In this document: one piece after another, positions 1-64,000 of the stretch
How the letters are laid out: every line of letters starts with the position of its first letter
Position numbering within the stretch: the first letter of the stretch is position 1
Origin: Gammaproteobacteria bacterium 53_120_T64
Lineage (GTDB): Bacteria; Pseudomonadota; Gammaproteobacteria; Pseudomonadales; Porticoccaceae
NCBI GenBank assembly: GCA_002162815.1
Contig: MAAT01000028.1
Coordinates: 124,001 to 188,000 of the forward strand
Direction of reading: 5' to 3'
DNA length: 64,000 bases
The notes under the pieces: model-generated
Database searches by the model: none
The model's input: the letters and a program-made list of their open reading frames with translations, nothing else
What the model was told of the DNA's origin: nothing
Translations under genes and position numbers: made by a program

Positions 1-1
1 C

Positions 2-1360
2 GGCCGGGTACAAGGCTTTAAAACGGGCTACACCGCCAGCCATGACTATCTGTTGCACTATGGCAAAAACCTGTCTTTAGCCCCCGGGGCTCAGGCGAAA
101 CTACTACTGCGCATTGACAGTCCCTACTTCGCCTCTTTTCCCGATTTTGAATGGCTGTCCGCAGCGCAGTTCAAGCACCGCGTGGCCTGGGAGAATGTGC
201 TGACACTGATCGCTTTTGGCGCTCTCCTCACCCTCGCTCTCTATAATCTCTTCATCTTTATCAGTACCCGCGACAGGGCCTATATTTACTATGCCGTTTA
301 TCTCACCGCCTATTTTTTAGCCTGGGCATTTACCTTCCATCTTCCCGCCGAGCTCTTCCACTTACACAACCTGCAACTACACTATATCCCTTTCTTTTTA
401 TTACCCATCTTGAACACCTTGTTCTATATGGAATTTCTGGAGCTAAAGAAACGCTTCCCGCGCCTAGCGGCCTGGAGTCGAGTCAACTACTGGTTGCCGC
501 TGTTATTGCTACCCAGTTGTTTTATCGCCCTGCCCTATGCACATACGCTGGCCACCCTGGCCATTAGCTATTGGCTGGCCCTCGCGCTTATTAGCTCTAT
601 TGCCTGTATGCGCAGTGGCTTTCGACCGGCGCGTTATTTCGTCTTCGCGTTTATTGCCCTGCTTGTACCGGGTATGATTATCCTGCCGGCCAACCTTGGT
701 TTGCTTCACGATCCGATTCGAAACGCAGAGCTGTTTACCTTAATCGGTGGCACCTTCGATGCGATTCTGCTGGCGTTGGCACTGGCGGACAAGATTCGAA
801 TTCTCTCCAATGACAAAGACCAGGCCCTACAAAGCCTGCAAAAAATGCTCACCATGACGCGCACCGATCACCTCACCGGCATCGCCAATCGCCACGCCTT
901 TGACCAAGACTTTAACCAGCTTTTTGATTCAGCACCCCTGGAACATGATGGCTCCCAACAGGTTCTCTACCTGATTGATTTAGACGGAATGAAGCGTGTG
1001 AACGATAACCACGGGCATTTGCGTGGCGACCAGCTACTGTGCACATTTGCCGCTCACCTCAGCAAGCTGCCAATGGATGACTGCCAGGTTTACCGCATCG
1101 GCGGCGATGAGTTCACCATTGTCGCAACGATGGATAGGAAAAGTGAAATCAATGCCGCCATTGCCCGCATTGAACAGCAACTGAGTGAAAATGACTATCG
1201 AGGGGTGGGTATCAGCTACGGCATCGCCAATGCCCACGAGTGCACATCAACCCACGAGATGATCAGCCTAGCTGACCAACGCATGTATCAATACAAAACA
1301 TCACAGCGTCAAGCCAGGGCCGATGATGCACAGACTCTGACACTGGCCACCAGGCGCTGA
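2..1360 (+). CDS. Membrane diguanylate cyclase with 7TMR-DISM module (5' truncated)
   Basis: The reading frame is open from base 2, so the start lies outside the window; the methionine at 53 is probably internal. The first visible part resembles the end of an extracellular 7TMR-DISM domain. It is followed by about seven hydrophobic segments (bases 190-800), a short linker and a C-terminal GGDEF domain. The cyclase motif RIGGDEF is intact near base 1095, and the domain start TDHLTGIANRHAF is typical, so synthesis of c-di-GMP from GTP at the inner membrane is expected. No RxxD inhibitory site is visible before GGDEF. The ligand is unknown. The family call is firm; the full length is unknown. 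Confidence 0.88.
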   Translation, partial: GRVQGFKTGYTASHDYLLHYGKNLSLAPGAQAKLLLRIDSPYFASFPDFEWLSAAQFKHRVAWENVLTLIAFGALLTLALYNLFIFISTRDRAYIYYAVYLTAYFLAWAFTFHLPAELFHLHNLQLHYIPFFLLPILNTLFYMEFLELKKRFPRLAAWSRVNYWLPLLLLPSCFIALPYAHTLATLAISYWLALALISSIACMRSGFRPARYFVFAFIALLVPGMIILPANLGLLHDPIRNAELFTLIGGTFDAILLALALADKIRILSNDKDQALQSLQKMLTMTRTDHLTGIANRHAFDQDFNQLFDSAPLEHDGSQQVLYLIDLDGMKRVNDNHGHLRGDQLLCTFAAHLSKLPMDDCQVYRIGGDEFTIVATMDRKSEINAAIARIEQQLSENDYRGVGISYGIANAHECTSTHEMISLADQRMYQYKTSQRQARADDAQTLTLATRR

Positions 1361-1397
1361 ACCCGATAAGACTCAGCGCCTCGCCGCAGCTAGTCAA

Positions 1398-4300
1398 TCA
1401 AAAGTCTGTTTCACCCTTGATGATCTTTGGATAACCAATCATTGCCCGCGAGCATTGCATGCCTGCCATCACGGCTGCCTCGACACAACCGGCATTGAGG
1501 CCGGTTTTAATCCAGTCACCGGTCATAAATAAATTATTAAAACCGGAGCCATCGGTAGCGATACGATGCTGGCTGCTATTCACCACCGACATCACATAGT
1601 GCTCGGAGGGATCAATATTGGCACGCCAGAATTGACTGTCAAAGCGCGCCTTGCCACTACCTCCGTCCGGGTCAAGCAGCCACTGCCACTTAAAATCACC
1701 GGCACTGCCGGCATAGGGCCAGAGTGCCGTTATGCGCTGATCGAGCTGCTCAAGGGCATTCTCCTTGGCCTGCTGCTTACAGCGCGCGGGAAATTCGTGG
1801 TCGGTGATAGGCGGAAAGTTATCCACCGGCATGGCACTGCAGAAATAGGAGACGTTTTGGGGCTGCTCACCGGCCGGCCAATCTTCACGACAGAGCAGTT
1901 GATCCATCGGTGCCCAGGTATCATAGGGCTCTGAAAAGCCACTCAACACAGGCTCCTGGCCCTCCGGCAGATCGCTCCAACCGAGCTCGGCGAGGTCCTT
2001 ATTCATCCAAACCTGGTAGGCTTGAGTGACCACGGTCTTGACCTCTTTGCAGGTGGTCTGCAGCGCCGGGCTTTGCGCCAATAACTGCGGACAAATTTGC
2101 GGAATCGACGCCACCGATATACCGAACACGATGCGGTCGAAATCCCTCCCCTTCTTCAGTGTCAGTGCCGGGAGTGGCTGGCCAAATTCAGCCTGATACA
2201 GCTCGGGCCAGTTACTCCAGTTAGACTCAAGGTTGACATTTTCCGCCTGTAGCAGAGCGGCTTGTTGCGGGTCTATCTGCCCATAGAGCGGCGTGCTTGG
2301 CCAGCAACCCAGGCCCTTAACATCGATTAATGGGTCGTAAAGCTCACTGCCGTCCACCACGCTCACCTGCTGCGTGAGGTGGATTTCTTCGATGCTATCG
2401 CCCTGGGGTATGAGCTCATCGACTTTGTGGAAAAACTTAAACTTCACCCCACGCTCTTTCAAGACTTCATAAATCGGTGTAAACACGGTATCGCCCATAC
2501 CCGCCTGCATCTTGTACATCACGCTGCCCTTATAACAAACGCCAATACGCATCATCGCGCGCAATATAGTGCCGGCTTCGACATTGGGCTTATTAAAGTC
2601 GCCGCCTTCGTAGGCAAATACCAAGTCGTAAAAACCGCGAATCGGTGCGGAGTGCACGCTGTACTTTGGGTTGGCGCCGTGTTTTTCCAACCAAGCATAA
2701 AAATCGATATCATTGATGACATCGAAACCTTGCTCAAACACATCGTCCTCTAACATGCCCGTCAGCACCGCTAGGCCGAGATCGATGGTAATAAAAAGAC
2801 GCCGTAACTCATCGTGACTATCGAGCTCGGCATCGATATCCCGTTCGATGGATTCTTTAATCGTCTGCAAGCCCTGCTTCAACAGTGATCGCTGCAAGGA
2901 TGAATGATCAGTGAAGACACCGGACATATTGTGAATCAGCGTGTGCAGAGTATCGATAGCACTTGAAATATCATCACCCAGCTCGTCAAAATTCTCTTTA
3001 ACTTCTTCGGCCAGTCGCTTGAACCAACTGAGGTGCTTGTCGGACTCAGAGATTTTAAGCGCCGGCACCGACTGTTCACGCAGGTCGTGAAAATCGGCCA
3101 GCAATTTTTTAATCCAACCCCATGCTGCCACGGCAATATTCCAGAGGGTAATCGACTCACTGCCATCACCCGGCTCGCCTGGTAGTGTCGGGAACATTAT
3201 CGGCCAGGTTCTCCACTCCTGATTAATATGCTCAGACAGCGCGATAAAATCATGGGGTTTAAAGGCCTCTTGCCACGTCGCGAGCGGCGCGTCACTGGGT
3301 CGGTCGAGCGCCGTGTAAGCCTCTTTCATCATCGCAAAGGCGTTTTCATAAAACCCGAACCAAATATGTAAGCCGTGCTCTTCAATGCGCTCACCGTATT
3401 CGGCATTGCGGCCACTGGCACCCTTGCCACCCAAACGCCAAGCCATTTGATAGACCGTTATATCGTATTTATTTTCCCAGCCCTCTTCATTGGTCAAATA
3501 ATAGGCGCTGGTCATGGCACTAACCCCGCCCCCCAAGATGGCAATTTTTTCGCGTTGAACCTGCGAGTTATCAACCAGCTCTTCACCCGCCGTGACCGTA
3601 AAATCAAAATACAGGTTGTAGGGCATGATCGCCGGCGAGACCCCGATGTCTAAACCCAGGGTTTTATCGAGGGGAAAACTATCGAAATTATGCACCGTCG
3701 CCTCGTATTCATAACCCAATATCGAACCGCTGTGCACCTTATCAACATTCGCTGGTGCCGTGATCAGCGCCTGGTACACCGCTTTGACACCGGCTGAATC
3801 TGGAAACTGCTTTAAAAAAATCTGCGGGATATGTGGCTTCATCAACATTGAGATCACCTCTTGCCAAGCAGCGGCATCGAGGTCTAAAAAGTCGGGCATG
3901 GAGCGAAGAACTTCAAAAGCCTGCTCCAAAAAATCAATGAAATTCTTGATCGGCCGATGGGGATTATTTTTTTTGCTGGCATTCACCTCCAGCAAGGGAT
4001 GCAGAGCCATCTCCGACTCAACAGAGAACGTCTTAAAGCCTTGAGCATTAACACTAAAGTGCAATGGATCAGCGCCCAACTCGGGAATTTGGTACTCACA
4101 CAGGTATTTTGGGTAACCGTACAACTCACGACCATTGATCATCGCCATGCCACTATCGACAAAAATATGGCAGGGATAACTATAAACGTGGGCGATATCC
4201 CCGTCATCATCGAGTTGCCCAACAATTACCCAGGTGACAATATCCACCTCGGTGATCCAGCCCTTGTCTTTATCGACCGCAACCGTAGAGTTGGCATGGC

Positions 4301-4514
4301 CAACCCGCGTAAAGGTGGTCAATACATAGGGTGAAAGTACTTTTAGCTTTAACTTGCCAGCTGCCACCATATTCAGTGTTTCATCAATGGTTTTCTGTAA
4401 AACTGGCAACTTTCCCTTGAGAAAGAAGCCGTACATATTGGCTTTTTTTAGTTGTAACGGCGTGTGCATAATTGGCGAGCCACCGGCATAGATAAAATCG
4501 GGACGATCATTCAT
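1398..4514 (-). CDS. Fusion of acetoacetate-decarboxylase-like and FAD amine-oxidase-like domains
   Basis: 1038 aa in two parts. Residues about 1-310 resemble the acetoacetate decarboxylase superfamily: the stretch GRELYGYPK (128-136) matches the active-site region, with K136 at the Schiff-base lysine position and Tyr where classical enzymes have a second Lys. From residue 323 a Rossmann FAD motif (ILGGGVSAMTSAYYL) starts a phytoene-desaturase/flavin amine-oxidase-like domain that includes RLGGKGASGRN and EHGLHIWFGFYENAF. A helical, charged insert lies at about 450-600. No signal peptide is visible. The FAD family often acts on isoprenoid or lipid substrates, but the substrate here is unknown. 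The gene stands alone, 286 bp downstream of the kinase pair on the same strand. The domain calls are good; the function is open. Confidence 0.8.
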   Translation of the reverse strand: MNDRPDFIYAGGSPIMHTPLQLKKANMYGFFLKGKLPVLQKTIDETLNMVAAGKLKLKVLSPYVLTTFTRVGHANSTVAVDKDKGWITEVDIVTWVIVGQLDDDGDIAHVYSYPCHIFVDSGMAMINGRELYGYPKYLCEYQIPELGADPLHFSVNAQGFKTFSVESEMALHPLLEVNASKKNNPHRPIKNFIDFLEQAFEVLRSMPDFLDLDAAAWQEVISMLMKPHIPQIFLKQFPDSAGVKAVYQALITAPANVDKVHSGSILGYEYEATVHNFDSFPLDKTLGLDIGVSPAIMPYNLYFDFTVTAGEELVDNSQVQREKIAILGGGVSAMTSAYYLTNEEGWENKYDITVYQMAWRLGGKGASGRNAEYGERIEEHGLHIWFGFYENAFAMMKEAYTALDRPSDAPLATWQEAFKPHDFIALSEHINQEWRTWPIMFPTLPGEPGDGSESITLWNIAVAAWGWIKKLLADFHDLREQSVPALKISESDKHLSWFKRLAEEVKENFDELGDDISSAIDTLHTLIHNMSGVFTDHSSLQRSLLKQGLQTIKESIERDIDAELDSHDELRRLFITIDLGLAVLTGMLEDDVFEQGFDVINDIDFYAWLEKHGANPKYSVHSAPIRGFYDLVFAYEGGDFNKPNVEAGTILRAMMRIGVCYKGSVMYKMQAGMGDTVFTPIYEVLKERGVKFKFFHKVDELIPQGDSIEEIHLTQQVSVVDGSELYDPLIDVKGLGCWPSTPLYGQIDPQQAALLQAENVNLESNWSNWPELYQAEFGQPLPALTLKKGRDFDRIVFGISVASIPQICPQLLAQSPALQTTCKEVKTVVTQAYQVWMNKDLAELGWSDLPEGQEPVLSGFSEPYDTWAPMDQLLCREDWPAGEQPQNVSYFCSAMPVDNFPPITDHEFPARCKQQAKENALEQLDQRITALWPYAGSAGDFKWQWLLDPDGGSGKARFDSQFWRANIDPSEHYVMSVVNSSQHRIATDGSGFNNLFMTGDWIKTGLNAGCVEAAVMAGMQCSRAMIGYPKIIKGETDF

Positions 4515-4800
4515 TCAATTATTTCCATATTTATTCGTTATTTATTCCTAACAGCATGACCGTAGCCATGGCGCAATGACCCATCAATACTGGCGGTAAC
4601 GCCGCGTACAAGTAATTGAGATTACAGCCTTAAGGGAATAATGGGCCGCCGAAAAGTACTGGCAGGATAGGCCATAGTCAATCGACAATAAGTAACATCG
4701 AGACTTGGTCGAGTTGACCGCACTATTGACAGGTAGAAACTGCGACTCCGCAAGAGCGGTAGGGTTTCATCCGTACCCAGAAATTAAGTCCACAGACACA
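4515..4800. other. Intergenic region between fusion oxidoreductase and hybrid kinase
   Basis: 286 bp between two minus-strand genes. I see no open frame of useful length, no hairpin with a T tract and no clear promoter. It must hold the leader of the fusion oxidoreductase gene and the 3' end of the kinase transcript. Confidence 0.5.
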
Positions 4801-6726
4801 CTAAAGCGATGAAATGGCCTTGCCAACTGCACGCAATAAATCACTACTCAGATAGGGTTTAATAATAAAACCCTTAAAGCCATAGTCTTGATAGTTGGCG
4901 ATGACGGGGTCGTTAGAATAACCACTCGAAACCAGCGCGCAGACTTGCGGATCAATATCTAAGAGTTTTTTAATAGTATCTCGACCGCCCATGCCCCCCG
5001 GAATGGTGAGATCCATGATTACCAGCTTAATCGCCTGACCGCACTTCATCGCCTCGCCATACACAGCCAGAGCCTGATCGCCATCGACGGCGTGAACGAC
5101 ATCGTAACCACCCACTTCGAGCATACTCTGAGTGACTTCGCGGATCATTGTCTCGTCATCCATCACCAGTATGGTGCCACTACCTTCAAGGGTCTCACGG
5201 TTGTCATCAGCAACCAGAAGAGCCGTCTTTACTGCCGGTAGGTAAATAGTAAACTTTGTGCCCTCACCCAAGCTTGATTGGCAGGAGATATGACCCGAGT
5301 GCTTATGGATAATGGAGTGAGTCACCGCCATACCCAGACCACTACCCTCGTGCTTGGTGGTAAAATAGGGGTCAAATATTTTGTCAATCTGATTTTCTGC
5401 GATACCCACGCCCTCATCCTCAATATCGATGCGAATATAGTCACCGGATTTAAGTAGCGGCACGACGTTACTGCCCTCAAGCAATACCACGTTTTCACAG
5501 AGAATACGGATCGTGCCACCCTCGGGCATGGCATGGCGGGCATTGAGGACAATATTTTGAACAACTTGGCTAATCTGCCCCTTGTCGATGGAGGCCGCCC
5601 ACAAATCGTTGTCGCGATCGATACGACAACTAATATTCGCACCGGAGAGGGTGAAATTTGCCGATTCTTGAATGACCTCAAAAATTGAGGCGAGTTCGAG
5701 AATCGGCTCCCCGCCCTTAGAAAAGGTCAGCAATTGCTGAGTTAATTTACTGGCGCGCTCCGAGGCCTTTTCAGCGGCGTCTAGAAATTTATAAGCTCGA
5801 CTGGCCGGGTCAATAAGACCCTTACTGATATTAATATTGCCCATAATACCGGTCAGTATATTGTTGAAATCATGGGCAATACCGCCAGCGAGGACGCCGA
5901 TAGAATCGAGTTTTTTGGTTTTGGCCAATTCGTCATCGATGCGATTGGCGAGGGTGACATCGCGAAAAACCAGTACGCTGCCAATGATTTTACTGTCGCG
6001 GTCGCGAATGGCGGCACCGCTATCGGCAATACTGCGCAGGGTTCCATCCCTCGCGATAAGAGCAGTATGATTGGCTAGGCCAATAATGAGTCCCGTTTTA
6101 AGGGCTTGCGCGGCCGGATTTTCACAAACTTCTTGCGTTTGTTCATTAATAATATGAAAGACTTTGCTGAGCGGTTGCCCTAGGGCCTGATCCGCTGCCC
6201 AACCGGTCAACTCCGCCGCGACCTTATTCATCATGCTCACCCGGCCCTCGAGGTCACTGGCAATCACGCCATCGCCAATGCTGCGCAAGGTGACGGCGAG
6301 AAATTCTTTTTCTTGCTCAAGCGAGTCATAGGCCTCCTTGAGTTCGCGCTGCAGACGGATTTTTTCTGCCGATGAATTGATCGCCAATAACAGCACTTTG
6401 GGATCGAGGGGCTTGCGTAAAAAGTCGACGGCCCCGACTTTAAGGGCCTCTAGGGCGCTGTCGATATCACTGTGAGCAGAAATAATAATAATTTGCACAT
6501 CGGGGTACTGCTTGCGCACGCGCCGCGCGAGATCCAGGCCATCCATTTCCGGCATACGTACATCCGTAATGAGTATATCTATACTTTGTTGACCCATCAG
6601 CTCCAGAGCGTCATGTCCCGAACCGGCGCTAGTAACATCCAATGCTTGTTTGCGTAGGCTATAAGAGAGTAAGTTTCGTATTTTTTCCTCATCATCGACA
6701 ATCATTACTTTTAGTAAGTCTTGCAT
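4801..6726 (-). CDS. Hybrid sensor histidine kinase: receiver-PAS-kinase-receiver
   Basis: 641 aa, soluble. An N-terminal receiver (about 5-120) has the acidic pair D11/D12, the phospho-acceptor D55 and K106. A short coiled linker leads to a PAS domain (about 145-260). The kinase core follows, with phospho-acceptor H285 in AHDFNN, ATPase boxes NIVLNARHAM and DEGVGI, and GSGLGMAVTH. A second receiver (about 518-640) carries D572 in IMDLTIPGG. The layout suggests a phosphorelay in which an outside kinase charges the first receiver and the core passes phosphate to the last. There is no DNA-binding output domain. It starts 56 bp after the 1895-aa kinase gene on the same strand, so the two are probably co-transcribed partners; this link is an inference. 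Confidence 0.9.
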   Translation of the reverse strand: MQDLLKVMIVDDEEKIRNLLSYSLRKQALDVTSAGSGHDALELMGQQSIDILITDVRMPEMDGLDLARRVRKQYPDVQIIIISAHSDIDSALEALKVGAVDFLRKPLDPKVLLLAINSSAEKIRLQRELKEAYDSLEQEKEFLAVTLRSIGDGVIASDLEGRVSMMNKVAAELTGWAADQALGQPLSKVFHIINEQTQEVCENPAAQALKTGLIIGLANHTALIARDGTLRSIADSGAAIRDRDSKIIGSVLVFRDVTLANRIDDELAKTKKLDSIGVLAGGIAHDFNNILTGIMGNINISKGLIDPASRAYKFLDAAEKASERASKLTQQLLTFSKGGEPILELASIFEVIQESANFTLSGANISCRIDRDNDLWAASIDKGQISQVVQNIVLNARHAMPEGGTIRILCENVVLLEGSNVVPLLKSGDYIRIDIEDEGVGIAENQIDKIFDPYFTTKHEGSGLGMAVTHSIIHKHSGHISCQSSLGEGTKFTIYLPAVKTALLVADDNRETLEGSGTILVMDDETMIREVTQSMLEVGGYDVVHAVDGDQALAVYGEAMKCGQAIKLVIMDLTIPGGMGGRDTIKKLLDIDPQVCALVSSGYSNDPVIANYQDYGFKGFIIKPYLSSDLLRAVGKAISSL

Positions 6727-6782
6727 AGAAGCGCTCTCCGACGAATTTTATCACTGGGGATGCCATTCATTTTTGATTCAGC

Positions 6783-9700
6783 CTAGCCAGCTTCGACAGG
6801 CATACTCACCTTAAACATAGCCCCCCTACCCTCCGCGCTAACGATTTCCATCTCGAAGTTAAATTCGCGCATGATGCCACTGATAATAGAGAGTCCCAGC
6901 CCCGTACCCTGGCCAGGTTGTTTCGTGGTAAAGAAGGGGTCGAGGCAGCTCTCTTTAACCTTTTCATTCATGCCCATACCATTATCTTCTACCTCTAAAA
7001 TTAAGCGCCGAGCAGGGACGTTGGGGTAGAGTTTGACACTAATACTTTTACCCTCGATCTGCGCTTTATCATCCACAGAATGGCGTGCATTCGAGAGCAA
7101 GTTGACGGCAATTTGCTGGAATTTTTGCGCGTCGACACGCACCATTGGTAGATCCCCGGCAATCTCCAGCCGCAATTCAATACTGTGCTGGTGAAACTGT
7201 TGTTGAAAAAACACCAGGCACTGGCGCAGCGGCACAGATACATCAATGGCTCTGGCCTCGGGTGAGTCGTCAAAATGTGCATAGACTCGCATGTTATGGA
7301 TAATGTCCGAGGCCTTATCAACCTCCTCGGAAATATCTTTGCTAACGGAGAGTATTTGCTCTTGCTCAAAATCTCCGCTTTCAAGCTCATCGCGAATAAT
7401 ACTGGAGGCGATTTTGATGATTTGCAGGGGTTGCCCCAACTCATGGGCAATTCCGGTCGCCATTTCACCCAGTGACGCCAAGCGCCCGGCATGGGCCAAT
7501 TGCGCCTGCTTGTCCTTTAACTCGGCCGTTCTTTCCGCCACTAGTTTTTCCAGCTCTTCCTCATTGCGCTTTTGGGCAGTAATATCGCGTCCCGATGGCA
7601 CAATGAAGATCACCTCGCCTGCGCTGTCAAAAATTGGCGTCAGGGTAAATTCGACCTCAATAAAGCGATCCTCACCTAGACACAAGCGGTAATCGCGAGT
7701 CACTGCAGCACCTTCTGCGGCAGTCTTTAAGTCGCTACGCATTTGTGCCGTGACACTGGCGGAATAGCTCCACCAGGGGAAATCAAAAAATGTTTTACCG
7801 ACAATATCACTGCTCGAATAAGACCCCATGCTCATGCTTTTTTTATTCAAAAAAAGCACATCGCCAGCGGGGCTTAATAAGCCCGCAAAACTATCGATAC
7901 CATCGAGCACCGAGCGCAATTGATGCTCTCTGGATTTTATTTCATCGGCGGCAATATGAGTTTCTAGAATGAGAGAAGCATTTTTAAGGGCGATGGCCGC
8001 CTGCGCAATAAGCAAGCCTGTCATTTCTATCTGCCGGTCGCTAAAGGCAGATTTTATCAATTTATTCTCAAGATAAATAACGCCGAGAACCTGTTGTTGA
8101 ATAATAATGGGGATACAGAGGATAGAGCGCAATTTATTTTTCGATACCGTCGCATCGCTGACAAACTCACCCTCCTCGAAGGCATTGTTGAGAATAATTG
8201 TTTCTTTTGAATGCAGACAGTAGTGCGCGATGCCCATACTTAGATTTTCTGTCGAAAAATGATTTTCATTACTAAAAGCTAGTGATATTTCGTTTTGCTT
8301 AACCCCGCTGACGGCGGGCAATAACTCATGGTTTTTATGGATCAATAGGTAGCCGGTTTGTACGCCAAGACGACTCATTACAGAATTTATAATCAATTTT
8401 AACAAATGATTAAAATTCAATTCGCCAGTGATAGCGCTAACCACCTTGAAGAGATAGTTGTACGTCAACTCATTTTCCAGATCATAGCCTTCAAGACCTT
8501 GCTGCACTGTTGGCTCGACAGTCTTTTCCGGAACAGTATTGACTAGCGCCGGGGCAAGGCTTTGAGGGCTCTCTGGGGAGTCATTAATACCTGCTATTGG
8601 CTCTTGTAATTGCTCGACTTTAGCCGCCGCACCGCAGCTCAGATAGAGCGCCCTGGCACTGTCAATATAGCTCTGCCAGGCATAGTGCTGCCGGGCTTTA
8701 AGCTGGCTGGCCAGGCGCTCATTGGCGACGGCCTCAAGTAGCACGTAACCTTGCTGGTGACTGGCGTCAATGACGTCCTGATAGGCAATGCGTATCGCCT
8801 TGAAATCACCCTGCTGGACCGTTGTTTCCGCCTCCATTAGCGCCAGGTAGGGACGGAGGATGGGGCCGTGTACCGCCCATTCACGGACTTGTTTGAGTAG
8901 CACGGCCTGACTCTCACTCTGCCAATGTTCAATATTGACGAGATATTGCGCCACATGCCAGAGCCGGTAGGCAACGGTATTGAGAATACTCGACAAGTGT
9001 TGTTTGGCACTTTCGACCTGTTGTTGCGCACGCTGTTGCTGGCCCAGAAAGTAAGCGCTAAGACTGCTAAAAACATGATAGAAAGCCAAGGGCATACTGT
9101 CTCGCCCCGGCTCCAGTTCTGCCAACAAGCGCTGTTGGCTCTGCTGAGTAAGAGCGTCGACCGTGGTGTGCAATAAGGGCTGGAGTGCGGCGTAAATGAC
9201 ACCGCCAATATGTTCGGTAAGCTGCAACTTGTATTGCCGAGCAAAGCTAATAATATTTTTTAATTCTTCTTCAAATTGATTAAGGTCACGCCCCTGCATA
9301 AATAAATAATACAGCGTTCCGCAATTTGTATAACCGGCATAGCCGATATCGCCGCTTTTTTTGCAGCTCTCTGTCGCCTGGCGGCAGCGCTCGATCATCT
9401 CCTCAATGGCTCTGGTGTTATGGGAGAGCAACCAGAGGCTTGTTGCCGTTGCCCTGGCCCGACCAAAACTATTGGGAAAGCGCTCGTTGAGTTGCTCCAT
9501 CAACTCCTCGTAGCGCGATGACAAACGATACTCACCATCAAGTTGGTAGTAGAAGGCAGCGATACCCACGGTAAAACACAGTGAGTTGCAAACGCCCAGC
9601 TCAGCGGCGAGGGCAACGGCACGGTGTCCGACCAGTCTTCCGTGCTGATTTTGCCCCGTGACATAGTAGGCCGGCGTTAACTCACCATAGACGTCCAACT

Positions 9701-12470
9701 CCATTGAGCCCCCGCGCTGAGCGATCAAGGGTGCACGGCGTATTTCCGTGAAAATATCGCGCCCATCCCGGCAAAGCTCTTCCCGAATTCTTTTAATTTC
9801 TTCTATTACTTGTTGCTCATCAACGGGGATCGGGCTATCAATCAACTTTAGCGCTTTATTAGAATAATCAATCGCCAGTAGCATTTGTCCCTGGGTACCC
9901 GCATTTACAGCGCGAGCCACCAGGCATTCGGCGTGGTCCATACTGCTTTGAGTATGCTCAATGGTGGTATCGATAATGCTGTCGACCTGCTCCACCTCAC
10001 CCAGCATCAACGCCGCCCGTGCATAGGCCTTATACAGTGAGTACATAAAGTCATAGTCAGACTGCCATAGCACCTCGAAGCCGAGATACTTGTCACACAG
10101 CGCAGCACTCTGGGCAAAGTAGTGGTGCCCCGCCACGAGTGCCAGGGCCCCGGTGGCCTGCACACCGGCGCGATAATTGAATTTTATTTCTTCTACGATT
10201 AGCTCTCGAGATGGATTCTCGGATCGCGCGGCCTCCAGATGCTCAACGATGGTATAGATCCTCTCGCTGAGCACACTGGGTTTGATCTGCAAATCTGTAT
10301 CTTCATCCACCTGTTGCTGCTCAATCAATGCCTGAGCAATATCGCTGTGACGCTGACGCCTTTCTTCGGTATTCAGAAAGCCATCAGCCGCGGCCTGCAT
10401 TTGGTCGTGAAAAAACCTTAGCTCACTCTTCTCATGAAGGAGGATTTGCTCGCTAAAAACTTTATTGAGCTGACTAAACAGCTCGCTCAACGAGAGACGA
10501 TGGATAAGCGCGAGATTTTCGGCCTGAAATTTTGCACCGAGCAGGGCGGCTGTTGCCAATAAATCGATTTGTAAGGGAGGCAGCATTTTTAACTTGTCAT
10601 AAAACAGCGCCCTGGCACTATTGGGCAGCTTAAAGTCACTCAAGGCATCGCTCTCCCAGCCCCACTGCCCCGTGTTCGAGAGCGCAATGCGCTTGTTTTG
10701 GTGTAGCCAGTGCAAGCTCTCGTTGACAAACAAAGGGTTGCCCCCGGACACCTTGTAGATCAGTTCACTGAGGTCGTGGGTGCGGGTGGCATAGGTATTG
10801 AGTATCAAGGCCACCATTTGATTGATAGAGCTCTGGCCGAGGGCCGAGAGGTGGAGTTTCAGCAGGCTCAGCTCCGAAGCCTCGATGTAATTTTCCATGG
10901 CCATTACGCCATGTTTCTCATCAACCTCATTATTGCGATAAGCGACAATCAACAATAAATAGGGGTATTTTTCGGGCTGACTATAAATAATCTTTAAGAG
11001 GTCGAAGGTGGCTTGGTCGCACCACTGTAAATCGTCAATGAAGAGTACTAAGGGATGCTCAGCGGTGGCGAAACTGGTGATGAAAGCAGTGGCAATGCCG
11101 TTAAAGCGGTTCATTTCCTCCATCGGTGACAGCGGCTGCAGGGGCTTCTGCTCACCGATAATGTATTCCAACTCCGGTATATAGTTGATAATTATTTGCC
11201 CATTGTCGCCCACTACCGCTTGAATATGCTGACGCCAGTAGTCTAGTCGTTCAACATCCTCGCTTAAGAGCTGGCGCACGAGGCGCCGAAAGGCTTCGAC
11301 CAGGCTGCTATAGGGTAGGTTTTGCGCGAACTGATTGAACTTGCCAGCGGTATAGTAGCCACGCTTGGCAACTATGGGGGCCTCCAACTCCTGTATTAGG
11401 CGCGTCTTACCGATACCCGACAAGCCAGAAATGGCAACCACACCCATAGCCCCCTTACAGACATTGGCATAGGCCTCAAGCAGTTGCTGTTGCTCGGTCT
11501 CGCGGCCAATCAGCCGCGAGGGAATATTGATGCGCTGGCTGTATTCGTGTTGGCGCAAGTCGAAGGTTGCAATACCCCGCGTCGCCCCGCTATCACTGCT
11601 TACCGCACCCTGCGACTCAGTTGTTGCGCGCAGCCCTGCCCGGCAGGTGCTCAGATCGGCACTGAGACCGGCGGCACTTTGATAGCGCTGCTCGGGCTCT
11701 TTCTTCAGCAACAGAGCAATAATATCACTGACAATTGGTGGACAGCTGGGGTTTAACTGGCTCAGCGCCTGTGGCTCTTCCGCCAGATGGGAGTGGATAA
11801 TATTCAGGGCATCATCGGCATAAAACAACGGCTGGCCGCTGAGACACTCATACAGCACTGCCCCAACGGCATACAGGTCACAGCAGTAGTTGATATCCAT
11901 GCGAATTCGCCCCGTTTGCTCGGGGGCGATATAGGGTAGGCTTTCCCGTCGGTATTGCTCATTTTGAATAAATTGGCTAATCAGCATGCCGTCGAGTACC
12001 CGCACATCATCGACGACCTCAATGCGGATGGGATTTTCCGCAATCAAGATATTATTGGGTTTAATGCCCTTGTGAATAAGACTGCGCTGATGGCGCTCGA
12101 CAAGGCAGTCGCTGAGCGCGATGGCAATATCCAGGAAAGTGGCAATATCGACCGTTTTTTGGCTTTCAAGCCAGTTACGCAGTGGTTGTGCGCGCGGGTA
12201 GGGCTGCGTCAAACAGATCTCCTTGCCGCCATTACTGTGTAACTCGGGAATGGTCAGGTCGGGGATCTGTTGCTCGCGCAAGTAAACCAACTGTTGTTCG
12301 ATGTGTTCTTGAATGCCATCAAGTGCGAGGTTGGCGCGAATTTTTTTGACGAGATAGCTACGCCCATTACTTTTATCTTCCGCCAAAAACACCTCTGCCG
12401 CGAGGCTGTCACCCAACTTATTGACGATACTCAACTCACTGGAATTGCCCCAGCCGCAAACTGTACTCAT
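6783..12470 (-). CDS. Giant multi-domain sensor kinase: STK-like, AAA ATPase, GAF, PAS, histidine kinase
   Basis: 1895 aa. Residues about 10-280 have a Ser/Thr-kinase fold, recognisable from YIAPEQTGRIRMD and DLYAVGAVLYECLSGQPLF. An AAA/NTPase domain starts with IGRETE, with Walker A GLSGIGKT (K355) and Walker B LVLFIDDLQWCD. A long helical, TPR-like region (about 650-1300) leads to GAF (about 1340-1500) and PAS (about 1515-1635). A histidine kinase core ends the protein (H1676 in AHELGQPL; ATPase boxes NLLSNARHSV and GTGLGLSII). No membrane segment is visible. The family is known from cyanobacteria and proteobacteria as multi-sensor multi-kinases. Oddly, the Ser/Thr-kinase loop reads HKGIKPNN (133-140), without the catalytic Asp, and DFG is replaced by DDV near 154, so this part is probably a pseudokinase. 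Confidence 0.88.
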   Translation of the reverse strand: MSTVCGWGNSSELSIVNKLGDSLAAEVFLAEDKSNGRSYLVKKIRANLALDGIQEHIEQQLVYLREQQIPDLTIPELHSNGGKEICLTQPYPRAQPLRNWLESQKTVDIATFLDIAIALSDCLVERHQRSLIHKGIKPNNILIAENPIRIEVVDDVRVLDGMLISQFIQNEQYRRESLPYIAPEQTGRIRMDINYCCDLYAVGAVLYECLSGQPLFYADDALNIIHSHLAEEPQALSQLNPSCPPIVSDIIALLLKKEPEQRYQSAAGLSADLSTCRAGLRATTESQGAVSSDSGATRGIATFDLRQHEYSQRINIPSRLIGRETEQQQLLEAYANVCKGAMGVVAISGLSGIGKTRLIQELEAPIVAKRGYYTAGKFNQFAQNLPYSSLVEAFRRLVRQLLSEDVERLDYWRQHIQAVVGDNGQIIINYIPELEYIIGEQKPLQPLSPMEEMNRFNGIATAFITSFATAEHPLVLFIDDLQWCDQATFDLLKIIYSQPEKYPYLLLIVAYRNNEVDEKHGVMAMENYIEASELSLLKLHLSALGQSSINQMVALILNTYATRTHDLSELIYKVSGGNPLFVNESLHWLHQNKRIALSNTGQWGWESDALSDFKLPNSARALFYDKLKMLPPLQIDLLATAALLGAKFQAENLALIHRLSLSELFSQLNKVFSEQILLHEKSELRFFHDQMQAAADGFLNTEERRQRHSDIAQALIEQQQVDEDTDLQIKPSVLSERIYTIVEHLEAARSENPSRELIVEEIKFNYRAGVQATGALALVAGHHYFAQSAALCDKYLGFEVLWQSDYDFMYSLYKAYARAALMLGEVEQVDSIIDTTIEHTQSSMDHAECLVARAVNAGTQGQMLLAIDYSNKALKLIDSPIPVDEQQVIEEIKRIREELCRDGRDIFTEIRRAPLIAQRGGSMELDVYGELTPAYYVTGQNQHGRLVGHRAVALAAELGVCNSLCFTVGIAAFYYQLDGEYRLSSRYEELMEQLNERFPNSFGRARATATSLWLLSHNTRAIEEMIERCRQATESCKKSGDIGYAGYTNCGTLYYLFMQGRDLNQFEEELKNIISFARQYKLQLTEHIGGVIYAALQPLLHTTVDALTQQSQQRLLAELEPGRDSMPLAFYHVFSSLSAYFLGQQQRAQQQVESAKQHLSSILNTVAYRLWHVAQYLVNIEHWQSESQAVLLKQVREWAVHGPILRPYLALMEAETTVQQGDFKAIRIAYQDVIDASHQQGYVLLEAVANERLASQLKARQHYAWQSYIDSARALYLSCGAAAKVEQLQEPIAGINDSPESPQSLAPALVNTVPEKTVEPTVQQGLEGYDLENELTYNYLFKVVSAITGELNFNHLLKLIINSVMSRLGVQTGYLLIHKNHELLPAVSGVKQNEISLAFSNENHFSTENLSMGIAHYCLHSKETIILNNAFEEGEFVSDATVSKNKLRSILCIPIIIQQQVLGVIYLENKLIKSAFSDRQIEMTGLLIAQAAIALKNASLILETHIAADEIKSREHQLRSVLDGIDSFAGLLSPAGDVLFLNKKSMSMGSYSSSDIVGKTFFDFPWWSYSASVTAQMRSDLKTAAEGAAVTRDYRLCLGEDRFIEVEFTLTPIFDSAGEVIFIVPSGRDITAQKRNEEELEKLVAERTAELKDKQAQLAHAGRLASLGEMATGIAHELGQPLQIIKIASSIIRDELESGDFEQEQILSVSKDISEEVDKASDIIHNMRVYAHFDDSPEARAIDVSVPLRQCLVFFQQQFHQHSIELRLEIAGDLPMVRVDAQKFQQIAVNLLSNARHSVDDKAQIEGKSISVKLYPNVPARRLILEVEDNGMGMNEKVKESCLDPFFTTKQPGQGTGLGLSIISGIMREFNFEMEIVSAEGRGAMFKVSMPVEAG

Positions 12471-12983
12471 GCTATAAACCCTTGAGGTTTACCGCTGTCA
12501 TGGCGGTAGACAACACCAGCACTCAACGGATGGGCGCTCTGGTCGCCCGACTTACCTATTTGCATCTAAAAAGTATAGGTAAGGCGGGGTGAAATTACCA
12601 AAAGACCAACCCAGGGAGAGTCCGTTCCGCCTCGGTAAAATAGCGCCGACGAATGCACCCACCGCAAGGGTGGGTAGAGTAGTGGGGTTTACAGAGATGC
12701 GGCGCTAGGTTGAGTGCCGGCTAGCGCTGGTCGAGTGCTCGGAGAACCCAGAACAATCGACCTCATACCAGCATTGAGCAAGGCACAAGCGCTAGAGCCC
12801 CTATCGCGGTTTTCAATCAACTCAATACGCAGCTATTACAAATTTGATTATCCGCTGCCCAAGAAACGCGAAAATCACGCCCGTCCATGGTGATGATAGG
12901 TCGCCAAGCCATCAATGCCTTCGAGGGGAAAAGGCGTACACCTCCCCCTTTCTGTGATACTGGCGCGTTAACGAAGAGGCCCC
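12471..12983. other. Intergenic region upstream of giant kinase gene
   Basis: 513 bp without a convincing gene. It holds a 9-bp inverted repeat at 12551-12583 and a perfect 7-bp hairpin (arms 12657-12663 and 12669-12675, loop GCAAG). The hairpin has no T tract on either strand, so it is not a standard terminator. A 20-codon frame at 12530-12592 on the plus strand has no ribosome binding site. The promoter of the kinase operon should be near 12480-12600, but I cannot place it with confidence. Confidence 0.5.
12551..12583. repeat. Inverted repeat, possible operator of kinase operon
   Basis: CTTACCTAT (12551-12559) is the exact reverse complement of ATAGGTAAG (12575-12583), with a 15-nt A-rich spacer. 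It lies 81 bp upstream of the start of the 1895-aa kinase. The spacing suits a dimeric regulator or a small stem-loop. No regulator can be named. Confidence 0.35.
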
Positions 12984-14312
12984 CTACTTAGCGGCAAGGG
13001 GGCTAGCCCAGAGATCGTATTCATCGGCATGCTCTACCAACACGGTCAATTTATCACCGGGCCGCAGGTCACACTCACCGTTCAAATAGACATTGCCGTC
13101 AATGTCGGGGGCATCGGCCCAAGAACGGGCGACGGCACCTTCTTCATCCACTTCATCGACCAAGACTTCAATGGTGCGACCGACCTTGGCGGCCAATCGC
13201 GCCGTGCTAATAACCTGCTGAGTCGCCATCAAGCGCTCCCAGCGCTCCTGCTTAAGCTCTTCAGGTACCGGATTGGCCAGCTCGTTGGCTCGGGCTCCGG
13301 CCACGGCTTCATATTTAAAGCAACCGACACGGTCGAGCTGGGCTTCCCCCAACCAATCGAGCAAGTGTTTAAAGTCATCCTCGGTCTCGCCGGGAAAACC
13401 GGTAATGAAGGTGCTGCGCAGGGTCAGATCGGGGCATATTTCACGCCAGCGCTGGATCCGCTCCAGGGTTTTTTCTTGATGGCCCGGGCGCTTCATCGCC
13501 TTCAGTACAGAGGGACTGGAGTGCTGAAAGGGAATATCCAGATAGGGCAGAATCTTGCCCTCGGCCATCAGTGGAATGACATTATCGACATGGGGGTAGG
13601 GGTAGACATAGTGCAGACGCACCCAGACATCCATATCGCCAAGGGCCTCGCACAATTCAAGCATCCGCGATTTCACCGGTTTGCCCTGCCAGAAGCCGGT
13701 GCGATATTTAATATCGACACCGTAGGCGCTGGTGTCCTGAGAGATCACCAGCAATTCGCGGGTGCCGGATTCCACCAAGCGCTGGGCCTCATCGAGCACT
13801 TCGCCAACGGGGCGGCTAACCAGTTTGCCGCGCAGATCGGGAATAATACAAAAGCTGCAACTGTGATTACAGCCCTCGGAGATCTTCAAATAGGAGTAGT
13901 GACGGGGCGTTAGCTTAATGCCCTGAGCAGGCACCAAGTCGGTATAGGGATCGTGCTCGACAGGCGGCGGAGCAATCGTCTCATGGACGGCGCTGACCAC
14001 CTCCTCGTATTGATGGGCTCCACTCACGGCCAGCACACCGGGGTGGGCGGCACGGATAGCCTCCTCGTCCTGGCCCATGCAGCCGGTGACAATCACCCGA
14101 CCATTTTCGGCCATTGCCTCGCCAATGGCATCGAGGGACTCCTGTTTGGCGCTGTCGAGAAAACCACAGGTATTGACCACCACCACGTCCGCGTCGGCGT
14201 AACTGGGGCTGACATCGTAGCCATCGAGCTTTAACTGCGTGAGGATACGCTCGGAGTCAACTAGGGCCTTGGGACAACCGAGGCTAATAAAACCAACTTT
14301 GGGATTTGCCAT
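12984..14312 (-). CDS. rimO: Ribosomal protein uS12 methylthiotransferase RimO
   Basis: Radical-SAM enzyme that adds a methylthio group to the conserved aspartate of ribosomal protein uS12. The N-terminal MTTase domain opens with [19 protein letters not shown] and has further cluster cysteines in VVNTCGF and VTGCMGQ. The radical-SAM cluster is CNHSCSFC near residue 150, and a C-terminal TRAM region ends the protein. The 442-aa length is normal. I start at the ATG at 14312; a GTG directly before it is possible, and TAGGT lies upstream. Single gene. Confidence 0.97.
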
Positions 14313-14433
14313 CACTACAACCTACGCCAGAAAATACGGAAAAACACCGGGCGGCAATTCTACCAGAAGGCCCGCAACAACATACGGGCAAACAGCGATC
14401 AACTATCGGGGCTGAGGCTTGGCAGTGAAGGAC

Positions 14434-15021
14434 CTAGTCACTCTTTGCGTCACGCAAGCGCTCGGACTGTTTTTTCAGTACATGGGACATAATGTAGTCC
14501 TGATCATCGGCATCGAGAAAAATGAAGTCGACCGCTATCAGCTTGTTAAAGTCCGGTGTCGAGGGCAGGGCATCGCGGCAGCTGACCACGCGACCAAAGG
14601 CTTTAATAAAGTAATATTCGGGAAACAGGGTCAGCGACAATTCTAGGCAATCGTGCACTCTGACACTCGCCGGGGCATGGAAGGAGGCACCGCTAGCGCT
14701 AAGGCTGATCTTGTGAGTGGGCCGGGGGATGACATCCTCCTCACCACCCGACTCAGCGCTTTCGGACATTTGACCGATAATATGGATTTTGCGATTGAGC
14801 AACTTAAGCACCGTCGCCACTTCGGGTAGCTGGTCGTCGATATCGAGCACCAGCGCATTAATGCGCCCATCGAGCTCAGCCAGCGAACTCAAGAGTCGCT
14901 GCCGACGCCCCGAGTTCACCTTCGAAGACGCGATCGCATCGTCCAAGCCGGCCTCACTGATCACCTTATAGCTCAGTGAAACACTGTCATCGATTCGGTA
15001 AAACCGCCTTTTTTCGTCCAT
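14434..15021 (-). CDS. PilZ-domain c-di-GMP-binding protein of the stator operon
   Basis: 195 aa, soluble. RRFYR at 5-9 supplies an RxxxR motif. About 90 residues later the run KISLSASGASF matches the second PilZ motif, with Ser instead of Asp/Asn at its first position. The C-terminal part (about 120-175, LELSLTLFPEYYFIKAFGRVVSC) fits the PilZ barrel. The middle (about 25-100) is helical and charged and may contact a partner. The gene lies 29 bp after pomB, so it is probably made with the stator, which suggests a c-di-GMP-responsive brake or recruiter of the motor, like YcgR. The role is an inference from position; binding is predicted, with a slightly altered site. Confidence 0.8.
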   Translation of the reverse strand: MDEKRRFYRIDDSVSLSYKVISEAGLDDAIASSKVNSGRRQRLLSSLAELDGRINALVLDIDDQLPEVATVLKLLNRKIHIIGQMSESAESGGEEDVIPRPTHKISLSASGASFHAPASVRVHDCLELSLTLFPEYYFIKAFGRVVSCRDALPSTPDFNKLIAVDFIFLDADDQDYIMSHVLKKQSERLRDAKSD

Positions 15022-15050
15022 ATTCCTACCCGTAAATTTTTATTGTTTCG

Positions 15051-16256
15051 CTATTCTTCCAATAGAGGCTCTTCCGCCGCCGCATCCAGCGCGCGCAATA
15101 ACAACTCCAACTCCGCCGGGGTATCGAGCTCGCCATCGAACTCCGGCAACAAATCATCTAAACCAGGCAGCTCTGACTCCAGCCCAGCGGGCTCGGTATC
15201 CGCGCCCTCATCCCCGCTGGTGAGCGGAGCATCAGCGTCAAGTGAAAGAACCTCTAATGCGGGCCCCGGTTGCTCGCCGGCCGGTGCCGAATCTGGGCCT
15301 GTTGAATCAGGTTCCGCTGCATCGGTGTCGATGTCCGCACCCTCTGCCATTGACTCGAGGTCCGCCGCTGATTGCTCGCTATCGGCGGCCGGCACTTCGC
15401 CACCCTCCTCAACCTCAGTACCTTCTGTCTCATCACTGCTGTCAGCGCCCGTCAGGAATTCACCGTTGGCGCTGCGAAGTATCAGGGTGATTTCAACACG
15501 GCGATTACGCGCCCTGTTTTCGGGGCTGTCATTGTCGACCAGGGGCCGGGAATCGCCATACCCCTCGATCAAAAAGCGGCGTGAATCCAACAAGTTCGAG
15601 CGCAACAGTGCATGTAACACCGACACCGCTCGACCCGCCGACAGCTCCCAGTTGGAACGGAAGCGCTTAGTATGAATCGGGCGATTATCGGTATGCCCCG
15701 ACACCGTTACCGTGCCTTCAACCTCGGCCAATGCCGTGTGGATTTTATCCAGTACATCCACAAAACCGGCGCGCAATTTAGCCCGCCCGGAGGGAAAGGA
15801 AGCCTTTTCATTAATGCGAATAATAATACTGTCGCTGGTGCTTTCCAGCTCTATCGAGCCGGCGGCAATCTCTTCACTCAACAGGGCGGCAAGTTTGACA
15901 GCCTCCGCCTTCGTTTGCTCGGCCTGCATTTCTTCGAGCAGTTTCTCTACGGCCGAGGGGTCCAGTAGTTTCGGGTCGGCCGAGTCCAGCTCACCGACCT
16001 TTTCAAACAGCGGCATATCGGAAACCTGACCCTCGGTAAACTCCATCTCCGTCTCAGAGCGATCCGAGGGCACGGTGCGCTGCACGCCAAAAGCCTCCTT
16101 CATCGAGCCCGCGACCTGCTTAAACTTGAGAAGGTCCATCTCGGCAAAGCTCAAGAGCAGTACAAAGAAGCACATTAACAGGGTCATCAGGTCGGCAAAG
16201 GTCATTACCCATGCCGGAACGCCTGCTCCCTCTTTCTTTTCCGGCTCGTCACTCAT
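15051..16256 (-). CDS. pomB: Flagellar stator protein PomB/MotB with long acidic tail
   Basis: Inner-membrane stator subunit that anchors the motor to peptidoglycan. One membrane segment (about 15-36) carries the ion-binding aspartate D22 in TFADLMTLL. The OmpA/MotB peptidoglycan domain (about 145-260) has VSGHTDNRPI, NWELSAGRA and ENRARNRRVEITL. The family usually ends near residue 300. Here about 140 further residues (262-401) are rich in Asp, Glu, Ser, Pro and Gly, with no Lys and a single Arg. The gene starts 33 bp after pomA. A sodium-driven stator is suggested by the PomA-like partner. The call is firm; the function of the tail is unknown. Confidence 0.93.
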   Translation of the reverse strand: MSDEPEKKEGAGVPAWVMTFADLMTLLMCFFVLLLSFAEMDLLKFKQVAGSMKEAFGVQRTVPSDRSETEMEFTEGQVSDMPLFEKVGELDSADPKLLDPSAVEKLLEEMQAEQTKAEAVKLAALLSEEIAAGSIELESTSDSIIIRINEKASFPSGRAKLRAGFVDVLDKIHTALAEVEGTVTVSGHTDNRPIHTKRFRSNWELSAGRAVSVLHALLRSNLLDSRRFLIEGYGDSRPLVDNDSPENRARNRRVEITLILRSANGEFLTGADSSDETEGTEVEEGGEVPAADSEQSAADLESMAEGADIDTDAAEPDSTGPDSAPAGEQPGPALEVLSLDADAPLTSGDEGADTEPAGLESELPGLDDLLPEFDGELDTPAELELLLRALDAAAEEPLLEE

Positions 16257-16289
16257 TGCAGGCTCAGACTAGACATTAATCCCACAGGC

Positions 16290-17066
16290 CTACTTATCTC
16301 CTTCCGATTCTTTACCCTCGATATCGCGCTTAGAACCCGGCAGGTAGGTGCGCAGTATGTCATCGATAACACGGGGATTCTTCCCCTCTTGCATACCAGA
16401 AATACCGTCGATAATGATCGATTGCAGTAAGAACTCTTCATTGCGGCGCAAACCCAGCTTACCCGCCAGGGGCGAGGCCACAACATTGGCAATAAGTGCT
16501 CCATAGAGCGTCGTCAACAGAGCCACGGCCATAGCCGGGCCGATACTTTTCGGGTCATCCATATTACCCAGCATCAACACCAAACCCACCAGTGTGCCAA
16601 TCATGCCCATCGCCGGTGCCACTTCGGCAATTTTTTCAAATATCGCCGCGCCATCATCGTGGCGCACCGCAGCCCGATTTCTTTCGGCGGTGAGGGTTTG
16701 TGTCACCACGTCCGCCTCCATACCGTCGACCAGCATGCTCACGCCCTTCGCCAAGAACTCACTACTGGGTTCTTTTTCTTCCAGTATGAGCAGGCCGCCC
16801 GTCCGCGTTTCCTTGGCCATGTCAACGATTTCCAGAATCACCTCGCCCGGCACCTGAGCCTTGTACAGCAAGGCCTTCAAGCCCGCTTTAATGGCGTCGA
16901 CAAATTGACCAAAGTTGTACTGCATCATCACCGCGCCAAGGGTACCGCCAACAACCACTGCGATGGAGGGCATATCGACAAAGGGCATCACGCCGCCACC
17001 CATAACCATGGCGGCAATAATAATCCCGACAGCAACGATAAAACCAATGAGCGTAGCTAAATCCAA
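16290..17066 (-). CDS. pomA: Flagellar stator protein PomA/MotA
   Basis: 258 aa with four membrane segments (about 5-25, 30-50, 150-170, 180-200) and the large cytoplasmic loop between the second and third that contacts the rotor. The N-terminus MDLATLIGFIVAV matches the PomA branch, as does the length (about 255), so a sodium-driven motor is likely. The start codon is TTG, preceded by the strong ribosome binding site AAAGGGGA about 6 nt upstream; alignment with the usual PomA N-terminus supports this start. First gene of pomA-pomB-PilZ. I do not see a clear sigma-28 promoter in the 248 bp upstream. Confidence 0.93.
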   Translation of the reverse strand: MDLATLIGFIVAVGIIIAAMVMGGGVMPFVDMPSIAVVVGGTLGAVMMQYNFGQFVDAIKAGLKALLYKAQVPGEVILEIVDMAKETRTGGLLILEEKEPSSEFLAKGVSMLVDGMEADVVTQTLTAERNRAAVRHDDGAAIFEKIAEVAPAMGMIGTLVGLVLMLGNMDDPKSIGPAMAVALLTTLYGALIANVVASPLAGKLGLRRNEEFLLQSIIIDGISGMQEGKNPRVIDDILRTYLPGSKRDIEGKESEGDK

Positions 17067-17314
17067 TTGACGTCCCCTTTAAAAAAGCTAACTGCAGCCG
17101 GTCTCGCAACGAGGGTACGACCCCGTACTCCGACTACTGATCACACCACTATATATCAAACAGTAGTTATACTCTCTATCTAGGCCAGATAAGCGACTAT
17201 TAATTCACGGCACATGCACCACCACGCCAGCAGTCATCTCAAGCTGTCTCAATTCGCTACAATACAAGGCTAAATCGCTGCAACTACGCGACATAAATTG
17301 CCGAGTGTGGATAT

Positions 17315-17626
17315 TTAATCCTGTAAAATAGGCTGCACCAACACCCAGGGCCGCACCACCACCGACCACATTAGGGCGTTGGCCTCGTACCACTCCAGCG
17401 CCAGGGCGTCGCTAATTTGGCCGAGCTCGCCACTGGCCTGCCATGTCTCAATCTGAGTTTCATTATTATTCGATATCTCGGCCGCGACCTCGACCAAATC
17501 GAGAGCCGGCGCCACATAAATGGCCGTGCCACTGGCGAAAAAACGCTGTAGCTCGCGCCAAGGTGCCTTTGCCGTTTCGCCCTCTAGTTTGGCGCGTAGT
17601 AATAATTCTGGGTCGGTAGTGGTCAT
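17315..17626 (-). CDS. DUF2288 family protein
   Basis: 103 aa, acidic, no membrane segment. The run KLEGETAKAPWRELQRFF followed by a conserved DLVEVAAEIS region identifies the DUF2288 family, common in gammaproteobacteria and cyanobacteria and of unknown function. Its ATG overlaps the stop of the GIY-YIG gene by 4 bases (ATGA), so translation is probably coupled. Confidence 0.8.
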   Translation of the reverse strand: MTTTDPELLLRAKLEGETAKAPWRELQRFFASGTAIYVAPALDLVEVAAEISNNNETQIETWQASGELGQISDALALEWYEANALMWSVVVRPWVLVQPILQD

Positions 17627-17913
17627 TTTTCTCGTCTCGGATTTTCGCAGGGCGTATCGGTGAAGGTTTCAGCCATCCGTAGTTTTTCGCTACGCGGTAG
17701 TTTTTTGATCGCCGCCTCGCGTCGACTGGCGCTGGCGCGATCATGGCCTCCTTCGCGAAAGACCACCGCTTCGGGCCGACGCCCGGCATGAAAGTACTTC
17801 GCCCCCACACCGCGTTGATGCTGGTGAAAGCGCCGCTCGACATCGGTACTAATACCGGTGTAGAGAGAGCGGTCGCTGGCCCGAATCATATACACGCTCC
17901 ACTCAGGGTTCAC
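17623..17913 (-). CDS. GIY-YIG domain protein (YhbQ-like)
   Basis: 96 aa covering a single GIY-YIG nuclease-type domain. VYMIRASDRSLYTGIS supplies the (G/V)IY...YTG core. RRFHQHQRG has the conserved Arg and His, and the helix with REAAIKKL is typical of the small UPF0213/YhbQ group. These proteins are predicted nucleases with no settled role. The start is GTG at 17913. It follows the FKBP gene by 39 bp and is coupled to the DUF2288 gene. Confidence 0.9.
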   Translation of the reverse strand: MNPEWSVYMIRASDRSLYTGISTDVERRFHQHQRGVGAKYFHAGRRPEAVVFREGGHDRASASRREAAIKKLPRSEKLRMAETFTDTPCENPRREK

Positions 17914-17952
17914 TGTAGAGCTGCGCCGCGCCTTAGCTCAGGTCTTACTAAG

Positions 17953-18432
17953 CTAGTGGCTATGGGTGCCATCGGCACCGTGGGAATGGCCGTGGGACAA
18001 TTCCTCTTGGGTCGCCTCACGAACGGTTTTAATCGTAATATCAAAGGTTAAGTCGAGCCCGGCAAAGGGGTGGTTGGTATCGACATCGACCGAAAACTTG
18101 CCGACCTTAACCACAGTCACCTGACGCGCGCCCTCCTTACCTTGCACCACGACAATAGTGCCCGGCTCGGGGCGCTTTTTCGCGCGCAAATGTTTCAACG
18201 GCACGCGCTGCACACTGTCGGGATGATTGGGGCCATAGGGCTGTTTCAAATCAACCGCCAGATGGTCGCCGACTTCCCTGCCTGCGAGCTCTTGTTCAAG
18301 CGCCGGCAGCATGCCACCGTGACCGTGTAAATAAACGGTCGCCTCACCGCCGTCGGAGTTCTCCAGCACCTTGCCCTCACCATCTTTAAGGCTGTATTCA
18401 AACTCAACAACGCTGTTTTTAGCAATTTTCAT
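17953..18432 (-). CDS. FKBP-type peptidyl-prolyl isomerase, SlyD-like
   Basis: 159 aa. The FKBP core opens with VVEFEYSLKDGEGKVLENS and is interrupted by an insert-in-flap domain (about 70-125), as in SlyD. A short His-rich tail, HGHSHGADGTHSH, could bind Ni or Zn; it is much shorter than the E. coli SlyD tail. The family acts as a prolyl isomerase and chaperone. I use the ATG at 18432, which begins MKIAKNSVV as in relatives; a GTG 15 bases upstream adds five residues but fits worse. It lies 73 bp after the SprT-like gene. Confidence 0.9.
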   Translation of the reverse strand: MKIAKNSVVEFEYSLKDGEGKVLENSDGGEATVYLHGHGGMLPALEQELAGREVGDHLAVDLKQPYGPNHPDSVQRVPLKHLRAKKRPEPGTIVVVQGKEGARQVTVVKVGKFSVDVDTNHPFAGLDLTFDITIKTVREATQEELSHGHSHGADGTHSH

Positions 18433-18505
18433 AGTTAGTACGTCCACTCAATGTAAAACTCAAAAGCCCGATAGGCCCAATAAAATCAAACGCGCAGTAT
18501 CTTGA

Positions 18506-19060
18506 TTAAGCCCCGACTTGGCAAGCCGCAACAAAACTCAAGCTTGCGCCGCATTGACGGCAGTTATAGATCACCTCGCCGCGAGCCAGTTTATTGTGGC
18601 GGCGAATCGAGAGGCGATGACGTTGACAGGCACAGCGATAATCGAAATAGCGCTGGCGCCGCGTCGGAATACCACTCAAGTCATAGTCGGCGGTACGACT
18701 CGCGTCGGCCTTAAAAACCGCCATAATGTTTTGCCACTCCTCACCGTGGGGGCGAATCTTCGCCAAACCGTAGAGACAGTCGCTGACATAGTGAGCCACT
18801 TCGTGGGGCACGGTGGTGGCCAGACTGTCTGCGAAATACTTGGCGAAAATATGAGGGTTAAAACGCATCACTCGCGCTGTACCCTTGACCCGGTACATGC
18901 CACTGCAGCGCCCGCGCAAATCAAACAGCACTGGAATGGCCGGAAACTCCCGGCCGTATTCCCGTTCGGCCAAGGCCAGTGTTGCCTGCGTTTTATCCAG
19001 CACCCGAGCTTGCTGCTCGGCATTTATCGGTGCAATCGTCGCTAAACTCGTCACCGCCAT
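18506..19060 (-). CDS. SprT-like zinc metallopeptidase-family protein
   Basis: 184 aa. The motif HEVAHY near residue 86, with a further His in PHGEEW, gives the zinc site of the SprT/Spartan family. A C-terminal zinc ribbon is marked by CAC (about 144) and CRQC (about 169). Bacterial SprT proteins have no well-defined substrate; the eukaryotic relative Spartan degrades DNA-protein crosslinks. It lies 35 bp after dbpA on the same strand and may share its transcript. Confidence 0.88.
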   Translation of the reverse strand: MAVTSLATIAPINAEQQARVLDKTQATLALAEREYGREFPAIPVLFDLRGRCSGMYRVKGTARVMRFNPHIFAKYFADSLATTVPHEVAHYVSDCLYGLAKIRPHGEEWQNIMAVFKADASRTADYDLSGIPTRRQRYFDYRCACQRHRLSIRRHNKLARGEVIYNCRQCGASLSFVAACQVGA

Positions 19061-19095
19061 GTCAGTGATTCAAGCCAACCTGTTAAGACCGCGCA

Positions 19096-20487
19096 TTAAG
19101 ATAGCTTGCGGACTTTAAAGCTGCGGCCTTTAATTTTGCCCTCTCGCAAACTTTTATAGGCAATGCCCGAGGACTTGCGAGCCACGGCGACGTAGGCGCG
19201 AAAATCAAAAATATCAATCTTGCCGATATCCGTGCCGGGCAAGCCACCGTCACCCGTTAAAGCACCGAGAATATCGCCGGGGCGCAAACGCTCTTTACGG
19301 CCGCCGTCAATGCACAAGGTCACCATGGGTGCCGGGGCGGGGTTATCCATCACCGCCACAGGGGCGGGCGTAAGTTCCAGCCGGGGACGAACACCCGAAT
19401 AGGATTCGATGGCCTCTAGACGGAAGGTTTCACCGGGCTCGTAAAAATTAATCGCCTTGCCCTCTTCACCGGCACGGCCGGTGCGGCCGATACGATGCAC
19501 GTGGACTTCGGGGTCACGGGCCAAATCGTAATTCAGCACCACCTTTAAGGATTTAACATCCAGCCCCCGAGCGGCAACATCCGTCGCCACCAGCACCGGA
19601 CAAGAGCTATTGGAAAACTGTACCAGCACCAGATCGCGGTCGCGCTGATCCATATCGCCGTGCAGGGCACTGGCGACAAAGCCTTTGGCACTTAAGGCAT
19701 CGGCGACGCTCTGACAATCGCGCTTGGTATTGCAAAAAATCACCGTCGAATCCGGATAGTGCTTGCTGAGCAGGGTTACTAGCAATTCGGGTTTGTCCGC
19801 CGCCTTCACCTTATAAAAGTGTTGGCTGATGACCTCCTCACTGTGCACTGACGCCACTCGCACCTGCAGTGGGTCTTGTTGAAATTGCCGACTAATCGCC
19901 AGTACATCATCGGGATAGGTCGCGGAAAACATCAGGGTTTGACGCCCGGCTGGGATGGTTTCAACAATGCCGGCAATGGCATCGCGAAAGCCCATATCGA
20001 GCATCCGATCGGCTTCATCGAGCACCAAGGTGTGCACATCATTGAGTTTTAGAGAACCCTTGCGCAAATGCTCGGCAATACGCCCCGGCGTACCAACCAC
20101 AATATGGGCGCCATGCTCCAGCGAACCGAGCTGGGGGCCGAAGGGTTTGCCGCCACAGAGGGTCAGAATTTTGATGTTTTGCGTAAAGCGCGCCAGACGG
20201 CGCAGCTCTTTGCTGACTTGGTCGGCCAACTCGCGGGTCGGGCACAACACCAGCACTTGCACCCGGTATTTATTCAACTGCAGTTTTGCCAGCAGGCTAA
20301 TGCCAAAGGCCGCCGTTTTACCGCTGCCGGTTTTGGCCTGAGCGAGCATATCTCGACCGGCCAGCATGGCGGGCAAACTGTCGGCCTGCACTTGAGTCAT
20401 CTGCTCATAACCCAGTGTCGAGAGGTTTTCGTGCATACCGTCGGGGAGTTGCAGGGCGGTGAATGCCAGTTGTTTGCTCATAGCCAT
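19096..20487 (-). CDS. dbpA: ATP-dependent RNA helicase DbpA
   Basis: DEAD-box helicase that acts on 23S rRNA during large-subunit assembly. Visible motifs are the Q-motif region GYEQMTQVQ, Walker A AKTGSGKT, DEAD in LVLDEADRMLDMG, SAT in MFSAT, and HRIGRTGRAG. The C-terminal RNA-binding domain (about 390-463) ends with IKGRSFKVRKL, as in the DbpA group, which binds hairpin 92. The 463-aa length is normal. ATG at 20487 or 20481 could be the start. A candidate promoter lies just upstream. Confidence 0.94.
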   Translation of the reverse strand: MAMSKQLAFTALQLPDGMHENLSTLGYEQMTQVQADSLPAMLAGRDMLAQAKTGSGKTAAFGISLLAKLQLNKYRVQVLVLCPTRELADQVSKELRRLARFTQNIKILTLCGGKPFGPQLGSLEHGAHIVVGTPGRIAEHLRKGSLKLNDVHTLVLDEADRMLDMGFRDAIAGIVETIPAGRQTLMFSATYPDDVLAISRQFQQDPLQVRVASVHSEEVISQHFYKVKAADKPELLVTLLSKHYPDSTVIFCNTKRDCQSVADALSAKGFVASALHGDMDQRDRDLVLVQFSNSSCPVLVATDVAARGLDVKSLKVVLNYDLARDPEVHVHRIGRTGRAGEEGKAINFYEPGETFRLEAIESYSGVRPRLELTPAPVAVMDNPAPAPMVTLCIDGGRKERLRPGDILGALTGDGGLPGTDIGKIDIFDFRAYVAVARKSSGIAYKSLREGKIKGRSFKVRKLS

Positions 20488-20517
20488 TGATTACTCATTA
20501 AAGCTGTTGCTCAGGAA

Positions 20518-20530
20518 GGCGCGCATTTTA
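20518..20530 (-). promoter_or_regulatory. Candidate -10 of dbpA with GC-rich discriminator
   Basis: On the minus strand TGATAAAATGCGCGCC gives an extended -10 (TGaTAAAAT, hexamer 20525-20530) followed by GCGCGCC. It is 37 nt from the dbpA start. No good -35 is visible, which an extended -10 can tolerate. The same layout occurs before rapA, proA, dacA and the Lon-N gene. Confidence 0.45.
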
Positions 20531-20559
20531 TCAGAGCCTGTCAATTAACCCACCGCCAT

Positions 20560-20590
20560 TGCCTTTTTAAATCCACTTAATTGTTACAAT
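20560..20590 (+). promoter_or_regulatory. Candidate promoter of PHP gene, possibly leaderless
   Basis: TACAAT at 20585-20590 is a good -10, and TTGCCT at 20560-20565 a weak -35 with a 19-bp spacer. The ATG of the PHP gene is only 9 nt after the -10, so transcription could begin at or next to the start codon. No ribosome binding site precedes that ATG, which agrees with a leaderless message. Confidence 0.4.
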
Positions 20591-20598
20591 GGCCCACT

Positions 20599-21420
20599 AT
20601 GAAATACGACTTACACAGCCACACCACCGCCTCCGACGGCGAGCTTAGTCCCGACGCCCTCATCGCTCGCGCCATCGACGCCGGTGTCGACGTGCTAGCC
20701 ATCACCGACCACGACACACTGGCGGCCTATCGGGACATTAATCACTCCGCCCTGGGGGGTTTAACCCTGATACCCGGCACCGAGCTCTCCACCCAGTGGC
20801 AGAAAAACAATGTCCATATCGTCGGTCTGAATGTGCCCCTCGACTGCCCTGTCTTTGCCGACGCCATTGCCAGCCAGCAGCGCGCGCGTATTGAGCGCGC
20901 CAGTATCATCGCCGACAAGCTCGCCAAAAAAGGCTTCACGGACATACTCCCCGGTGTGCTCGAGAAAGCCGGCAAAGGCTCCATTGGCCGCCCCCATTTC
21001 GCCCAGCAGTTAGTCGAAATCGGCGCGGTAAAAAATCACCAGGAAGCCTTTAAGAAATACCTCGGCACCGGCAAAATTGGCGATGTAAAACAAATCTGGC
21101 CACAGCTGGATGAAGTGGTCGGCTGGATCCGCGACACCGGTGGCACCGCCGTTCTCGCCCACCCCGATAAATATCGCCTCACCCGCAGCAAACTGCACCG
21201 CTTAAGCGACGATTTTATCGCCGCTGGCGGCACCGCCATCGAGGTGGTCTCGGGCAAGCAGGACAAGGTCAGAACCAGAGAGCTGGCAAAACTCTGTATC
21301 GAGAAAAAGCTGCTGGCCTCCTGTGGCTCCGACTTTCATCAGCCCGGTAAATTTTGGGCCGAGCTTGGCCAGCATTCACCGCTGCCCGAAGAATGCACCC
21401 CCGTGTGGGATCGCTGGTAA
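20599..21420 (+). CDS. PHP-domain phosphoesterase, RNase AM / YciV-like
   Basis: 273 aa, one PHP domain. The metal-binding signature is complete: DLHSHTTASDGE at the N-terminus, ITDHDT near residue 40, PGTELS, HPDKYR, and CGSDFHQPG near the end. The E. coli relative (RNase AM, formerly TrpH/YciV) is a 5'-3' exonuclease that trims rRNA 5' ends and degrades 3',5'-nucleoside bisphosphate. I start at ATG 20599 (MKYDLHSH); an in-frame TTG upstream is unlikely. Confidence 0.9.
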   Translation: MKYDLHSHTTASDGELSPDALIARAIDAGVDVLAITDHDTLAAYRDINHSALGGLTLIPGTELSTQWQKNNVHIVGLNVPLDCPVFADAIASQQRARIERASIIADKLAKKGFTDILPGVLEKAGKGSIGRPHFAQQLVEIGAVKNHQEAFKKYLGTGKIGDVKQIWPQLDEVVGWIRDTGGTAVLAHPDKYRLTRSKLHRLSDDFIAAGGTAIEVVSGKQDKVRTRELAKLCIEKKLLASCGSDFHQPGKFWAELGQHSPLPEECTPVWDRW

Positions 21421-21474
21421 AGATCAGCCCCTGCACTCACGATTTGAATCCAAGCCTTCTTTTTACTCGCGCTC

Positions 21475-22359
21475 TTAGCCCTGCTCTTTATTACAGAGTG
21501 CCATCCAGCTTTCGATGGCTGAACTCAGGTACTTTTGGCGGTGCAGAATAAAATAAAAACGGCGGCGCAAATCCCGTTGCGGTACTTTCAGTGGTATCAA
21601 GCTACCGCGAGCAAAGGCCTCTTTTAGAGCCACTCGCGATAGACAGCTAATACCTAAATCCGCCTCCACGGCCCGCTTAATGGCCTCGGTATGCTCCAGC
21701 TCAAGACTGATATTCAGTTGGCTCAGTAGGCCGGTCATCGCCCGGTCGAAGGTTTGCCGGGTGCCGGAGCCGCTTTCGCGGAGTATCCACGCCGCCGCCA
21801 GCAGGTCTTTATCACTCATCGACCTGCGCTTTGCCAAAGGGTGGGTCGGCGAGCAAAAAACCACTAACTCGTCATCCAACCAGGGGATAACCTTCAAGTC
21901 AGGGCTCTGCAGCTCGCCTTCAATAAGGCCAACATCCAGCTCAAAGTTTCGCACCTGCTCGCCAATACTGGCGGTATTGGCAACATGTAGCTGCACCTGG
22001 GCAGCCGCATGTTGCCTCATGTACTGCGCCATAATGCCGACCGCGAGATAGTTGCCGATGGTGAGTGTCGCCCCCACCCGCAGTGCCGGCACCGTGTTCT
22101 GCTGTTGCAGTTGTTGCTCAAAGGCCTGAGCCTGCTCATACAGGGCCTGGGCTTGCGGACGCAGGGCGCGACCCAGCCCATTAAGCTGCAGTTTCTTACC
22201 ATTGCGGTCAAACAGCCAGATGTCATAGTGTCTTTCGAAATCGGAGAGGGCGCTGCTGACGGCGGATTGTGACATCGCCAGATCCCGCGCTGCCTTGCTG
22301 ATATTTTCATAGTGGGCGACTTTGAGGAAAACCTGAACCTGCTTCAAACTGTAGCGCAT
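21475..22359 (-). CDS. finR: LysR-family regulator, FinR-like
   Basis: 294 aa. The N-terminal winged helix-turn-helix (LKQVQVFLKVAHYENISKAA, then MSQSAVSSALSDFERHY) is followed by a substrate-binding domain. The ATG at 22359 (MRYSLKQ) gives the normal LysR start; longer versions run into the intergenic region. It diverges from fpr with about 105 bp between starts. In Pseudomonas the FinR regulator sits divergent to fpr and activates it under superoxide stress, so the same role is likely. The symbol rests on family resemblance plus position. Confidence 0.8.
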   Translation of the reverse strand: MRYSLKQVQVFLKVAHYENISKAARDLAMSQSAVSSALSDFERHYDIWLFDRNGKKLQLNGLGRALRPQAQALYEQAQAFEQQLQQQNTVPALRVGATLTIGNYLAVGIMAQYMRQHAAAQVQLHVANTASIGEQVRNFELDVGLIEGELQSPDLKVIPWLDDELVVFCSPTHPLAKRRSMSDKDLLAAAWILRESGSGTRQTFDRAMTGLLSQLNISLELEHTEAIKRAVEADLGISCLSRVALKEAFARGSLIPLKVPQRDLRRRFYFILHRQKYLSSAIESWMALCNKEQG

Positions 22360-22397
22360 ATTTGAATAACCGAATAGATATATCAATAATACCCACT

Positions 22398-22425
22398 TTG
22401 CCGATATCAACTCCCCTTGTATAGT
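22398..22425 (+). promoter_or_regulatory. Candidate fpr promoter in finR-fpr intergenic region
   Basis: TTGCCG (22398-22403) and TATAGT (22420-22425) are 16 bp apart and lie 40 nt before the fpr ATG. Just upstream, around 22361-22385, is an AT-rich stretch with TTGA...TCAA ends and the palindrome GATATATC, a plausible LysR-type (FinR) binding region shared by both genes. The binding site is an inference. Confidence 0.45.
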
Positions 22426-22464
22426 CCTGCCCATACTTTTCAACGCGCAAGTGCGGAGCCCAAA

Positions 22465-23238
22465 ATGTCAGGTTTTATCGAAGCAAAAGTCACCAGCGTA
22501 CAGCACTGGAACGACACCTTATTCAGCTTCAGAACCAACCGTGACGCCGCCTTTCGCTTTAAAAATGGCCACTTTATTATGATGGGCCTGCCCCAAGAAG
22601 GTCGGCCCCTGATGCGTGCCTATAGTATCGCCAGCGCCAATTACGAAGATGAACTGGAGTTTTTCAGCATCAAAGTCCCCGATGGCGCGCTGACCTCACA
22701 ATTAAAAAATGTGGTGGTCGGCGATACCATCTTGCTCAGCAAAAAACCCACCGGCACCTTATTGCAGGACAACTTATTGCCCGGCAAAAACCTCTACCTG
22801 CTCAGTACCGGCACCGGCCTCGCGCCCTTTCTGAGCATTATTAAAGACCCCGAAATTTACGAGAATTTTGACAAGGTGATTATCACCCACGGTGTACGCT
22901 ACGTGTCGGAGCTGGCTTACAGCGATACCATCTGCCATCAATTACCCAAAGATGAGTTTCTCGGCGAGGCCATCAGCCAACAGTTGATTTACTACCCCAC
23001 GGTGACCCGCGAGCCCTATAAAAACCAGGGACGACTGACCGACCTGTTCAAAAGCGGCAAGCTGTTCAGTGATATCGGCATGCCCTCTTTTAATGTCGAA
23101 AGCGACCGCTTTATGATTTGCGGCAGCCCGGCGATGTTGAAAGATTGCTGTCAATTGCTCGATGAAAAGGGTTTTAAGGAGTCGCGACAGGGCCAGAAGG
23201 GTCAATATGTGATTGAACGGGCCTTTGTCGACAGCTAA
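22465..23238 (+). CDS. fpr: Ferredoxin--NADP+ reductase
   Basis: 257 aa. The FAD-binding barrel has RAYSIASANY, the flavin-binding signature. The NADP domain has LLSTGTGLAPFLSI and ICGSPAML. It moves electrons between NADPH and ferredoxin or flavodoxin and supports Fe-S repair and oxidative stress defence. The start at ATG 22465 (MSGFIEAKV) is preceded by GGAG 6 nt upstream; longer frames would read into the promoter. Control by the divergent FinR-like protein is expected. Confidence 0.95.
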   Translation: MSGFIEAKVTSVQHWNDTLFSFRTNRDAAFRFKNGHFIMMGLPQEGRPLMRAYSIASANYEDELEFFSIKVPDGALTSQLKNVVVGDTILLSKKPTGTLLQDNLLPGKNLYLLSTGTGLAPFLSIIKDPEIYENFDKVIITHGVRYVSELAYSDTICHQLPKDEFLGEAISQQLIYYPTVTREPYKNQGRLTDLFKSGKLFSDIGMPSFNVESDRFMICGSPAMLKDCCQLLDEKGFKESRQGQKGQYVIERAFVDS

Positions 23239-23294
23239 GCCAGCCCATGTAAACGACTTAGTTGCTCTTGGCTGAGCGCCGATATTTGTTGCGC

Positions 23295-24176
23295 CTAGCT
23301 GGCAGCGCGCTCACGCCTCAGGCCCCAATAATTCGCCAACAACATCAGCGCCGCCCCGAGCAGTAAGAAACCGTCAATTGTTTCGTGATAGAAAAAGAAA
23401 CCGACCAGCATGATCAGCGGCAGGCGCAGGAAGTCCATCGGGATAACCACCATCGCATCGGCGTAGCTCAGCGCTTTCGATACGCTGTAGTGGGCCGACA
23501 TAGCGGTGATTCCAATCAATAACAACCAAAGCCAGAGACTACCCGAGGGCATCGACCAATGGCCCAGCGACAGCAACAGAGCCAGCGGTAGCTGAATAAG
23601 GCACATATAAAAAATAATGGCGAGGGGCGCGTCGTGTTGCACCAGCGAGCGCGTCAAGGTGTGGGACAAACCAAAGGCCATGGCACTCACCAGTACGGCA
23701 AGGGCTGCCGGGTGGATGAGCTGCGCGGTCGGACGCAGGATGATCATCACGCCGGCCAAGCCCAGAGCGATGGCGATCACTCGCGTTTTACTCAGCGGCT
23801 CATTGAGCAAGAAGGTCGCGGCAATGGCCGTCCAAATCGGCACGGTAAACTCTAAGGCAAACACCTCGGCCAGGGGAATAAAACCGAGACCATAAATCCA
23901 GCCATATTGACCCACAAAGTGGGCCAGGTTTCTGCCCAGGTGTTTTTTAAAGCAGCGTATTTTGAGATCGCCAACACCGCGCACAGCGACAACAGCCGAG
24001 ATCAGTAACAGGCCAATCAGACTGCGAAAAAACAGTATTTGCGCGGTACCAAGGCTCACCGACAACTCTTTCGCCGCCACCGCCATCAGTGAAAAAGACG
24101 ATAGCGCGACGAGCATCCACAACGCGGCTTTAAAAATGGGCTCGCGGCTAAGCCTCAAAGCCAGTCCCACCAACAC
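23295..24176 (-). CDS. EamA/DMT-family transporter
   Basis: 293 aa with about ten hydrophobic segments and two EamA repeats (about 15-145 and 155-285). The first repeat has a PLAEVFALEFTVPIWTAI stretch typical of the group. Members export amino acids, nucleosides or other metabolites across the inner membrane; the substrate cannot be read here. The start is GTG at 24176, with nearby TTG/GTG alternatives. It converges with fpr and lies 31 bp after rapA. Confidence 0.88.
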   Translation of the reverse strand: MLVGLALRLSREPIFKAALWMLVALSSFSLMAVAAKELSVSLGTAQILFFRSLIGLLLISAVVAVRGVGDLKIRCFKKHLGRNLAHFVGQYGWIYGLGFIPLAEVFALEFTVPIWTAIAATFLLNEPLSKTRVIAIALGLAGVMIILRPTAQLIHPAALAVLVSAMAFGLSHTLTRSLVQHDAPLAIIFYMCLIQLPLALLLSLGHWSMPSGSLWLWLLLIGITAMSAHYSVSKALSYADAMVVIPMDFLRLPLIMLVGFFFYHETIDGFLLLGAALMLLANYWGLRRERAAS

Positions 24177-24207
24177 TCACCGCTAGGCGCAGTCATTCAA
24201 CAGCGGC

Positions 24208-27192
24208 TTAAACCACCACAATTAAGCGCAGGGCATCGAGTTTTAATTGCGCCTGTGAGAGATAGTTCTGAGACAGTGCCATCGTCTCGCAAAGGTAGTC
24301 TATTTCCTCGCTGCGAATACTCGAGTTCACGGCGGCCAGTGCCTGCAAGCGCTCGAGTTCGGCATTTTGCGCCGCAGCCATACGCCGCTGGGCCTCGGCG
24401 ATGAGCTGCGCCTGCTGAGTCTCGGCAATGGCTTCAGCGTGGCCCACCAAGCTCTCGACCTGGCTGCGCACATGCTTCACCATGTCGACGGCGGTGCGAC
24501 GCTTCACCCGCTGACAGAGTTTGGAAAAATGAGCCTCGGTAAGGATCTGACTGAAATCTTTAGCGCTCTCGTCGACCACCACCCGCACCACAGATTGGGG
24601 GATATAGCGCCCCAGCTGCAGCACTTTCGGCGCCGGACAATAGACCGTAAACATGCCTTCAAACAGCAGTGTACCGGGCTTCAGTGGCGGTAATTTCAAG
24701 GTGCAAACCGCGGTGCTGCCGAAGTCGCCGTTGGCAATTTGCTCCATCGCGGCGACGACCAAGGGGTGCTCCCAGGTTAAAAATCGCATGTCTTCGCGGC
24801 CCAGTGCTCGACGCCGCGAATAGGTCGCGGTGAGGCCCTCTTCGGGCAGGCCCGGCAAGTTCTGCGCGAGCATATGGTCGCCCGGTGCGACCACGATGCT
24901 ATCGGCGCTGTGGTGGCTCTGCTCGATGCCGAATTCATCGAAAACCTTACTCAAATAATCTTCCAGCTCACCGCTCTGCTCGGCCTCGAGCATCGCGTCG
25001 ATCACGCCATTGGCAACCTCGGTGTTACAGGAATTCATCTCCAGCAAACGGTCGCGGCCCTTTTGCAAGGCCTCCAGCGCGGCCTCGGTGAGCTGGTAGG
25101 TCTCGTCCACCAAGGTAGACAGGGCCGCAGTATCATCGGGGCAGCGCAGGCAGTGGTGCAATTGTTCCGCTACCTGCTGGTAAATATTCAGGCCCACCGG
25201 GCAAACCCTCTGGAAGGCACCCAGGCCCTCGCTGTACCAACGCAACATCACCTCTTGGGCACTGTCCTCGTGGTAGGGCACGTGAATTTGCACATCGTGG
25301 CGCTGACCGATGCGGTCGAGGCGGCCAATGCGCTGCTCCAAAAGGTCCGGGTTTAACGGCAGATCAAATAACACCAGATGATGGGCAAACTGAAAGTTGC
25401 GGCCCTCACTGCCAATCTCCGAACAAATCAGCGTTTGCGCGCTGTCCTGCTCGTCGGCAAAGTAGGCCGCTGCACGATCGCGGGCAATCAGGCTCATACC
25501 CTCGTGGAAAACACCCGAGCGCACACCCTCACGCAAGCGCAAATATTCCTCCAGCTCCCGAGCCGTCGCCGACTGCGCGCAAATCACCAAGACTTTGTCC
25601 TGGCGATGTTCGGCCAGCCAATCGGCCAGCCACGCGACGCGGGGGTCGAGCAATAGCCAGTCCTCCCCGAGACCACCTTCAGGCTGCAAAGCGGCGTGAA
25701 AATCGTCTGCGCTGGGCTCGCCATCCTCGGCGACAGCAGCGGAGCCAATGGGGTTGGGCAGGGCATAACCCTGTACATAGCGCTGGGGAAAGCCTTCAAC
25801 CGCTTCGCGGGTATTGCGAAACAGCACACGTCCGGTGCCGTGGCGGTCGAGCAGGTCTTGTATCAAGCCATCATTTAATACCTGCAAGGCCTCGGCATCC
25901 TCGGCTTGCAGGGCTAGCTGTAATTCGTCGGCGGCGCTAGCACCCAGATAGGCCTTAACCTGGGCGACAAGCTCGGTATCAACAAGCTCGGCATCAACAA
26001 CCAAAGCATCACCACTTTGCAGCGCTTGCACCAACTCACTCACACCCTGGTATTGGCTCTCCTCTTCGATAAAGGTGGGCAGGTCGTAGTAGCGATCCGG
26101 GTCGAGCAAGCGCAGACGGGCAAAGTGGCCGGCCACGCCGAGTTGCTCCGGGGTTGCCGTTAACAGCAACAGGCTGGGGATGCGCGCGGCTAGAGCCTCA
26201 ATGCATTGGTAAGCGGGGCTGGCTTGCGTCTCATCCCAGGCCAAATGGTGGGCCTCGTCGACGATCAACATATCCCAACCCGCCGCGAGGGCCTGGCTCT
26301 GGCGGCGCGGGTTATTGCTCAAAAAGGAGGTACTACACAGCACCAACTGGGCGCTCTCAAAGGGGTTAATGTTGCCGCTCGAGGTTAGCGCTTGCTCATC
26401 ATCAACGCCATCGTCGAACTCATCGGCATAACCGTCGTCGACCTCTTCCTCTGTTTGCTCCAGTGCTTCGCAGCGGGCCTGGTCGAGAATGGTGAAGTGC
26501 AGGTTAAAGCGGCGCAGCATTTCAACCAGCCACTGGTGTACCAAACTGTCGGGCACGGCGATCAAGACGCGACTGGCGCGGCCGGTATAAAGCTGTTGAT
26601 GCAGAATCAAACCGGCTTCAATGGTTTTACCCAGTCCCACCTCATCGGCGAGCAACACGCGCGGCGCATGGCGCGCACCGACACGGCTGGCAATGTAGAG
26701 CTGGTGGGGCAGTAACTGCACGCGGCCACCCAGTAAGCCACAGGCCGGCGACTGTTGCTGCTGGTGTAAAAACTGCAGGGTTTGTTGGCGCAGCTCAAAG
26801 CGGGCAACCTTGTCAACCTGACCGGCAAACAAACGGTCTTCGGGCTTGGAGAAATGCACGAAGCTATCGAGATCCATCTCGTGCAGTACCACCTCCTCGC
26901 CATCGACGCCCTGACACAGATAAATAACGCAGCCATTGCCATCCTGCCGATCGATAATCGTCAGCTCATCGCCTTCACTATTTTTCACCTTGTCATCGAC
27001 GGGATAAATCACCCGACCCAGCGGCGCATTGTCGATGGCGTACACGCGGCGCTCAGCCGCCGAGGGGAAGCTAAGTTCCACCCGTCGATTGGCCACTTCC
27101 ATAACAATGCCGAGCCCTAACTCAGCTTCGGTGTGGCTGATCCAACGCTGGCCTGAAACAAAATCGACTTGGGGCTCAAGTTTACGGGACAA
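24208..27192 (-). CDS. rapA: RNA polymerase-associated helicase-like ATPase RapA
   Basis: 994 aa. Swi2/Snf2 ATPase that binds RNA polymerase and helps recycle it. The N-terminal Tudor-like part starts at GQRWISHTEAELGLG. Motif I is ADEVGLGKT, the DEAH box is LIVDEAHHL, and helicase motif VI is EQRIGRLDRIGQ. An acidic insert (about 245-275, many Asp/Glu) precedes NPFESAQLVLC and makes the protein slightly longer than E. coli RapA (968 aa). The start codon is TTG at 27192 with AGAGG upstream; no ATG or GTG lies before the conserved GQRW. Confidence 0.95.
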   Translation of the reverse strand: MSRKLEPQVDFVSGQRWISHTEAELGLGIVMEVANRRVELSFPSAAERRVYAIDNAPLGRVIYPVDDKVKNSEGDELTIIDRQDGNGCVIYLCQGVDGEEVVLHEMDLDSFVHFSKPEDRLFAGQVDKVARFELRQQTLQFLHQQQQSPACGLLGGRVQLLPHQLYIASRVGARHAPRVLLADEVGLGKTIEAGLILHQQLYTGRASRVLIAVPDSLVHQWLVEMLRRFNLHFTILDQARCEALEQTEEEVDDGYADEFDDGVDDEQALTSSGNINPFESAQLVLCSTSFLSNNPRRQSQALAAGWDMLIVDEAHHLAWDETQASPAYQCIEALAARIPSLLLLTATPEQLGVAGHFARLRLLDPDRYYDLPTFIEEESQYQGVSELVQALQSGDALVVDAELVDTELVAQVKAYLGASAADELQLALQAEDAEALQVLNDGLIQDLLDRHGTGRVLFRNTREAVEGFPQRYVQGYALPNPIGSAAVAEDGEPSADDFHAALQPEGGLGEDWLLLDPRVAWLADWLAEHRQDKVLVICAQSATARELEEYLRLREGVRSGVFHEGMSLIARDRAAAYFADEQDSAQTLICSEIGSEGRNFQFAHHLVLFDLPLNPDLLEQRIGRLDRIGQRHDVQIHVPYHEDSAQEVMLRWYSEGLGAFQRVCPVGLNIYQQVAEQLHHCLRCPDDTAALSTLVDETYQLTEAALEALQKGRDRLLEMNSCNTEVANGVIDAMLEAEQSGELEDYLSKVFDEFGIEQSHHSADSIVVAPGDHMLAQNLPGLPEEGLTATYSRRRALGREDMRFLTWEHPLVVAAMEQIANGDFGSTAVCTLKLPPLKPGTLLFEGMFTVYCPAPKVLQLGRYIPQSVVRVVVDESAKDFSQILTEAHFSKLCQRVKRRTAVDMVKHVRSQVESLVGHAEAIAETQQAQLIAEAQRRMAAAQNAELERLQALAAVNSSIRSEEIDYLCETMALSQNYLSQAQLKLDALRLIVVV

Positions 27193-27253
27193 AGGCGGCC
27201 TCTTTCTTTAAAAAACAAATGATGGGGGTCAAAGTAACTAGCTTGATGTAAGC

Positions 27254-27289
27254 GGCGCGCATTGTAGTGGTTACGACAGCCCGGGACAA
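27254..27289 (-). promoter_or_regulatory. Candidate rapA promoter with GC-rich discriminator
   Basis: On the minus strand TTGTCC (27284-27289) and TACAAT (27261-27266) are exactly 17 bp apart. The -10 is followed at once by GCGCGCC (27254-27260). It lies 68 nt before the rapA start codon. This is the best-formed member of the recurring -10 plus GC-rich motif in this window. Confidence 0.6.
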
Positions 27290-27352
27290 AATATATGTAT
27301 GATTGCCATCATTTTAGTCACTATAAAAAATGCTGCGAAGGATGGAACGGCG

Positions 27353-28054
27353 ATGGCACGACTCGGCCTGCTTGAAACAGATACCCTCTATCCTAGCTTA
27401 ATTGACGATTACGGCTCCTACGGAAAGATGTTCGCCGCTTTTTTTGATGCTTTAGGTGGCCAGCTCAGCTATCGCCACTATCAGGTACAGCGCGGTGAAT
27501 GGCCCCAACACCCCAGCGAGTGCGACGCCTATTTAATTACCGGCTCAAAGGCCGGCGTCTACGACCCCCTGCCCTGGATAAGTCCCTTACAAGATTGGAT
27601 TGTCGACTTTCACCAGCGCGGTGCCGCCCTTATCGGTATCTGCTTTGGCCACCAGATCATTGCCCACAGTCTCGGCGGCAGGGCGGGGAAAAGCATCAAG
27701 GGTTGGGGGCTAGGCGTACTCAGCTGCGAGCAACACTTTTTGGTAGACCACTCAGAATTGCGTTTGATTCATAGTCACCAAGACCAGGTCCTAGCATTGC
27801 CACCCGGCGCCGCTCGCCTGGCTGGCAATACGTTCTGCCCCAATGCGGCAATGGCTATCGACGATAACGTGCTGACATTTCAGGGCCACCCGGAGTTCAG
27901 CGCCACGTATTTGCAACGTTTGCTAGCACAGCGCAAGGGTAGAATTGCCAGTGAAGTGATGGAACCAGCCTTGGCCTCACTGGCCCTAGCCACCGACCAC
28001 GAACGTGTCGGGGGCTATTTATTGAATTTTATTAAGCAAAAAAAGAGCCTTTAA
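27353..28054 (+). CDS. Class I glutamine amidotransferase-like protein
   Basis: 233 aa, a stand-alone GATase1 domain. The nucleophile elbow is GICFGHQ, and the His-Glu pair lies in QGHPEFS, so the Cys-His-Glu triad is complete. Such GMP-synthase-like proteins release ammonia from glutamine or act on gamma-glutamyl bonds; the partner is unknown. The ATG at 27353 (MARLGLLETD) has AAGGA upstream; the longer frame from 27299 lacks a ribosome binding site. Confidence 0.85.
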   Translation: MARLGLLETDTLYPSLIDDYGSYGKMFAAFFDALGGQLSYRHYQVQRGEWPQHPSECDAYLITGSKAGVYDPLPWISPLQDWIVDFHQRGAALIGICFGHQIIAHSLGGRAGKSIKGWGLGVLSCEQHFLVDHSELRLIHSHQDQVLALPPGAARLAGNTFCPNAAMAIDDNVLTFQGHPEFSATYLQRLLAQRKGRIASEVMEPALASLALATDHERVGGYLLNFIKQKKSL

Positions 28055-28074
28055 ACTGACGGAGAATAGCGCCT

Positions 28075-28329
28075 TTAACGGATAAACTTGCGCGCATACC
28101 AGCAGCTGGCACGCACATCGTAACCCTCACCCTTGGCCCAAGACAGACCCGTACGCACCAGCACCTCGGCAATGCCACGGCCACGCAGGGCGTCCGGTAC
28201 ATAGGTATGACTAAAATCGACGCTATTGCCCATCAAACGATAGTCGGCCACCGATTTATGCCCATCAATAACCAATAGGAAGCGCTGCTCTTCCGGTTGA
28301 TGCACGATGGCGCTCTCTTGCTCACTCAC
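28075..28329 (-). CDS. Small GNAT-like N-acetyltransferase
   Basis: 84 aa, about half a normal GNAT domain. It has the acetyl-CoA-binding run HTYVPDALRGRGIAEVLVRT. It resembles the short YjdJ/COG2388 group, whose substrates are unknown. The start is GTG at 28329. It converges with the amidotransferase gene, with 20 bp between stops. Confidence 0.82.
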   Translation of the reverse strand: MSEQESAIVHQPEEQRFLLVIDGHKSVADYRLMGNSVDFSHTYVPDALRGRGIAEVLVRTGLSWAKGEGYDVRASCWYARKFIR

Positions 28330-28621
28330 AGTTTTCTGCCCGGTCTAATATTATTGACTTCACATTCTACGCTATCGCGCCATGCCGTAAAACTCTTCAT
28401 TGGCACCCCTGTTTGTCTGGCTGGCGATACCAAGGCATAAACAGAAAAACCATGACTGTGTCCTCACTTAAAACCCTCGTCGCCATGCGTCGCAGAGGCC
28501 CCGCTGGCTTGTATCGTTAAATAATGCCCCGCACTCGTCCAGCCACGTCCTGTTACCACCTTTGAAGACAAGCCTTAACCCACTGAACCTTGTTGAACCA
28601 TACCGCCTCAGGTAAAGATCA
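28330..28621. other. Intergenic region between GNAT and SDR genes
   Basis: 292 bp. A 22-codon plus-strand frame at 28452 lacks a ribosome binding site and any recognisable feature, so I do not call it. No hairpin with a T tract is visible downstream of the SDR gene. Confidence 0.4.
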
Positions 28622-29410
28622 CTACGCAAACAGGTGGCCGCGAGCCGACAAACCGCCATCAATCGTCACCACCGTACCGGAGATATAGGCGGCGCGATCG
28701 GAGACCAAAAAGGCACAGAGGTCGGCCACCTCCTCGGGTTCGGCGAGGCGACCAAAGGGCATGGAGGCGGTAAGCAGGTGCCAATTGTCGGGGTCGATAC
28801 CATTTTTCACGGCATTTTGACGCATTAAGCTAACCAGCCTGTCCGTCGCCGTCATTCCCGGGTTGATGCCCAGCACGCGGATATTATCGGCGGCACTGGC
28901 ACCGCCCATGGCGCGAGTGAAGGCGGCCAAACCGGCATTACCGGTAGTGCCGGCAATATAGTTGAACTCGGTGACTTCGCCACCGGCGATACCGATAACA
29001 TTGAGCACCACACCGCGGCCCCTGACCTTCATCGCCCGATACATTTCCCGCGCCAAATTAACGAAACCGTAGACCTTTAGGTCCCAACCACCGCGCCAGG
29101 TGGCTTCGTCAATATCACTGATCGAGCCGGCCGCTATCGCCCCTGCATTATTCACCAAAATATCGGCCTCCGAGCAAGCCGCAACCAAGGCAATGGCGTT
29201 ATCACTAATACTCAGATCCATCGGATGAATGCTAACAGCGACCCGGTATTTGGCGCGAAACGCCACGGCACAGGCTTCTAAATCACCGGTATTGCGCGCA
29301 GCGAGGTGTAAATCACAGCCCTCCTCGGCCAGACGTGCGGCGATGGCTCTGCCAATGCCCTTCGATGCACCGGTAATCAGTGCGGTTTTACCCCGTAGTT
29401 TTAAATCCAT
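28622..29410 (-). CDS. Short-chain dehydrogenase/reductase with altered active site
   Basis: 262 aa. The Rossmann motif is TGASKGIG near residue 14, and NNAG lies near 88. The catalytic YxxxK is replaced by YIAGT, and the usual Ser before it (in NISS) falls in NVIGIAGG. The C-terminal FLVSDRAAYISGTVVTIDGG is normal. Cofactor binding is therefore expected, but classical proton relay through Ser-Tyr-Lys is not intact. Relatives with YIAG(T/S) followed by GNA seem to form a subfamily of unknown substrate. Starts with ATG; single gene. Confidence 0.85.
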   Translation of the reverse strand: MDLKLRGKTALITGASKGIGRAIAARLAEEGCDLHLAARNTGDLEACAVAFRAKYRVAVSIHPMDLSISDNAIALVAACSEADILVNNAGAIAAGSISDIDEATWRGGWDLKVYGFVNLAREMYRAMKVRGRGVVLNVIGIAGGEVTEFNYIAGTTGNAGLAAFTRAMGGASAADNIRVLGINPGMTATDRLVSLMRQNAVKNGIDPDNWHLLTASMPFGRLAEPEEVADLCAFLVSDRAAYISGTVVTIDGGLSARGHLFA

Positions 29411-29517
29411 AAGGTCGCTCTTTTCAGTATTTATTATTGTTATCGAAACAGCTCCCCGCCGCAGCCCGCCACCCAGAAAATACGTGGGATATCAAGCAGG
29501 TACTCACTAGCGAGCCA

Positions 29518-29814
29518 TTAGCTACTACACGCCCATGCGGTGTAACCACCGTCGAGACTGTAGACATCGGCAAAGCCCTGGTCGACCAGAAAGCTTGCCG
29601 CCCCCTGGCTGGAGTGGCCGTGATAGCAAACCATTACCAGCGTGCTCGTTTTCGCCGTTGCACGGATAAAGTCAGAGACATTACTATCATCTAAACGTGT
29701 AGAGCCATCAATACTACCCGCTTGAAACGACGCCTCATCGCGGGTATCGAGCAAGATCACCTCTTGCTCGCCAAGGAGCGCTTTCAATTGCGCCACTGAT
29801 AAATGTTTAAACAC
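29518..29814 (-). CDS. glpE: Thiosulfate sulfurtransferase GlpE (rhodanese)
   Basis: 98 aa, a single rhodanese domain. The active-site loop is CYHGHSSQGAA with the catalytic Cys, as in GlpE, and LLDTRDEASFQAGSI is the typical first conserved block. It moves sulfane sulfur from thiosulfate to cyanide or thiols in the cytoplasm. The start is GTG at 29814. Confidence 0.92.
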   Translation of the reverse strand: MFKHLSVAQLKALLGEQEVILLDTRDEASFQAGSIDGSTRLDDSNVSDFIRATAKTSTLVMVCYHGHSSQGAASFLVDQGFADVYSLDGGYTAWACSS

Positions 29815-29912
29815 TATAAATTCCTCTCACATTGGTTGAATAACGAGCAATCCCATCAACAACCTCAACGGGCACGAGACCCTGCAACGGCGCCAAGCCA
29901 TCGCAGTAATTA

Positions 29913-30194
29913 TTAACCATAGACACAAAGGTAGGCCGTAGCCACCGCCACCTGCAGTTGGAAGTTGTTGTCGGCAGCCACCTCAAAAGATTCACCGGCA
30001 GCAAAGGTTTGCCACTCTTGCCGACCCGGTAACTTCACGCTCAGCGCACCGCTAACCACCGTCATCACCTCCCGCTCACTGGTGGCGAATTGATAATCAC
30101 CGGGGGCCATAACACCCACCGTCGCGGGCAGGGTCTGCGTCGCAAAGCCGATGGATTTCACTTTGCCGTCAAAATATTCGTTAACTGCTAGCAT
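29913..30194 (-). CDS. ppnP: Pyrimidine/purine nucleoside phosphorylase PpnP
   Basis: 93 aa, one cupin-like barrel. The sequence from [11 protein letters not shown] through [12 protein letters not shown] to [12 protein letters not shown] follows the PpnP (YaiE, former DUF1255) family over its whole length. The enzyme splits many nucleosides with phosphate to base and ribose-1-phosphate. It lies between the phosphatase and glpE genes on the same strand. Confidence 0.93.
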
Positions 30195-30238
30195 CTTTTA
30201 GCTATTCCCAGAAAAACTGCGTTGTTAATGATGATCGC

Positions 30239-30844
30239 CTACAGATGATCGGTTTGGTCAAAAAATTTAATTTCGGCATCGACGGTGCAAATTTCCGTCA
30301 CCGAGGTATTGCTAATTTGGTAGTTCACCCACTTGGAGCGGTCTTGATCGATCCAGTGTGACAGGGCAAAAGCAATGGCCAGACCGTGGGCAACGACCAC
30401 CAGGTTCTGCCCCGGGTGATTGGCTAAAAAGCCGTCGACAGCCCCGACAAAACGCTCGGTCACTTCGGCGCGCGTCTCACCGCCTGGCGGGCGGTGATGC
30501 TCATCGTTGATCACTTTCTTAATAAAACCGTGCTCACCCTTGAGCTCATCAAAACTCTTACCTTCGAAGTCACCGGCACCAAATTCCATCAAGCGGGGGT
30601 CAAAATTCACCGTGTGTTCACCACCGAGAGCGATTTGTTCGGCGGTGTATTTGGCCCGCTGCAGGGGACTGGAATAAATGGCGTGAATGTCTGGCAGGTA
30701 GTTATGGAAATAATCACCCAAGCGATTGGCCTGTTCCAGGCCCAGGTCAGTCAACGGTGTATCGGTATGGCCATGCCACACCTGGTCGACATTGGCGGAT
30801 GTCTGGCCGTGGCGAACCAGTAACAAGCGGCCTTTTGGCTGCAT
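30239..30844 (-). CDS. Histidine phosphatase family protein (phosphoglycerate-mutase-like)
   Basis: 201 aa. The phosphohistidine motif is LLLVRHGQTSAN, and the second catalytic His is in VVAHGLAIAF. The acid residue region EFGAGDFEGKSF is typical of the phosphatase rather than the mutase branch; the substrate is unknown. I use the second ATG at 30844, which has AGGTG a few bases before it, rather than the ATG at 30856, which has no ribosome binding site. Confidence 0.88.
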   Translation of the reverse strand: MQPKGRLLLVRHGQTSANVDQVWHGHTDTPLTDLGLEQANRLGDYFHNYLPDIHAIYSSPLQRAKYTAEQIALGGEHTVNFDPRLMEFGAGDFEGKSFDELKGEHGFIKKVINDEHHRPPGGETRAEVTERFVGAVDGFLANHPGQNLVVVAHGLAIAFALSHWIDQDRSKWVNYQISNTSVTEICTVDAEIKFFDQTDHL

Positions 30845-31101
30845 TGAGCACCTCATTCTAAATGGATATTATTGCAAGAACCGTCATTCTAACAAATTTC
30901 ACCGATGTAGATAACGCCACCGAGCGCCAAAGGCGCGCTGAATTGATCGGCCGGGAAATTCGTTTACACTGCTCCCACCTCGAACGGAATAGGAACACTC
31001 AGCTGCCGTCACGGTCTTACTAAGGTGTAAAGAGACAGGAACCACAACAAAATCTTGATTGACCCACCTCTGCCCACATTGACAAGGTAATAATTATAAT
31101 C

Positions 31102-31797
31102 ATGAAAGCACGACTACTACTGATCGCCACACTGTTGCTGAGCCCCCTTAGCTGGGCAAACTGCGCTGTTGAAAACGCCAACCCTGAACAAAACGTCAAG
31201 ACCTGCTCACTGGCCGCCAGTGGTGGCGATGCCGATGCTCAAAAAGCCCTCGGCAGCTTTTATTATTCCGGGCAGGGGGTACAGCAAAGCTATGCCGACG
31301 CACTCCATTGGTTCACGCTGGCTGCGGCACAAAACCATGCCATTGCCACCTACAATGTTGGCGTTCTGCACGACAAGGGTCTGGGCCTAGAAAAAGACTA
31401 CAAAGAAGCGGGTAAGTGGTATCGCAAGGCCGCCGACCTTGGCTACTCCACCGCCCAGTACAACCTCGGCATTATGTACGAATACGGACAGACCGTTGAC
31501 GAAGACCCGGCTCTGGCCATGACGCTTTACCACAAAGCCGCCGAGCAGGGCGAAGCCGCCGCACAATTTGCCATTGGCCTGATGTACGACAAAGGCATCG
31601 GTGTCGACAAAGACCCCACTGAAGCCTATAAGTGGTGGCAAATCGCCGGTGCGGGCCACCCCCACGCTCTTAACAATCGCGACTCCATCGCCGCAGAAAT
31701 GACGCCCATGCAAATTAGTGAGGGCAAACGTCTGGCTCAGCGCTGGCTCGATGCGCGCCCAGGACTGGTACAATTGCCAGCACTCGAATTACAGTAA
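31102..31797 (+). CDS. Exported Sel1-repeat protein
   Basis: 231 aa. A signal peptide (about 1-19, cleavage after SWA) precedes four Sel1-like repeats of 36 residues, seen as ALGSFYYSGQG, NVGVLHDKGLG, NLGIMYEYGQT and AIGLMYDKGIG. Sel1/TPR-like solenoids bind proteins; a periplasmic scaffold or chaperone role is likely but the partner is unknown. AAGGT lies 13 nt upstream of the ATG. It is 27 bp ahead of ppiC and probably shares its message. Confidence 0.88.
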   Translation: MKARLLLIATLLLSPLSWANCAVENANPEQNVKTCSLAASGGDADAQKALGSFYYSGQGVQQSYADALHWFTLAAAQNHAIATYNVGVLHDKGLGLEKDYKEAGKWYRKAADLGYSTAQYNLGIMYEYGQTVDEDPALAMTLYHKAAEQGEAAAQFAIGLMYDKGIGVDKDPTEAYKWWQIAGAGHPHALNNRDSIAAEMTPMQISEGKRLAQRWLDARPGLVQLPALELQ

Positions 31798-31824
31798 ACA
31801 ACCACCCCCTGAGGAGACCTAAAC

Positions 31825-32106
31825 ATGGCCACAGCAAGCGCAAGACATATCCTAGTAAACAGCGAAGAGCAGTGCCAACAATTGAAAACCGATATTGACA
31901 ACGGTGCCGACTTTGCCGAACTCGCCAAACAACACTCCTCCTGCCCCTCCGGTAGCAAGGGTGGCGACCTGGGCGAATTCGGCCCCGGCATGATGGTTCC
32001 CGAATTTGATCAAGTGGTCTTCAGCGCCGACATTAACAGCGTACAGGGCCCGGTGAAAACGCAGTTTGGCTACCACCTGCTGGAAGTCACTGCACGCAGC
32101 GAGTAA
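31825..32106 (+). CDS. ppiC: Parvulin-type peptidyl-prolyl isomerase PpiC
   Basis: 93 aa, a single rotamase domain without a signal peptide, so cytoplasmic. It has ASARHILV, LAKQHSSCPSGSKGGDLGEFGPGMMVPEF (read as a family block, positions about 31-59) and the end TQFGYHLLEVT. Length and motifs match E. coli PpiC. GAGGAG lies 7 nt before the ATG. A clear terminator follows. Confidence 0.94.
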   Translation: MATASARHILVNSEEQCQQLKTDIDNGADFAELAKQHSSCPSGSKGGDLGEFGPGMMVPEFDQVVFSADINSVQGPVKTQFGYHLLEVTARSE

Positions 32107-32123
32107 AGCGCTAACACGCAGCT

Positions 32124-32157
32124 AAGGCCCGCCTTGCCATCGCAAGCGGGCCTTTTT
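32124..32157 (+). terminator. Rho-independent terminator after ppiC
   Basis: AAGGCCCGC (32124-32132) pairs fully with GCGGGCCTT (32146-32154). A further short stem lies inside after one bulged base, and the 3' arm leads into a run of five T. It ends the sel1-ppiC transcript. Confidence 0.85.
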
Positions 32158-32312
32158 ATTGCCCGGGCAAGACCACTCGGCACAACAATCAAGCAAACCC
32201 ACTGACCAGCCCCCTCTAATTTCACCAGCCTCAATAAAAAGCCGCTATGGGCGCTGTAAAAGCGCGACAAATATGCCATATTGCCGCCCTTCTTGCCCTG
32301 GAGAATTGCGTA

Positions 32313-33620
32313 ATGAAGCCCCGTTTACTCGCCCCCGCACTAGAGCGGCAGCTAGCCCCCCGCCTACGCCCTTACAAACTGCAAGCCGCCACGCTACTGC
32401 TCGCCTCGCTACTGCTCAGTAAGCCGCTATATGCCGCCATCGATGAAGCCACCCTGCAAGGGCTTATCGCCCAAGTCGCGGCGTTAACAGAGAAGGTCAA
32501 CAGGCTCGAAGCCGCCGACCAACAACTGCGCGAAGAAAATATCAGCCTGCGCCAAGCCATGCCCCAAGTCTCCACCCCACCTGCCGCTAACGGCGCAAAA
32601 CGGGCCTGGACAGAGCGTCTCAGCGTTAAAGGCGACCTGCGCTATCGCTACGAAAACATTGACGACGCAAGCAAGGCCCAGGACCGCAATCGCAACCGTC
32701 TGCGTGCGCGCATTGAGGTTCAGGCGAAAATCAACGATGCCTGGAAGGTTGGTCTCGGTCTGGCCTCCGGCAGTGAGGACCCGGTGTCCAGTAACCAAAG
32801 CCTGGGTGGCGCTGGCAGCTCAAAAGAGATCAATCTCGACCTCGCCTATTTTGACTGGTCGGGCCTCGACAACACCCATATTATCGGCGGCAAGTTTAAA
32901 AACCCCTTCTATAAACCCGGCAAGCACAACCTAATCTGGGACGGTGACTATCGCCCCGAGGGGCTCGCCCTGAAGTACGACAACGGCAGCCTGTTTGCCA
33001 ACGCCGCCTACCTCTATCTCGAAAGTGACGACAAGGCCGGCGCGCAAGACGAGGAAAGTATTTGGGGACTCCAGCTCGGCTTCAACAACGCACTCAGCGC
33101 GAGCACACAACTGCTCATCGGCCTCAGCTATTACAACCTGCCCATCGCCGGTAGCACCACCTTCTACGGCGACCCGGACGACGCCTTCGGCAACACCCTG
33201 ATAATGAAAAAAGGGGAGTTGGTCTATCAAAACAATTATGAAGAACTGGAATTATTCGCCGAGCTAACATTCCGCCTCGGTCAACTGCCCGCCAGTCTGT
33301 TTATTGACTGGGTCGAAAACCAGGATGCCGATAGCAACGAGACCGGCTGGGCCACAGGCTTCAAGCTCGGCGCTGCGAAAAATCCGGGCAGCTGGCAGTT
33401 CGGCTATATTTATCAAGATCTGGAAGCCGATGCCGTGTTCGGCCTCACCACCGACTCCGACTTTGCCGGTGGCGGCACCAACGGCAAGGGCCACCTTCTG
33501 AAGGCCGCCTACGCCCTCGACAAAAATGCCGTGCTGGCCATCAATTACTTTATCAACGAGAAGGGCGATCAAGAACACGACTTCGACCGTCTACAGATGG
33601 ACCTAAAGCTAAAATACTAA
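32313..33620 (+). CDS. Putative outer-membrane porin with N-terminal coiled coil
   Basis: 435 aa. A long signal sequence (hydrophobic LLLASLLLS, cleavage near AxA at residue 42) is followed by a short coiled coil (LIAQVAALTEKVNRLEAADQ). The rest alternates beta-strands typical of a 14-18-stranded barrel, starting at LSVKGDLRYRYE and ending in DRLQMDLKLKY with an aromatic C-terminus. It fits the putative-porin family in which the coiled coil can form a periplasmic trimer. The ATG at 32313 has GGAGA 9 nt upstream; the frame before it reads into the terminator region. Confidence 0.85.
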   Translation: MKPRLLAPALERQLAPRLRPYKLQAATLLLASLLLSKPLYAAIDEATLQGLIAQVAALTEKVNRLEAADQQLREENISLRQAMPQVSTPPAANGAKRAWTERLSVKGDLRYRYENIDDASKAQDRNRNRLRARIEVQAKINDAWKVGLGLASGSEDPVSSNQSLGGAGSSKEINLDLAYFDWSGLDNTHIIGGKFKNPFYKPGKHNLIWDGDYRPEGLALKYDNGSLFANAAYLYLESDDKAGAQDEESIWGLQLGFNNALSASTQLLIGLSYYNLPIAGSTTFYGDPDDAFGNTLIMKKGELVYQNNYEELELFAELTFRLGQLPASLFIDWVENQDADSNETGWATGFKLGAAKNPGSWQFGYIYQDLEADAVFGLTTDSDFAGGGTNGKGHLLKAAYALDKNAVLAINYFINEKGDQEHDFDRLQMDLKLKY

Positions 33621-33636
33621 ACCACCTGCACCACCA

Positions 33637-33669
33637 GCCAAGTCCGGTCGCTATAGCACCGGGCTTGGC
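33637..33669 (+). repeat. 12-bp stem-loop after porin gene
   Basis: GCCAAGTCCGGT (33637-33648) pairs with ACCGGGCTTGGC (33658-33669) except for one G-U pair; the loop is CGCTATAGC. It lies 16 bp past the porin stop. No T tract follows, so it may protect the message end or act with Rho rather than as a classical terminator. Confidence 0.5.
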
Positions 33670-33707
33670 CAACAAAGACCAATAGCGTCTTTGGCAAGGA
33701 GCCCTGT

Positions 33708-34181
33708 GTGAAAAAAATCGCGATTTTTGTCGATGTACAAAACATTTACTACACCACCCGCGATACCTACGGTCGCCAGTTTAATTACCGAAAACTGTGG
33801 CAAAAAATCAGTACTCAGGGCGAAATAACCTCTGCTATCGCCTACGCCACCCAGCGCAATGACGACCAGCAAACCCGCTTCCACGACGCCTTAAAACACA
33901 TCGGCTTTACGCTCAAGCTGAAACCCTATATTCAACGCAGCGATGGTTCCGCCAAGGGCGACTGGGATGTCGGTATTACCATTGATATGCTGGACATTGC
34001 CGAGGCAGTCGACAGCGTTATATTACTGTCCGGCGATGGTGATTTTGATTTGCTGCTAAAAAAGATAAATAGTCGCTACGGGCTTAGCTCAGAGGTCTAT
34101 GGTGTGCCAGCACTGACCGCTCGCTCGTTGATGGATGCGGCGAGTATTTACCACCCTATCGACAACGACCTATTGTTATAG
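33708..34181 (+). CDS. NYN-domain protein (LabA/DUF88-like)
   Basis: 157 aa covering one PIN-like NYN domain. The acidic residues of the predicted metal site are seen in FVDVQNIYY, DWDVGITIDM and SGDGDFDLLL. The family is predicted to cut RNA; physiological targets in this subgroup are unknown. The start is GTG at 33708, with AAGGAG (33696-33701) upstream. It converges with the transglycosylase gene, with only 10 bp between. Confidence 0.88.
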   Translation: MKKIAIFVDVQNIYYTTRDTYGRQFNYRKLWQKISTQGEITSAIAYATQRNDDQQTRFHDALKHIGFTLKLKPYIQRSDGSAKGDWDVGITIDMLDIAEAVDSVILLSGDGDFDLLLKKINSRYGLSSEVYGVPALTARSLMDAASIYHPIDNDLLL

Positions 34182-34191
34182 GAACGTAACG

Positions 34192-34848
34192 TCAAAAAAA
34201 TAGACGCCGCAACCAGCCCCCTCTTAGGCGCTTTTTACACTGGCTGTACTGGGCGCTGTAGGTTTTAGCGCGGCGCTCCACCTTGCGGGCCACGCCCTTG
34301 AGCCAGCTTTTATTGTTATAGCTGCCCCGAGCATAGCCGCCATGACCCTCGTGGTAATTCAGGTATTGATGATAGGCATCCCACTTCGACACCCGGTTGC
34401 GCTGCTGGCTTTTATCCATGTACCAGAAGACAAAGTCGATGGCATCGTCGAAGTCATCGCGGTCGCTAAACATCGAGCCGCCATCTTTTTGATAGTCGCT
34501 CCAGGTACCCGTTTTCACCTGCGCATAACCGTAGGCGGAGCTGGCTCGACCGTAGGGAATGATCCATAAAAAATAGCGCATCGGGGGTCTGGCGTCATGC
34601 CGAAAACCCGACTCTTGGTACATGATCGCCATCGGCACGGTGACCGGGCCGCCCCAGCGCTTACTGGACGCTACTGCGGCCTTATACCAACTGCGCTTCT
34701 CGGTGAATATATCGCAAATATTGTTGGGGCTAGCCGGTGGCGAGGCACAGCCCGCCAACAACACAACAGCACCAATTAACAACACCAAACACAATGCTTT
34801 AGACACTCGCGCCACGAATAACGGCCTCGATAAAGTAATGCTAAGCAC
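34192..34848 (-). CDS. Lipoprotein with lytic-transglycosylase (SLT) domain
   Basis: 218 aa. The lipoprotein signal ends in the lipobox LLAGC (Cys near 34). The SLT-like domain has the probable catalytic Glu in IMYQESGFRHDA and the block YGYAQVKTGTW. The C-terminal end is strongly basic (ARKVERRAKTY, KKRLRGGWLRR). It probably cuts peptidoglycan glycan strands from a membrane anchor. The start is GTG at 34848; a GTG some 14 codons further in, giving a shorter signal, is also possible. Confidence 0.82.
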   Translation of the reverse strand: MLSITLSRPLFVARVSKALCLVLLIGAVVLLAGCASPPASPNNICDIFTEKRSWYKAAVASSKRWGGPVTVPMAIMYQESGFRHDARPPMRYFLWIIPYGRASSAYGYAQVKTGTWSDYQKDGGSMFSDRDDFDDAIDFVFWYMDKSQQRNRVSKWDAYHQYLNYHEGHGGYARGSYNNKSWLKGVARKVERRAKTYSAQYSQCKKRLRGGWLRRLFF

Positions 34849-34891
34849 TGAATTTAATTCGCCATGCTGTTATTTCCCAGCCAATACCAAG

Positions 34892-35188
34892 CTAACTGCC
34901 GCCTGATTTAGCATTAAATATCGCCAACTGTTCCGGCGTAGCCGGTAGCTGGTGCTTTTCCTTCCACTCGCTGTAGGGCATGCCGTAGACCCGCTCGCGG
35001 GCGCTTTCATAGTCGATGCTCTCGCCGCGCTCTTGCGCCTCGGCGACATACCACTTTGATAAACAGTTGCGACAAAAATCGGCAAGATTCATCAACTCAA
35101 TGTTTTGCACCTCTTTGTGCTCGTCGAGATGCTTTAAAAAACGACGGAAAACGGCGGCTTCAATGTCTGTTTGCTGTGACTGATTCAT
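34892..35188 (-). CDS. DUF1244 family protein
   Basis: 98 aa, helical, no membrane segment. Residues about 15-75 (FLKHLDEHKEVQNIELMN, then DFCRNCLSKWY and ERVYGMPYSEWK) match DUF1244. The two Cys of FCRNC are usual in the family. The function is unknown. Its ATG shares one base with the lipA stop (TAATG), so translation is coupled to lipA. Confidence 0.85.
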   Translation of the reverse strand: MNQSQQTDIEAAVFRRFLKHLDEHKEVQNIELMNLADFCRNCLSKWYVAEAQERGESIDYESARERVYGMPYSEWKEKHQLPATPEQLAIFNAKSGGS

Positions 35189-36213
35189 TAACTGATTTTC
35201 TCTCCGTGTGCCTGTTTATCCGCATGGTACGAGGAGCGCACCAGCGGGCCAGAGGCAATATGTATAAAGCCGATGGACTCGGCGTAGTCGCGATATTCCT
35301 GAAATTCATCCGGGTGCACAAAACGTTCGACCGGCAGATGATTTTTCGAGGGCTGTAAATACTGCCCCACCGTGAGCATCTCAACATCGTGGGCGCGCAG
35401 GTCGTCGAGAGTGGCGAGCAGCTCTTCCTTGGTCTCACCCAGGCCCACCATCAGGCCCGACTTGCTTGCCACCCCCGGGTTTCGCGCTTTATATTGCTGC
35501 AATAATTTCAGCGACCAGGCGTAATTAGCGCCGGGGCGCGCCTGGCGATAGAGGCGGGGTACGGTTTCGATATTGTGATTAAACACATCCGGCGGTGTGC
35601 CGCTGAGTATATCGAGGGCCGGCTCCATGCGACCGCGAAAGTCGGGCACCAGCACCTCAATTTCCAGCGCCGGATTACGCTCCCGAGCTTCACCAATACA
35701 GTCGGCGAAGTGCTGGGCACCGCCATCGCGCAGGTCGTCGCGGTCGACCGAGGTGATAACCACATACTTCAGCTGCATTTCGGCAATCGCCTGAGCCAGG
35801 TGAGCGGGCTCTTCAGCGTCGAGGGGATTGGGCTTGCCGTGGCCCACATCGCAGAAGGGACAACGGCGGGTACAAATATCGCCCATAATCATAAAGGTCG
35901 CGGTGCCACCGCTAAAACACTCACTGAGATTGGGGCAGGCGGCCTCCTCGCAGACGGTCGACAAGTTGTTTTTGCGCAGAATTTTTTTAATCCGCGCCAC
36001 ATCCGGCGAACTCGAGAGGCGAATCTTTAACCAGGGCGGCTTGCGCTGGAAGGTCTCGGTGGGCACCACCTTAATGGGGATCAGCTCAACCTTGTCGGCA
36101 CTGCGCAGCTTTTCGCCCTGGCGGCGGCGCCGTGTGCGCTTTACCGGAGTATTTTCAGTGGCACTCACCACGGGAGTTGCCTTGCTATCCTCATCGGAAT
36201 TAATATCCATCAC
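35188..36213 (-). CDS. lipA: Lipoyl synthase LipA
   Basis: Radical-SAM enzyme that inserts two sulfurs into the octanoyl chain on carrier proteins. The auxiliary cluster [12 protein letters not shown] and the radical-SAM cluster CTRRCPFC are complete, and the end [10 protein letters not shown] carries the conserved Ser. The N-terminal 40 residues are a low-complexity basic extension ([11 protein letters not shown]). The 341-aa length is normal for gammaproteobacteria. It lies 79 bp after lipB. Confidence 0.97.
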
Positions 36214-36292
36214 TCTCGCCTGCGCCGAGGGCAGCCTGTTGCAGGCCCGCCGTGCTATTCATATTAATACCACTCATCCTAGAGTACTCAAT

Positions 36293-37003
36293 TTAGTAGC
36301 CCCAATCTTGATACTGCCACACTGGGCTTTGCCCATCCTGCCCCACTCGCTTGGCGCTGAAACGTTGCACCAGCGCCTCAATTAACTGTCGCTCAAGTAC
36401 CTGCCAACTTGGCATCGCGGCTCTGGCTAATAAGTCTTTCAAGCGTGTCATCTGTAGGCCCCGATAACCGCAGGGGTTAATGCGCTGAAAGGGCTCCAGA
36501 TCGACATCAACATTCAGTGCCAGACCGTGGTAGCTGCGCCCACGACGAATGCGCAAGCCCAGAGAGGCAATTTTGTCAGCGCCGACATAGACACCCGGTG
36601 CCTTGTCGCGTGTTGCCGCCTCTAGGCCATAATCGGCTAGCAAGGCTTTGAGACTCAATTCAATGGCACAGACCAACTCGCGCACATTGAGCTTGGCGCG
36701 CTTTAAATCGATCAAGGTGTAGATCACCATCTGCCCCGGGCCGTGATACGTCACCTGCCCGCCACGATCGACCTTGATCACGGGAATGTCGCCGGGCATC
36801 AACAGGTGTTCGGCTTTACCCGCCTGTCCCTGTGTAAAGACAGCGGGGTGCTGTACCACCCAGAGCTGATCGGCAGACGACTCGGTGCGCGACTCGGTGT
36901 AATCCTTCATCGCCGCAAACACTTGCCCATAGGGTCGCAGGCCCAGCTGGCAGACGGCGATAGGCGCTTCAGGGGCGGCACAGGAGTCACTCACCGGCAT
37001 CAC
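36293..37003 (-). CDS. lipB: Octanoyltransferase LipB
   Basis: Moves octanoate from acyl-carrier protein to the lipoyl domains, the first step of lipoate synthesis. The family blocks [16 protein letters not shown], the catalytic Lys in [13 protein letters not shown] and the catalytic Cys in [11 protein letters not shown] are present. A GTG at 37003 shares a base with the ybeD stop; an ATG follows directly at 37000, and either may start the 235-236-aa protein. Confidence 0.96.
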
Positions 37004-37272
37004 TACAGCACCATCCGTACTCGAGCGCTGGTTTTTAGGTCGGAAAAAATAGCCTCCAACTGGGGCTTGCCGGTGGCCGTAATAATCACCGTCAGCGCTT
37101 GAAAGGTCGACTTGCGACTATCGCGAATACTCACCTTGGCCCGATCAAACCCAGGCGCATGGCGCTCCATCACCGCCAAGACATGCTGGCGCAATTCTTC
37201 ACCGGCCTCTCCCATGACCTTGATCGGATAGTCACAGGGGAATTCAATGCGTGGTGCTTCGGGTTCAGTCAT
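37003..37272 (-). CDS. ybeD: DUF493 family protein YbeD
   Basis: 89 aa, an ACT-like small domain: [17 protein letters not shown], then [25 protein letters not shown]. The family lies next to lipB in many gammaproteobacteria and may have a regulatory role, which is unproven. I use the ATG at 37272 ([11 protein letters not shown]); the longer frame adds 20 unusual residues. The stop overlaps the lipB start by one base. Confidence 0.9.
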
Positions 37273-37339
37273 AACAGGCTCGCGGTGTTGAACGGATGAT
37301 ATTGATCTCATGCAGGATCGTAGCCTCGCCATCGGAGGC

Positions 37340-38500
37340 TTATAAAAGGCTCATCACAAAGAGTACCAAGCTATCCCATAGACGCGAGAACAAGCCCGCC
37401 TCGGCAATGGGCTGCGCGGCAACCAGCTTTTTATCCGCCAATACTTCATCCTTATAGGTCACCACCAGGCGGCCCAATTCCTGCTGCTCCGTCAGCGGAG
37501 CCTCAAGCGTGGCATCGACATGAATGTTACTGTCGAGCTGAGCCTTGGCGCCTCGCGGGAAGGTTAAAAACACATCCTCGGCCAGCACTAGGTCGACGCT
37601 ATCGCGCTCGCCAAACCAGACGCGATTATCCGCCTGCAGCACATCGCCAGCGCTAAATACCTTCGTTGTTTCGTAGTAACGGAAACCATAGGTCAGTAAT
37701 TTTTGCGACTCCTGAGCCCGCGCTTCCTCGCTATTGGTGCCCATCACCACGGAGATCAAACGCATGCCATTGCGCTCGGCGGAGGCCACCAGACAGTAAC
37801 CCGCCTCCTCGGTGTGGCCGGTTTTCATGCCGTCGACGGACTTGTCACGCCACAGCAGGCGATTGCGATTGGGCTGCTTAATACCGTTGTATTCGTAGTA
37901 TTTTTCGGCATACAGGGCGTAGTGACTGGGGTGCTCGAGAATCAAGGCTTGGGCCAACAGCGAGAGATCGCGGGCGGTGGTGATGTGCCCCTCGGCGGGC
38001 CAGCCGGTGGCATTGACAAAGTAGCTACTTTTCATGCCCAGCAACACCGCCTGCTGGTTCATCACATCGGCAAAAGCGCTTTCACTACCGGCTAAAAACT
38101 CCGCCATGGCGACAGTGGCGTCATTGCCCGACTGGATAATAATACCCTTCAGTAAATCGCCGAGAGGCACTTCCGTGCCCTCGCGAACGAACATTTTAGA
38201 GCCGCCCATTTTCCAGGCGGTGACGCTGATCGGCACTTGATCGGCGTCGCTAAACTTGCCGCTGGCCATTTCCCCGGCCACCACATAAGAGCTCATTATT
38301 TTCGTCAGGCTGGCCGGTGGCAATGGCAGATCGGCATTTGCCTCAACCAAGACACGCCCGGTATTGGCGTCAATTAAGATCCACGACTTGGCAGCCAATT
38401 GCGGCGCCGCGGGGATTAAGGTCTGAGCCTGCGCGCTCACAACCACACTGATGGTGATAATGAGCAGCGTAATAAGCTGCGTAGAAAGGGCTTTCAACAT
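37340..38500 (-). CDS. dacA: D-alanyl-D-alanine carboxypeptidase (PBP5/6 type)
   Basis: 386 aa. Signal peptide ends at AQAQ (about 25). The penicillin-binding motifs are SLTK, SGN in IQSGNDATVA, and KTG in GMKTGHTEEAGYC. A C-terminal beta domain and an amphipathic end (LFSRLWDSLVLFVMSLL) anchor it to the outer face of the inner membrane. It removes the terminal D-Ala of pentapeptides. The ATG at 38500 has AAGG upstream; an ATG at 38524 in frame would lengthen the signal. It is part of the elongation block. Confidence 0.94.
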   Translation of the reverse strand: MLKALSTQLITLLIITISVVVSAQAQTLIPAAPQLAAKSWILIDANTGRVLVEANADLPLPPASLTKIMSSYVVAGEMASGKFSDADQVPISVTAWKMGGSKMFVREGTEVPLGDLLKGIIIQSGNDATVAMAEFLAGSESAFADVMNQQAVLLGMKSSYFVNATGWPAEGHITTARDLSLLAQALILEHPSHYALYAEKYYEYNGIKQPNRNRLLWRDKSVDGMKTGHTEEAGYCLVASAERNGMRLISVVMGTNSEEARAQESQKLLTYGFRYYETTKVFSAGDVLQADNRVWFGERDSVDLVLAEDVFLTFPRGAKAQLDSNIHVDATLEAPLTEQQELGRLVVTYKDEVLADKKLVAAQPIAEAGLFSRLWDSLVLFVMSLL

Positions 38501-38527
38501 AATTTTAAACCTTATTTTCAACATAAC

Positions 38528-38548
38528 ATGGGCTCTTAGAGAGCCCAT
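38528..38548. repeat. Perfect 9-bp hairpin in rlpA-dacA spacer
   Basis: ATGGGCTCT (38528-38536) is followed by TAG and AGAGCCCAT (38540-38548). The T-rich tail is on the plus strand, where no gene ends. On the minus strand the hairpin lies in the dacA leader, a few bases before the possible ATG at 38524. It may shape translation or processing of the operon message. Confidence 0.5.
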
Positions 38549-38587
38549 TTTGTTTGCTATTGGCCAAAGGAACGGCCTTCGACAATG

Positions 38588-38599
38588 GGCGCCATATTA
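38588..38599 (-). promoter_or_regulatory. Candidate -10 of dacA with GGCGCC discriminator
   Basis: On the minus strand TAATAT (38594-38599) is followed directly by GGCGCC (38588-38593), 93 nt before the dacA start. No good -35 is visible. It resembles the elements before rapA, proA, dbpA and the Lon-N gene. Confidence 0.3.
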
Positions 38600-38633
38600 A
38601 CATGGGCCGACACCCCCGCCGGCGCTCAAAGCG

Positions 38634-39629
38634 CTAAATATCATGCCCGACATTCACCACAAAGGGCCCGTGCCGGCCCTGCTGTATCAAGCGCTCGCGT
38701 AGCGCCAGTAGCTGTAAGGGGTCAACAATGGGGCCAATCCAGACTTTGTAAACGGGGGCCGCCACCGCGCCAAAGCGGCGCACAGAAATCGGGTAGCGCG
38801 TTAGCGAAGCCAGTTGCGCTTGCAGCTGCTTTGCCGAGATCATTGAGCTATAAACCCCCACCTGCAAGAAGGGCCGAACCTGGGGCTTGGTCGCACGCGA
38901 CGCTACCGGCGCCGCAGCGAGAGGGGGGCGAAGGGTCTTGATCTTGGTCTGCGTCTTGGCCTGAGCGGGCTTTTTTATGCCCTTCACAATTGGCTCACTC
39001 AAGGCCGGTGCCGCTACCGCATTGCGCTGGAAGTCCAGCGGATCTATCACCTCTACCCTCACCCGCGCCGTGCCACTATTGGCGTAACCGAGTTTTTTGG
39101 CGCCGGCATAGGACAAATCAATAATCCGTTCACTGTGAAAGGGCCCGCGATCGTTGACCCGAACGATAATCTGCCGGCCATTGGCCAAATTGGTGACGCG
39201 CACATAGGCCGGAATCGGCAGGGTTTTGTGGGCTGCGGTCATGCCGTACATGCTGTAGGTTTCACCATTGGAAGTTTTACGGCCGTGAAATTTATTGCCG
39301 TACCACGAGGCCTGCCCCTCTTCGCTATAGCCCTTGGCCGCAGGCAATAGACGATAGGTGACGCCATTGACGGTATAGGGGTTTTTATTGCCGGCAATAG
39401 TAATCGGGTCGACTCGCGGCACCGCATCGGCCAGCTGGCTGACGTCGACCTCATGGCTGGGGCCGCTGTCTTTTAAGCGCGCAAAGGCATCACCACTTTG
39501 GCAAGCCCCCAAGCTGGCTAGCAGTATCGCCGCCATCAGCCCGGCGGCAATACCCGCCAGACGCGAAGGCCACAGCACTAGCCCTTCTGTTATCACCGGG
39601 TAAAGCAACTGGCTGAGCCGCTCATTCAC
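38634..39629 (-). CDS. rlpA: RlpA-type septal ring/cell-wall lipoprotein with SPOR domain
   Basis: 331 aa from GTG 39629. Lipoprotein signal with Cys in SLGAC. The double-psi barrel (EEGQASWYGNKFHGRKTSNGE as the opening block, about 115-135; NDRGPF with the catalytic Asp) is followed by a Pro/Ala/Lys linker and a C-terminal SPOR domain (PFLQVGVYSS to PFVVNVG). In Pseudomonas RlpA is a lytic transglycosylase acting on naked glycans. The chosen GTG overlaps the end of mltB by 8 bp; a later GTG at 39596 is possible, and the open frame further upstream lies inside mltB. Confidence 0.9.
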   Translation of the reverse strand: MNERLSQLLYPVITEGLVLWPSRLAGIAAGLMAAILLASLGACQSGDAFARLKDSGPSHEVDVSQLADAVPRVDPITIAGNKNPYTVNGVTYRLLPAAKGYSEEGQASWYGNKFHGRKTSNGETYSMYGMTAAHKTLPIPAYVRVTNLANGRQIIVRVNDRGPFHSERIIDLSYAGAKKLGYANSGTARVRVEVIDPLDFQRNAVAAPALSEPIVKGIKKPAQAKTQTKIKTLRPPLAAAPVASRATKPQVRPFLQVGVYSSMISAKQLQAQLASLTRYPISVRRFGAVAAPVYKVWIGPIVDPLQLLALRERLIQQGRHGPFVVNVGHDI

Positions 39630-40632
39630 CCCTGGCCCGTGCCTCGGCAATTTGCTCGGCCAGCTGCACGACCGCCATGGCATAGCGGAAGCTGTGGTTG
39701 TAGCGCGTAATGGTGTAATAGTTTTGCAGACCGAGCCAAAACTCGACACCGGCCTGGCCCTGCAAGCGCAGGGGAATCGCTTTCACTGCCGGGCTCATAT
39801 CCTGTACCGGGCTAAAGCCCTGCTCGGCCAATTGCGCCAGGGTCAATTTCGGTTTTACCAGCTTATTCACCAGCTCGCTGTTGTAATCGGCGGCAATACT
39901 CGCCCCCACCACCACGCCCTCACCGCGCTGCCAGCCATGTTTCACAAAATAGTTGGCGACACTGCCGATGGCATCGGCCGGATTGGCCCAAATATCGGCT
40001 ACCCCGTCGGCATCATAATCAAGCGCATAAGCGCGGTAGCTGGAGGGCATAAACTGGCCGTAACCCATAGCCCCCGCATAGGAACCCTTCAGCTCAGCCG
40101 GATCGAGTTTCTGCTCTTTACTCAGCAATAAAAAATGCTCCAACTCTTTAGTAAAGAAGGGGCTGCGCGCCGGGTAGTCGAAGGCCAGCGTAGAGAGGGC
40201 GTCAACTACCCGGTAATTGCCGGCGTAGCGCCCGTAGTAGGTTTCAACCCCGATAATCGCCACCACGTACTCGATCGGCACGCCGTATTCGGCCTCGGCT
40301 TTTTCCAGCCACAGGCGCTGCTCACGCCAAAACTGCAAACCCTGACGCAGACGCTTTTCGGTAAGAAAGATTTGCCGGTAGTCTTTCCACAACTTGACCT
40401 TTTCTGCCGGCCGGGTCATGGCATCGATAATCGACTGCTTGTAATGGGCGCCGGCAAACAGCGCCTGCAACTCGCCGCGATCAGCGCCGTGCTGCGCCAC
40501 CATGCGTTCGATAAAGCCCCGCGCTTGCGCATTATCTGAGTAGCTTTTTTCTGTTGCGGCGTTGAGCGGGGTAACGCCAACCAACACCATCATGAATACA
40601 GCGATTAATCCGTTTTTTACTAGTAACTTCAC
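39622..40632 (-). CDS. mltB: Membrane-bound lytic transglycosylase B
   Basis: 336 aa. Signal peptide at the N-terminus (cleavage near LNAA, residue 26); no lipobox Cys is visible, so it may be the soluble form. The catalytic Glu is in IIGVETYYGRYAGNY, and AMGYGQFMPSSYRAYALD and NPADAIGSVANYF are family blocks. It cleaves MurNAc-GlcNAc bonds. The ATG overlaps the rodA stop by 4 bases. Confidence 0.94.
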   Translation of the reverse strand: MKLLVKNGLIAVFMMVLVGVTPLNAATEKSYSDNAQARGFIERMVAQHGADRGELQALFAGAHYKQSIIDAMTRPAEKVKLWKDYRQIFLTEKRLRQGLQFWREQRLWLEKAEAEYGVPIEYVVAIIGVETYYGRYAGNYRVVDALSTLAFDYPARSPFFTKELEHFLLLSKEQKLDPAELKGSYAGAMGYGQFMPSSYRAYALDYDADGVADIWANPADAIGSVANYFVKHGWQRGEGVVVGASIAADYNSELVNKLVKPKLTLAQLAEQGFSPVQDMSPAVKAIPLRLQGQAGVEFWLGLQNYYTITRYNHSFRYAMAVVQLAEQIAEARARGE

Positions 40633-41780
40633 AGTTGTTCACCCATACGTTTTTTCTCCCTGCTGACTGCCATTAGCATACCAAACCCCAACATTAGGGT
40701 CACAATCGACGTACCGCCATAACTTACCATCGGCAGGGGCACGCCCACCACCGGCAGGATGCCGGAAACCATGCCCATATTGACAAAGATATAGACAAAA
40801 AAGGTCAGCGTGATGCTACCCGCCAACAGACGGCTAAACATGCTTTGTGCATAAATACTGATCACCATACCCCGAAGAATAATTAGGCCGTAAATCAGCA
40901 GCAGACACAGCACGCCGCTAAAACCAAATTCTTCCGACAGCACGGCAATAATAAAGTCGGTGTGGCTCTCGGGCAGGAAATCCAGTTGCGACTGGGTGCC
41001 CTGCATCCAGCCCTTACCGGAACTGCCACCGGCACCAATCGCCGTGGTCGATTGAATAATATTCCAACCCGCGCCGAGCTTGTCTGACTGGGGGTCGAGC
41101 AGGGTCAAAATGCGGGTTTTTTGATAATCCCGCAACAGATAAAACCAGAACAGCGGCGCCGCACCGAGGCCAAAAAACAAGACCCCGAGTAAATAACCTT
41201 TGCCCAAGCCGGCGAGAAAAAGCACAAAAAAACCCGCCGCAAAAATCAGTAATGCGGTGCCCAAGTCGGGCTGTATCCCCACCAGAATCGCCGGTATAGC
41301 GATCAGCAGTACCGCCACAAAGACATGCTTGAAGCGCGGCGGCAGCACCCGCTGCCCCAGATAACTCGATAGCATTAAGGGCACAGCCACCTTTAGGATT
41401 TCCGAGGGTTGAAAGCGAAAGAAGCCGAGATCGAGCCAGCGCTGCGCCCCCTTGGCGCCAACGCCGACAAAAATCACCGCGATCAGCAGCGCCACGCCCG
41501 CACCGTACAGCACAATCGCCCAGCGCTGCATAAAGCGTGGCTCAAACTGAGCCACCACGAACATCACCACCAAGCCAATGCCCATAAATACGCCCTGGCG
41601 CTTCACGTAGTTGAGGTTCTGGCCGCTGGCGCTGTAGAGCACAAAGATGCCGAGCGCCATCAGCACTAGCAGTAAGGTCAACAACGGAAAGTCGATGCGC
41701 AGTGCCAACCAGCTCTTGCGCTCACCGTAAACACTGGAGCCATGCTCCTTCAAGCTGCGCTCAAAATCACCCTGGCTCAT
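40629..41780 (-). CDS. rodA: Peptidoglycan glycosyltransferase RodA
   Basis: 383 aa, SEDS family, about ten membrane segments. It polymerises glycan strands together with PBP2 during side-wall growth. Typical blocks are PQSDKLGAGWNIIQSTTAIGAGG (about 231-253) and SHTDFIIAVLSEEFGF, with the catalytic Asp region WLDLGFFRFQPSEI. I start at ATG 41780 (MSQGDFERS), overlapping the end of mrdA by 14 bp. Translational coupling suits the 1:1 complex. Confidence 0.96.
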   Translation of the reverse strand: MSQGDFERSLKEHGSSVYGERKSWLALRIDFPLLTLLLVLMALGIFVLYSASGQNLNYVKRQGVFMGIGLVVMFVVAQFEPRFMQRWAIVLYGAGVALLIAVIFVGVGAKGAQRWLDLGFFRFQPSEILKVAVPLMLSSYLGQRVLPPRFKHVFVAVLLIAIPAILVGIQPDLGTALLIFAAGFFVLFLAGLGKGYLLGVLFFGLGAAPLFWFYLLRDYQKTRILTLLDPQSDKLGAGWNIIQSTTAIGAGGSSGKGWMQGTQSQLDFLPESHTDFIIAVLSEEFGFSGVLCLLLIYGLIILRGMVISIYAQSMFSRLLAGSITLTFFVYIFVNMGMVSGILPVVGVPLPMVSYGGTSIVTLMLGFGMLMAVSREKKRMGEQL

Positions 41781-43674
41781 TAGTGCTCTCAACAGCAAAC
41801 GACGGGGCTAGCACGCCAGCGGCGGGCGCTGTCTCGAGTGACTCAGGGTAGTAATGAAGGTAGGCATCGATTACCGCTCGCGCCACTGGCGCGGCCGTCG
41901 AACTGCCGTGCTCACCGTTTTCGACAATCACCGCCACCGCTATACGCGGCTTATCAATGGGGGCATAGGCGATAAACAGTGCGTGGTCGAGCTGTAGTTT
42001 GGCGAGCTTGCTGGCATCGTATCGTTCATCCTGTTTAATACCCACCACTTGGGCGGTGCCCGTCTTACCGGCCATGGTGTAGTCAATGTTACCGATTGCA
42101 CGGCGCGCCGTACCGCGTACATCGCGCACCACGCCGGCCATAGCATCGAGCACTAAATCCCAGTAACGGGCGGGAATTTCAATCTTCGCTAGCTCCGACA
42201 CCGGCCGCGCCAATTCGTTGCCAACATGGCTCACTAACTGCGGCTGACTGACCTCGCCTCGCATTGCCAAGCGACTCACCGCCACCGCCATTTGCAGGGG
42301 TGTGGCCAGCATAAAGCCCTGGCCGATACTGACGTTGACGGTATCACCCGGATACCAAACCCGACCCCGGGCACCCTGTTTCCAGTCTCGCGAGGGCATA
42401 ATACCCCGCGCCTCGGCGGGCAGATCGATACCGGTTTGAGTGCCATAACCAAAGCGCGAGCCGTAGTCGTGAAGCACGTCGATGCCGGAGCGAAAACCAA
42501 TATCGTAAAAGAAAGTATCGCAGGACTGCACAATCGCGTCGTACAGACTAATCTTGCTGCCGTGGCCGCCGCGCTTCCAGTCCCGGTACTTGTGCTTATC
42601 GCCCTCCAGCTGATAGTAACCCGGGTCATAAATACGGTAGCCCATGGTCACCGCGCCCGCGTCGAGGGCAGCCAGGCCGAACACCGGTTTGACGGTGGAA
42701 CCCGGTGGATACTGCCCCCGCAGAGCCCGATCAAACAACGGTTGGGCCGGCGAGCCCGTCAAGGCTTTATAGGCCTTGGTAGAAATACCGGTGACAAAAA
42801 GGTTGGGGTCAAAGGAGGGTGAGCTGGCCAGCGCGAGTACACCCCCGCTCGCCGTATCGAGGGCAACCACGGCACCGCGCTCTGCACCCAGGGCCTGAAT
42901 CGCGATTTTTTGTAAACGACTGTCAAGAAACAGCTGTAAATCCGCCCCCGGCACCGGGTCCGTGCGCTCCAGTACGCGCATGACTCGCCCGCGCGCATTG
43001 GTTTCGACATGCTCGTAGCCCACCTCTCCCAGCAGCTGGTCCTCGTAATACTTTTCCAGACCGGTTTTACCGGTCATATGTGAACCCTTGTAGCGTTTGG
43101 CGTCGAAGCGCTTCAGCTCACGCTCATTAATGCGTCCGGTATAGCCCACCACATGCGCCAATTCGGCCCCCAGTGGGTAGTTGCGAATCAGCTGAGCGGA
43201 AACCTCGACCCCCGCTAAACGGTGTTCATTCACAGCGACTAGGGCTTGTTCGGTTTCGCTGAGATTAAAGCGCAGGGGCACCGACTCATAGGGGCGGCGG
43301 CGTTTCAGCTGTTTTTCAAAACGCGCCAACTCGGTGTCTTTAAACGCCAGTAGCTCACCGACATCGGCCAATAATTGCTCGAGATTTTTAGTGCGCTCGG
43401 CGACAATGGAGAGCGTAAAACCGGGGCGATTATCGGCCAGCAAGACACCATTGCGATCGTAAATTAAACCCCGTGCCGGCGGCAGCGCGCGCACATGAAT
43501 ACGGTTGTTGTCGGCCAGCGTGGCAAAGTCCTGGTGACGATTAATTTGTAGGTCGTGGTAGCGCCACAGTAAAACACCCAGCATCAACAGCACCACCAAC
43601 AGAGTAAAACTGGCGCGCGCGACATACAGTCGAGACTCCCACTGGGGGTTTTTCAGAGTACTGAAGTCTGCCAT
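41767..43674 (-). CDS. mrdA: Penicillin-binding protein 2 (transpeptidase)
   Basis: 635 aa. One N-terminal membrane segment (about 22-42), a pedestal domain, and the transpeptidase with STVK (active Ser), SCD in IVQSCDTFFYD and KTGTAQV. It cross-links side-wall peptidoglycan and activates RodA. The length is normal. It lies 148 bp after rlmH. Beta-lactams such as mecillinam bind this class. Confidence 0.97.
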   Translation of the reverse strand: MADFSTLKNPQWESRLYVARASFTLLVVLLMLGVLLWRYHDLQINRHQDFATLADNNRIHVRALPPARGLIYDRNGVLLADNRPGFTLSIVAERTKNLEQLLADVGELLAFKDTELARFEKQLKRRRPYESVPLRFNLSETEQALVAVNEHRLAGVEVSAQLIRNYPLGAELAHVVGYTGRINERELKRFDAKRYKGSHMTGKTGLEKYYEDQLLGEVGYEHVETNARGRVMRVLERTDPVPGADLQLFLDSRLQKIAIQALGAERGAVVALDTASGGVLALASSPSFDPNLFVTGISTKAYKALTGSPAQPLFDRALRGQYPPGSTVKPVFGLAALDAGAVTMGYRIYDPGYYQLEGDKHKYRDWKRGGHGSKISLYDAIVQSCDTFFYDIGFRSGIDVLHDYGSRFGYGTQTGIDLPAEARGIMPSRDWKQGARGRVWYPGDTVNVSIGQGFMLATPLQMAVAVSRLAMRGEVSQPQLVSHVGNELARPVSELAKIEIPARYWDLVLDAMAGVVRDVRGTARRAIGNIDYTMAGKTGTAQVVGIKQDERYDASKLAKLQLDHALFIAYAPIDKPRIAVAVIVENGEHGSSTAAPVARAVIDAYLHYYPESLETAPAAGVLAPSFAVESTNEPG

Positions 43675-43821
43675 GTTTCGCTGAATGAGCTCCCGAGCAC
43701 AAAATAATTTTCGTGTGAAAAATGATACTGCCTATCTAGGCGCCCAACACACCGGCGGCGCTATTTTTATTGTTCGCGATCTCACCTAGCGCTGTATCGA
43801 CAAACCCCTAGCGATGGCTCT

Positions 43822-44289
43822 TTAACGATGGTAGGGGTGACCGGCATTAATCGACCAGGCCCGATAGAGCTGCTCGATCAAAATAATACGTACCAGCGGG
43901 TGGGGCAAGGTCAGCGCCGACAGCGACCAGCTAATATTCGCCCGGTCGATGCAAGACTGCGCCAAACCATCGGGACCGCCAATCAATAAGCTGAAGTTAT
44001 CGCCACTGCCCTGCCAGTCGCGCAAATGGCGCGCCAGCTGATCGGTGCCCCAGGGCTTGCCCTTTACTTCCAGTGCAATGACGCGGTCACCCTGAGCAAT
44101 GGCTTTCAGCATGGCCTCGCCTTCACTGGCAATAGCTCGATCCGGCGCTTCATTTTTACGCCGCGCAGCGAGGGGTATTTCGACTAACTCGAGATGAAAT
44201 TCCCCCGGCAATCGCTTGGCATACTCATCGTAGCCGCTTTGCACCCAGCTCGGCATTTTACTGCCGACAGCAATAATACGCAGCCTCAA
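43822..44289 (-). CDS. rlmH: 23S rRNA pseudouridine-1915 N3-methyltransferase RlmH
   Basis: 155 aa, the exact family length. The SPOUT knot has LLIGGPDGL and the C-terminal [14 protein letters not shown], with the conserved His-Tyr. It methylates pseudouridine 1915 in helix 69. The start codon is TTG at 44289 with AGGT upstream; alignment with MKLQLVAVGTKMP-like starts supports it. Confidence 0.96.
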
Positions 44290-44337
44290 ACCGTGCTACC
44301 TATCGCTACTAGCCCCGCCGCTACCGAGCAAAAAAAG

Positions 44338-44706
44338 TTAGTCATTGTCATCCACGTCGGCATCACTTTCCGCAACGGCCGAATTGGGGCGCAGCGACCA
44401 GAGCTTTTCCAGCTCGTAAAACGCCCGCGTTTTGGGCTGCATAACGTGGACAATCAGGTCGCCAAAGTCGACCAGCACCCATTCGCCCTCGTCCATACCC
44501 TCGACACCGATCGGTTGAAAGCCCGCTCTCTTGCCCTCTTCCACGGTGTTTTGCGCCAGCGCCTTAACCTGGCGATTACTGGCGCCGCTCACCACAATCA
44601 TGGTATCGGTTATATCGCTGAGCTCGCGCACATCAATCGTAACCAGGTCCTGGCCCTTAATGTCGTCCAGTGCTGCAATAACAATCTTGTAAATATCACT
44701 ACTCAT
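44338..44706 (-). CDS. rsfS: Ribosomal silencing factor RsfS
   Basis: 122 aa. IvalDDIKGQDLVTIDVREL, then MIVVSGASNRQVKALAQNT and EWVLVDFGDLIVHVM follow the RsfS/Iojap family. It binds uL14 and blocks subunit joining in slow growth. The acidic tail (DADVDDND) is longer than usual. The ATG overlaps the nadD stop by 4 bases. Confidence 0.96.
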   Translation of the reverse strand: MSSDIYKIVIAALDDIKGQDLVTIDVRELSDITDTMIVVSGASNRQVKALAQNTVEEGKRAGFQPIGVEGMDEGEWVLVDFGDLIVHVMQPKTRAFYELEKLWSLRPNSAVAESDADVDDND

Positions 44707-45374
44707 GAATTTTCCTGTTTATACAAGCCGTGTTGGTGGATGTATTGAATGACCGCATCGGGCACTAGATAACGTACCGAACTGCCGGCAGCGAGGTCCG
44801 TGCGGATTTGTGTTGCCGACACTGGCAGCAAAGTCATGGCTTCAACCAGGACTCGACCACTCGCCGACTGTGACAACAATTTTGGATCATCTATGCAGCG
44901 CCCCGCCAACCACTGCGCCACAGCGCCAGTCTCTGGCAAATGCCAGCCGGGGCGAGCGGCAACGACAATATGGGCGTAATCGCTCAATTCTTGCCAGCGC
45001 TGCCAGGTGTGTAAATTAACCAGTGAGTCCATGCCGATACACAGGCAGAGGGCGACATCGGCGCCCAGCTCGGCGCGCAATTGTGCCAGGGTTGCAAGCG
45101 TATAGGACAAGCCTTCGCGGCGCAGCTCTCTGTCATCGGCCACCAAGCCACTGGCAACAAAATCATTACCCTGTAACTCGCCGTCAATCGCCAAGCGCAA
45201 CATGGCGAGACGATGCTCGGCGCTGACACCGGGCTGTTCACGGTGAGGCGGGCGGGCCGAAGGCATTAGATGCAATTCATCGAGACCCAGGTGCTCGCGC
45301 AATTCGACAGCGGTGCGTAAATGACCGATATGCACGGGATCAAAAGTGCCGCCAAAAATACCGACCGCTTTCAA
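44703..45374 (-). CDS. nadD: Nicotinate-nucleotide adenylyltransferase NadD
   Basis: 223 aa. GIFGGTFDPVHIGHLR is the nucleotide-binding start, and VSATQIRTDL the ISSTxxR-type motif. It makes deamido-NAD from NaMN and ATP. The start is TTG at 45374, since no ATG or GTG lies between the upstream stop and the conserved start. 84 bp separate it from proA; that spacer holds a 15-bp repeat. Confidence 0.96.
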   Translation of the reverse strand: MKAVGIFGGTFDPVHIGHLRTAVELREHLGLDELHLMPSARPPHREQPGVSAEHRLAMLRLAIDGELQGNDFVASGLVADDRELRREGLSYTLATLAQLRAELGADVALCLCIGMDSLVNLHTWQRWQELSDYAHIVVAARPGWHLPETGAVAQWLAGRCIDDPKLLSQSASGRVLVEAMTLLPVSATQIRTDLAAGSSVRYLVPDAVIQYIHQHGLYKQENS

Positions 45375-45422
45375 AATTCGATGTTTCTCGAATGAAAGCG
45401 AGTCACGTCCCGCTTGCTCGCG

Positions 45423-45467
45423 CTCAATTTATTCATGCCGGCTTTATTCACGACTGCTTTATTCACG
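45423..45467. repeat. Three 15-bp tandem repeats at the end of proA
   Basis: Read on the minus strand the units are CGTGAATAAAGCAGT, CGTGAATAAAGCCGG and CATGAATAAATTGAG. The first holds the proA stop. Because 15 is a multiple of 3, each unit puts a TAA in the proA frame, after an Arg-Glu or His-Glu pair. The array ends 48 bp before the nadD start. Confidence 0.85.
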
Positions 45468-46727
45468 TATGTGCCCATCACCCAGCACAATATATTTCTG
45501 GCTGGTCAGGCCCTCAAGACCCACCGGACCACGAGCGTGAATTTTATCCGTCGAAATACCAATCTCCGCACCGAGGCCGTATTCAAAGCCATCGGCAAAG
45601 CGGGTGGAGGCGTTAATCATTACCGAGCTGGAATCCACCTCGTTCAAAAAGCGCCGGCCCCGGGTGTAATCCTCGGTGACGATGGCTTCGGTGTGGCGCG
45701 AGCTATACGTTTCGATATGATCCATCGCGGCATCCATATCGGCGACCACACGGATAGCCAAGATCGGCGCTAGATATTCCGCCTGCCAGTCTGCTTCGGT
45801 CGCCGCCGAGCAGGCCTGTTTTGATGCGGCGATAATCGCACGGCCCTGTTCACAAGCGCGCATTTCAACACCCTCATCAGCATAAGCCGCTGCCAGGCGA
45901 GGCAAAATAGCGTCAGCCACACCCTCGGCCACCAGCAAGGTTTCCATGGCATTGCAAACACCGTAACGGTGGGTCTTGGCATTCAAGGCAATATTAAAGG
46001 CCTTCTCGAGATCGGCCTTGTCGTCAATATACACGTGGCAGACACCGTCTAAATGTTTGATCACGGGAATGGTCGCCTCGCGACTAATGCGCTCAATCAG
46101 GCCTTTGCCGCCCCGAGGCACAATCACATCGACGTAATTTGACAGCGTCACCAATTCACCCACCGCACTGCGGTCTGTGGTTTCCACCACTTGTACCGCC
46201 GTATCAGGTAAGCCCACAGCGGCCAGGCCCTTGCGAATACAGGCCGCAATCGCTTGATTGGAGTGAATAGACTCACTGCCGCCACGCAAAATAGTCGCGT
46301 TGCCCGATTTCAAACACAGGCTCGCCGCCTCAACGGTGACATTCGGGCGGGACTCATAAATAATACCGATCACCCCCAGTGGCACGCGCATTTTGCCGAC
46401 CTGAATACCACTGGGCCGATAGTTCATGGCGCTGACTTCACCTATAGGGTCGGGCAATGCTGCCACCTGTCGCAGGCCCTCTATCATGCCGTCGATGCGA
46501 GCGGGTGTTAGTTCGAGGCGATCGAGCAGTGCTGCGTCGAGATCATTACTGCGGCCCTTGTCCATATCACGGCCATTGGCGCTGGCCAGCAGGGTGCGGT
46601 CTTCATCGAGAGCCTCGGCAATCGCCAGCAAGGCCCTGTTCTTTACCCCACTATCGGAGCGTGCCATCACCCGACCGGCGGCGCGGGCACTGACGCCCAG
46701 GGCTTGCATATACGCTTTAATATCCAT
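45459..46727 (-). CDS. proA: Gamma-glutamyl phosphate reductase ProA
   Basis: 422 aa. Reduces gamma-glutamyl phosphate to the semialdehyde in proline synthesis. The aldehyde-dehydrogenase-type fold shows [20 protein letters not shown] (about 122-141), LRGGSES, and the catalytic Cys in [10 protein letters not shown]. The C-terminal [14 protein letters not shown] is typical. It is first in the long minus-strand block that leads to lipA. A candidate promoter is 64 nt upstream. Confidence 0.96.
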
Positions 46728-46784
46728 TCAAAATCTCTGTGCTGTTTCTCTACGCTCTATCCCCGTTTAAGGCGAGCTCATCAT

Positions 46785-46797
46785 GGCGCGCATTATA
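46785..46797 (-). promoter_or_regulatory. Candidate proA promoter -10 with GCGCGC discriminator
   Basis: On the minus strand a perfect TATAAT (46792-46797) is followed by GCGCGCC (46785-46791), 64 nt before the proA ATG. No strong -35 stands 16-18 bp upstream. It may drive proA and the genes after it. Confidence 0.5.
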
Positions 46798-46941
46798 GCG
46801 CGAGGCCCATGCCTACCGCGAGAGACAAAGGCCGCTCAATCACAGTCTATTGGCACGGCGTCCGTTTGCAGCTAGGCAATATTTTCTGCACTATCGGCGC
46901 CACTTTAAAATTAATGACGGCTTAAATTACGGGAGAACAAC

Positions 46942-47406
46942 ATGAAACAACTCGGCCAAGGCTTTTACTGGCAGGATCTTCAAGTTGGCGATGAATACAA
47001 AACCTGGGGCAGAACGGTACTCGAAGCCGATATTTGCACCTTCGTGAATCTTATTGGCCTCCACGAAGTGGTGTTTAGCGACCGCGAGTTTCTGCGCGAA
47101 AAGTCGGTGATTAAAGAGCCCTTCGCCCCCGGCGCGCTGGTTTACAGCTTTGCCGAGGGTCTGTTGCTACCCACCATGCAGGGCACCGGCATGGCCTTTC
47201 TGAATATGGAGCTGGACATGAAGCGCCCCTGTCTAGCGGGCGATACCATTCACGTCGAACTGGAAGTGATTGAAGTGCGCGAAACCAGCAAGGGTAATCG
47301 CGGCCTGGTGCGCACCTTTAATAAGGTGATTAATCAGAATGGCGAAATCGTGCTGACCTACAATCCCCTGCGCATGCTCAAGGGCCGCCCGGCCGACGAA
47401 GAATAA
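46942..47406 (+). CDS. MaoC-like hot-dog dehydratase-family protein
   Basis: 154 aa, one hot-dog domain. KTWGRTVLEADICTFVNL opens the fold, APGALVYSFAEGLL is the usual helix, and KRPCLAGDTIHVELEVIEVRE the typical strand pair. Relatives hydrate enoyl-CoA or act as thioesterase-like proteins; the classical Asp-His dyad is not clear, so activity is uncertain. GGGAGAA lies 7 nt before the ATG. A terminator follows. Confidence 0.85.
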   Translation: MKQLGQGFYWQDLQVGDEYKTWGRTVLEADICTFVNLIGLHEVVFSDREFLREKSVIKEPFAPGALVYSFAEGLLLPTMQGTGMAFLNMELDMKRPCLAGDTIHVELEVIEVRETSKGNRGLVRTFNKVINQNGEIVLTYNPLRMLKGRPADEE

Positions 47407-47433
47407 GCCGCCAGCGGCAAGAAAAAGGTCTGC

Positions 47434-47470
47434 AAGGCGGGGCGCTTTATCAAGCCACCCTGCCTTTTTT
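47434..47470 (+). terminator. Rho-independent terminator after MaoC-like gene
   Basis: AAGGCGGGG (47434-47442) pairs with CCCTGCCTT (47458-47466) with one G-U pair, and the 3' arm continues into six T (47465-47470). It separates the gene from the converging Lon-N gene. Confidence 0.8.
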
Positions 47471-47490
47471 ACTGAACAATCCCCATTAAG

Positions 47491-48096
47491 CTATGGCGCG
47501 GGCTTAGCCGCACGCATGCGCAGCTCGATCACCCATTTTTTAATTTCCAGCAGCCGCTCATCAACCGTCGCCATGGCCAGTAGCGAGCGTTTGCGCTGCG
47601 GATCGACGGGCAGCACCCCGGCCAAACGCCAAACCAGAGTCGCCTTGGTCAAATCGGCCAGAAATACTGACTTATCGACACCCATATGAGTGGCCAGGCT
47701 TTCGAGCATATCGACCAGATCATCCTCGTCGAAGCCAATGGGTTCATCACTATCGACGGCAAAAATCTCGGCATCGCCAAACATCAGGCCATCGGCCTCA
47801 ACGCGAGTGGCGCCAATATGAATGCGCTGCTCGCCCTGCACCGCAATCGACAATAAGCCATTCGGTAATTGCTCAAAGTCGCGAATCGTCACCAGCGTAC
47901 CCCAGGGGAAAACCTCGGGCGTGGTGCCGACCTCTTTGCCCTCCACGATGGGTAAAATACCGAAGGGCTTTTCACCCGCCATCGACTCTTTCACCAAGCG
48001 TAAATAGCGCTGCTCAAAAATCTGCATGCGGCTGCCAATGCTTGGATACAGAATAAGCTGCAGGGGGAATAAAGCGATTTCTTGTTGCCTAGACAT
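47491..48096 (-). CDS. Lon N-terminal (substrate-binding) domain protein
   Basis: 201 aa. LFPLQLILYPSIGSRMQIFEQRY is the opening family block (about 9-31), and GTLVTIRDFEQLPNGLLSIAVQGEQRI continues it (about 72-98). There is no ATPase or protease part, so this is the stand-alone Lon-N/LonB-like group of unknown role, possibly substrate recognition. The ATG at 48096 (MSRQQEIALFPLQ) fits the family; upstream in-frame starts do not. Confidence 0.88.
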   Translation of the reverse strand: MSRQQEIALFPLQLILYPSIGSRMQIFEQRYLRLVKESMAGEKPFGILPIVEGKEVGTTPEVFPWGTLVTIRDFEQLPNGLLSIAVQGEQRIHIGATRVEADGLMFGDAEIFAVDSDEPIGFDEDDLVDMLESLATHMGVDKSVFLADLTKATLVWRLAGVLPVDPQRKRSLLAMATVDERLLEIKKWVIELRMRAAKPAP

Positions 48097-48557
48097 ATTG
48101 ACCGATTCTTTGAATTGTTGTTGGTTGCACGCCCCGTTGAGCCCTACCCAATGAGACTGAGCCCCATCTTTGCACAAGGCGCCATTTTTCGCTAACAATG
48201 CCTAGCCATAGGACGGCGCCGCGCTAAAGACAAGCATTAAAATTACCCAAGGAGTGCAGAGCTGGCATCTCAGGGCTCGACGATGGCAAGCGGGGCTGTA
48301 TTGAAGAGATGCAGCCGGGGCGTCAGTAAGGCCTAATTTTATTTGACGCGGCAAGCCCATGATCAGTGCCCGAGCCACCTCGCAAGCAGTCTTCTACGAG
48401 TACACAAACCCAAGACCCGCCATATAAATTCACACCTGCTACATTTGCTCGACGAGCAACGATGCATTTATACACATTCACAATGCAAATTTCGGGATTT
48501 ACCCCCGCAGCCCCTTCACGTAGCATGCTTGCGATCAATTCATCAGAGATAATAATT
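48097..48557. other. Intergenic region between Lon-N and MAPEG genes
   Basis: 461 bp between divergent genes. It holds a candidate -10 for the Lon-N gene (48178-48189), two GGCGCC hexamers (48178-48183 and 48215-48220) and only very short frames without ribosome binding sites. AGAGAT at 48545-48549 region serves the MAPEG start. I see no RNA gene. Confidence 0.45.
48178..48189 (-). promoter_or_regulatory. Candidate -10 of Lon-N gene with GGCGCC discriminator
   Basis: On the minus strand AAAAAT (48184-48189) is followed by GGCGCC (48178-48183), 87 nt before the ATG. The hexamer is a poor -10 and no good -35 is seen; it is listed because it matches the layout found before rapA, proA, dbpA and dacA. 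Confidence 0.25.
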
Positions 48558-48986
48558 ATGCCAACAACCGAGATGCTTACCATCAACCCCGCTCTCGTTG
48601 CCCTTGCCGGCTTCGCTGGTTGGACAGCCCTGCTCCTCTTAACCATCGCCAATGTGCGCATGGCCAATGTTTTCACCGGTAAAAAAGCCATTAATGCCTT
48701 TTCACCCACAGGTAACGATCTCCCGGGTTTTGGCCAGCGCATCACTCGCGCCCACCTCAACTGCGTCGAAACTCTACCGATTTTTGCCGCCTTGGTGGTC
48801 GCCGCGGGCCTCTCCGGGCAATTCGCCATCATGGAAGGCACCGCTATGTACGTGCTGTATGCTCGCATCGGCCAATCTATTGGCCACCTGATCTCCACCT
48901 CGCCCCTGATGGTTTGGGTTCGCGCTGGCTTCTTTTTCGTACAAGTACTCTTGCTAGGCTGGTATGCCATTCAGCTGGTTTTCTAA
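48558..48986 (+). CDS. MAPEG-family membrane protein
   Basis: 142 aa with four hydrophobic segments (about 10-32, 60-85, 85-105, 115-140). The motif RITRAHLNCVETLPIF matches the RAHxNxxE signature of MAPEG proteins (glutathione or eicosanoid metabolism in eukaryotes). The bacterial role is not known. The ATG at 48558 has GAGAT about 9 nt upstream; a longer frame from 48366 has no support. Confidence 0.87.
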   Translation: MPTTEMLTINPALVALAGFAGWTALLLLTIANVRMANVFTGKKAINAFSPTGNDLPGFGQRITRAHLNCVETLPIFAALVVAAGLSGQFAIMEGTAMYVLYARIGQSIGHLISTSPLMVWVRAGFFFVQVLLLGWYAIQLVF

Positions 48987-49314
48987 GACGCCACCCAGCA
49001 AAACGTCTGTTTCACCCCTATTTACATCGTAGACCGCGGCTCCTCTAACTACCTCGGCATAGATGGCTCGACCATCCATGCCGAGGACCCTTGGCGCTGG
49101 GTTTCTTTCATTGCCAGCGGTTGCCATCGATACGATTCCTAGATTTACACAATAAGCGACACACGCTCTCCCGCCTAATACTTAGCTAGCCTCTGATGGC
49201 TAAAAGGCTCAGCGGCTGCGTTAAAAACATTCCCAACATTGACATGATCAAGCGCAGTTGCTCTTTACACAGTGCGTGATAGGCTGAAATGGTCGATGAC
49301 ACGTGCCATAAATA
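48987..49314. other. Intergenic region upstream of the efflux adaptor gene
   Basis: 328 bp. It holds the 15-bp-stem palindromic repeat at 49052-49086. A perfect -35 hexamer TTGACA at 49239-49244 is followed after 19 bp by TTTACA, a weak promoter candidate for the efflux genes. No ribosome binding site is obvious before the adaptor ATG. No gene is seen. Confidence 0.45.
49052..49086. repeat. Palindromic repeat, copy A
   Basis: The arm CCTCGGCATAGATGG (49052-49066) pairs with CCATCCATGCCGAGG (49072-49086) with a single G-T mismatch; the loop is CTCGA. The words GCTCGA and CATCCATGCCG also occur in copy B at 50464-50563, so the two look like members of one interspersed repeat family. Confidence 0.7.
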
Positions 49315-50454
49315 ATGAACAATACTCTGCTGGGCGTCGTATCTATTCTCGGTGTGGCCGCCCTTTACTGGCAACTCCATGGCGAAGATCCCATTGCCGT
49401 CAGATTGACCCCGGTCGAACAGGGGCGGGTCGAAGCCACCGTGGCCAATACCCGTGCCGGCACCATTAAAGCCTGCCAACGCTCCCGTCTGTCGATGCCC
49501 ATCGGCGGACAGGTTGACGAGCTGCTAGTCGATGAGGGAGACCGGGTTGAAAAGGGCCAGCTGCTGATTCAACTGTGGAACGAAGACCAACAGGCCCGTG
49601 TTGCCGAGGCTAAGACCCGCGTTACCGGCGCCAAGGAAACCGTCAAACAGAGCTGCCATAACGCCGCACTCGATGCCCGAGAGTTAAAGCGCAAGCAGGG
49701 CCTGGCGGCAAAAAAGCTGGTTTCCGAGGAAGCTCTCGACGCCGCCCAAACCCGCGCTAGCGTGTCGTCCTTTGCCTGTGCCAAAGCCCGCGCCGGGGTT
49801 GAAACGGCCCAGGCGACACTGGCCCTGCAAGCCGCCCTGCTTGAAAAAACTCGCCTGCGCGCACCCTTTACCGGCGTGATCGCCGAAATTAACGGCGAAG
49901 TCGGCGAGTACATCACCCCCTCGCCACCGGGTATTGCCACTCCCCCCGCCGTCGACTTGATCGCCCTCGACTGCCTCTATGTGTCGGCACCGATTGACGA
50001 GGTAGACGCCGCCGCTATCGAACTCAATATGCCGGCACGCATCAGCCTCGACGCTTTTCGCGGACGGATTTTTAAGGGCCACGTCAGCCGTATCGCGCCC
50101 TACGTGAAAGCGCTTGAAAAGCAGGCCCGCACCGTCGATGTCGAGGTGGCCTTTGACGCCCTGCCCGATGATCTCACCCTACTGATTGGCTATAGCGCCG
50201 ATATTGAAATCATTCTCAGCCAACGCGATAACGTCCTGCGCATCCCCACCGAAACGGTGATTGATGGCAACCGCGTACTGCTCTTCGACGCAACGACCGG
50301 GCTACTGGGCTACCGGCAATTCAAGCCCGGACTTAGCAACTGGACATCGACGGAGGTGGTCGAGGGGCTCAGTGAAGGCGATGAGATACTGTTGTCCCTC
50401 GATACCGAAGGGGCTATCGAGGGTGCGCTGGTCGAGCCGGCACGCCATAACTAG
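49315..50454 (+). CDS. MacA/HlyD-like periplasmic adaptor of ABC efflux system
   Basis: 379 aa. One N-terminal membrane anchor (about 4-20), half of a lipoyl domain (SMPIGGQVDELLVDEGDRVEKG as block 60-81), an alpha-hairpin (about 92-178), the second lipoyl half (LRAPFTGVIAEI) and a barrel plus membrane-proximal end. It would bridge the inner-membrane permeases and an outer-membrane channel not found here. Four cysteines are present: C54, C114, C155 and C220. C114 and C155 lie at equal distance from the hairpin turn near residue 134. The ATPase and two permeases follow, after a palindromic repeat. Confidence 0.88.
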   Translation: MNNTLLGVVSILGVAALYWQLHGEDPIAVRLTPVEQGRVEATVANTRAGTIKACQRSRLSMPIGGQVDELLVDEGDRVEKGQLLIQLWNEDQQARVAEAKTRVTGAKETVKQSCHNAALDARELKRKQGLAAKKLVSEEALDAAQTRASVSSFACAKARAGVETAQATLALQAALLEKTRLRAPFTGVIAEINGEVGEYITPSPPGIATPPAVDLIALDCLYVSAPIDEVDAAAIELNMPARISLDAFRGRIFKGHVSRIAPYVKALEKQARTVDVEVAFDALPDDLTLLIGYSADIEIILSQRDNVLRIPTETVIDGNRVLLFDATTGLLGYRQFKPGLSNWTSTEVVEGLSEGDEILLSLDTEGAIEGALVEPARHN

Positions 50455-50463
50455 ACTCCGAGT

Positions 50464-50563
50464 AAAAGGATACCCTTCACACATGACTCGCTGTAAATAC
50501 GTCCTTGTACGCTCGAAGTCGGCATCCATGCCGCCGACGGTCATGCGTAAAAGATATCCTTTC
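50464..50563. repeat. Palindromic repeat, copy B (100 bp, imperfect inverted ends)
   Basis: Outer arms of 24 bp (50464-50487 and 50540-50563) match in 19 of 24 positions as an inverted repeat. Between them an inner hairpin pairs GTCGGC (50518-50523) with GCCGAC (50533-50538) around CATCCATGCC. It sits between the adaptor and the ATPase genes and could fold in the message. There is no transposase; a REP/MITE-like element is the likely class. Confidence 0.7.
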
Positions 50564-50600
50564 CCCATGCATCAATGAAAAAACAGAATCGAAATAGGCC

Positions 50601-51302
50601 ATGATTGAACTCCAGCAACTGTGCCGCAGTTTCCAGATTGGCGACCAATGTGTCCACGCCCTCGACCATATTGACCTGAAGATAGAGAGCGGCGCATACC
50701 TCTCGGTGATGGGCCCTTCGGGCTCGGGCAAGTCCACCCTGCTCAATATGCTGGGTCTGTTAGACACCCCCAGCTCCGGCGAATACCTGCTCAACCAGAC
50801 CGCGACCAGCCCGCTCAGTGAAGAGCCCCGCGCCACTTTGCGCCGCGAGCACATCGGCTTTGTGTTCCAGAGTTACCATTTAATTCCCCGGCTCACGGCG
50901 CGAGAAAATATTGAGCTACCGCTGATCCTCGCCGGCATGCCGCCCAAACAACGCAGGCCCCTGCTCGACAAAGTGATGACTCGCCTGGCTCTGAGCGACC
51001 GCGCCGCCCACGCACCCAAGCAGTTATCGGGTGGCCAGCGCCAGCGCGTCGCCATCGGTCGCGCCATTGTGATGAAGCCGCAGCTACTGCTCGCCGATGA
51101 ACCCACCGGCAATCTAGACTCGACCTCGGGCCGAGAGGTGATTGAACTCCTCGAAGAACTCAACGACGAGGGTATTACCCTGCTGGTGGTCACCCACGAC
51201 CAAAATATTGGCGAGCGGGCCAGGCGCGAGCTGAAAATGATTGACGGTCGTATTGCCAGCGATAGTGCCGGCAATGCCGTCGCTACCCGTACCGACGTCT
51301 GA
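50601..51302 (+). CDS. MacB/LolD-type ABC transporter ATP-binding protein
   Basis: 233 aa. Walker A GPSGSGKST, Q-loop VFQSYHLIPRLTA, signature LSGGQRQRVAIGRA, Walker B LLLADEPTGNLD and the switch His in VVTHD are all intact. It powers the two FtsX-type permeases that follow; its stop is 4 bp before the first permease start. Systems of this type export peptides, lipoproteins or macrolide-like compounds. Confidence 0.95.
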   Translation: MIELQQLCRSFQIGDQCVHALDHIDLKIESGAYLSVMGPSGSGKSTLLNMLGLLDTPSSGEYLLNQTATSPLSEEPRATLRREHIGFVFQSYHLIPRLTARENIELPLILAGMPPKQRRPLLDKVMTRLALSDRAAHAPKQLSGGQRQRVAIGRAIVMKPQLLLADEPTGNLDSTSGREVIELLEELNDEGITLLVVTHDQNIGERARRELKMIDGRIASDSAGNAVATRTDV

Positions 51303-51306
51303 ACCG

Positions 51307-52527
51307 ATGCGCAGCGCCGACCTTATTGCCTTCAACCTGAAACTGATCGAGCGTCAGCGCCTGCGCTCTGCGATGTTGCTGGCGGCCATCGCCATTAGTG
51401 TGATGGCGATTAATTTGCTCACCGGCATTGGCGAGGGCGGCAAGCAGTTTGTCCTCGCCGAATTCAATTTGCTCGGCAAAAACGTCTTGATTATGCTGCC
51501 GGGCAAGAGAGAAACCACGGGGGGCATTCCCCCCTTAACAGGTGAGACCACCCGTGACCTGACCCTGCGCGATGCCGAGGCCATCGCTCGGCTGGGCAAT
51601 GTGTCGGCGGTGGCACCGCTGATTGCCGGAAAAATGGAGATATCCCACGACAAGCTTAGCCGTGAAGCTTTTACCATTGGCAGCAACCGCGCCTTCTTTG
51701 ACATTCGCCAGCTTGACGTGGCTCAGGGTAAAGCCCTGCCACAACTCCCCCTCGAGCAAAGTCAGGCGGTTTGCGTGATTGGTAGCAAGTTGCGCAAAGA
51801 GTTATTCGGCACTAAACCCGCCCTCGGCCAATGGCTGCGCGCCGCTGACAGCCGCTTTCGCGTCATTGGCATTCTCAAAGACAAGGGCCAGGGCCTGGGC
51901 TTTGATATGAACGAGGCGATCATTGTGCCGGTTGCCAGCGCCCAGGCCTTGTTTAACCAGGCCGGTTTATTTCGGGTTTTTATCGAGTTGCGCAGCCTCG
52001 ATGGTTTGCAGAAATCACAACAGCGCATCCTCGCCCTGCTCAAAGAACGCCACGAGGGCAAAGAAGATGTGACGATTATTACTCAGGATTCACTGCTCTG
52101 GGCCTTCGAAAACATCCTCAACACCTTGACCCTGGCGGTCGCCGGTATCGCCGGCATTAGCATGTTGGTGGCGGGCCTATTGATTATGAATGTGTCGCTG
52201 ATCGCCGTCAGTCAGCGCACCCCTGAAATTGGCCTGCTCAAAGCACTGGGTTGCCCAGCGCGCACCGTGGCGCTGATCTTTCTCAGCGAAGCCAGCATCA
52301 TGGCGCTCAGCGGCGCACTGCTTGGCATCTTGATGAGCGAGCTATTGTTGTACCTGGCGCGGGAGCTCTACCCGACAATCCCCTTCACCACACCGCTTTG
52401 GGCTCAGCTCGGCTCGGCGCTAATTGCCACCGTAACCGCGCTGCTGTTTGCCGCGATTCCCGCGCGAAAGGCCGCCAATATGGCACCGGTCGATGCCCTG
52501 CTCGACAAGAAGGCGGGGCAGGCATGA
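51307..52527 (+). CDS. FtsX-type ABC permease (first of two)
   Basis: 406 aa. One N-terminal membrane segment (about 20-42), a large periplasmic domain (about 45-280, MacB_PCD type) and three C-terminal segments (about 285-310, 335-360, 370-395), with TPEIGLLKALG before the coupling helix. I use the ATG at 51307; the earlier frame overlaps the ATPase. Its stop overlaps the next permease by 4 bases. Confidence 0.92.
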   Translation: MRSADLIAFNLKLIERQRLRSAMLLAAIAISVMAINLLTGIGEGGKQFVLAEFNLLGKNVLIMLPGKRETTGGIPPLTGETTRDLTLRDAEAIARLGNVSAVAPLIAGKMEISHDKLSREAFTIGSNRAFFDIRQLDVAQGKALPQLPLEQSQAVCVIGSKLRKELFGTKPALGQWLRAADSRFRVIGILKDKGQGLGFDMNEAIIVPVASAQALFNQAGLFRVFIELRSLDGLQKSQQRILALLKERHEGKEDVTIITQDSLLWAFENILNTLTLAVAGIAGISMLVAGLLIMNVSLIAVSQRTPEIGLLKALGCPARTVALIFLSEASIMALSGALLGILMSELLLYLARELYPTIPFTTPLWAQLGSALIATVTALLFAAIPARKAANMAPVDALLDKKAGQA

Positions 52528-53720
52528 TCGCGCGCGATGCCGCACGTTTAATCTGGCGCTCGGTGTCCCACAGCCTGGGCAAAAGCCTGCTCACCGCGCT
52601 GGGTATTGGCATCGGCATCGCGGCAGTATCGCTGCTGACCTCCCTCGGCAGTGGCTTGCAGTTGTATATGCTCGAGCAGTTTTCACTGTTCGGCACGCGG
52701 ATTATCGCCGTCAATCCCGGCAAAGACATGACCCACGGCATCGGCAGTTTACTGTCGTCGGTTCGGCCCCTGAGTCTGGACGATGCCCAGGCATTAATCG
52801 ACTTACCCGGTGTCGAGTTTGTGGTACCCGTGGTGCAGGGCCTTGGCGCTATCGAATACGCTAATCGTCAGCGCAACAGCGATATTCTCGGTGTCGGCGC
52901 GCAAATGTCGAAAGCCTGGCAGTTCAAGGTCAGCATGGGACGTTTTTTGCCCGAGGACCCCAGCGGCCACAGTCGCGCCTATGCGGTATTGGGTTACACC
53001 CTGAAGCAGGAGTTGTTCGCCAGTACCAATCCCCTCGGCAAGACCATCCGCGTCGGCGGCTTGCGCTTTAAGGTCATCGGCGTGATCGAAAAGAAGGGCC
53101 AGATGCTGGGTTTTGATATGGACGATATTGCCTATATTCCCACCGATAAAGCCCTGCAACTGTTCAACCGCGAGGGCCTGATGGAGATCGACATCAGCTT
53201 CACCTCTGCCACCAGTTCAGGGCAACTGGCGGAACGCGTGAAAAAGGTGTTGATCGAGCGTCACGGCGCTGAAGACTTTGCCATCACCAGCCAAGATGAG
53301 ATGCTGCTAACCATGGGCAATGTGCTCAATGTGTTGACTATTGGCGTCGCGGCGCTGGGTTCAATCTCCCTGTTTGTCGGCGCCGTCGGCATCGCCACCA
53401 TTATGACCACCACCGTGCGTGAGCGCAGTGGCGAGATCGGCCTGCTGCGCGCCATCGGTGCCAGTCAGCCGCAAATTCTCGCCTTGTTTTTGGGGGAGGC
53501 GGTGCTGATTTCGCTGCTCGGCGGCGTCATCGGCCTGGCTTTACTCGCGGTAATTGCAGCAGTGCTCTCACTGTTGGTGCCCGCTTTGCCTCTGGCTCTA
53601 CAGCCCTTCTTTCTCGTCCTCGCTCTGCTCGCGTCGGCCTTGATTGGGCTGCTAGCCGGGGTTATACCCGCCTACAGTGCTAGCCGTTTAAAACCCATCG
53701 ATGCACTGCGGGCTGAATAA
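52524..53720 (+). CDS. FtsX-type ABC permease (second of two)
   Basis: 398 aa with the same layout as the preceding gene: N-terminal segment (about 18-42), periplasmic domain, and three C-terminal segments with SGEIGLLRAIGA. The two proteins share stretches such as KDKGQ/EKKGQ and LGFDM in the periplasmic part, so they are old paralogues and should form a heterodimer with one shared ATPase. The ATGA overlap couples their translation. Confidence 0.92.
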   Translation: MIARDAARLIWRSVSHSLGKSLLTALGIGIGIAAVSLLTSLGSGLQLYMLEQFSLFGTRIIAVNPGKDMTHGIGSLLSSVRPLSLDDAQALIDLPGVEFVVPVVQGLGAIEYANRQRNSDILGVGAQMSKAWQFKVSMGRFLPEDPSGHSRAYAVLGYTLKQELFASTNPLGKTIRVGGLRFKVIGVIEKKGQMLGFDMDDIAYIPTDKALQLFNREGLMEIDISFTSATSSGQLAERVKKVLIERHGAEDFAITSQDEMLLTMGNVLNVLTIGVAALGSISLFVGAVGIATIMTTTVRERSGEIGLLRAIGASQPQILALFLGEAVLISLLGGVIGLALLAVIAAVLSLLVPALPLALQPFFLVLALLASALIGLLAGVIPAYSASRLKPIDALRAE

Positions 53721-53877
53721 TCTCACTACCTGTACCGAAAACATCTATAAACGGCGCGCTAACATGCTGGAATTGCCCAGCAAGACGAGCTAAAAACAAC
53801 ACCCCAGCAAACGCCAAGAGCCTGTCTGTCAGCACGACACCTTTTTATCACAAACAGCCAAAAACCGGCTCAAAGCC

Positions 53878-53893
53878 TGTTAACCGGTTAACA
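53878..53893. promoter_or_regulatory. 16-bp perfect palindrome, LacI-like operator candidate
   Basis: TGTTAACCGGTTAACA is its own reverse complement. The central AACCGGTT with a CG step is typical of LacI/GalR-family operators. It lies about 210 bp before the porin ATG and 37 bp before the candidate -35. No LacI-type gene is in this window. Confidence 0.5.
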
Positions 53894-53930
53894 CCTTGCA
53901 CAGCGATTCAGCTTTTCGACAGAACAGCGC

Positions 53931-53959
53931 TTGCAAGACCGCTAGCAAAACCTTATTTT
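53931..53959 (+). promoter_or_regulatory. Candidate promoter of the porin/PstS-like/GGDEF-EAL operon
   Basis: TTGCAA (53931-53936) and TATTTT (53954-53959) are 17 bp apart. Transcription would begin near 53966, leaving a leader of about 135 nt before the porin gene. Confidence 0.4.
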
Positions 53960-54101
53960 CCGACCATAATCACTCTAACAAAAGTTAATCAGCTGCCTTT
54001 TCGGCACAAATTAGCCCACCCCGCAGCATCAACAATACGTGTTTTTGCACGACATGCCGGATCAGTCCCTATGAGCAGCAAGGCAGTACAGGAATGACAT
54101 C

Positions 54102-55415
54102 GTGAACAGGTGTGACAAACAGCAAAGCAACAGCCAAGCACTGGGCTTTGCCGCCCTAATGACAATTGGCTGCCTAGGGGCACCACCGGCCTTCGCTCTC
54201 GAGGCTCTCGACCCCACCTACACCTTTAACGGCTTTGGCACCCTCGGTGCGGTTTACTCCGACGAAGACCAAGCGGACTACGTCTCCAGCTGGCTACTGC
54301 AACCCAATGGTGCCGGCCACACCAGTGAGTGGCATGGCGGTGTTGACAGCAAGCTCGGCGGACAATTGAACGTGCGCTTTAACGAGGCTTTTTCAGCGGT
54401 TCTACAGGTTGTCGTACAGCGCCAGGAGGACAACGCCTGGACACCCGAAATCGAGTGGGCCAATATCCAATACCGCTTTAATGACCAGTTTAGCCTGCGC
54501 CTGGGCCGCACGGTGCTGCCCAGCTTTATGGTTTCCGATACTCGCCTGGTCGGCTACGCCAACCCCTGGATACGCCCCCCGCAGGAGGTTTATCAGCTCA
54601 ACCCCTTGACCAACCTCGACGGTCTCGATCTGAGTTATGAGCTGGAGTTCGACAATGGCCACAATACCCTGCAATTGAATTTGGGCCAGAGCGACAGGGA
54701 CGTTGTACAAGATGGTGAAACTCGCGGGCGAAAAGGCCTCGTGATCAGTAATACCTTCGAATATGACTTCGCGACCTTACGCCTGATGTACATGCGCGCC
54801 AAGATTGACCTGAGTATAGACCTGACCGATGCTATCTTCGGCGCCTACACCACTCTTGGCGAGACGCTGAGCACAATGCCCGGCCAGGAGGGCAACGCCG
54901 CCACCGCCAGTGCCTTGGGCAGCCGCTACGCCATTGCCGATGACACCGTTGAACTCTACAGTGCCGGTATCAAACTCGAGCCCGGCAACTGGTTATTGAT
55001 GGGCGAATGGGGACGCGTTCCAGAAACGGGAGCCCTGGCCAATGTACAGGCGGGCTATGCCACCCTGGCCTACCACTTCCCCACCTTTATGCCTTTTATC
55101 ACTCTTGCCGAGGTCAACGGCGATACCCCGAGCGAATCCGGTGTCGCCACCACGGGTATGCCGGCGCCTCTCGCCGAGGAAGTGAACGCCCTCAATCAAG
55201 GCCTTAATCTCCTGTTATTTCAGGCCTCCGCCGCGCAAAAGTCGATCACCGCGGGGCTGCGCTGGGACTGCTACCCGGGCACCGCCATCAAACTACAGTA
55301 TCAACACATCGAGATTGATGATCACTCGCCCGGCCGCCTCGGCAATGTCCAGCCCGGCTTTACGCCCGGCGGCACCGTGAATGTCTTCAGCACCACCATC
55401 GACTTTGTTTTTTAA
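54102..55415 (+). CDS. Outer-membrane porin-like beta-barrel protein
   Basis: 437 aa. A signal peptide (cleavage after AFA, about residue 32) precedes a beta-barrel that begins FNGFGTLGAVYSDEDQADY and ends in FSTTIDFVF with the terminal Phe needed for barrel insertion. The blocks NIQYRFNDQFSLRLGRTVLPSFM and NPWIRPPQEVYQLNPL (read at about 125-170) recur in porins that accompany phosphate-binding-like proteins. The start is GTG or ATG near 54102 (GTGAACAGG), with AGGAATGACATC upstream. First gene of a three-gene unit. Confidence 0.83.
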   Translation: MNRCDKQQSNSQALGFAALMTIGCLGAPPAFALEALDPTYTFNGFGTLGAVYSDEDQADYVSSWLLQPNGAGHTSEWHGGVDSKLGGQLNVRFNEAFSAVLQVVVQRQEDNAWTPEIEWANIQYRFNDQFSLRLGRTVLPSFMVSDTRLVGYANPWIRPPQEVYQLNPLTNLDGLDLSYELEFDNGHNTLQLNLGQSDRDVVQDGETRGRKGLVISNTFEYDFATLRLMYMRAKIDLSIDLTDAIFGAYTTLGETLSTMPGQEGNAATASALGSRYAIADDTVELYSAGIKLEPGNWLLMGEWGRVPETGALANVQAGYATLAYHFPTFMPFITLAEVNGDTPSESGVATTGMPAPLAEEVNALNQGLNLLLFQASAAQKSITAGLRWDCYPGTAIKLQYQHIEIDDHSPGRLGNVQPGFTPGGTVNVFSTTIDFVF

Positions 55416-55424
55416 AGACGCAAT

Positions 55425-55862
55425 ATGAATTCTACTCAAGGCTGCAAACAACTGCTCCGGCTCGCGTTACTCGCGACCTGCCTTGCCGTGGCCAATGTCC
55501 AGGCTGAGGTGGTTGTCGTGGTCGCAGCCAACAGCCCGGTGAGCAGCATCAGCAGGAGCGACGTGGCAAAAATCTTTCTCGGTAAAAGTCGCCGCTTTGC
55601 CGATGGTTCACGGGCCATTCCCCTGAATCAGAGCGAAAGTAACACGGCGCGCGAAATTTTTTATCGCCAAGTCAGCGGAAAATCACCGGCACAGGTCAAG
55701 GCCCACTGGGCGAAGCTGATTTTTACCGGCCGTGGCCAACCGCCCAAAGAAGCTTCTAATAGCGCTAAAATCAAACAGCTACTGACAAAAAACACGGGCA
55801 ACATCTCCTATCTCAACCTCTCAGCGGTGGATGACTCCGTGAAAGTGCTGCCCTTAAAATAA
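55425..55862 (+). CDS. Small PstS-like periplasmic substrate-binding protein
   Basis: 145 aa. Signal peptide (cleavage after VQA, about residue 27), then one lobe of a phosphate-binding-type fold: SISRSDVAKIFLGKSRRFADG, then FYRQVSGKSPAQVKAHWAKL and GNISYLNL. It is about half a PstS. Similar small proteins lie beside porin and GGDEF genes and are thought to bind phosphate or another anion. It is 9 bp after the porin gene, and its stop shares a base with the next start (TAATG). Confidence 0.85.
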   Translation: MNSTQGCKQLLRLALLATCLAVANVQAEVVVVVAANSPVSSISRSDVAKIFLGKSRRFADGSRAIPLNQSESNTAREIFYRQVSGKSPAQVKAHWAKLIFTGRGQPPKEASNSAKIKQLLTKNTGNISYLNLSAVDDSVKVLPLK

Positions 55863-58198
55863 TGACAGCGCAAGTGAAGGGAGACGACGGGCAGCAACAA
55901 GCCCCTATCACACCACCCCGGGACGACGAGGGCCCGCCGTCGCTAACAAAGCTCCTAGGCAGCAGAATAAGCATTGTGCAGGGCATATTCCTGGCCATGG
56001 TCAGCGTCATCTTAATTGCCCTCTGGCTCACCACCTTACAATTAATCGAGAGCAGTTTTGCCGCTGCCAAAATCAACGCCTCCCGCGCCACAGGAGAGCT
56101 GGCTCACACCTATGAGGCACAAGTGGTGCGGGCGGTACGGGAAATCGATCAGGCCTTAAATGTGCTCAAGCGCAGCTATGAGTTTGATACCGATCAAGAG
56201 ATGCTCGCGCTAATAGACGACTGGGGGCTACTGCTCACCGACTTTCTGTTTGTCTCCAGCATTGCCGATGCCAAAGGCAATGTCACCAGTAGCACGCAAG
56301 CCATAGTAGGCACTAACATCGCTGACCAGGACTACTTTCGCGCCCAGGTGGAGAGCGACCAACTGGCCATCAGCCACGCCTGGCTAAACCCCGCCAGCAA
56401 AACCTGGAAACTCACCTTCAGCCGCAGAATAAACACCCCGGACGGAGCCTTCGCCGGTATCGCCTACACCTCGGTCGACGCCAGCTACTTTGTCAGCGGC
56501 TACGAAGATGCACAACTGGGTCAGCGAGGCGTGCTCGGCCTGATTGGTACCGACGGTGTATTTCGCGTGCGGCGCAGCGGCGAAAAGGTTGTCTCCGGGG
56601 AAAAAACAGATTACCGACAGCTGATTCCCGACGCAGAGGCCTTGGAAGAACAGGAGGTACGCCTTTTCAAGCACAGCTGGGATCAGGTGCAGCGCTATAC
56701 CCTGGCCACCCAGCTCTATGAATTCCCACTGGCGGTGATCCTAGGGCTCTCCGAAGAAGAACAATTACAGGCCAGCGTAGCACTGCGCCGGCTCTATCTG
56801 CAACGCGCGGGGGCAACCAGCGTCCTTATCTTGCTAATTGCCGGCCTGGTGTTTTACCTCAGCCGGCAGCTACAGCGCAGCCGGCAGCGCATTCTGGATG
56901 AGCAAGTCAGTCATGCCCAGCGGGTCGAATATTTGGCCTATCACGACGGCCTCACCGGCCTGCCCAACCGCAGCTATTTTAGCCAACTACTCAATCGTGG
57001 CATTGGTGAAGCCAAGCGCTATGAGCGCCGCTTCGCCCTACTGTTTCTCGACCTCGATCGCTTTAAAATCATTAACGACACCCTCGGCCACGACGCCGGT
57101 GACGAATTACTGATCGAAGTGGCGAAACGTTTGAACCAGGCCCTGCGCGAAACAGACACCGTGGCGCGACTCGGTGGCGACGAGTTCGTCGTGCTATTGC
57201 CGGAAATGAATGAGGAGGCACAACTGAGCGCGGTGGCCAGGAAAGTACTCAGCGCCGTGGGCCAACCCTTTCGACTCGCCGAGCAAGATTTACGCATTAC
57301 CGTGAGCATCGGTATCAGCGTCTTCCCCGGCGATGGCGAGGACGAACAAACCCTGCTTAAAAATGCCGATATCGCCATGTATCACGCCAAGGAGGGCGGT
57401 AAAAATAACTATGCCTTTTACTCCGAAGAACTGAATGCCGATTCCCTGGAAAGGCTGGCTCTGGAGTCGAGCCTGCGCCAAGCATTGGATGAAGATCAGT
57501 TTGTCTTGTTCTATCAGGAGAAACACGACATTCACAGCAATAAAATTACCGGTGCCGAAGCGCTATTGCGCTGGCAGCACCCCAACCTTGGCCTGGTTCT
57601 ACCCCATCAATTTCTGCCCCTCGCGGAGGAAACCGGCCTGATTATCCCCATCGGCAAATGGGTGCTGGAGACTGCTTGCCACCAGGCCGTCGACTGGATC
57701 GCGCAGGGGCAGGCCCCGCGCTGTGTCTCGATCAACCTGACGGCGCGCCAGTTTACCGACGCCCACCTACTGGGCGATATCCGCGAAGCCCTGCAAAGCA
57801 CCGGCCTCGACCCCCAGCTGCTCGAACTGGAAATTAGCGAAAACCTCCTGCTCAGTGACTTTGACCGGGGGCTAGATATTCTGCACCACATCAAAGCACT
57901 GGGGGTACGCATTGCCATTGGCAACTTTGGCACCGGCTACACCTCGCTATCGACCCTGGAAACATTCCAGTTTGACACCCTAAAAATTGATGGCTCGGTG
58001 ATTCGCGATGTCACCCGAGAAGACTCCGATCGCCAACTCACCGAGGCCATCATCGCCGTTGGTCGAGCGATGGCGATGACTATTGTCGCCGAGGGCGTCG
58101 AGACTCGCGAGCAGGCCGAGTTTCTGCTGAATAGTTCCTGCGATCAAGTACAGGGCTTTTATTACGACAAGCCCAGCCCCAGCAAACGTCTCAATTAA
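55862..58198 (+). CDS. dCache-GGDEF-EAL c-di-GMP protein with degenerate EAL
   Basis: 778 aa. Membrane segment (about 38-62), periplasmic dCache sensor (about 65-315), second segment (about 318-340), GGDEF (about 355-520) and EAL (about 535-775). GGDEF is complete (RLGGDEF, G438-F442) with an RxxD inhibitory site R429-D432. EAL has EALLRW, INLTARQF, ELEISE, LKID and AEGVET, but the metal-binding DDFGTG reads GNFGTG (G687, N688), so hydrolysis of c-di-GMP is doubtful. The likely output is c-di-GMP synthesis controlled by the periplasmic sensor. It is translationally coupled to the PstS-like gene, which may deliver the ligand. Confidence 0.92.
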   Translation: MTAQVKGDDGQQQAPITPPRDDEGPPSLTKLLGSRISIVQGIFLAMVSVILIALWLTTLQLIESSFAAAKINASRATGELAHTYEAQVVRAVREIDQALNVLKRSYEFDTDQEMLALIDDWGLLLTDFLFVSSIADAKGNVTSSTQAIVGTNIADQDYFRAQVESDQLAISHAWLNPASKTWKLTFSRRINTPDGAFAGIAYTSVDASYFVSGYEDAQLGQRGVLGLIGTDGVFRVRRSGEKVVSGEKTDYRQLIPDAEALEEQEVRLFKHSWDQVQRYTLATQLYEFPLAVILGLSEEEQLQASVALRRLYLQRAGATSVLILLIAGLVFYLSRQLQRSRQRILDEQVSHAQRVEYLAYHDGLTGLPNRSYFSQLLNRGIGEAKRYERRFALLFLDLDRFKIINDTLGHDAGDELLIEVAKRLNQALRETDTVARLGGDEFVVLLPEMNEEAQLSAVARKVLSAVGQPFRLAEQDLRITVSIGISVFPGDGEDEQTLLKNADIAMYHAKEGGKNNYAFYSEELNADSLERLALESSLRQALDEDQFVLFYQEKHDIHSNKITGAEALLRWQHPNLGLVLPHQFLPLAEETGLIIPIGKWVLETACHQAVDWIAQGQAPRCVSINLTARQFTDAHLLGDIREALQSTGLDPQLLELEISENLLLSDFDRGLDILHHIKALGVRIAIGNFGTGYTSLSTLETFQFDTLKIDGSVIRDVTREDSDRQLTEAIIAVGRAMAMTIVAEGVETREQAEFLLNSSCDQVQGFYYDKPSPSKRLN

Positions 58199-58199
58199 A

Positions 58200-58215
58200 G
58201 ACCACGCCCGTGGTC
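58200..58215. terminator. Weak hairpin between converging genes
   Basis: GACCAC (58200-58205) and GTGGTC (58210-58215) enclose GCCC. It lies between the GGDEF-EAL stop and the RND exporter stop. Neither side has a good T run, so terminator function is only possible. Confidence 0.3.
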
Positions 58216-58221
58216 AACAGC

Positions 58222-60777
58222 CTATTTACCCAGGGGCCGAGTCAGCAATATTAACTTCGGCAACAGGGTTTGCGAGGCCAGTAACGCCGTCAACATTGCC
58301 AGGCCGGTCAAAAAGCCAAAGTACACCGAGGGCATAAAGTTGGACAGGGCGAGGATGGAAAAGCCGACGATAATCACGATTGAGGTGTAATACATCGCCA
58401 CACCAATGGACTCGTGGCTGCGGTGCATGCTGGCCACGTAGTCCCGATCCTTGGCGAACTCTTCACGAAAGCGATAAATATAGTGCAGGGTATCGTCGAC
58501 GCCGATGCCGACGGTGATCGAGGCGATGGTAATGGTCATCATATCGAGGGGAATACCGGCCCAGCCCATCACCCCCAGTACCACGCAGGCCGCGAGAATA
58601 TTCGGGAAGATGGCGATAAAGGCAATCAGCAGCGAGCGGAACAAGACCACGAACATCAGCATAATGCCGAGAAATACCGCGCCCAGGGTGACAATTTGCG
58701 AGTGAAACAGGCTTTGCAGCATATTGTTATAGAGCACCATCAAACCCGAGAGGCGAAATTGCTCCGGCGCCAAGCCCACCTCGTCGATCAGAAAGCTGTT
58801 GATCTCCTCGAGTAATTGCTGGCGATTGAGGGTCGCGCCACTCTCCACGGTGCGCATGGTCAAGCGGGTTTCATCGCTGACATCATCGAGATAGGGCGCC
58901 AACAGGAAGCTGTTCATTTCCGCCGACAAGCCCTTGCGCATTACCGCCAGTTCAAAATCATTCATGCGATGGCCGGTGAGGTCATTGGCGACATGGAAGG
59001 CGGTGACCAAAGAGTCGATACGGCCGATCTCGTCCATATCATCGAGATAGGTGGTGATTTGCTCGAGCTCTTCGAGCCCGCTACGGCTAAACCAGTAGCT
59101 GGGTTGTTGCTGATTGGGGTCCGCCTCGCCAAATACATCGTCACCAAAGGGATCGTCTTCGAAGGGGTCTTCGGCAAAGGGATCGCTGTCAAAAGGGTCT
59201 GCCTCAGCAAAGGGGTCGTCGCCCTCCGGCACACCCAGCGTCAGGGGAATGGCGGCGCTGGCCGGTGCCTGAATAATAATATCCAGCGGCGTGGTACCCC
59301 CCAGTTTCTGATCGATAATCGACAGACCCTGATAGATTTCGGTGTGCTCTTTGAAGTAGTCGATAAAGCGGTTATCAACCTGCAACTTACTGATACCCAG
59401 CACCGAAATAACGCTGACCACCAGTGATAGCATCAAGACCAGGTTGCCGTGGCGCTCGGTAAAGTTAGAAAAATGCGCCGGCAACCGCCCACCCTGACTG
59501 CCCCTCTGCACCACCTTCGCCTTGCCCAGTACCAGCATACCAGCGGGAATCACCAGAAAGCCCAGCACCAGGGAGACGGCCAAACCAATGGTCATCATCC
59601 AGCCAAAATCGATCACCGGGCGGATACCACTCACCACCAGTGAGGCGAAGGCGACGATGGTCGTCAACACCGTATAAATACAGGGCCGCGCCATGAAATT
59701 GACCATCTCGCGCACCAGCTCCAGTTGGCTGGCCTCGGGCTTGTCATGGTGCAGTTCGCGATAGCGCACGATCAGGTGAATGGTCAGTGCCATGGTCAAC
59801 ACCAACAACAGGGCGACAAAGTTGGAAGAGATCACCGTTAAACGCCAGTCGATCCAGCTCAGCCAACCGAGCATCATTACAATCACAAAACCACAGGTCG
59901 CGAGGGGCAACACCACCCAGCGCAACTGGCGAAAAATGACCGCCAGGGTGAGGACGATAAACAGGGTGATGCCGGCGCCAAACACCTCGAGATCACTGCG
60001 AATAAAGTCCACCATGTCGGCGGTAATCATGCTCGGGCCACCGAGAAAAATTTGCGCGCGGCCACGGTAGTTATCCATCAAGCTGCGCACCGCTTTGACC
60101 CGGGCTTTTTCAACCTCGGCGCGCTGCGTGCGGTAATCCAGAAAGGCCTGACTAAGGGTTGCCAACTGCAGGGTTTCCGCCTCGCTCAAGCCCTCGGCCT
60201 TACGCTTGTAGCGTAGGGCGTCGCGGCCACGCACCAATTCAATATAGCGCGCGTCGACCTTAATGGCCGCCAGTAGCGCGGTGGTCTGGCCCTCGGGGCC
60301 GAGAATCAACTTCCGATACACCGGGCTGTTGAGAAACTCCTGTTTCGCCATCTCGCGGTCGACACCCCGGGTCAGCAGGGTGCGCGGGGTTTCCTGTAAC
60401 TGGCTGACCGGGACTTTCGGGCTGTACAACAGGGGCACATTGATCATCGACAAGACATTCACCACCTCATCGATGTGTTTGAGGTCTTCCGTCAACTCGG
60501 TGAGTGTGGCGAGGCTTTGGTCGGAAAATAAGTCATCGCCGGGCAGCGGACTATAGGTCACCACCAAAAAGTCACCGCTGCCGTAGCGCTCATTTATTTC
60601 GCGAAAGTAGTCGAGGTCGTTATCGTTTTCCAGGGTCAGGGAGTCGGCGGAGGCGTCGAGCTTAAAATTGGGCAGGCCCAGGGCCAATGCCACCGTAACC
60701 AGCAACACCAGTAACAGCACCCGCTTTGGATGGAGCAGTACAATGCGCTCGTAGGCGTGAAGTAGGCGTTCAGACAT
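58222..60777 (-). CDS. RND/MMPL-family exporter with acidic DPF-repeat loop
   Basis: 851 aa with about 12 membrane segments in the RND order: one N-terminal (about 18-36), a first periplasmic loop (about 40-255), five segments (about 260-440), a second loop (about 460-690) and a last group to the C-terminus. Two SSD/MMPL halves are visible. Such HAE3-like exporters move hydrophobic compounds such as sterols, lipids or hopanoids. Within the second loop (about 517-557) DPF occurs five times in a run of Asp, Glu and Gly. Substrate unknown. It converges with the GGDEF-EAL gene. Confidence 0.9.
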   Translation of the reverse strand: MSERLLHAYERIVLLHPKRVLLLVLLVTVALALGLPNFKLDASADSLTLENDNDLDYFREINERYGSGDFLVVTYSPLPGDDLFSDQSLATLTELTEDLKHIDEVVNVLSMINVPLLYSPKVPVSQLQETPRTLLTRGVDREMAKQEFLNSPVYRKLILGPEGQTTALLAAIKVDARYIELVRGRDALRYKRKAEGLSEAETLQLATLSQAFLDYRTQRAEVEKARVKAVRSLMDNYRGRAQIFLGGPSMITADMVDFIRSDLEVFGAGITLFIVLTLAVIFRQLRWVVLPLATCGFVIVMMLGWLSWIDWRLTVISSNFVALLLVLTMALTIHLIVRYRELHHDKPEASQLELVREMVNFMARPCIYTVLTTIVAFASLVVSGIRPVIDFGWMMTIGLAVSLVLGFLVIPAGMLVLGKAKVVQRGSQGGRLPAHFSNFTERHGNLVLMLSLVVSVISVLGISKLQVDNRFIDYFKEHTEIYQGLSIIDQKLGGTTPLDIIIQAPASAAIPLTLGVPEGDDPFAEADPFDSDPFAEDPFEDDPFGDDVFGEADPNQQQPSYWFSRSGLEELEQITTYLDDMDEIGRIDSLVTAFHVANDLTGHRMNDFELAVMRKGLSAEMNSFLLAPYLDDVSDETRLTMRTVESGATLNRQQLLEEINSFLIDEVGLAPEQFRLSGLMVLYNNMLQSLFHSQIVTLGAVFLGIMLMFVVLFRSLLIAFIAIFPNILAACVVLGVMGWAGIPLDMMTITIASITVGIGVDDTLHYIYRFREEFAKDRDYVASMHRSHESIGVAMYYTSIVIIVGFSILALSNFMPSVYFGFLTGLAMLTALLASQTLLPKLILLTRPLGK

Positions 60778-60963
60778 GTCTTTCCCTTATGTTACTGGCG
60801 AGCGACCCAATAGCCGCTTCAAACAAAAGCCTCCATTATGCCTAAGCTGTCAAAGAACTGCCTTTATTCTGCGCGCTGTACCTGTAGCCACCGTCAGCGG
60901 CATTCCCTTTTGGCGGCACTCGGGTACAGTAACAAGCCCTTGTTCACTGCACAGAGCCCAGCC

Positions 60964-61920
60964 ATGGCAACCTTAAAGGGCGTTATTCTCGACCGCGACT
61001 CCCTGCACCCCGACGACCTCGACCTGCGTCCGCTATTGGATATCATCGCCGTCGACTGGCACAGCTACGCCAATACCACGGCCAGCCAAACCGCGCAGCG
61101 CATTGCCGACGCCGATATTGTACTGAGCAACAAAGTGCTACTGGGTGCAGCGGAAATCGGCGCTGCCAGCCGCTTAAAATACATCGGTGTGCTGGCCACC
61201 GGCACCAATATTGTCGACCACCCTGCGGCACAACAACGACAGATCACGGTCAACAATTGCACGGCCTACGGTACAGCATCGGTGGTGCAACACACCTGGG
61301 CGCTGATCCTCTCACTCAGCACACAACTGCAGGCCTATCACCGGGTGGCCCGCGAGAGCTGGGGCCAGAGCCCATTTTTTTCGGTACTCGACCACTCCAT
61401 CACCGAACTCGCGGGCAAGACCCTCGGCATTGTCGGTTACGGCGAACTCGGTCGCGGCGTCGCCAATGTCGGTCGCGCTTTCGGTATGGACATCGTTAGC
61501 GCCACGATCCCGGGTTGGCAGTCAACAAGCCACGACGCCACGCCCCGGCTACCGCTGGCACAATTTTTAGCCAACGTCGATGTCCTCAGCCTACACTGCC
61601 CTCTCAGCGAGCAAACCCACAATCTGATTGCTGAGGCCGAACTCCAACAAATGAAAACCAGCGCCCTGCTGATCAACTGCGCCCGAGGCGGCATTGTTAA
61701 CGAAACGGCTCTGGCCGAGGCCCTACGACAGGGCCGCATTGCCGGCGCCGGTGTCGATGTGCTGACCCGCGAACCGCCCCACGACGGCAACCCACTACTG
61801 GCAGCCGACATCGCCAATCTTATTATCACGCCGCATTGTGCCTGGGGTTCCCGAGAGGCCCGTCAGCGGCTGGTCGTGCAGGCAGCGGACAAACTTGCAA
61901 CATTTATTGAGGCTGTCTAG
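60964..61920 (+). CDS. hprA: D-2-hydroxyacid dehydrogenase (glycerate dehydrogenase-like)
   Basis: 318 aa. The NAD-binding motif GYGELGRGVANVGRAFG and the catalytic set Arg (NCARGGIVNE), Glu (DVLTREPP) and His (ITPHCAW) are complete. Sequence and length fit hydroxypyruvate reductase/glycerate dehydrogenase, which makes D-glycerate from hydroxypyruvate. I start at ATG 60964 (MATLKGVILD); upstream in-frame methionine at 60838 gives a non-homologous leader. The symbol is by family resemblance. Confidence 0.88.
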   Translation: MATLKGVILDRDSLHPDDLDLRPLLDIIAVDWHSYANTTASQTAQRIADADIVLSNKVLLGAAEIGAASRLKYIGVLATGTNIVDHPAAQQRQITVNNCTAYGTASVVQHTWALILSLSTQLQAYHRVARESWGQSPFFSVLDHSITELAGKTLGIVGYGELGRGVANVGRAFGMDIVSATIPGWQSTSHDATPRLPLAQFLANVDVLSLHCPLSEQTHNLIAEAELQQMKTSALLINCARGGIVNETALAEALRQGRIAGAGVDVLTREPPHDGNPLLAADIANLIITPHCAWGSREARQRLVVQAADKLATFIEAV

Positions 61921-62077
61921 AGGCAAAGCCAATAAAATCAAACACCTCCAGTTTTTGCGACAAGCCACTAAAAATTTGCTATCGATCCTGTATTCAAAGA
62001 GACGATTTTGTAACCATAGCCACAGATAAAAGCTTGAGGCAGATGGCCTCGCGAATGTGTTCATAGGGAAAAGCAGT

Positions 62078-62980
62078 ATGTCAGACGTCAACGCAATTGG
62101 TTTTGAATTTATTCAAACACTGAGCGATGAGCTATCCAAGGGCCAGGTCAAACTGCCGGCGTTCCCCGAGGTCGCAATGCGTATCAAGGGCGCCCTCGAA
62201 GACCCCAATATGTCGACCCAGCAAATTGCCAAACTGGTGGTTTCCGACCCGGTTTTTTCTGCGCGTTTACTGAAAGTTGCCAATTCGGCGGCCCTTAATG
62301 TCAGCGGCAACCAGATCAAAGATATCCCCACCGCCATTACCCGCATGGGCTTCAAGATGGCCCACAGCATCGCCGTCTCCATCGCCATGGACCAGGTGAT
62401 GAACGCACCGGCCAACCCCGCGCTGGCCTCACAATTCCATAAACTCTGGCAGCACAGCGTCACCGTGGCGGCACTGTGCTTTGTGATCAGTAAAAAACAA
62501 GCGCGCCACCCCAACCTCAAGAAAAACAGAATCAACCCCGATGAGGCCATGCTCGCCGGGCTGATGCACGATATCGGTAAGACCTATATTCTGACCCGTG
62601 CCGAGAGCTACCCCGCATTAATTAAGGACCCAGAGGCTCTCGAGCGAGTGATGTCTGACTGGCACACCGGTATCGGCAGCGCCATCATTGAGAACTGGGA
62701 GTTTGACGAGGCAATGATGAATGTCGCCGACGAACACGAGCTCTACGACCGCGAACCCTTTATAGCGGGTCATGCCACCGACCTCACCGATGTCGTTCTT
62801 ACTGCCAACTTAATGGCCCATCTTATTGAAGAGGGCGATGAGGGCAACGAGGAGGAGCATCTTGCCGAGTGGCTACAAATTCCCGCCTTTGAACGCCTCG
62901 GCTTAGATGCCGAAGCGATTAGCGAGATCAAGGACAGTTCCAGGGAAGAGATCGACTCGATTGTTTCAGCTCTGGGCTAG
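62078..62980 (+). CDS. HDOD-domain signalling protein
   Basis: 300 aa, mostly one HDOD domain (about 20-220). LPAFPEVAMRIKGALEDPN opens it, PVFSARLLKVANSAALN follows, and MLAGLMHDIGKTYIL retains an HD pair. HDOD proteins usually lack phosphohydrolase activity and act in stress, motility or c-di-GMP signalling by contacting partners. The ATG at 62078 has AGGGAAAAG upstream. The tail is acidic (EEGDEGNEEEH). Confidence 0.9.
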   Translation: MSDVNAIGFEFIQTLSDELSKGQVKLPAFPEVAMRIKGALEDPNMSTQQIAKLVVSDPVFSARLLKVANSAALNVSGNQIKDIPTAITRMGFKMAHSIAVSIAMDQVMNAPANPALASQFHKLWQHSVTVAALCFVISKKQARHPNLKKNRINPDEAMLAGLMHDIGKTYILTRAESYPALIKDPEALERVMSDWHTGIGSAIIENWEFDEAMMNVADEHELYDREPFIAGHATDLTDVVLTANLMAHLIEEGDEGNEEEHLAEWLQIPAFERLGLDAEAISEIKDSSREEIDSIVSALG

Positions 62981-63039
62981 CGTCACGCAGTCATTGCGGC
63001 TCCGGCCAGCGCCATTACGTAAGCGCTGATAAGCGGCCC

Positions 63040-63543
63040 CTAAACCGGGAGCCCTGACCTCGACGCTAATGGTGTCAGTACATCGCCAACACGAATCACC
63101 CCACCCTCAACAATATCCGCCCTCAAGCCACCTCTACCGACGAGAGCTGCCATGACCCCGGGGCGGGTCAGTTGTTCGAGATGAGGGCAGGGCTCACAAC
63201 GGCGTACGCCGTATAAAACCACCTCCCCCAGCCGTAGAAACCGCCCCACCAAGGCGTTCATCTCGAGCCCTCGAGTGACAATATTGCGCCGCGCCTGAGC
63301 CCCAGTAATGGCACAACTCGCGGCTAGGGCTGCCAGTACTTCGGCCTCGATCAAGGTGACATCCCGGCCCTGCCCCGGCCAGTGGGAAAAACTGCCGCGC
63401 CGATAACAATAGCGGTCGCCCTCGAGGCCTCGACCCACCAGCGCCGTGACCTGAACCCTGCTGACCAGCGGTTCGCGGGCTCTAGACGCGATAAAAAGAC
63501 CTTCGACACGGGCCTTAATCACCTTAGACGAGATCTCGCTCAT
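63040..63543 (-). CDS. MOSC-domain protein
   Basis: 167 aa, one MOSC (molybdenum cofactor sulfurase C-terminal) domain. RGLEGDRYCYRRGSFSHWPGQGRDVTLIE is the opening block (about 34-62), and GVRRCEPCPHLEQL holds the conserved Cys. The family handles sulfur for molybdenum cofactor enzymes or reduces N-hydroxylated compounds. The ATG is at 63543; it diverges from the next gene. Confidence 0.9.
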   Translation of the reverse strand: MSEISSKVIKARVEGLFIASRAREPLVSRVQVTALVGRGLEGDRYCYRRGSFSHWPGQGRDVTLIEAEVLAALAASCAITGAQARRNIVTRGLEMNALVGRFLRLGEVVLYGVRRCEPCPHLEQLTRPGVMAALVGRGGLRADIVEGGVIRVGDVLTPLASRSGLPV

Positions 63544-63625
63544 AAAAACCCCATGGTTTATCGTTAATCACCTGACATAATCCCCTCTAGTGATAAGTAC
63601 AAGAATAATTGCCAAGGATGACATC

Positions 63626-64000
63626 ATGCCGCTTCGTCTGCTCTTCACGCTACTACTGCTCTGCGCGACAGCCCCCAGCCATGGCGCTGCACAGACGGCC
63701 CCGCCCGCACTGGCGGCGTGGCAATCGTGGGTATTACGCGACCAGATACAACACCCCTGCCCAAGAATAGCCCAGCAGGCGCAGCAGCGTCGCTGTGTCT
63801 GGCCCGGCCAACTGGCGATTACCCTCTCCCCCCATGGCGCTGAATTTTCACAGCACTGGCAAGTGATCACCGACAGCTGGCTGACACTGCCCGGTGACAA
63901 CCAACACTGGCCCCAGTCGGTGACCGTCAATAATAAGGCGGCGGCTGTCCTTGACGTTAAGGGCAAGCCGGCAATCCGTGTCGCCGCCGGCCACTACACC
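63626..64000 (+). CDS. Start of unknown exported protein (3' truncated)
   Basis: 125 codons are open to the end of the window. The ATG at 63626 has AAGGA (63614-63618) 7 nt upstream. A signal peptide (LLFTLLLLCATAPSHGA, cleavage near residue 20) is followed by a Gln- and Pro-rich stretch with two Cys (about 45-60) that could form a disulfide, and a beta-rich run (GQLAITLSPHGAEF, HWPQSVTVNN). It resembles the N-terminus of a large exported hypothetical protein, but I do not recognise it with confidence. The opposite-strand frame here is a shadow. Confidence 0.75.
   Translation, partial: MPLRLLFTLLLLCATAPSHGAAQTAPPALAAWQSWVLRDQIQHPCPRIAQQAQQRRCVWPGQLAITLSPHGAEFSQHWQVITDSWLTLPGDNQHWPQSVTVNNKAAAVLDVKGKPAIRVAAGHYT

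Follow-up and report, generated by a model that had tools for sequence, protein, structure and literature searches.

Among the closest described relatives of the locus analysed here are two superfamilies, that of acetoacetate decarboxylase (ADC), represented in our comparison by ADC itself, Swit_4259, the S. bingchenggensis aldolase-dehydratase and MppR (3bgt, 5upb, 4zbt/6eej and 4jm3), and that of the phytoene desaturases and amine oxidases, represented by the plant-type phytoene desaturase 5mog. In a stretch of 64,000 nucleotides from Gammaproteobacteria bacterium 53_120_T64, hereafter the window, one gene encodes both an ADC domain, which shares the whole-domain fold and the Schiff-base lysine position of the former, and an FAD domain, which shares the fold of the latter (Table 1). 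The recurrence of this pair, usually next to second-messenger genes, points to a hitherto uncharacterised route of lipid modification with a link to signalling in the cell. The literature searched, with most subscription papers outside its scope, contains no description of an ADC-FAD fusion or of its signalling neighbourhood, and no gene partnership of this kind for 7TMR-DISM diguanylate cyclases. Annotated plasmid records name the pair generically, as “NAD(P)-binding protein” and “acetoacetate decarboxylase family protein”.

Table 1. Features of the fusion gene and its neighbours, in window coordinates.
Feature	Position	Strand	Basis
Convergent 7TMR-DISM/GGDEF diguanylate cyclase, start upstream of window	1..1360	plus	Profiles; 587-aa frame in L025
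ADC-FAD fusion gene, 1038 aa	1398..4514	minus	Continuous ORF; six single-chain relatives
C-terminal FAD oxidoreductase domain, residues 319-1038, phytoene-desaturase-like fold	1401..3560	minus	Pfam, model, fold matches
Variable, mostly helical FAD-domain insertion, residues ~457-600	2715..3146	minus	Alignment/model
Glycine-rich FAD-binding motif GGGVSA, residues 328-333	3516..3533	minus	Sequence
N-terminal ADC-fold domain, residues 1-312	3579..4514	minus	Pfam, AlphaFold2 model, fold matches
Codon of K136, predicted Schiff-base lysine in GRELYGYPK	4107..4109	minus	Alignment and profile match
Receiver-PAS-histidine kinase-receiver protein	4801..6726	minus	Next gene upstream of fusion, same direction, 286-nt gap
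1895-aa Ser/Thr kinase-AAA_16-GAF-PAS-histidine kinase	6783..12470	minus	Domain profiles

The fusion gene and its two domains

At the coordinates first given, which came without a strand, the fusion frame lies on the minus strand, runs from ATG to stop with zero internal stops, is identical in the whole-genome copy, and recurs as a single ADC-FAD chain in six other assemblies (L003–L008) at 58–76% identity. The first-pass annotation had read two enzymes in one 1038-aa chain, had proposed searching other genomes for the same fusion, and had named a frame error joining two genes as grounds for abandoning the idea; the chain is real, and a frame error is refuted because six relatives have the same single chain. 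Joining of genes by frame error or assembly artefact, to which Dyella-type loci with separate ADC and FAD genes overlapping by a few bases lend some colour, thus has next to no probability and is ruled out by these relatives. A search of window positions 1–13000 against Rfam gave 0 matches. Promoter-like (12 versus 6.9 in shuffles) and terminator-like (8 versus 6.0) sequences were also counted, and no weight is placed on either.

Comparison of the whole chain with PDB sequences by phmmer returned a single match (E 0.52), taken as chance, and profiles and fold comparison were therefore needed. PF06314 matches residues 110–176 with 32.8 bits (curated cut-off 29.8), and the AlphaFold2 model of residues 1–312 (mean pLDDT 88.3) aligns with the solved ADC 3bgt_D with a Z of 22.6 over 234 residues at 3.2 Å. 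The model scores Z 19–23 against every listed ADC-type entry, compared with Z 5.8 for the next unrelated entry, and Foldseek matches it to solved ADCs with an E of 1e-13. As modelled, the N-terminal domain is a member of the ADC superfamily with its beta-barrel fold, which lies before residue 310 as anticipated. The motif GRELYGYPK covers residues 128–136, so the predicted Schiff-base lysine is K136, as first proposed; 25 of 25 aligned ADC domains share this lysine, at identities down to 17%, and in a profile match the motif falls opposite GRELWGFPKK of 3bgt. The second lysine beside the Schiff-base lysine in classical ADCs, K116 in the Clostridium enzyme, corresponds to Y137 in the window protein, with 3bgt having KK.

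That the second domain would bind FAD, also part of the first reading, is supported by an NAD_binding_8 match at residues 326–398 (40.6 bits, cut-off 21.9), a DAO match from residue 323 that lies below the DAO cut-off, and a GGG motif beginning at residue 328. The best fold match of the modelled domain is 5mog (Z 27.0, 451 of 466 residues; next entry Z 24.1), which is likewise the top Foldseek match, with residues 478–536 of the insertion modelled at pLDDT <50. By modelled fold and glycine-rich N-terminus the domain is in the phytoene desaturase/amine oxidase superfamily. The earlier label “amine-oxidase-like” holds only at superfamily level; the nearest solved fold is that of a plant phytoene desaturase. 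PF01593 (Amino_oxidase) is unlisted for the window protein and over its cut-off in three homologues (L017, L022, L024). The window protein scores far under the cut-offs of the NCBIfam desaturase families, with 36.4 bits against 622 for TIGR02732 and 20 against 569 for TIGR02731 (both carotenoid desaturases), and 30.9 against 283 for TIGR03467 (HpnE).

Recurrence of the pair and its signalling neighbours

The statement that these enzymes normally do not meet proved wrong, because the pair recurs across distant bacteria in the same chain, in reverse order, as adjacent genes and within larger clusters. The ADC and FAD enzymes are fused or adjacent in 10 of the 17 sequence clusters of the FAD enzyme, with no linked ADC found in the other 7. 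A signalling gene (GGDEF, class III cyclase, TIR/SLOG-like or kinase-AAA sensor) flanks the enzyme in 14/17 clusters and is absent from the flanks in three (L017/L021, L048 and L078), a neighbourhood missing from the first-pass annotation. Signalling genes make up 39 of 90 flanking genes compared with 21 of 424 other genes at the same 46 loci (Fisher 6e-19), and the cluster count compares with ~10% expected per locus (binomial 3e-12 over clusters), both P values being indicative only because search seeds came partly from neighbours and the loci are related. In the 17-cluster tally L022/L023 and L066 were entered by hand from coordinates or record annotation, because the gene caller had put spurious frames between; in the 46-locus count they were scored as not flanked, and L024, L051 and L063 were omitted (same places as L061, L022 and L020). 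Of 70 control genes drawn, 2 (the cyclase and ADC of L022) were removed, and among the 68 scanned, judging by the 25 most frequent of 120 families, GGDEF, cyclase, TIR_2 and AAA_16 each occur at most once (≤1/68).

Different lineages have different signalling partners, so that they share no single messenger. The convergent neighbour in the window belongs to a family with 7TMR-DISMED2, 7TM and GGDEF domains, has an intact GGDEF motif, and is the only 7TMR-DISM protein found in its genome. Of the 19 loci in its clade, 16 have kept it, with the gene absent at Massilia L009 and Catenovulum L065, both inside the window's own cluster, and its sequence diverges in step with the FAD domain (r 0.98 over 16 loci; 0.91 over the 7 fused loci). 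Homologues of the 1895-aa kinase lie next to the enzyme pair in Azospirillum and, in Rufibacter, next to the FAD gene. At L020 a cyclic-nucleotide-binding (cNMP) domain is fused to the ADC, with a kinase-AAA-GAF-cyclase encoded by the next gene; in the window's fusion Pfam recognises no second-messenger-binding domain.

Proposed substrate and function

With belief and doubt about evenly balanced, we propose a two-domain lipid-modifying enzyme, probably acting on an isoprenoid-type hydrophobic substrate and coupled to second-messenger signalling. We infer the substrate class, the reaction and the direction of coupling as follows. The FAD domain would dehydrogenate or oxidise a hydrophobic chain, and the ADC domain would form an iminium between K136 and a carbonyl group of substrate or product, then carry out C-C bond chemistry, either decarboxylation or the retro-aldol/aldol-dehydratase chemistry of Schiff-base ADC relatives. 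In evolution this two-enzyme module appears to have come repeatedly under, or next to, a sensor of second messengers. In the window that sensor is the 7TMR-DISM diguanylate cyclase; other lineages have class III cyclases, kinase-AAA sensors or TIR/SLOG-like proteins in its place. We consider control of the enzyme by the messenger likelier than the opposite direction, given the cNMP-ADC fusion of one lineage.

An isoprenoid-like substrate is suggested because some distant clusters add polyprenyl synthetase genes (L022–L024, L053–L055, L080), CruF-like PF04240 genes (beside L057, L058, L062, L083 and L084) and carotenoid oxygenase (carotenoid-cleavage) genes (beside L024 and L048). The window's own genome (93.6% complete) lacks squalene/phytoene synthase (PF00494), which is present in 22 of 25 genomes searched and also absent from the closest relative (G374) and from G190. 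Carotenoid oxygenase is likewise absent from the window's genome, and the genome has just two polyprenyl synthase matches, with a dedicated one not seen, so that no dedicated isoprenoid pathway is visible in it, which counts against the reading proposed here. The first proposal of imine chemistry on a lipid-like substrate gains indirect support from the phytoene-desaturase fold and from the isoprenoid genes of distant clusters. The absence of PF00494 weakens the case for a carotenoid, squalene or a hopanoid as the direct substrate in this organism. Carotenoid oxygenase as a general partner is rejected, being found in 10 of 25 genomes searched and in none of the ten core-clade genomes (G000, G048, G369–G374, G376, G377); G375, which holds L009 of the same 50% cluster, has two.

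An ordinary two-step lipid or terpenoid enzyme, performing oxidation and then decarboxylation or aldol-type cleavage beside signalling genes that are unremarkable regulators or hitchhikers, would explain why both domains have enzyme folds, why biosynthetic genes co-occur in several clusters and why messenger classes vary by lineage. We consider it rather unlikely, given a signalling flank far more frequent than expected per locus, a partner that is its genome's sole detected 7TMR-DISM protein, and a cNMP-binding domain joined to ADC in one lineage. The enzyme could instead supply the input, making a small diffusible or membrane signal for which the neighbouring sensor would be the receptor. 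One of the sensors, the 7TMR-DISM protein, is of the receptor type and has an extracellular domain, and receptor and enzyme diverge congruently; however, soluble-type proteins are numerous among the partners, the cNMP-ADC fusion indicates the opposite direction, and 7TMR-DISMED2 is predicted in PMC8846402 to sense carbohydrates, which together leave this reading improbable.

TIR, SLOG-like and cyclase proteins are typical of anti-phage and conflict systems, and TIR-TPR and SLOG-like neighbours, together with TIR and cyclase proteins that have weak PADLOC matches, could mark the FAD-ADC enzyme as the effector of such a system. PADLOC, however, has no match for the fusion (0 families), the SLOG-like proteins, the small protein, the second ADC or the diguanylate cyclase, and several clusters contain isoprenoid genes; a defence role for the enzyme is very unlikely. 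The signalling-coupled lipid enzyme proposed above also admits a bolder form, which we regard as decidedly improbable: an isoprenoid-derived signalling circuit, in which an aldehyde or ketone of polyene or terpenoid type would sit in the ADC barrel as a protonated Schiff base on K136, the desaturase domain would modify it meanwhile, and interchangeable second-messenger proteins (c-di-GMP, cAMP-type, TIR/SLOG) would read out or gate the product or chromophore-like adduct, as a counterpart of retinoid/apocarotenoid signalling on a decarboxylase fold.

Comparison with known systems

Filed under generic names only, the pair keeps recurring as a unit, whichever domain comes first in the fusion, and adjoins second-messenger sensors in Pseudomonadota and in genomes from the phylum of a Thermoleophilaceae genome; on a Bacteroidota plasmid the FAD gene alone lies beside such a sensor. 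A real coupling would mark out a defined enzyme set with activity perhaps under the control of c-di-GMP, cyclic nucleotides or TIR-type signals, and would offer a route to the signals sensed by 7TMR-DISM receptors and kinase-AAA sensors.

Whilst the window's ADC domain resembles the solved ADC superfamily in fold, identity in the structural alignments is 9–16%, a tyrosine stands in place of the second lysine of 3bgt, its subfamily has a conserved LKQF..D / YQA block, and it is fused to an FAD enzyme, all unlike the known members. The FAD domain shares with the phytoene desaturase/amine oxidase superfamily an FAD-binding N-terminus with a GGKGASGR segment and a C-terminal GDW segment, but has 16% identity to the plant-type phytoene desaturase, is ~250 residues longer and carries the variable helical insertion. 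The neighbour family has the 7TMR-DISMED2, 7TM and GGDEF domains of 7TMR-DISM diguanylate cyclases, and Ser/Thr kinase-AAA-GAF-histidine kinase/cyclase sensors have the same architecture as the window's 1895-aa kinase and the Azospirillum and Rufibacter neighbours, which are set apart by their recurrent placement beside ADC/FAD genes.

Domain architecture and predicted folds

The window fusion had been read as a single 1038-aa chain, and this is borne out by one open frame of 1038 codons, with the whole-genome copy identical to that of the window. Pfam places an acetoacetate-decarboxylase-type (ADC) match at residues 110–176 (32.8 bits, cut-off 29.8), NAD_binding_8 at 326–398 (40.6 bits, cut-off 21.9), and a partial MCRA match at 675–780 (25.6 bits, cut-off 23), with NCBIfam returning weak matches alone, zeta-carotene desaturase and HpnE on top, all far under their cut-offs. 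The lysine of GRELYGYPK is indeed residue 136, as the first-pass annotation proposed, and belongs to five columns invariant among 25 aligned ADC domains (G128, G133, K136, Q236, and D304).

Modelled on their own, residues 1–312 reach a pLDDT of 88.3, with close structural matches that are all ADC-type (3bgt, 3c8w, 3bh2, the S. bingchenggensis aldolase-dehydratase, Swit_4259, MppR, and 3cmb; Z 19.1 to 22.6, then 5.8). In the full-chain model (pLDDT 84.1, pTM 0.71), the FAD part best matches rice phytoene desaturase 5mog (Z 27.0, 451/466 aligned, 2.8 Å), followed by protoporphyrinogen oxidases (Z 24.1); 5mog is likewise at the top in Foldseek. Fold likeness of either part is not a demonstration of function; predicted fold and motif place the N-terminal half in the ADC superfamily, acetoacetate decarboxylation forming no part of this claim, and the C-terminal half falls within the phytoene desaturase/amine oxidase superfamily, outside every named NCBIfam family.

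Features of the window and of compared loci (L-numbers) from other genomes
Locus	Positions	Feature	Remarks
Window	1398–4514	ADC-FAD fusion	Minus strand
Window	6783–12470	Kinase-AAA-GAF-PAS-histidine kinase, Ser/Thr type, 1895 aa	Same direction as fusion, two genes upstream
L020	5440–6813	Fusion of a cyclic-nucleotide-binding (cNMP) domain (43.4 bits) with ADC (50.6 bits)	Gene after FAD enzyme
L048	13607–19338	Two FAD-enzyme paralogues flanking one ADC gene	Carotenoid oxygenase afterwards
L053	6233–6718	Small ion-channel-like protein (PF07885)	Recurs near FAD gene
L053	8729–16152	FAD/polyprenyl-synthetase/ADC unit	Looks biosynthetic, uncharacterised; also L054, L055, L024
L057	4592–8086	TIR-TPR and SLOG-like proteins adjoining FAD-ADC fusion and CruF-like gene	Also L058, L062, L083, L084
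L060	6735–7289	Small ion-channel-like protein	Recurs near FAD gene
L066	16748–18757	Further FAD enzyme, same superfamily	Two genes from Azospirillum FAD-ADC pair

Pairing, distribution, and possible substrate

A scan taking one genome per species yielded 22 loci; 46 loci fall into 17 clusters at 50% FAD-domain identity, with a linked ADC in 10 and no recognised ADC near the FAD gene in seven (L077, L078, L080, L081, L059/L060, L068, and L082). ADC precedes FAD in one chain in L003–L008 (58–76% identity to the window protein) and in L050, broken off at its contig end, and FAD precedes ADC, again within one chain, in L017, L021, L057 with its close relatives L058, L062, L083, and L084, and in L067 and L079. 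As the two orders are opposite, the domains were joined separately at least twice. The two domains are encoded by separate, adjoining genes in nine Dyella-type loci, where the genes overlap slightly, and in L048, L056, Catenovulum L065, and Azospirillum L066. Larger clusters run FAD, small protein, polyprenyl synthetase, saccharopine-dehydrogenase-like, ADC (L024, L053–L055), the small protein going unrecognised in L022 and L023; L053–L055 also carry a second ADC-like gene.

The family is rare at E 1e-30, found in 3/369 genomes of the class, 12/246 of another order, 5/398 of the phylum, and 4/296 of the phylum to which a Thermoleophilaceae genome belongs; the centre genome is included in every figure. 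Both L006 (labelled Deinococcales) and L011 (labelled Eremiobacteraeota) are metagenome bins; L011 clusters inside the Dyella group, and its label may be a binning error.

The phytoene-desaturase fold, together with isoprenoid genes in other loci, suggests an isoprenoid-type substrate. These genes comprise polyprenyl synthetase PF00348 (beside L053, 175 bits, and L080, 187 bits; by similarity in L022–L024, L054, and L055), CruF-like PF04240 (beside L057 and L058; by similarity L062, L083, and L084), and a carotenoid oxygenase of RPE65 type (357 bits near L024; by similarity near L048). The window's own genome has only two PF00348 genes and lacks both PF00494 (present in 22/25 genomes searched; also lacking in G374 and in G190, the gammaproteobacterial host of L048) and PF03055 (present in 10/25), so a carotenoid substrate cannot be assumed in this organism. 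In PMC12923008, a table of proteins from the lipid droplets (cyanoglobules) of Anabaena includes an ADC family protein, no more than a loose parallel.

Signalling neighbours and direction of the proposed coupling

Convergent with the fusion lies a gene for a 7TMR-DISM/GGDEF protein with intact GGDEF, and no second 7TMR-DISM protein was found in that genome; the neighbour's Pfam domains were read in the orthologues of L003, L006, and L008, and the window copy was assigned by similarity and an own-genome domain search. Such a gene adjoins the enzyme in 16 of the 19 loci of the window's cluster (window, L003–L008, nine Dyella-type), divergent in L006 and convergent in the other 15; L009 and L065 have none beside the enzyme, and the L050 contig stops short of where it could appear. 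Pairwise identities of cyclase and FAD domain correlate with r 0.98 over the 16 loci and r 0.91 over the seven fused loci; common genome descent would by itself also produce a correlation.

Elsewhere, class III cyclases, AAA part recognised or not, flank the enzyme in L022, L023, L067, and L079–L081, and in L020, L066, L068, L077, and L082 the flanking protein is of kinase-AAA-GAF type, its output part being a cyclase, a histidine kinase, or GGDEF. TIR-TPR and SLOG-like proteins, both kinds not in all, flank L053–L060, L062, L083, and L084. The latter, presumably SLOG from the GVTGHRP motif, have no Pfam match save a weak DUF4231 in one; that of L057-type loci has 600 aa and opens with a GVTGHRP-type motif. 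As an indication, five signalling types account for 39/90 immediate flanking genes versus 21/424 other genes in the 46 loci, with a signalling flank in 14/17 clusters versus ~10% expected per locus, likewise indicative. In a Pfam control of 68 genes at least three places off, receiver domains were the only signalling family with at least two members (2/68). The 1895-aa window kinase aligns almost end to end with the Azospirillum neighbour (25%, 1891 columns), with no homologue seen in the flanks of other core loci; a receiver-PAS-kinase-receiver gene follows it, in the fusion's direction.

In L020's lineage, the simpler reading is that the messenger controls the enzyme, since a cNMP domain is fused to ADC and a cyclase-type gene (kinase-AAA-GAF-cyclase) comes next. 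Relatives of this cNMP-ADC occur in 7/282 genomes of that lineage's phylum (E 1e-15, centre counted), two of eight places having an internal stop; the motif is GRELYGFPK in the fusions of L020, L096, and L098–L101, and no cNMP match was found in the L102 relative. Of seven regions retrieved, those of L096, L097, and L099–L101 have a kinase-AAA-type gene close by; in L099 an Amino_oxidase-type FAD gene, unmatched by the family profile, separates it from the cNMP-ADC gene. Pfam reveals no messenger-binding domain in the window fusion, so there the coupling may run in either direction.

Proposed chemistry and relation to known enzymes

The FAD domain would dehydrogenate or oxidise a chain, forming or exposing a conjugated carbonyl that K136 could take as an iminium, with the ADC barrel then performing decarboxylation, retro-aldol, or aldol-dehydratase chemistry. 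Folds, lysine, FAD motif, and pairing are the computed support; substrate and reaction steps we infer. In the solved ADC 3bgt a second lysine follows the Schiff-base lysine, whereas in the fusion tyrosine directly follows K136. No description of the ADC-FAD combination and its neighbourhood was found in the literature searched, and we rate it as a variant on known enzyme kinds, with an unusual, testable tie to second-messenger signalling.
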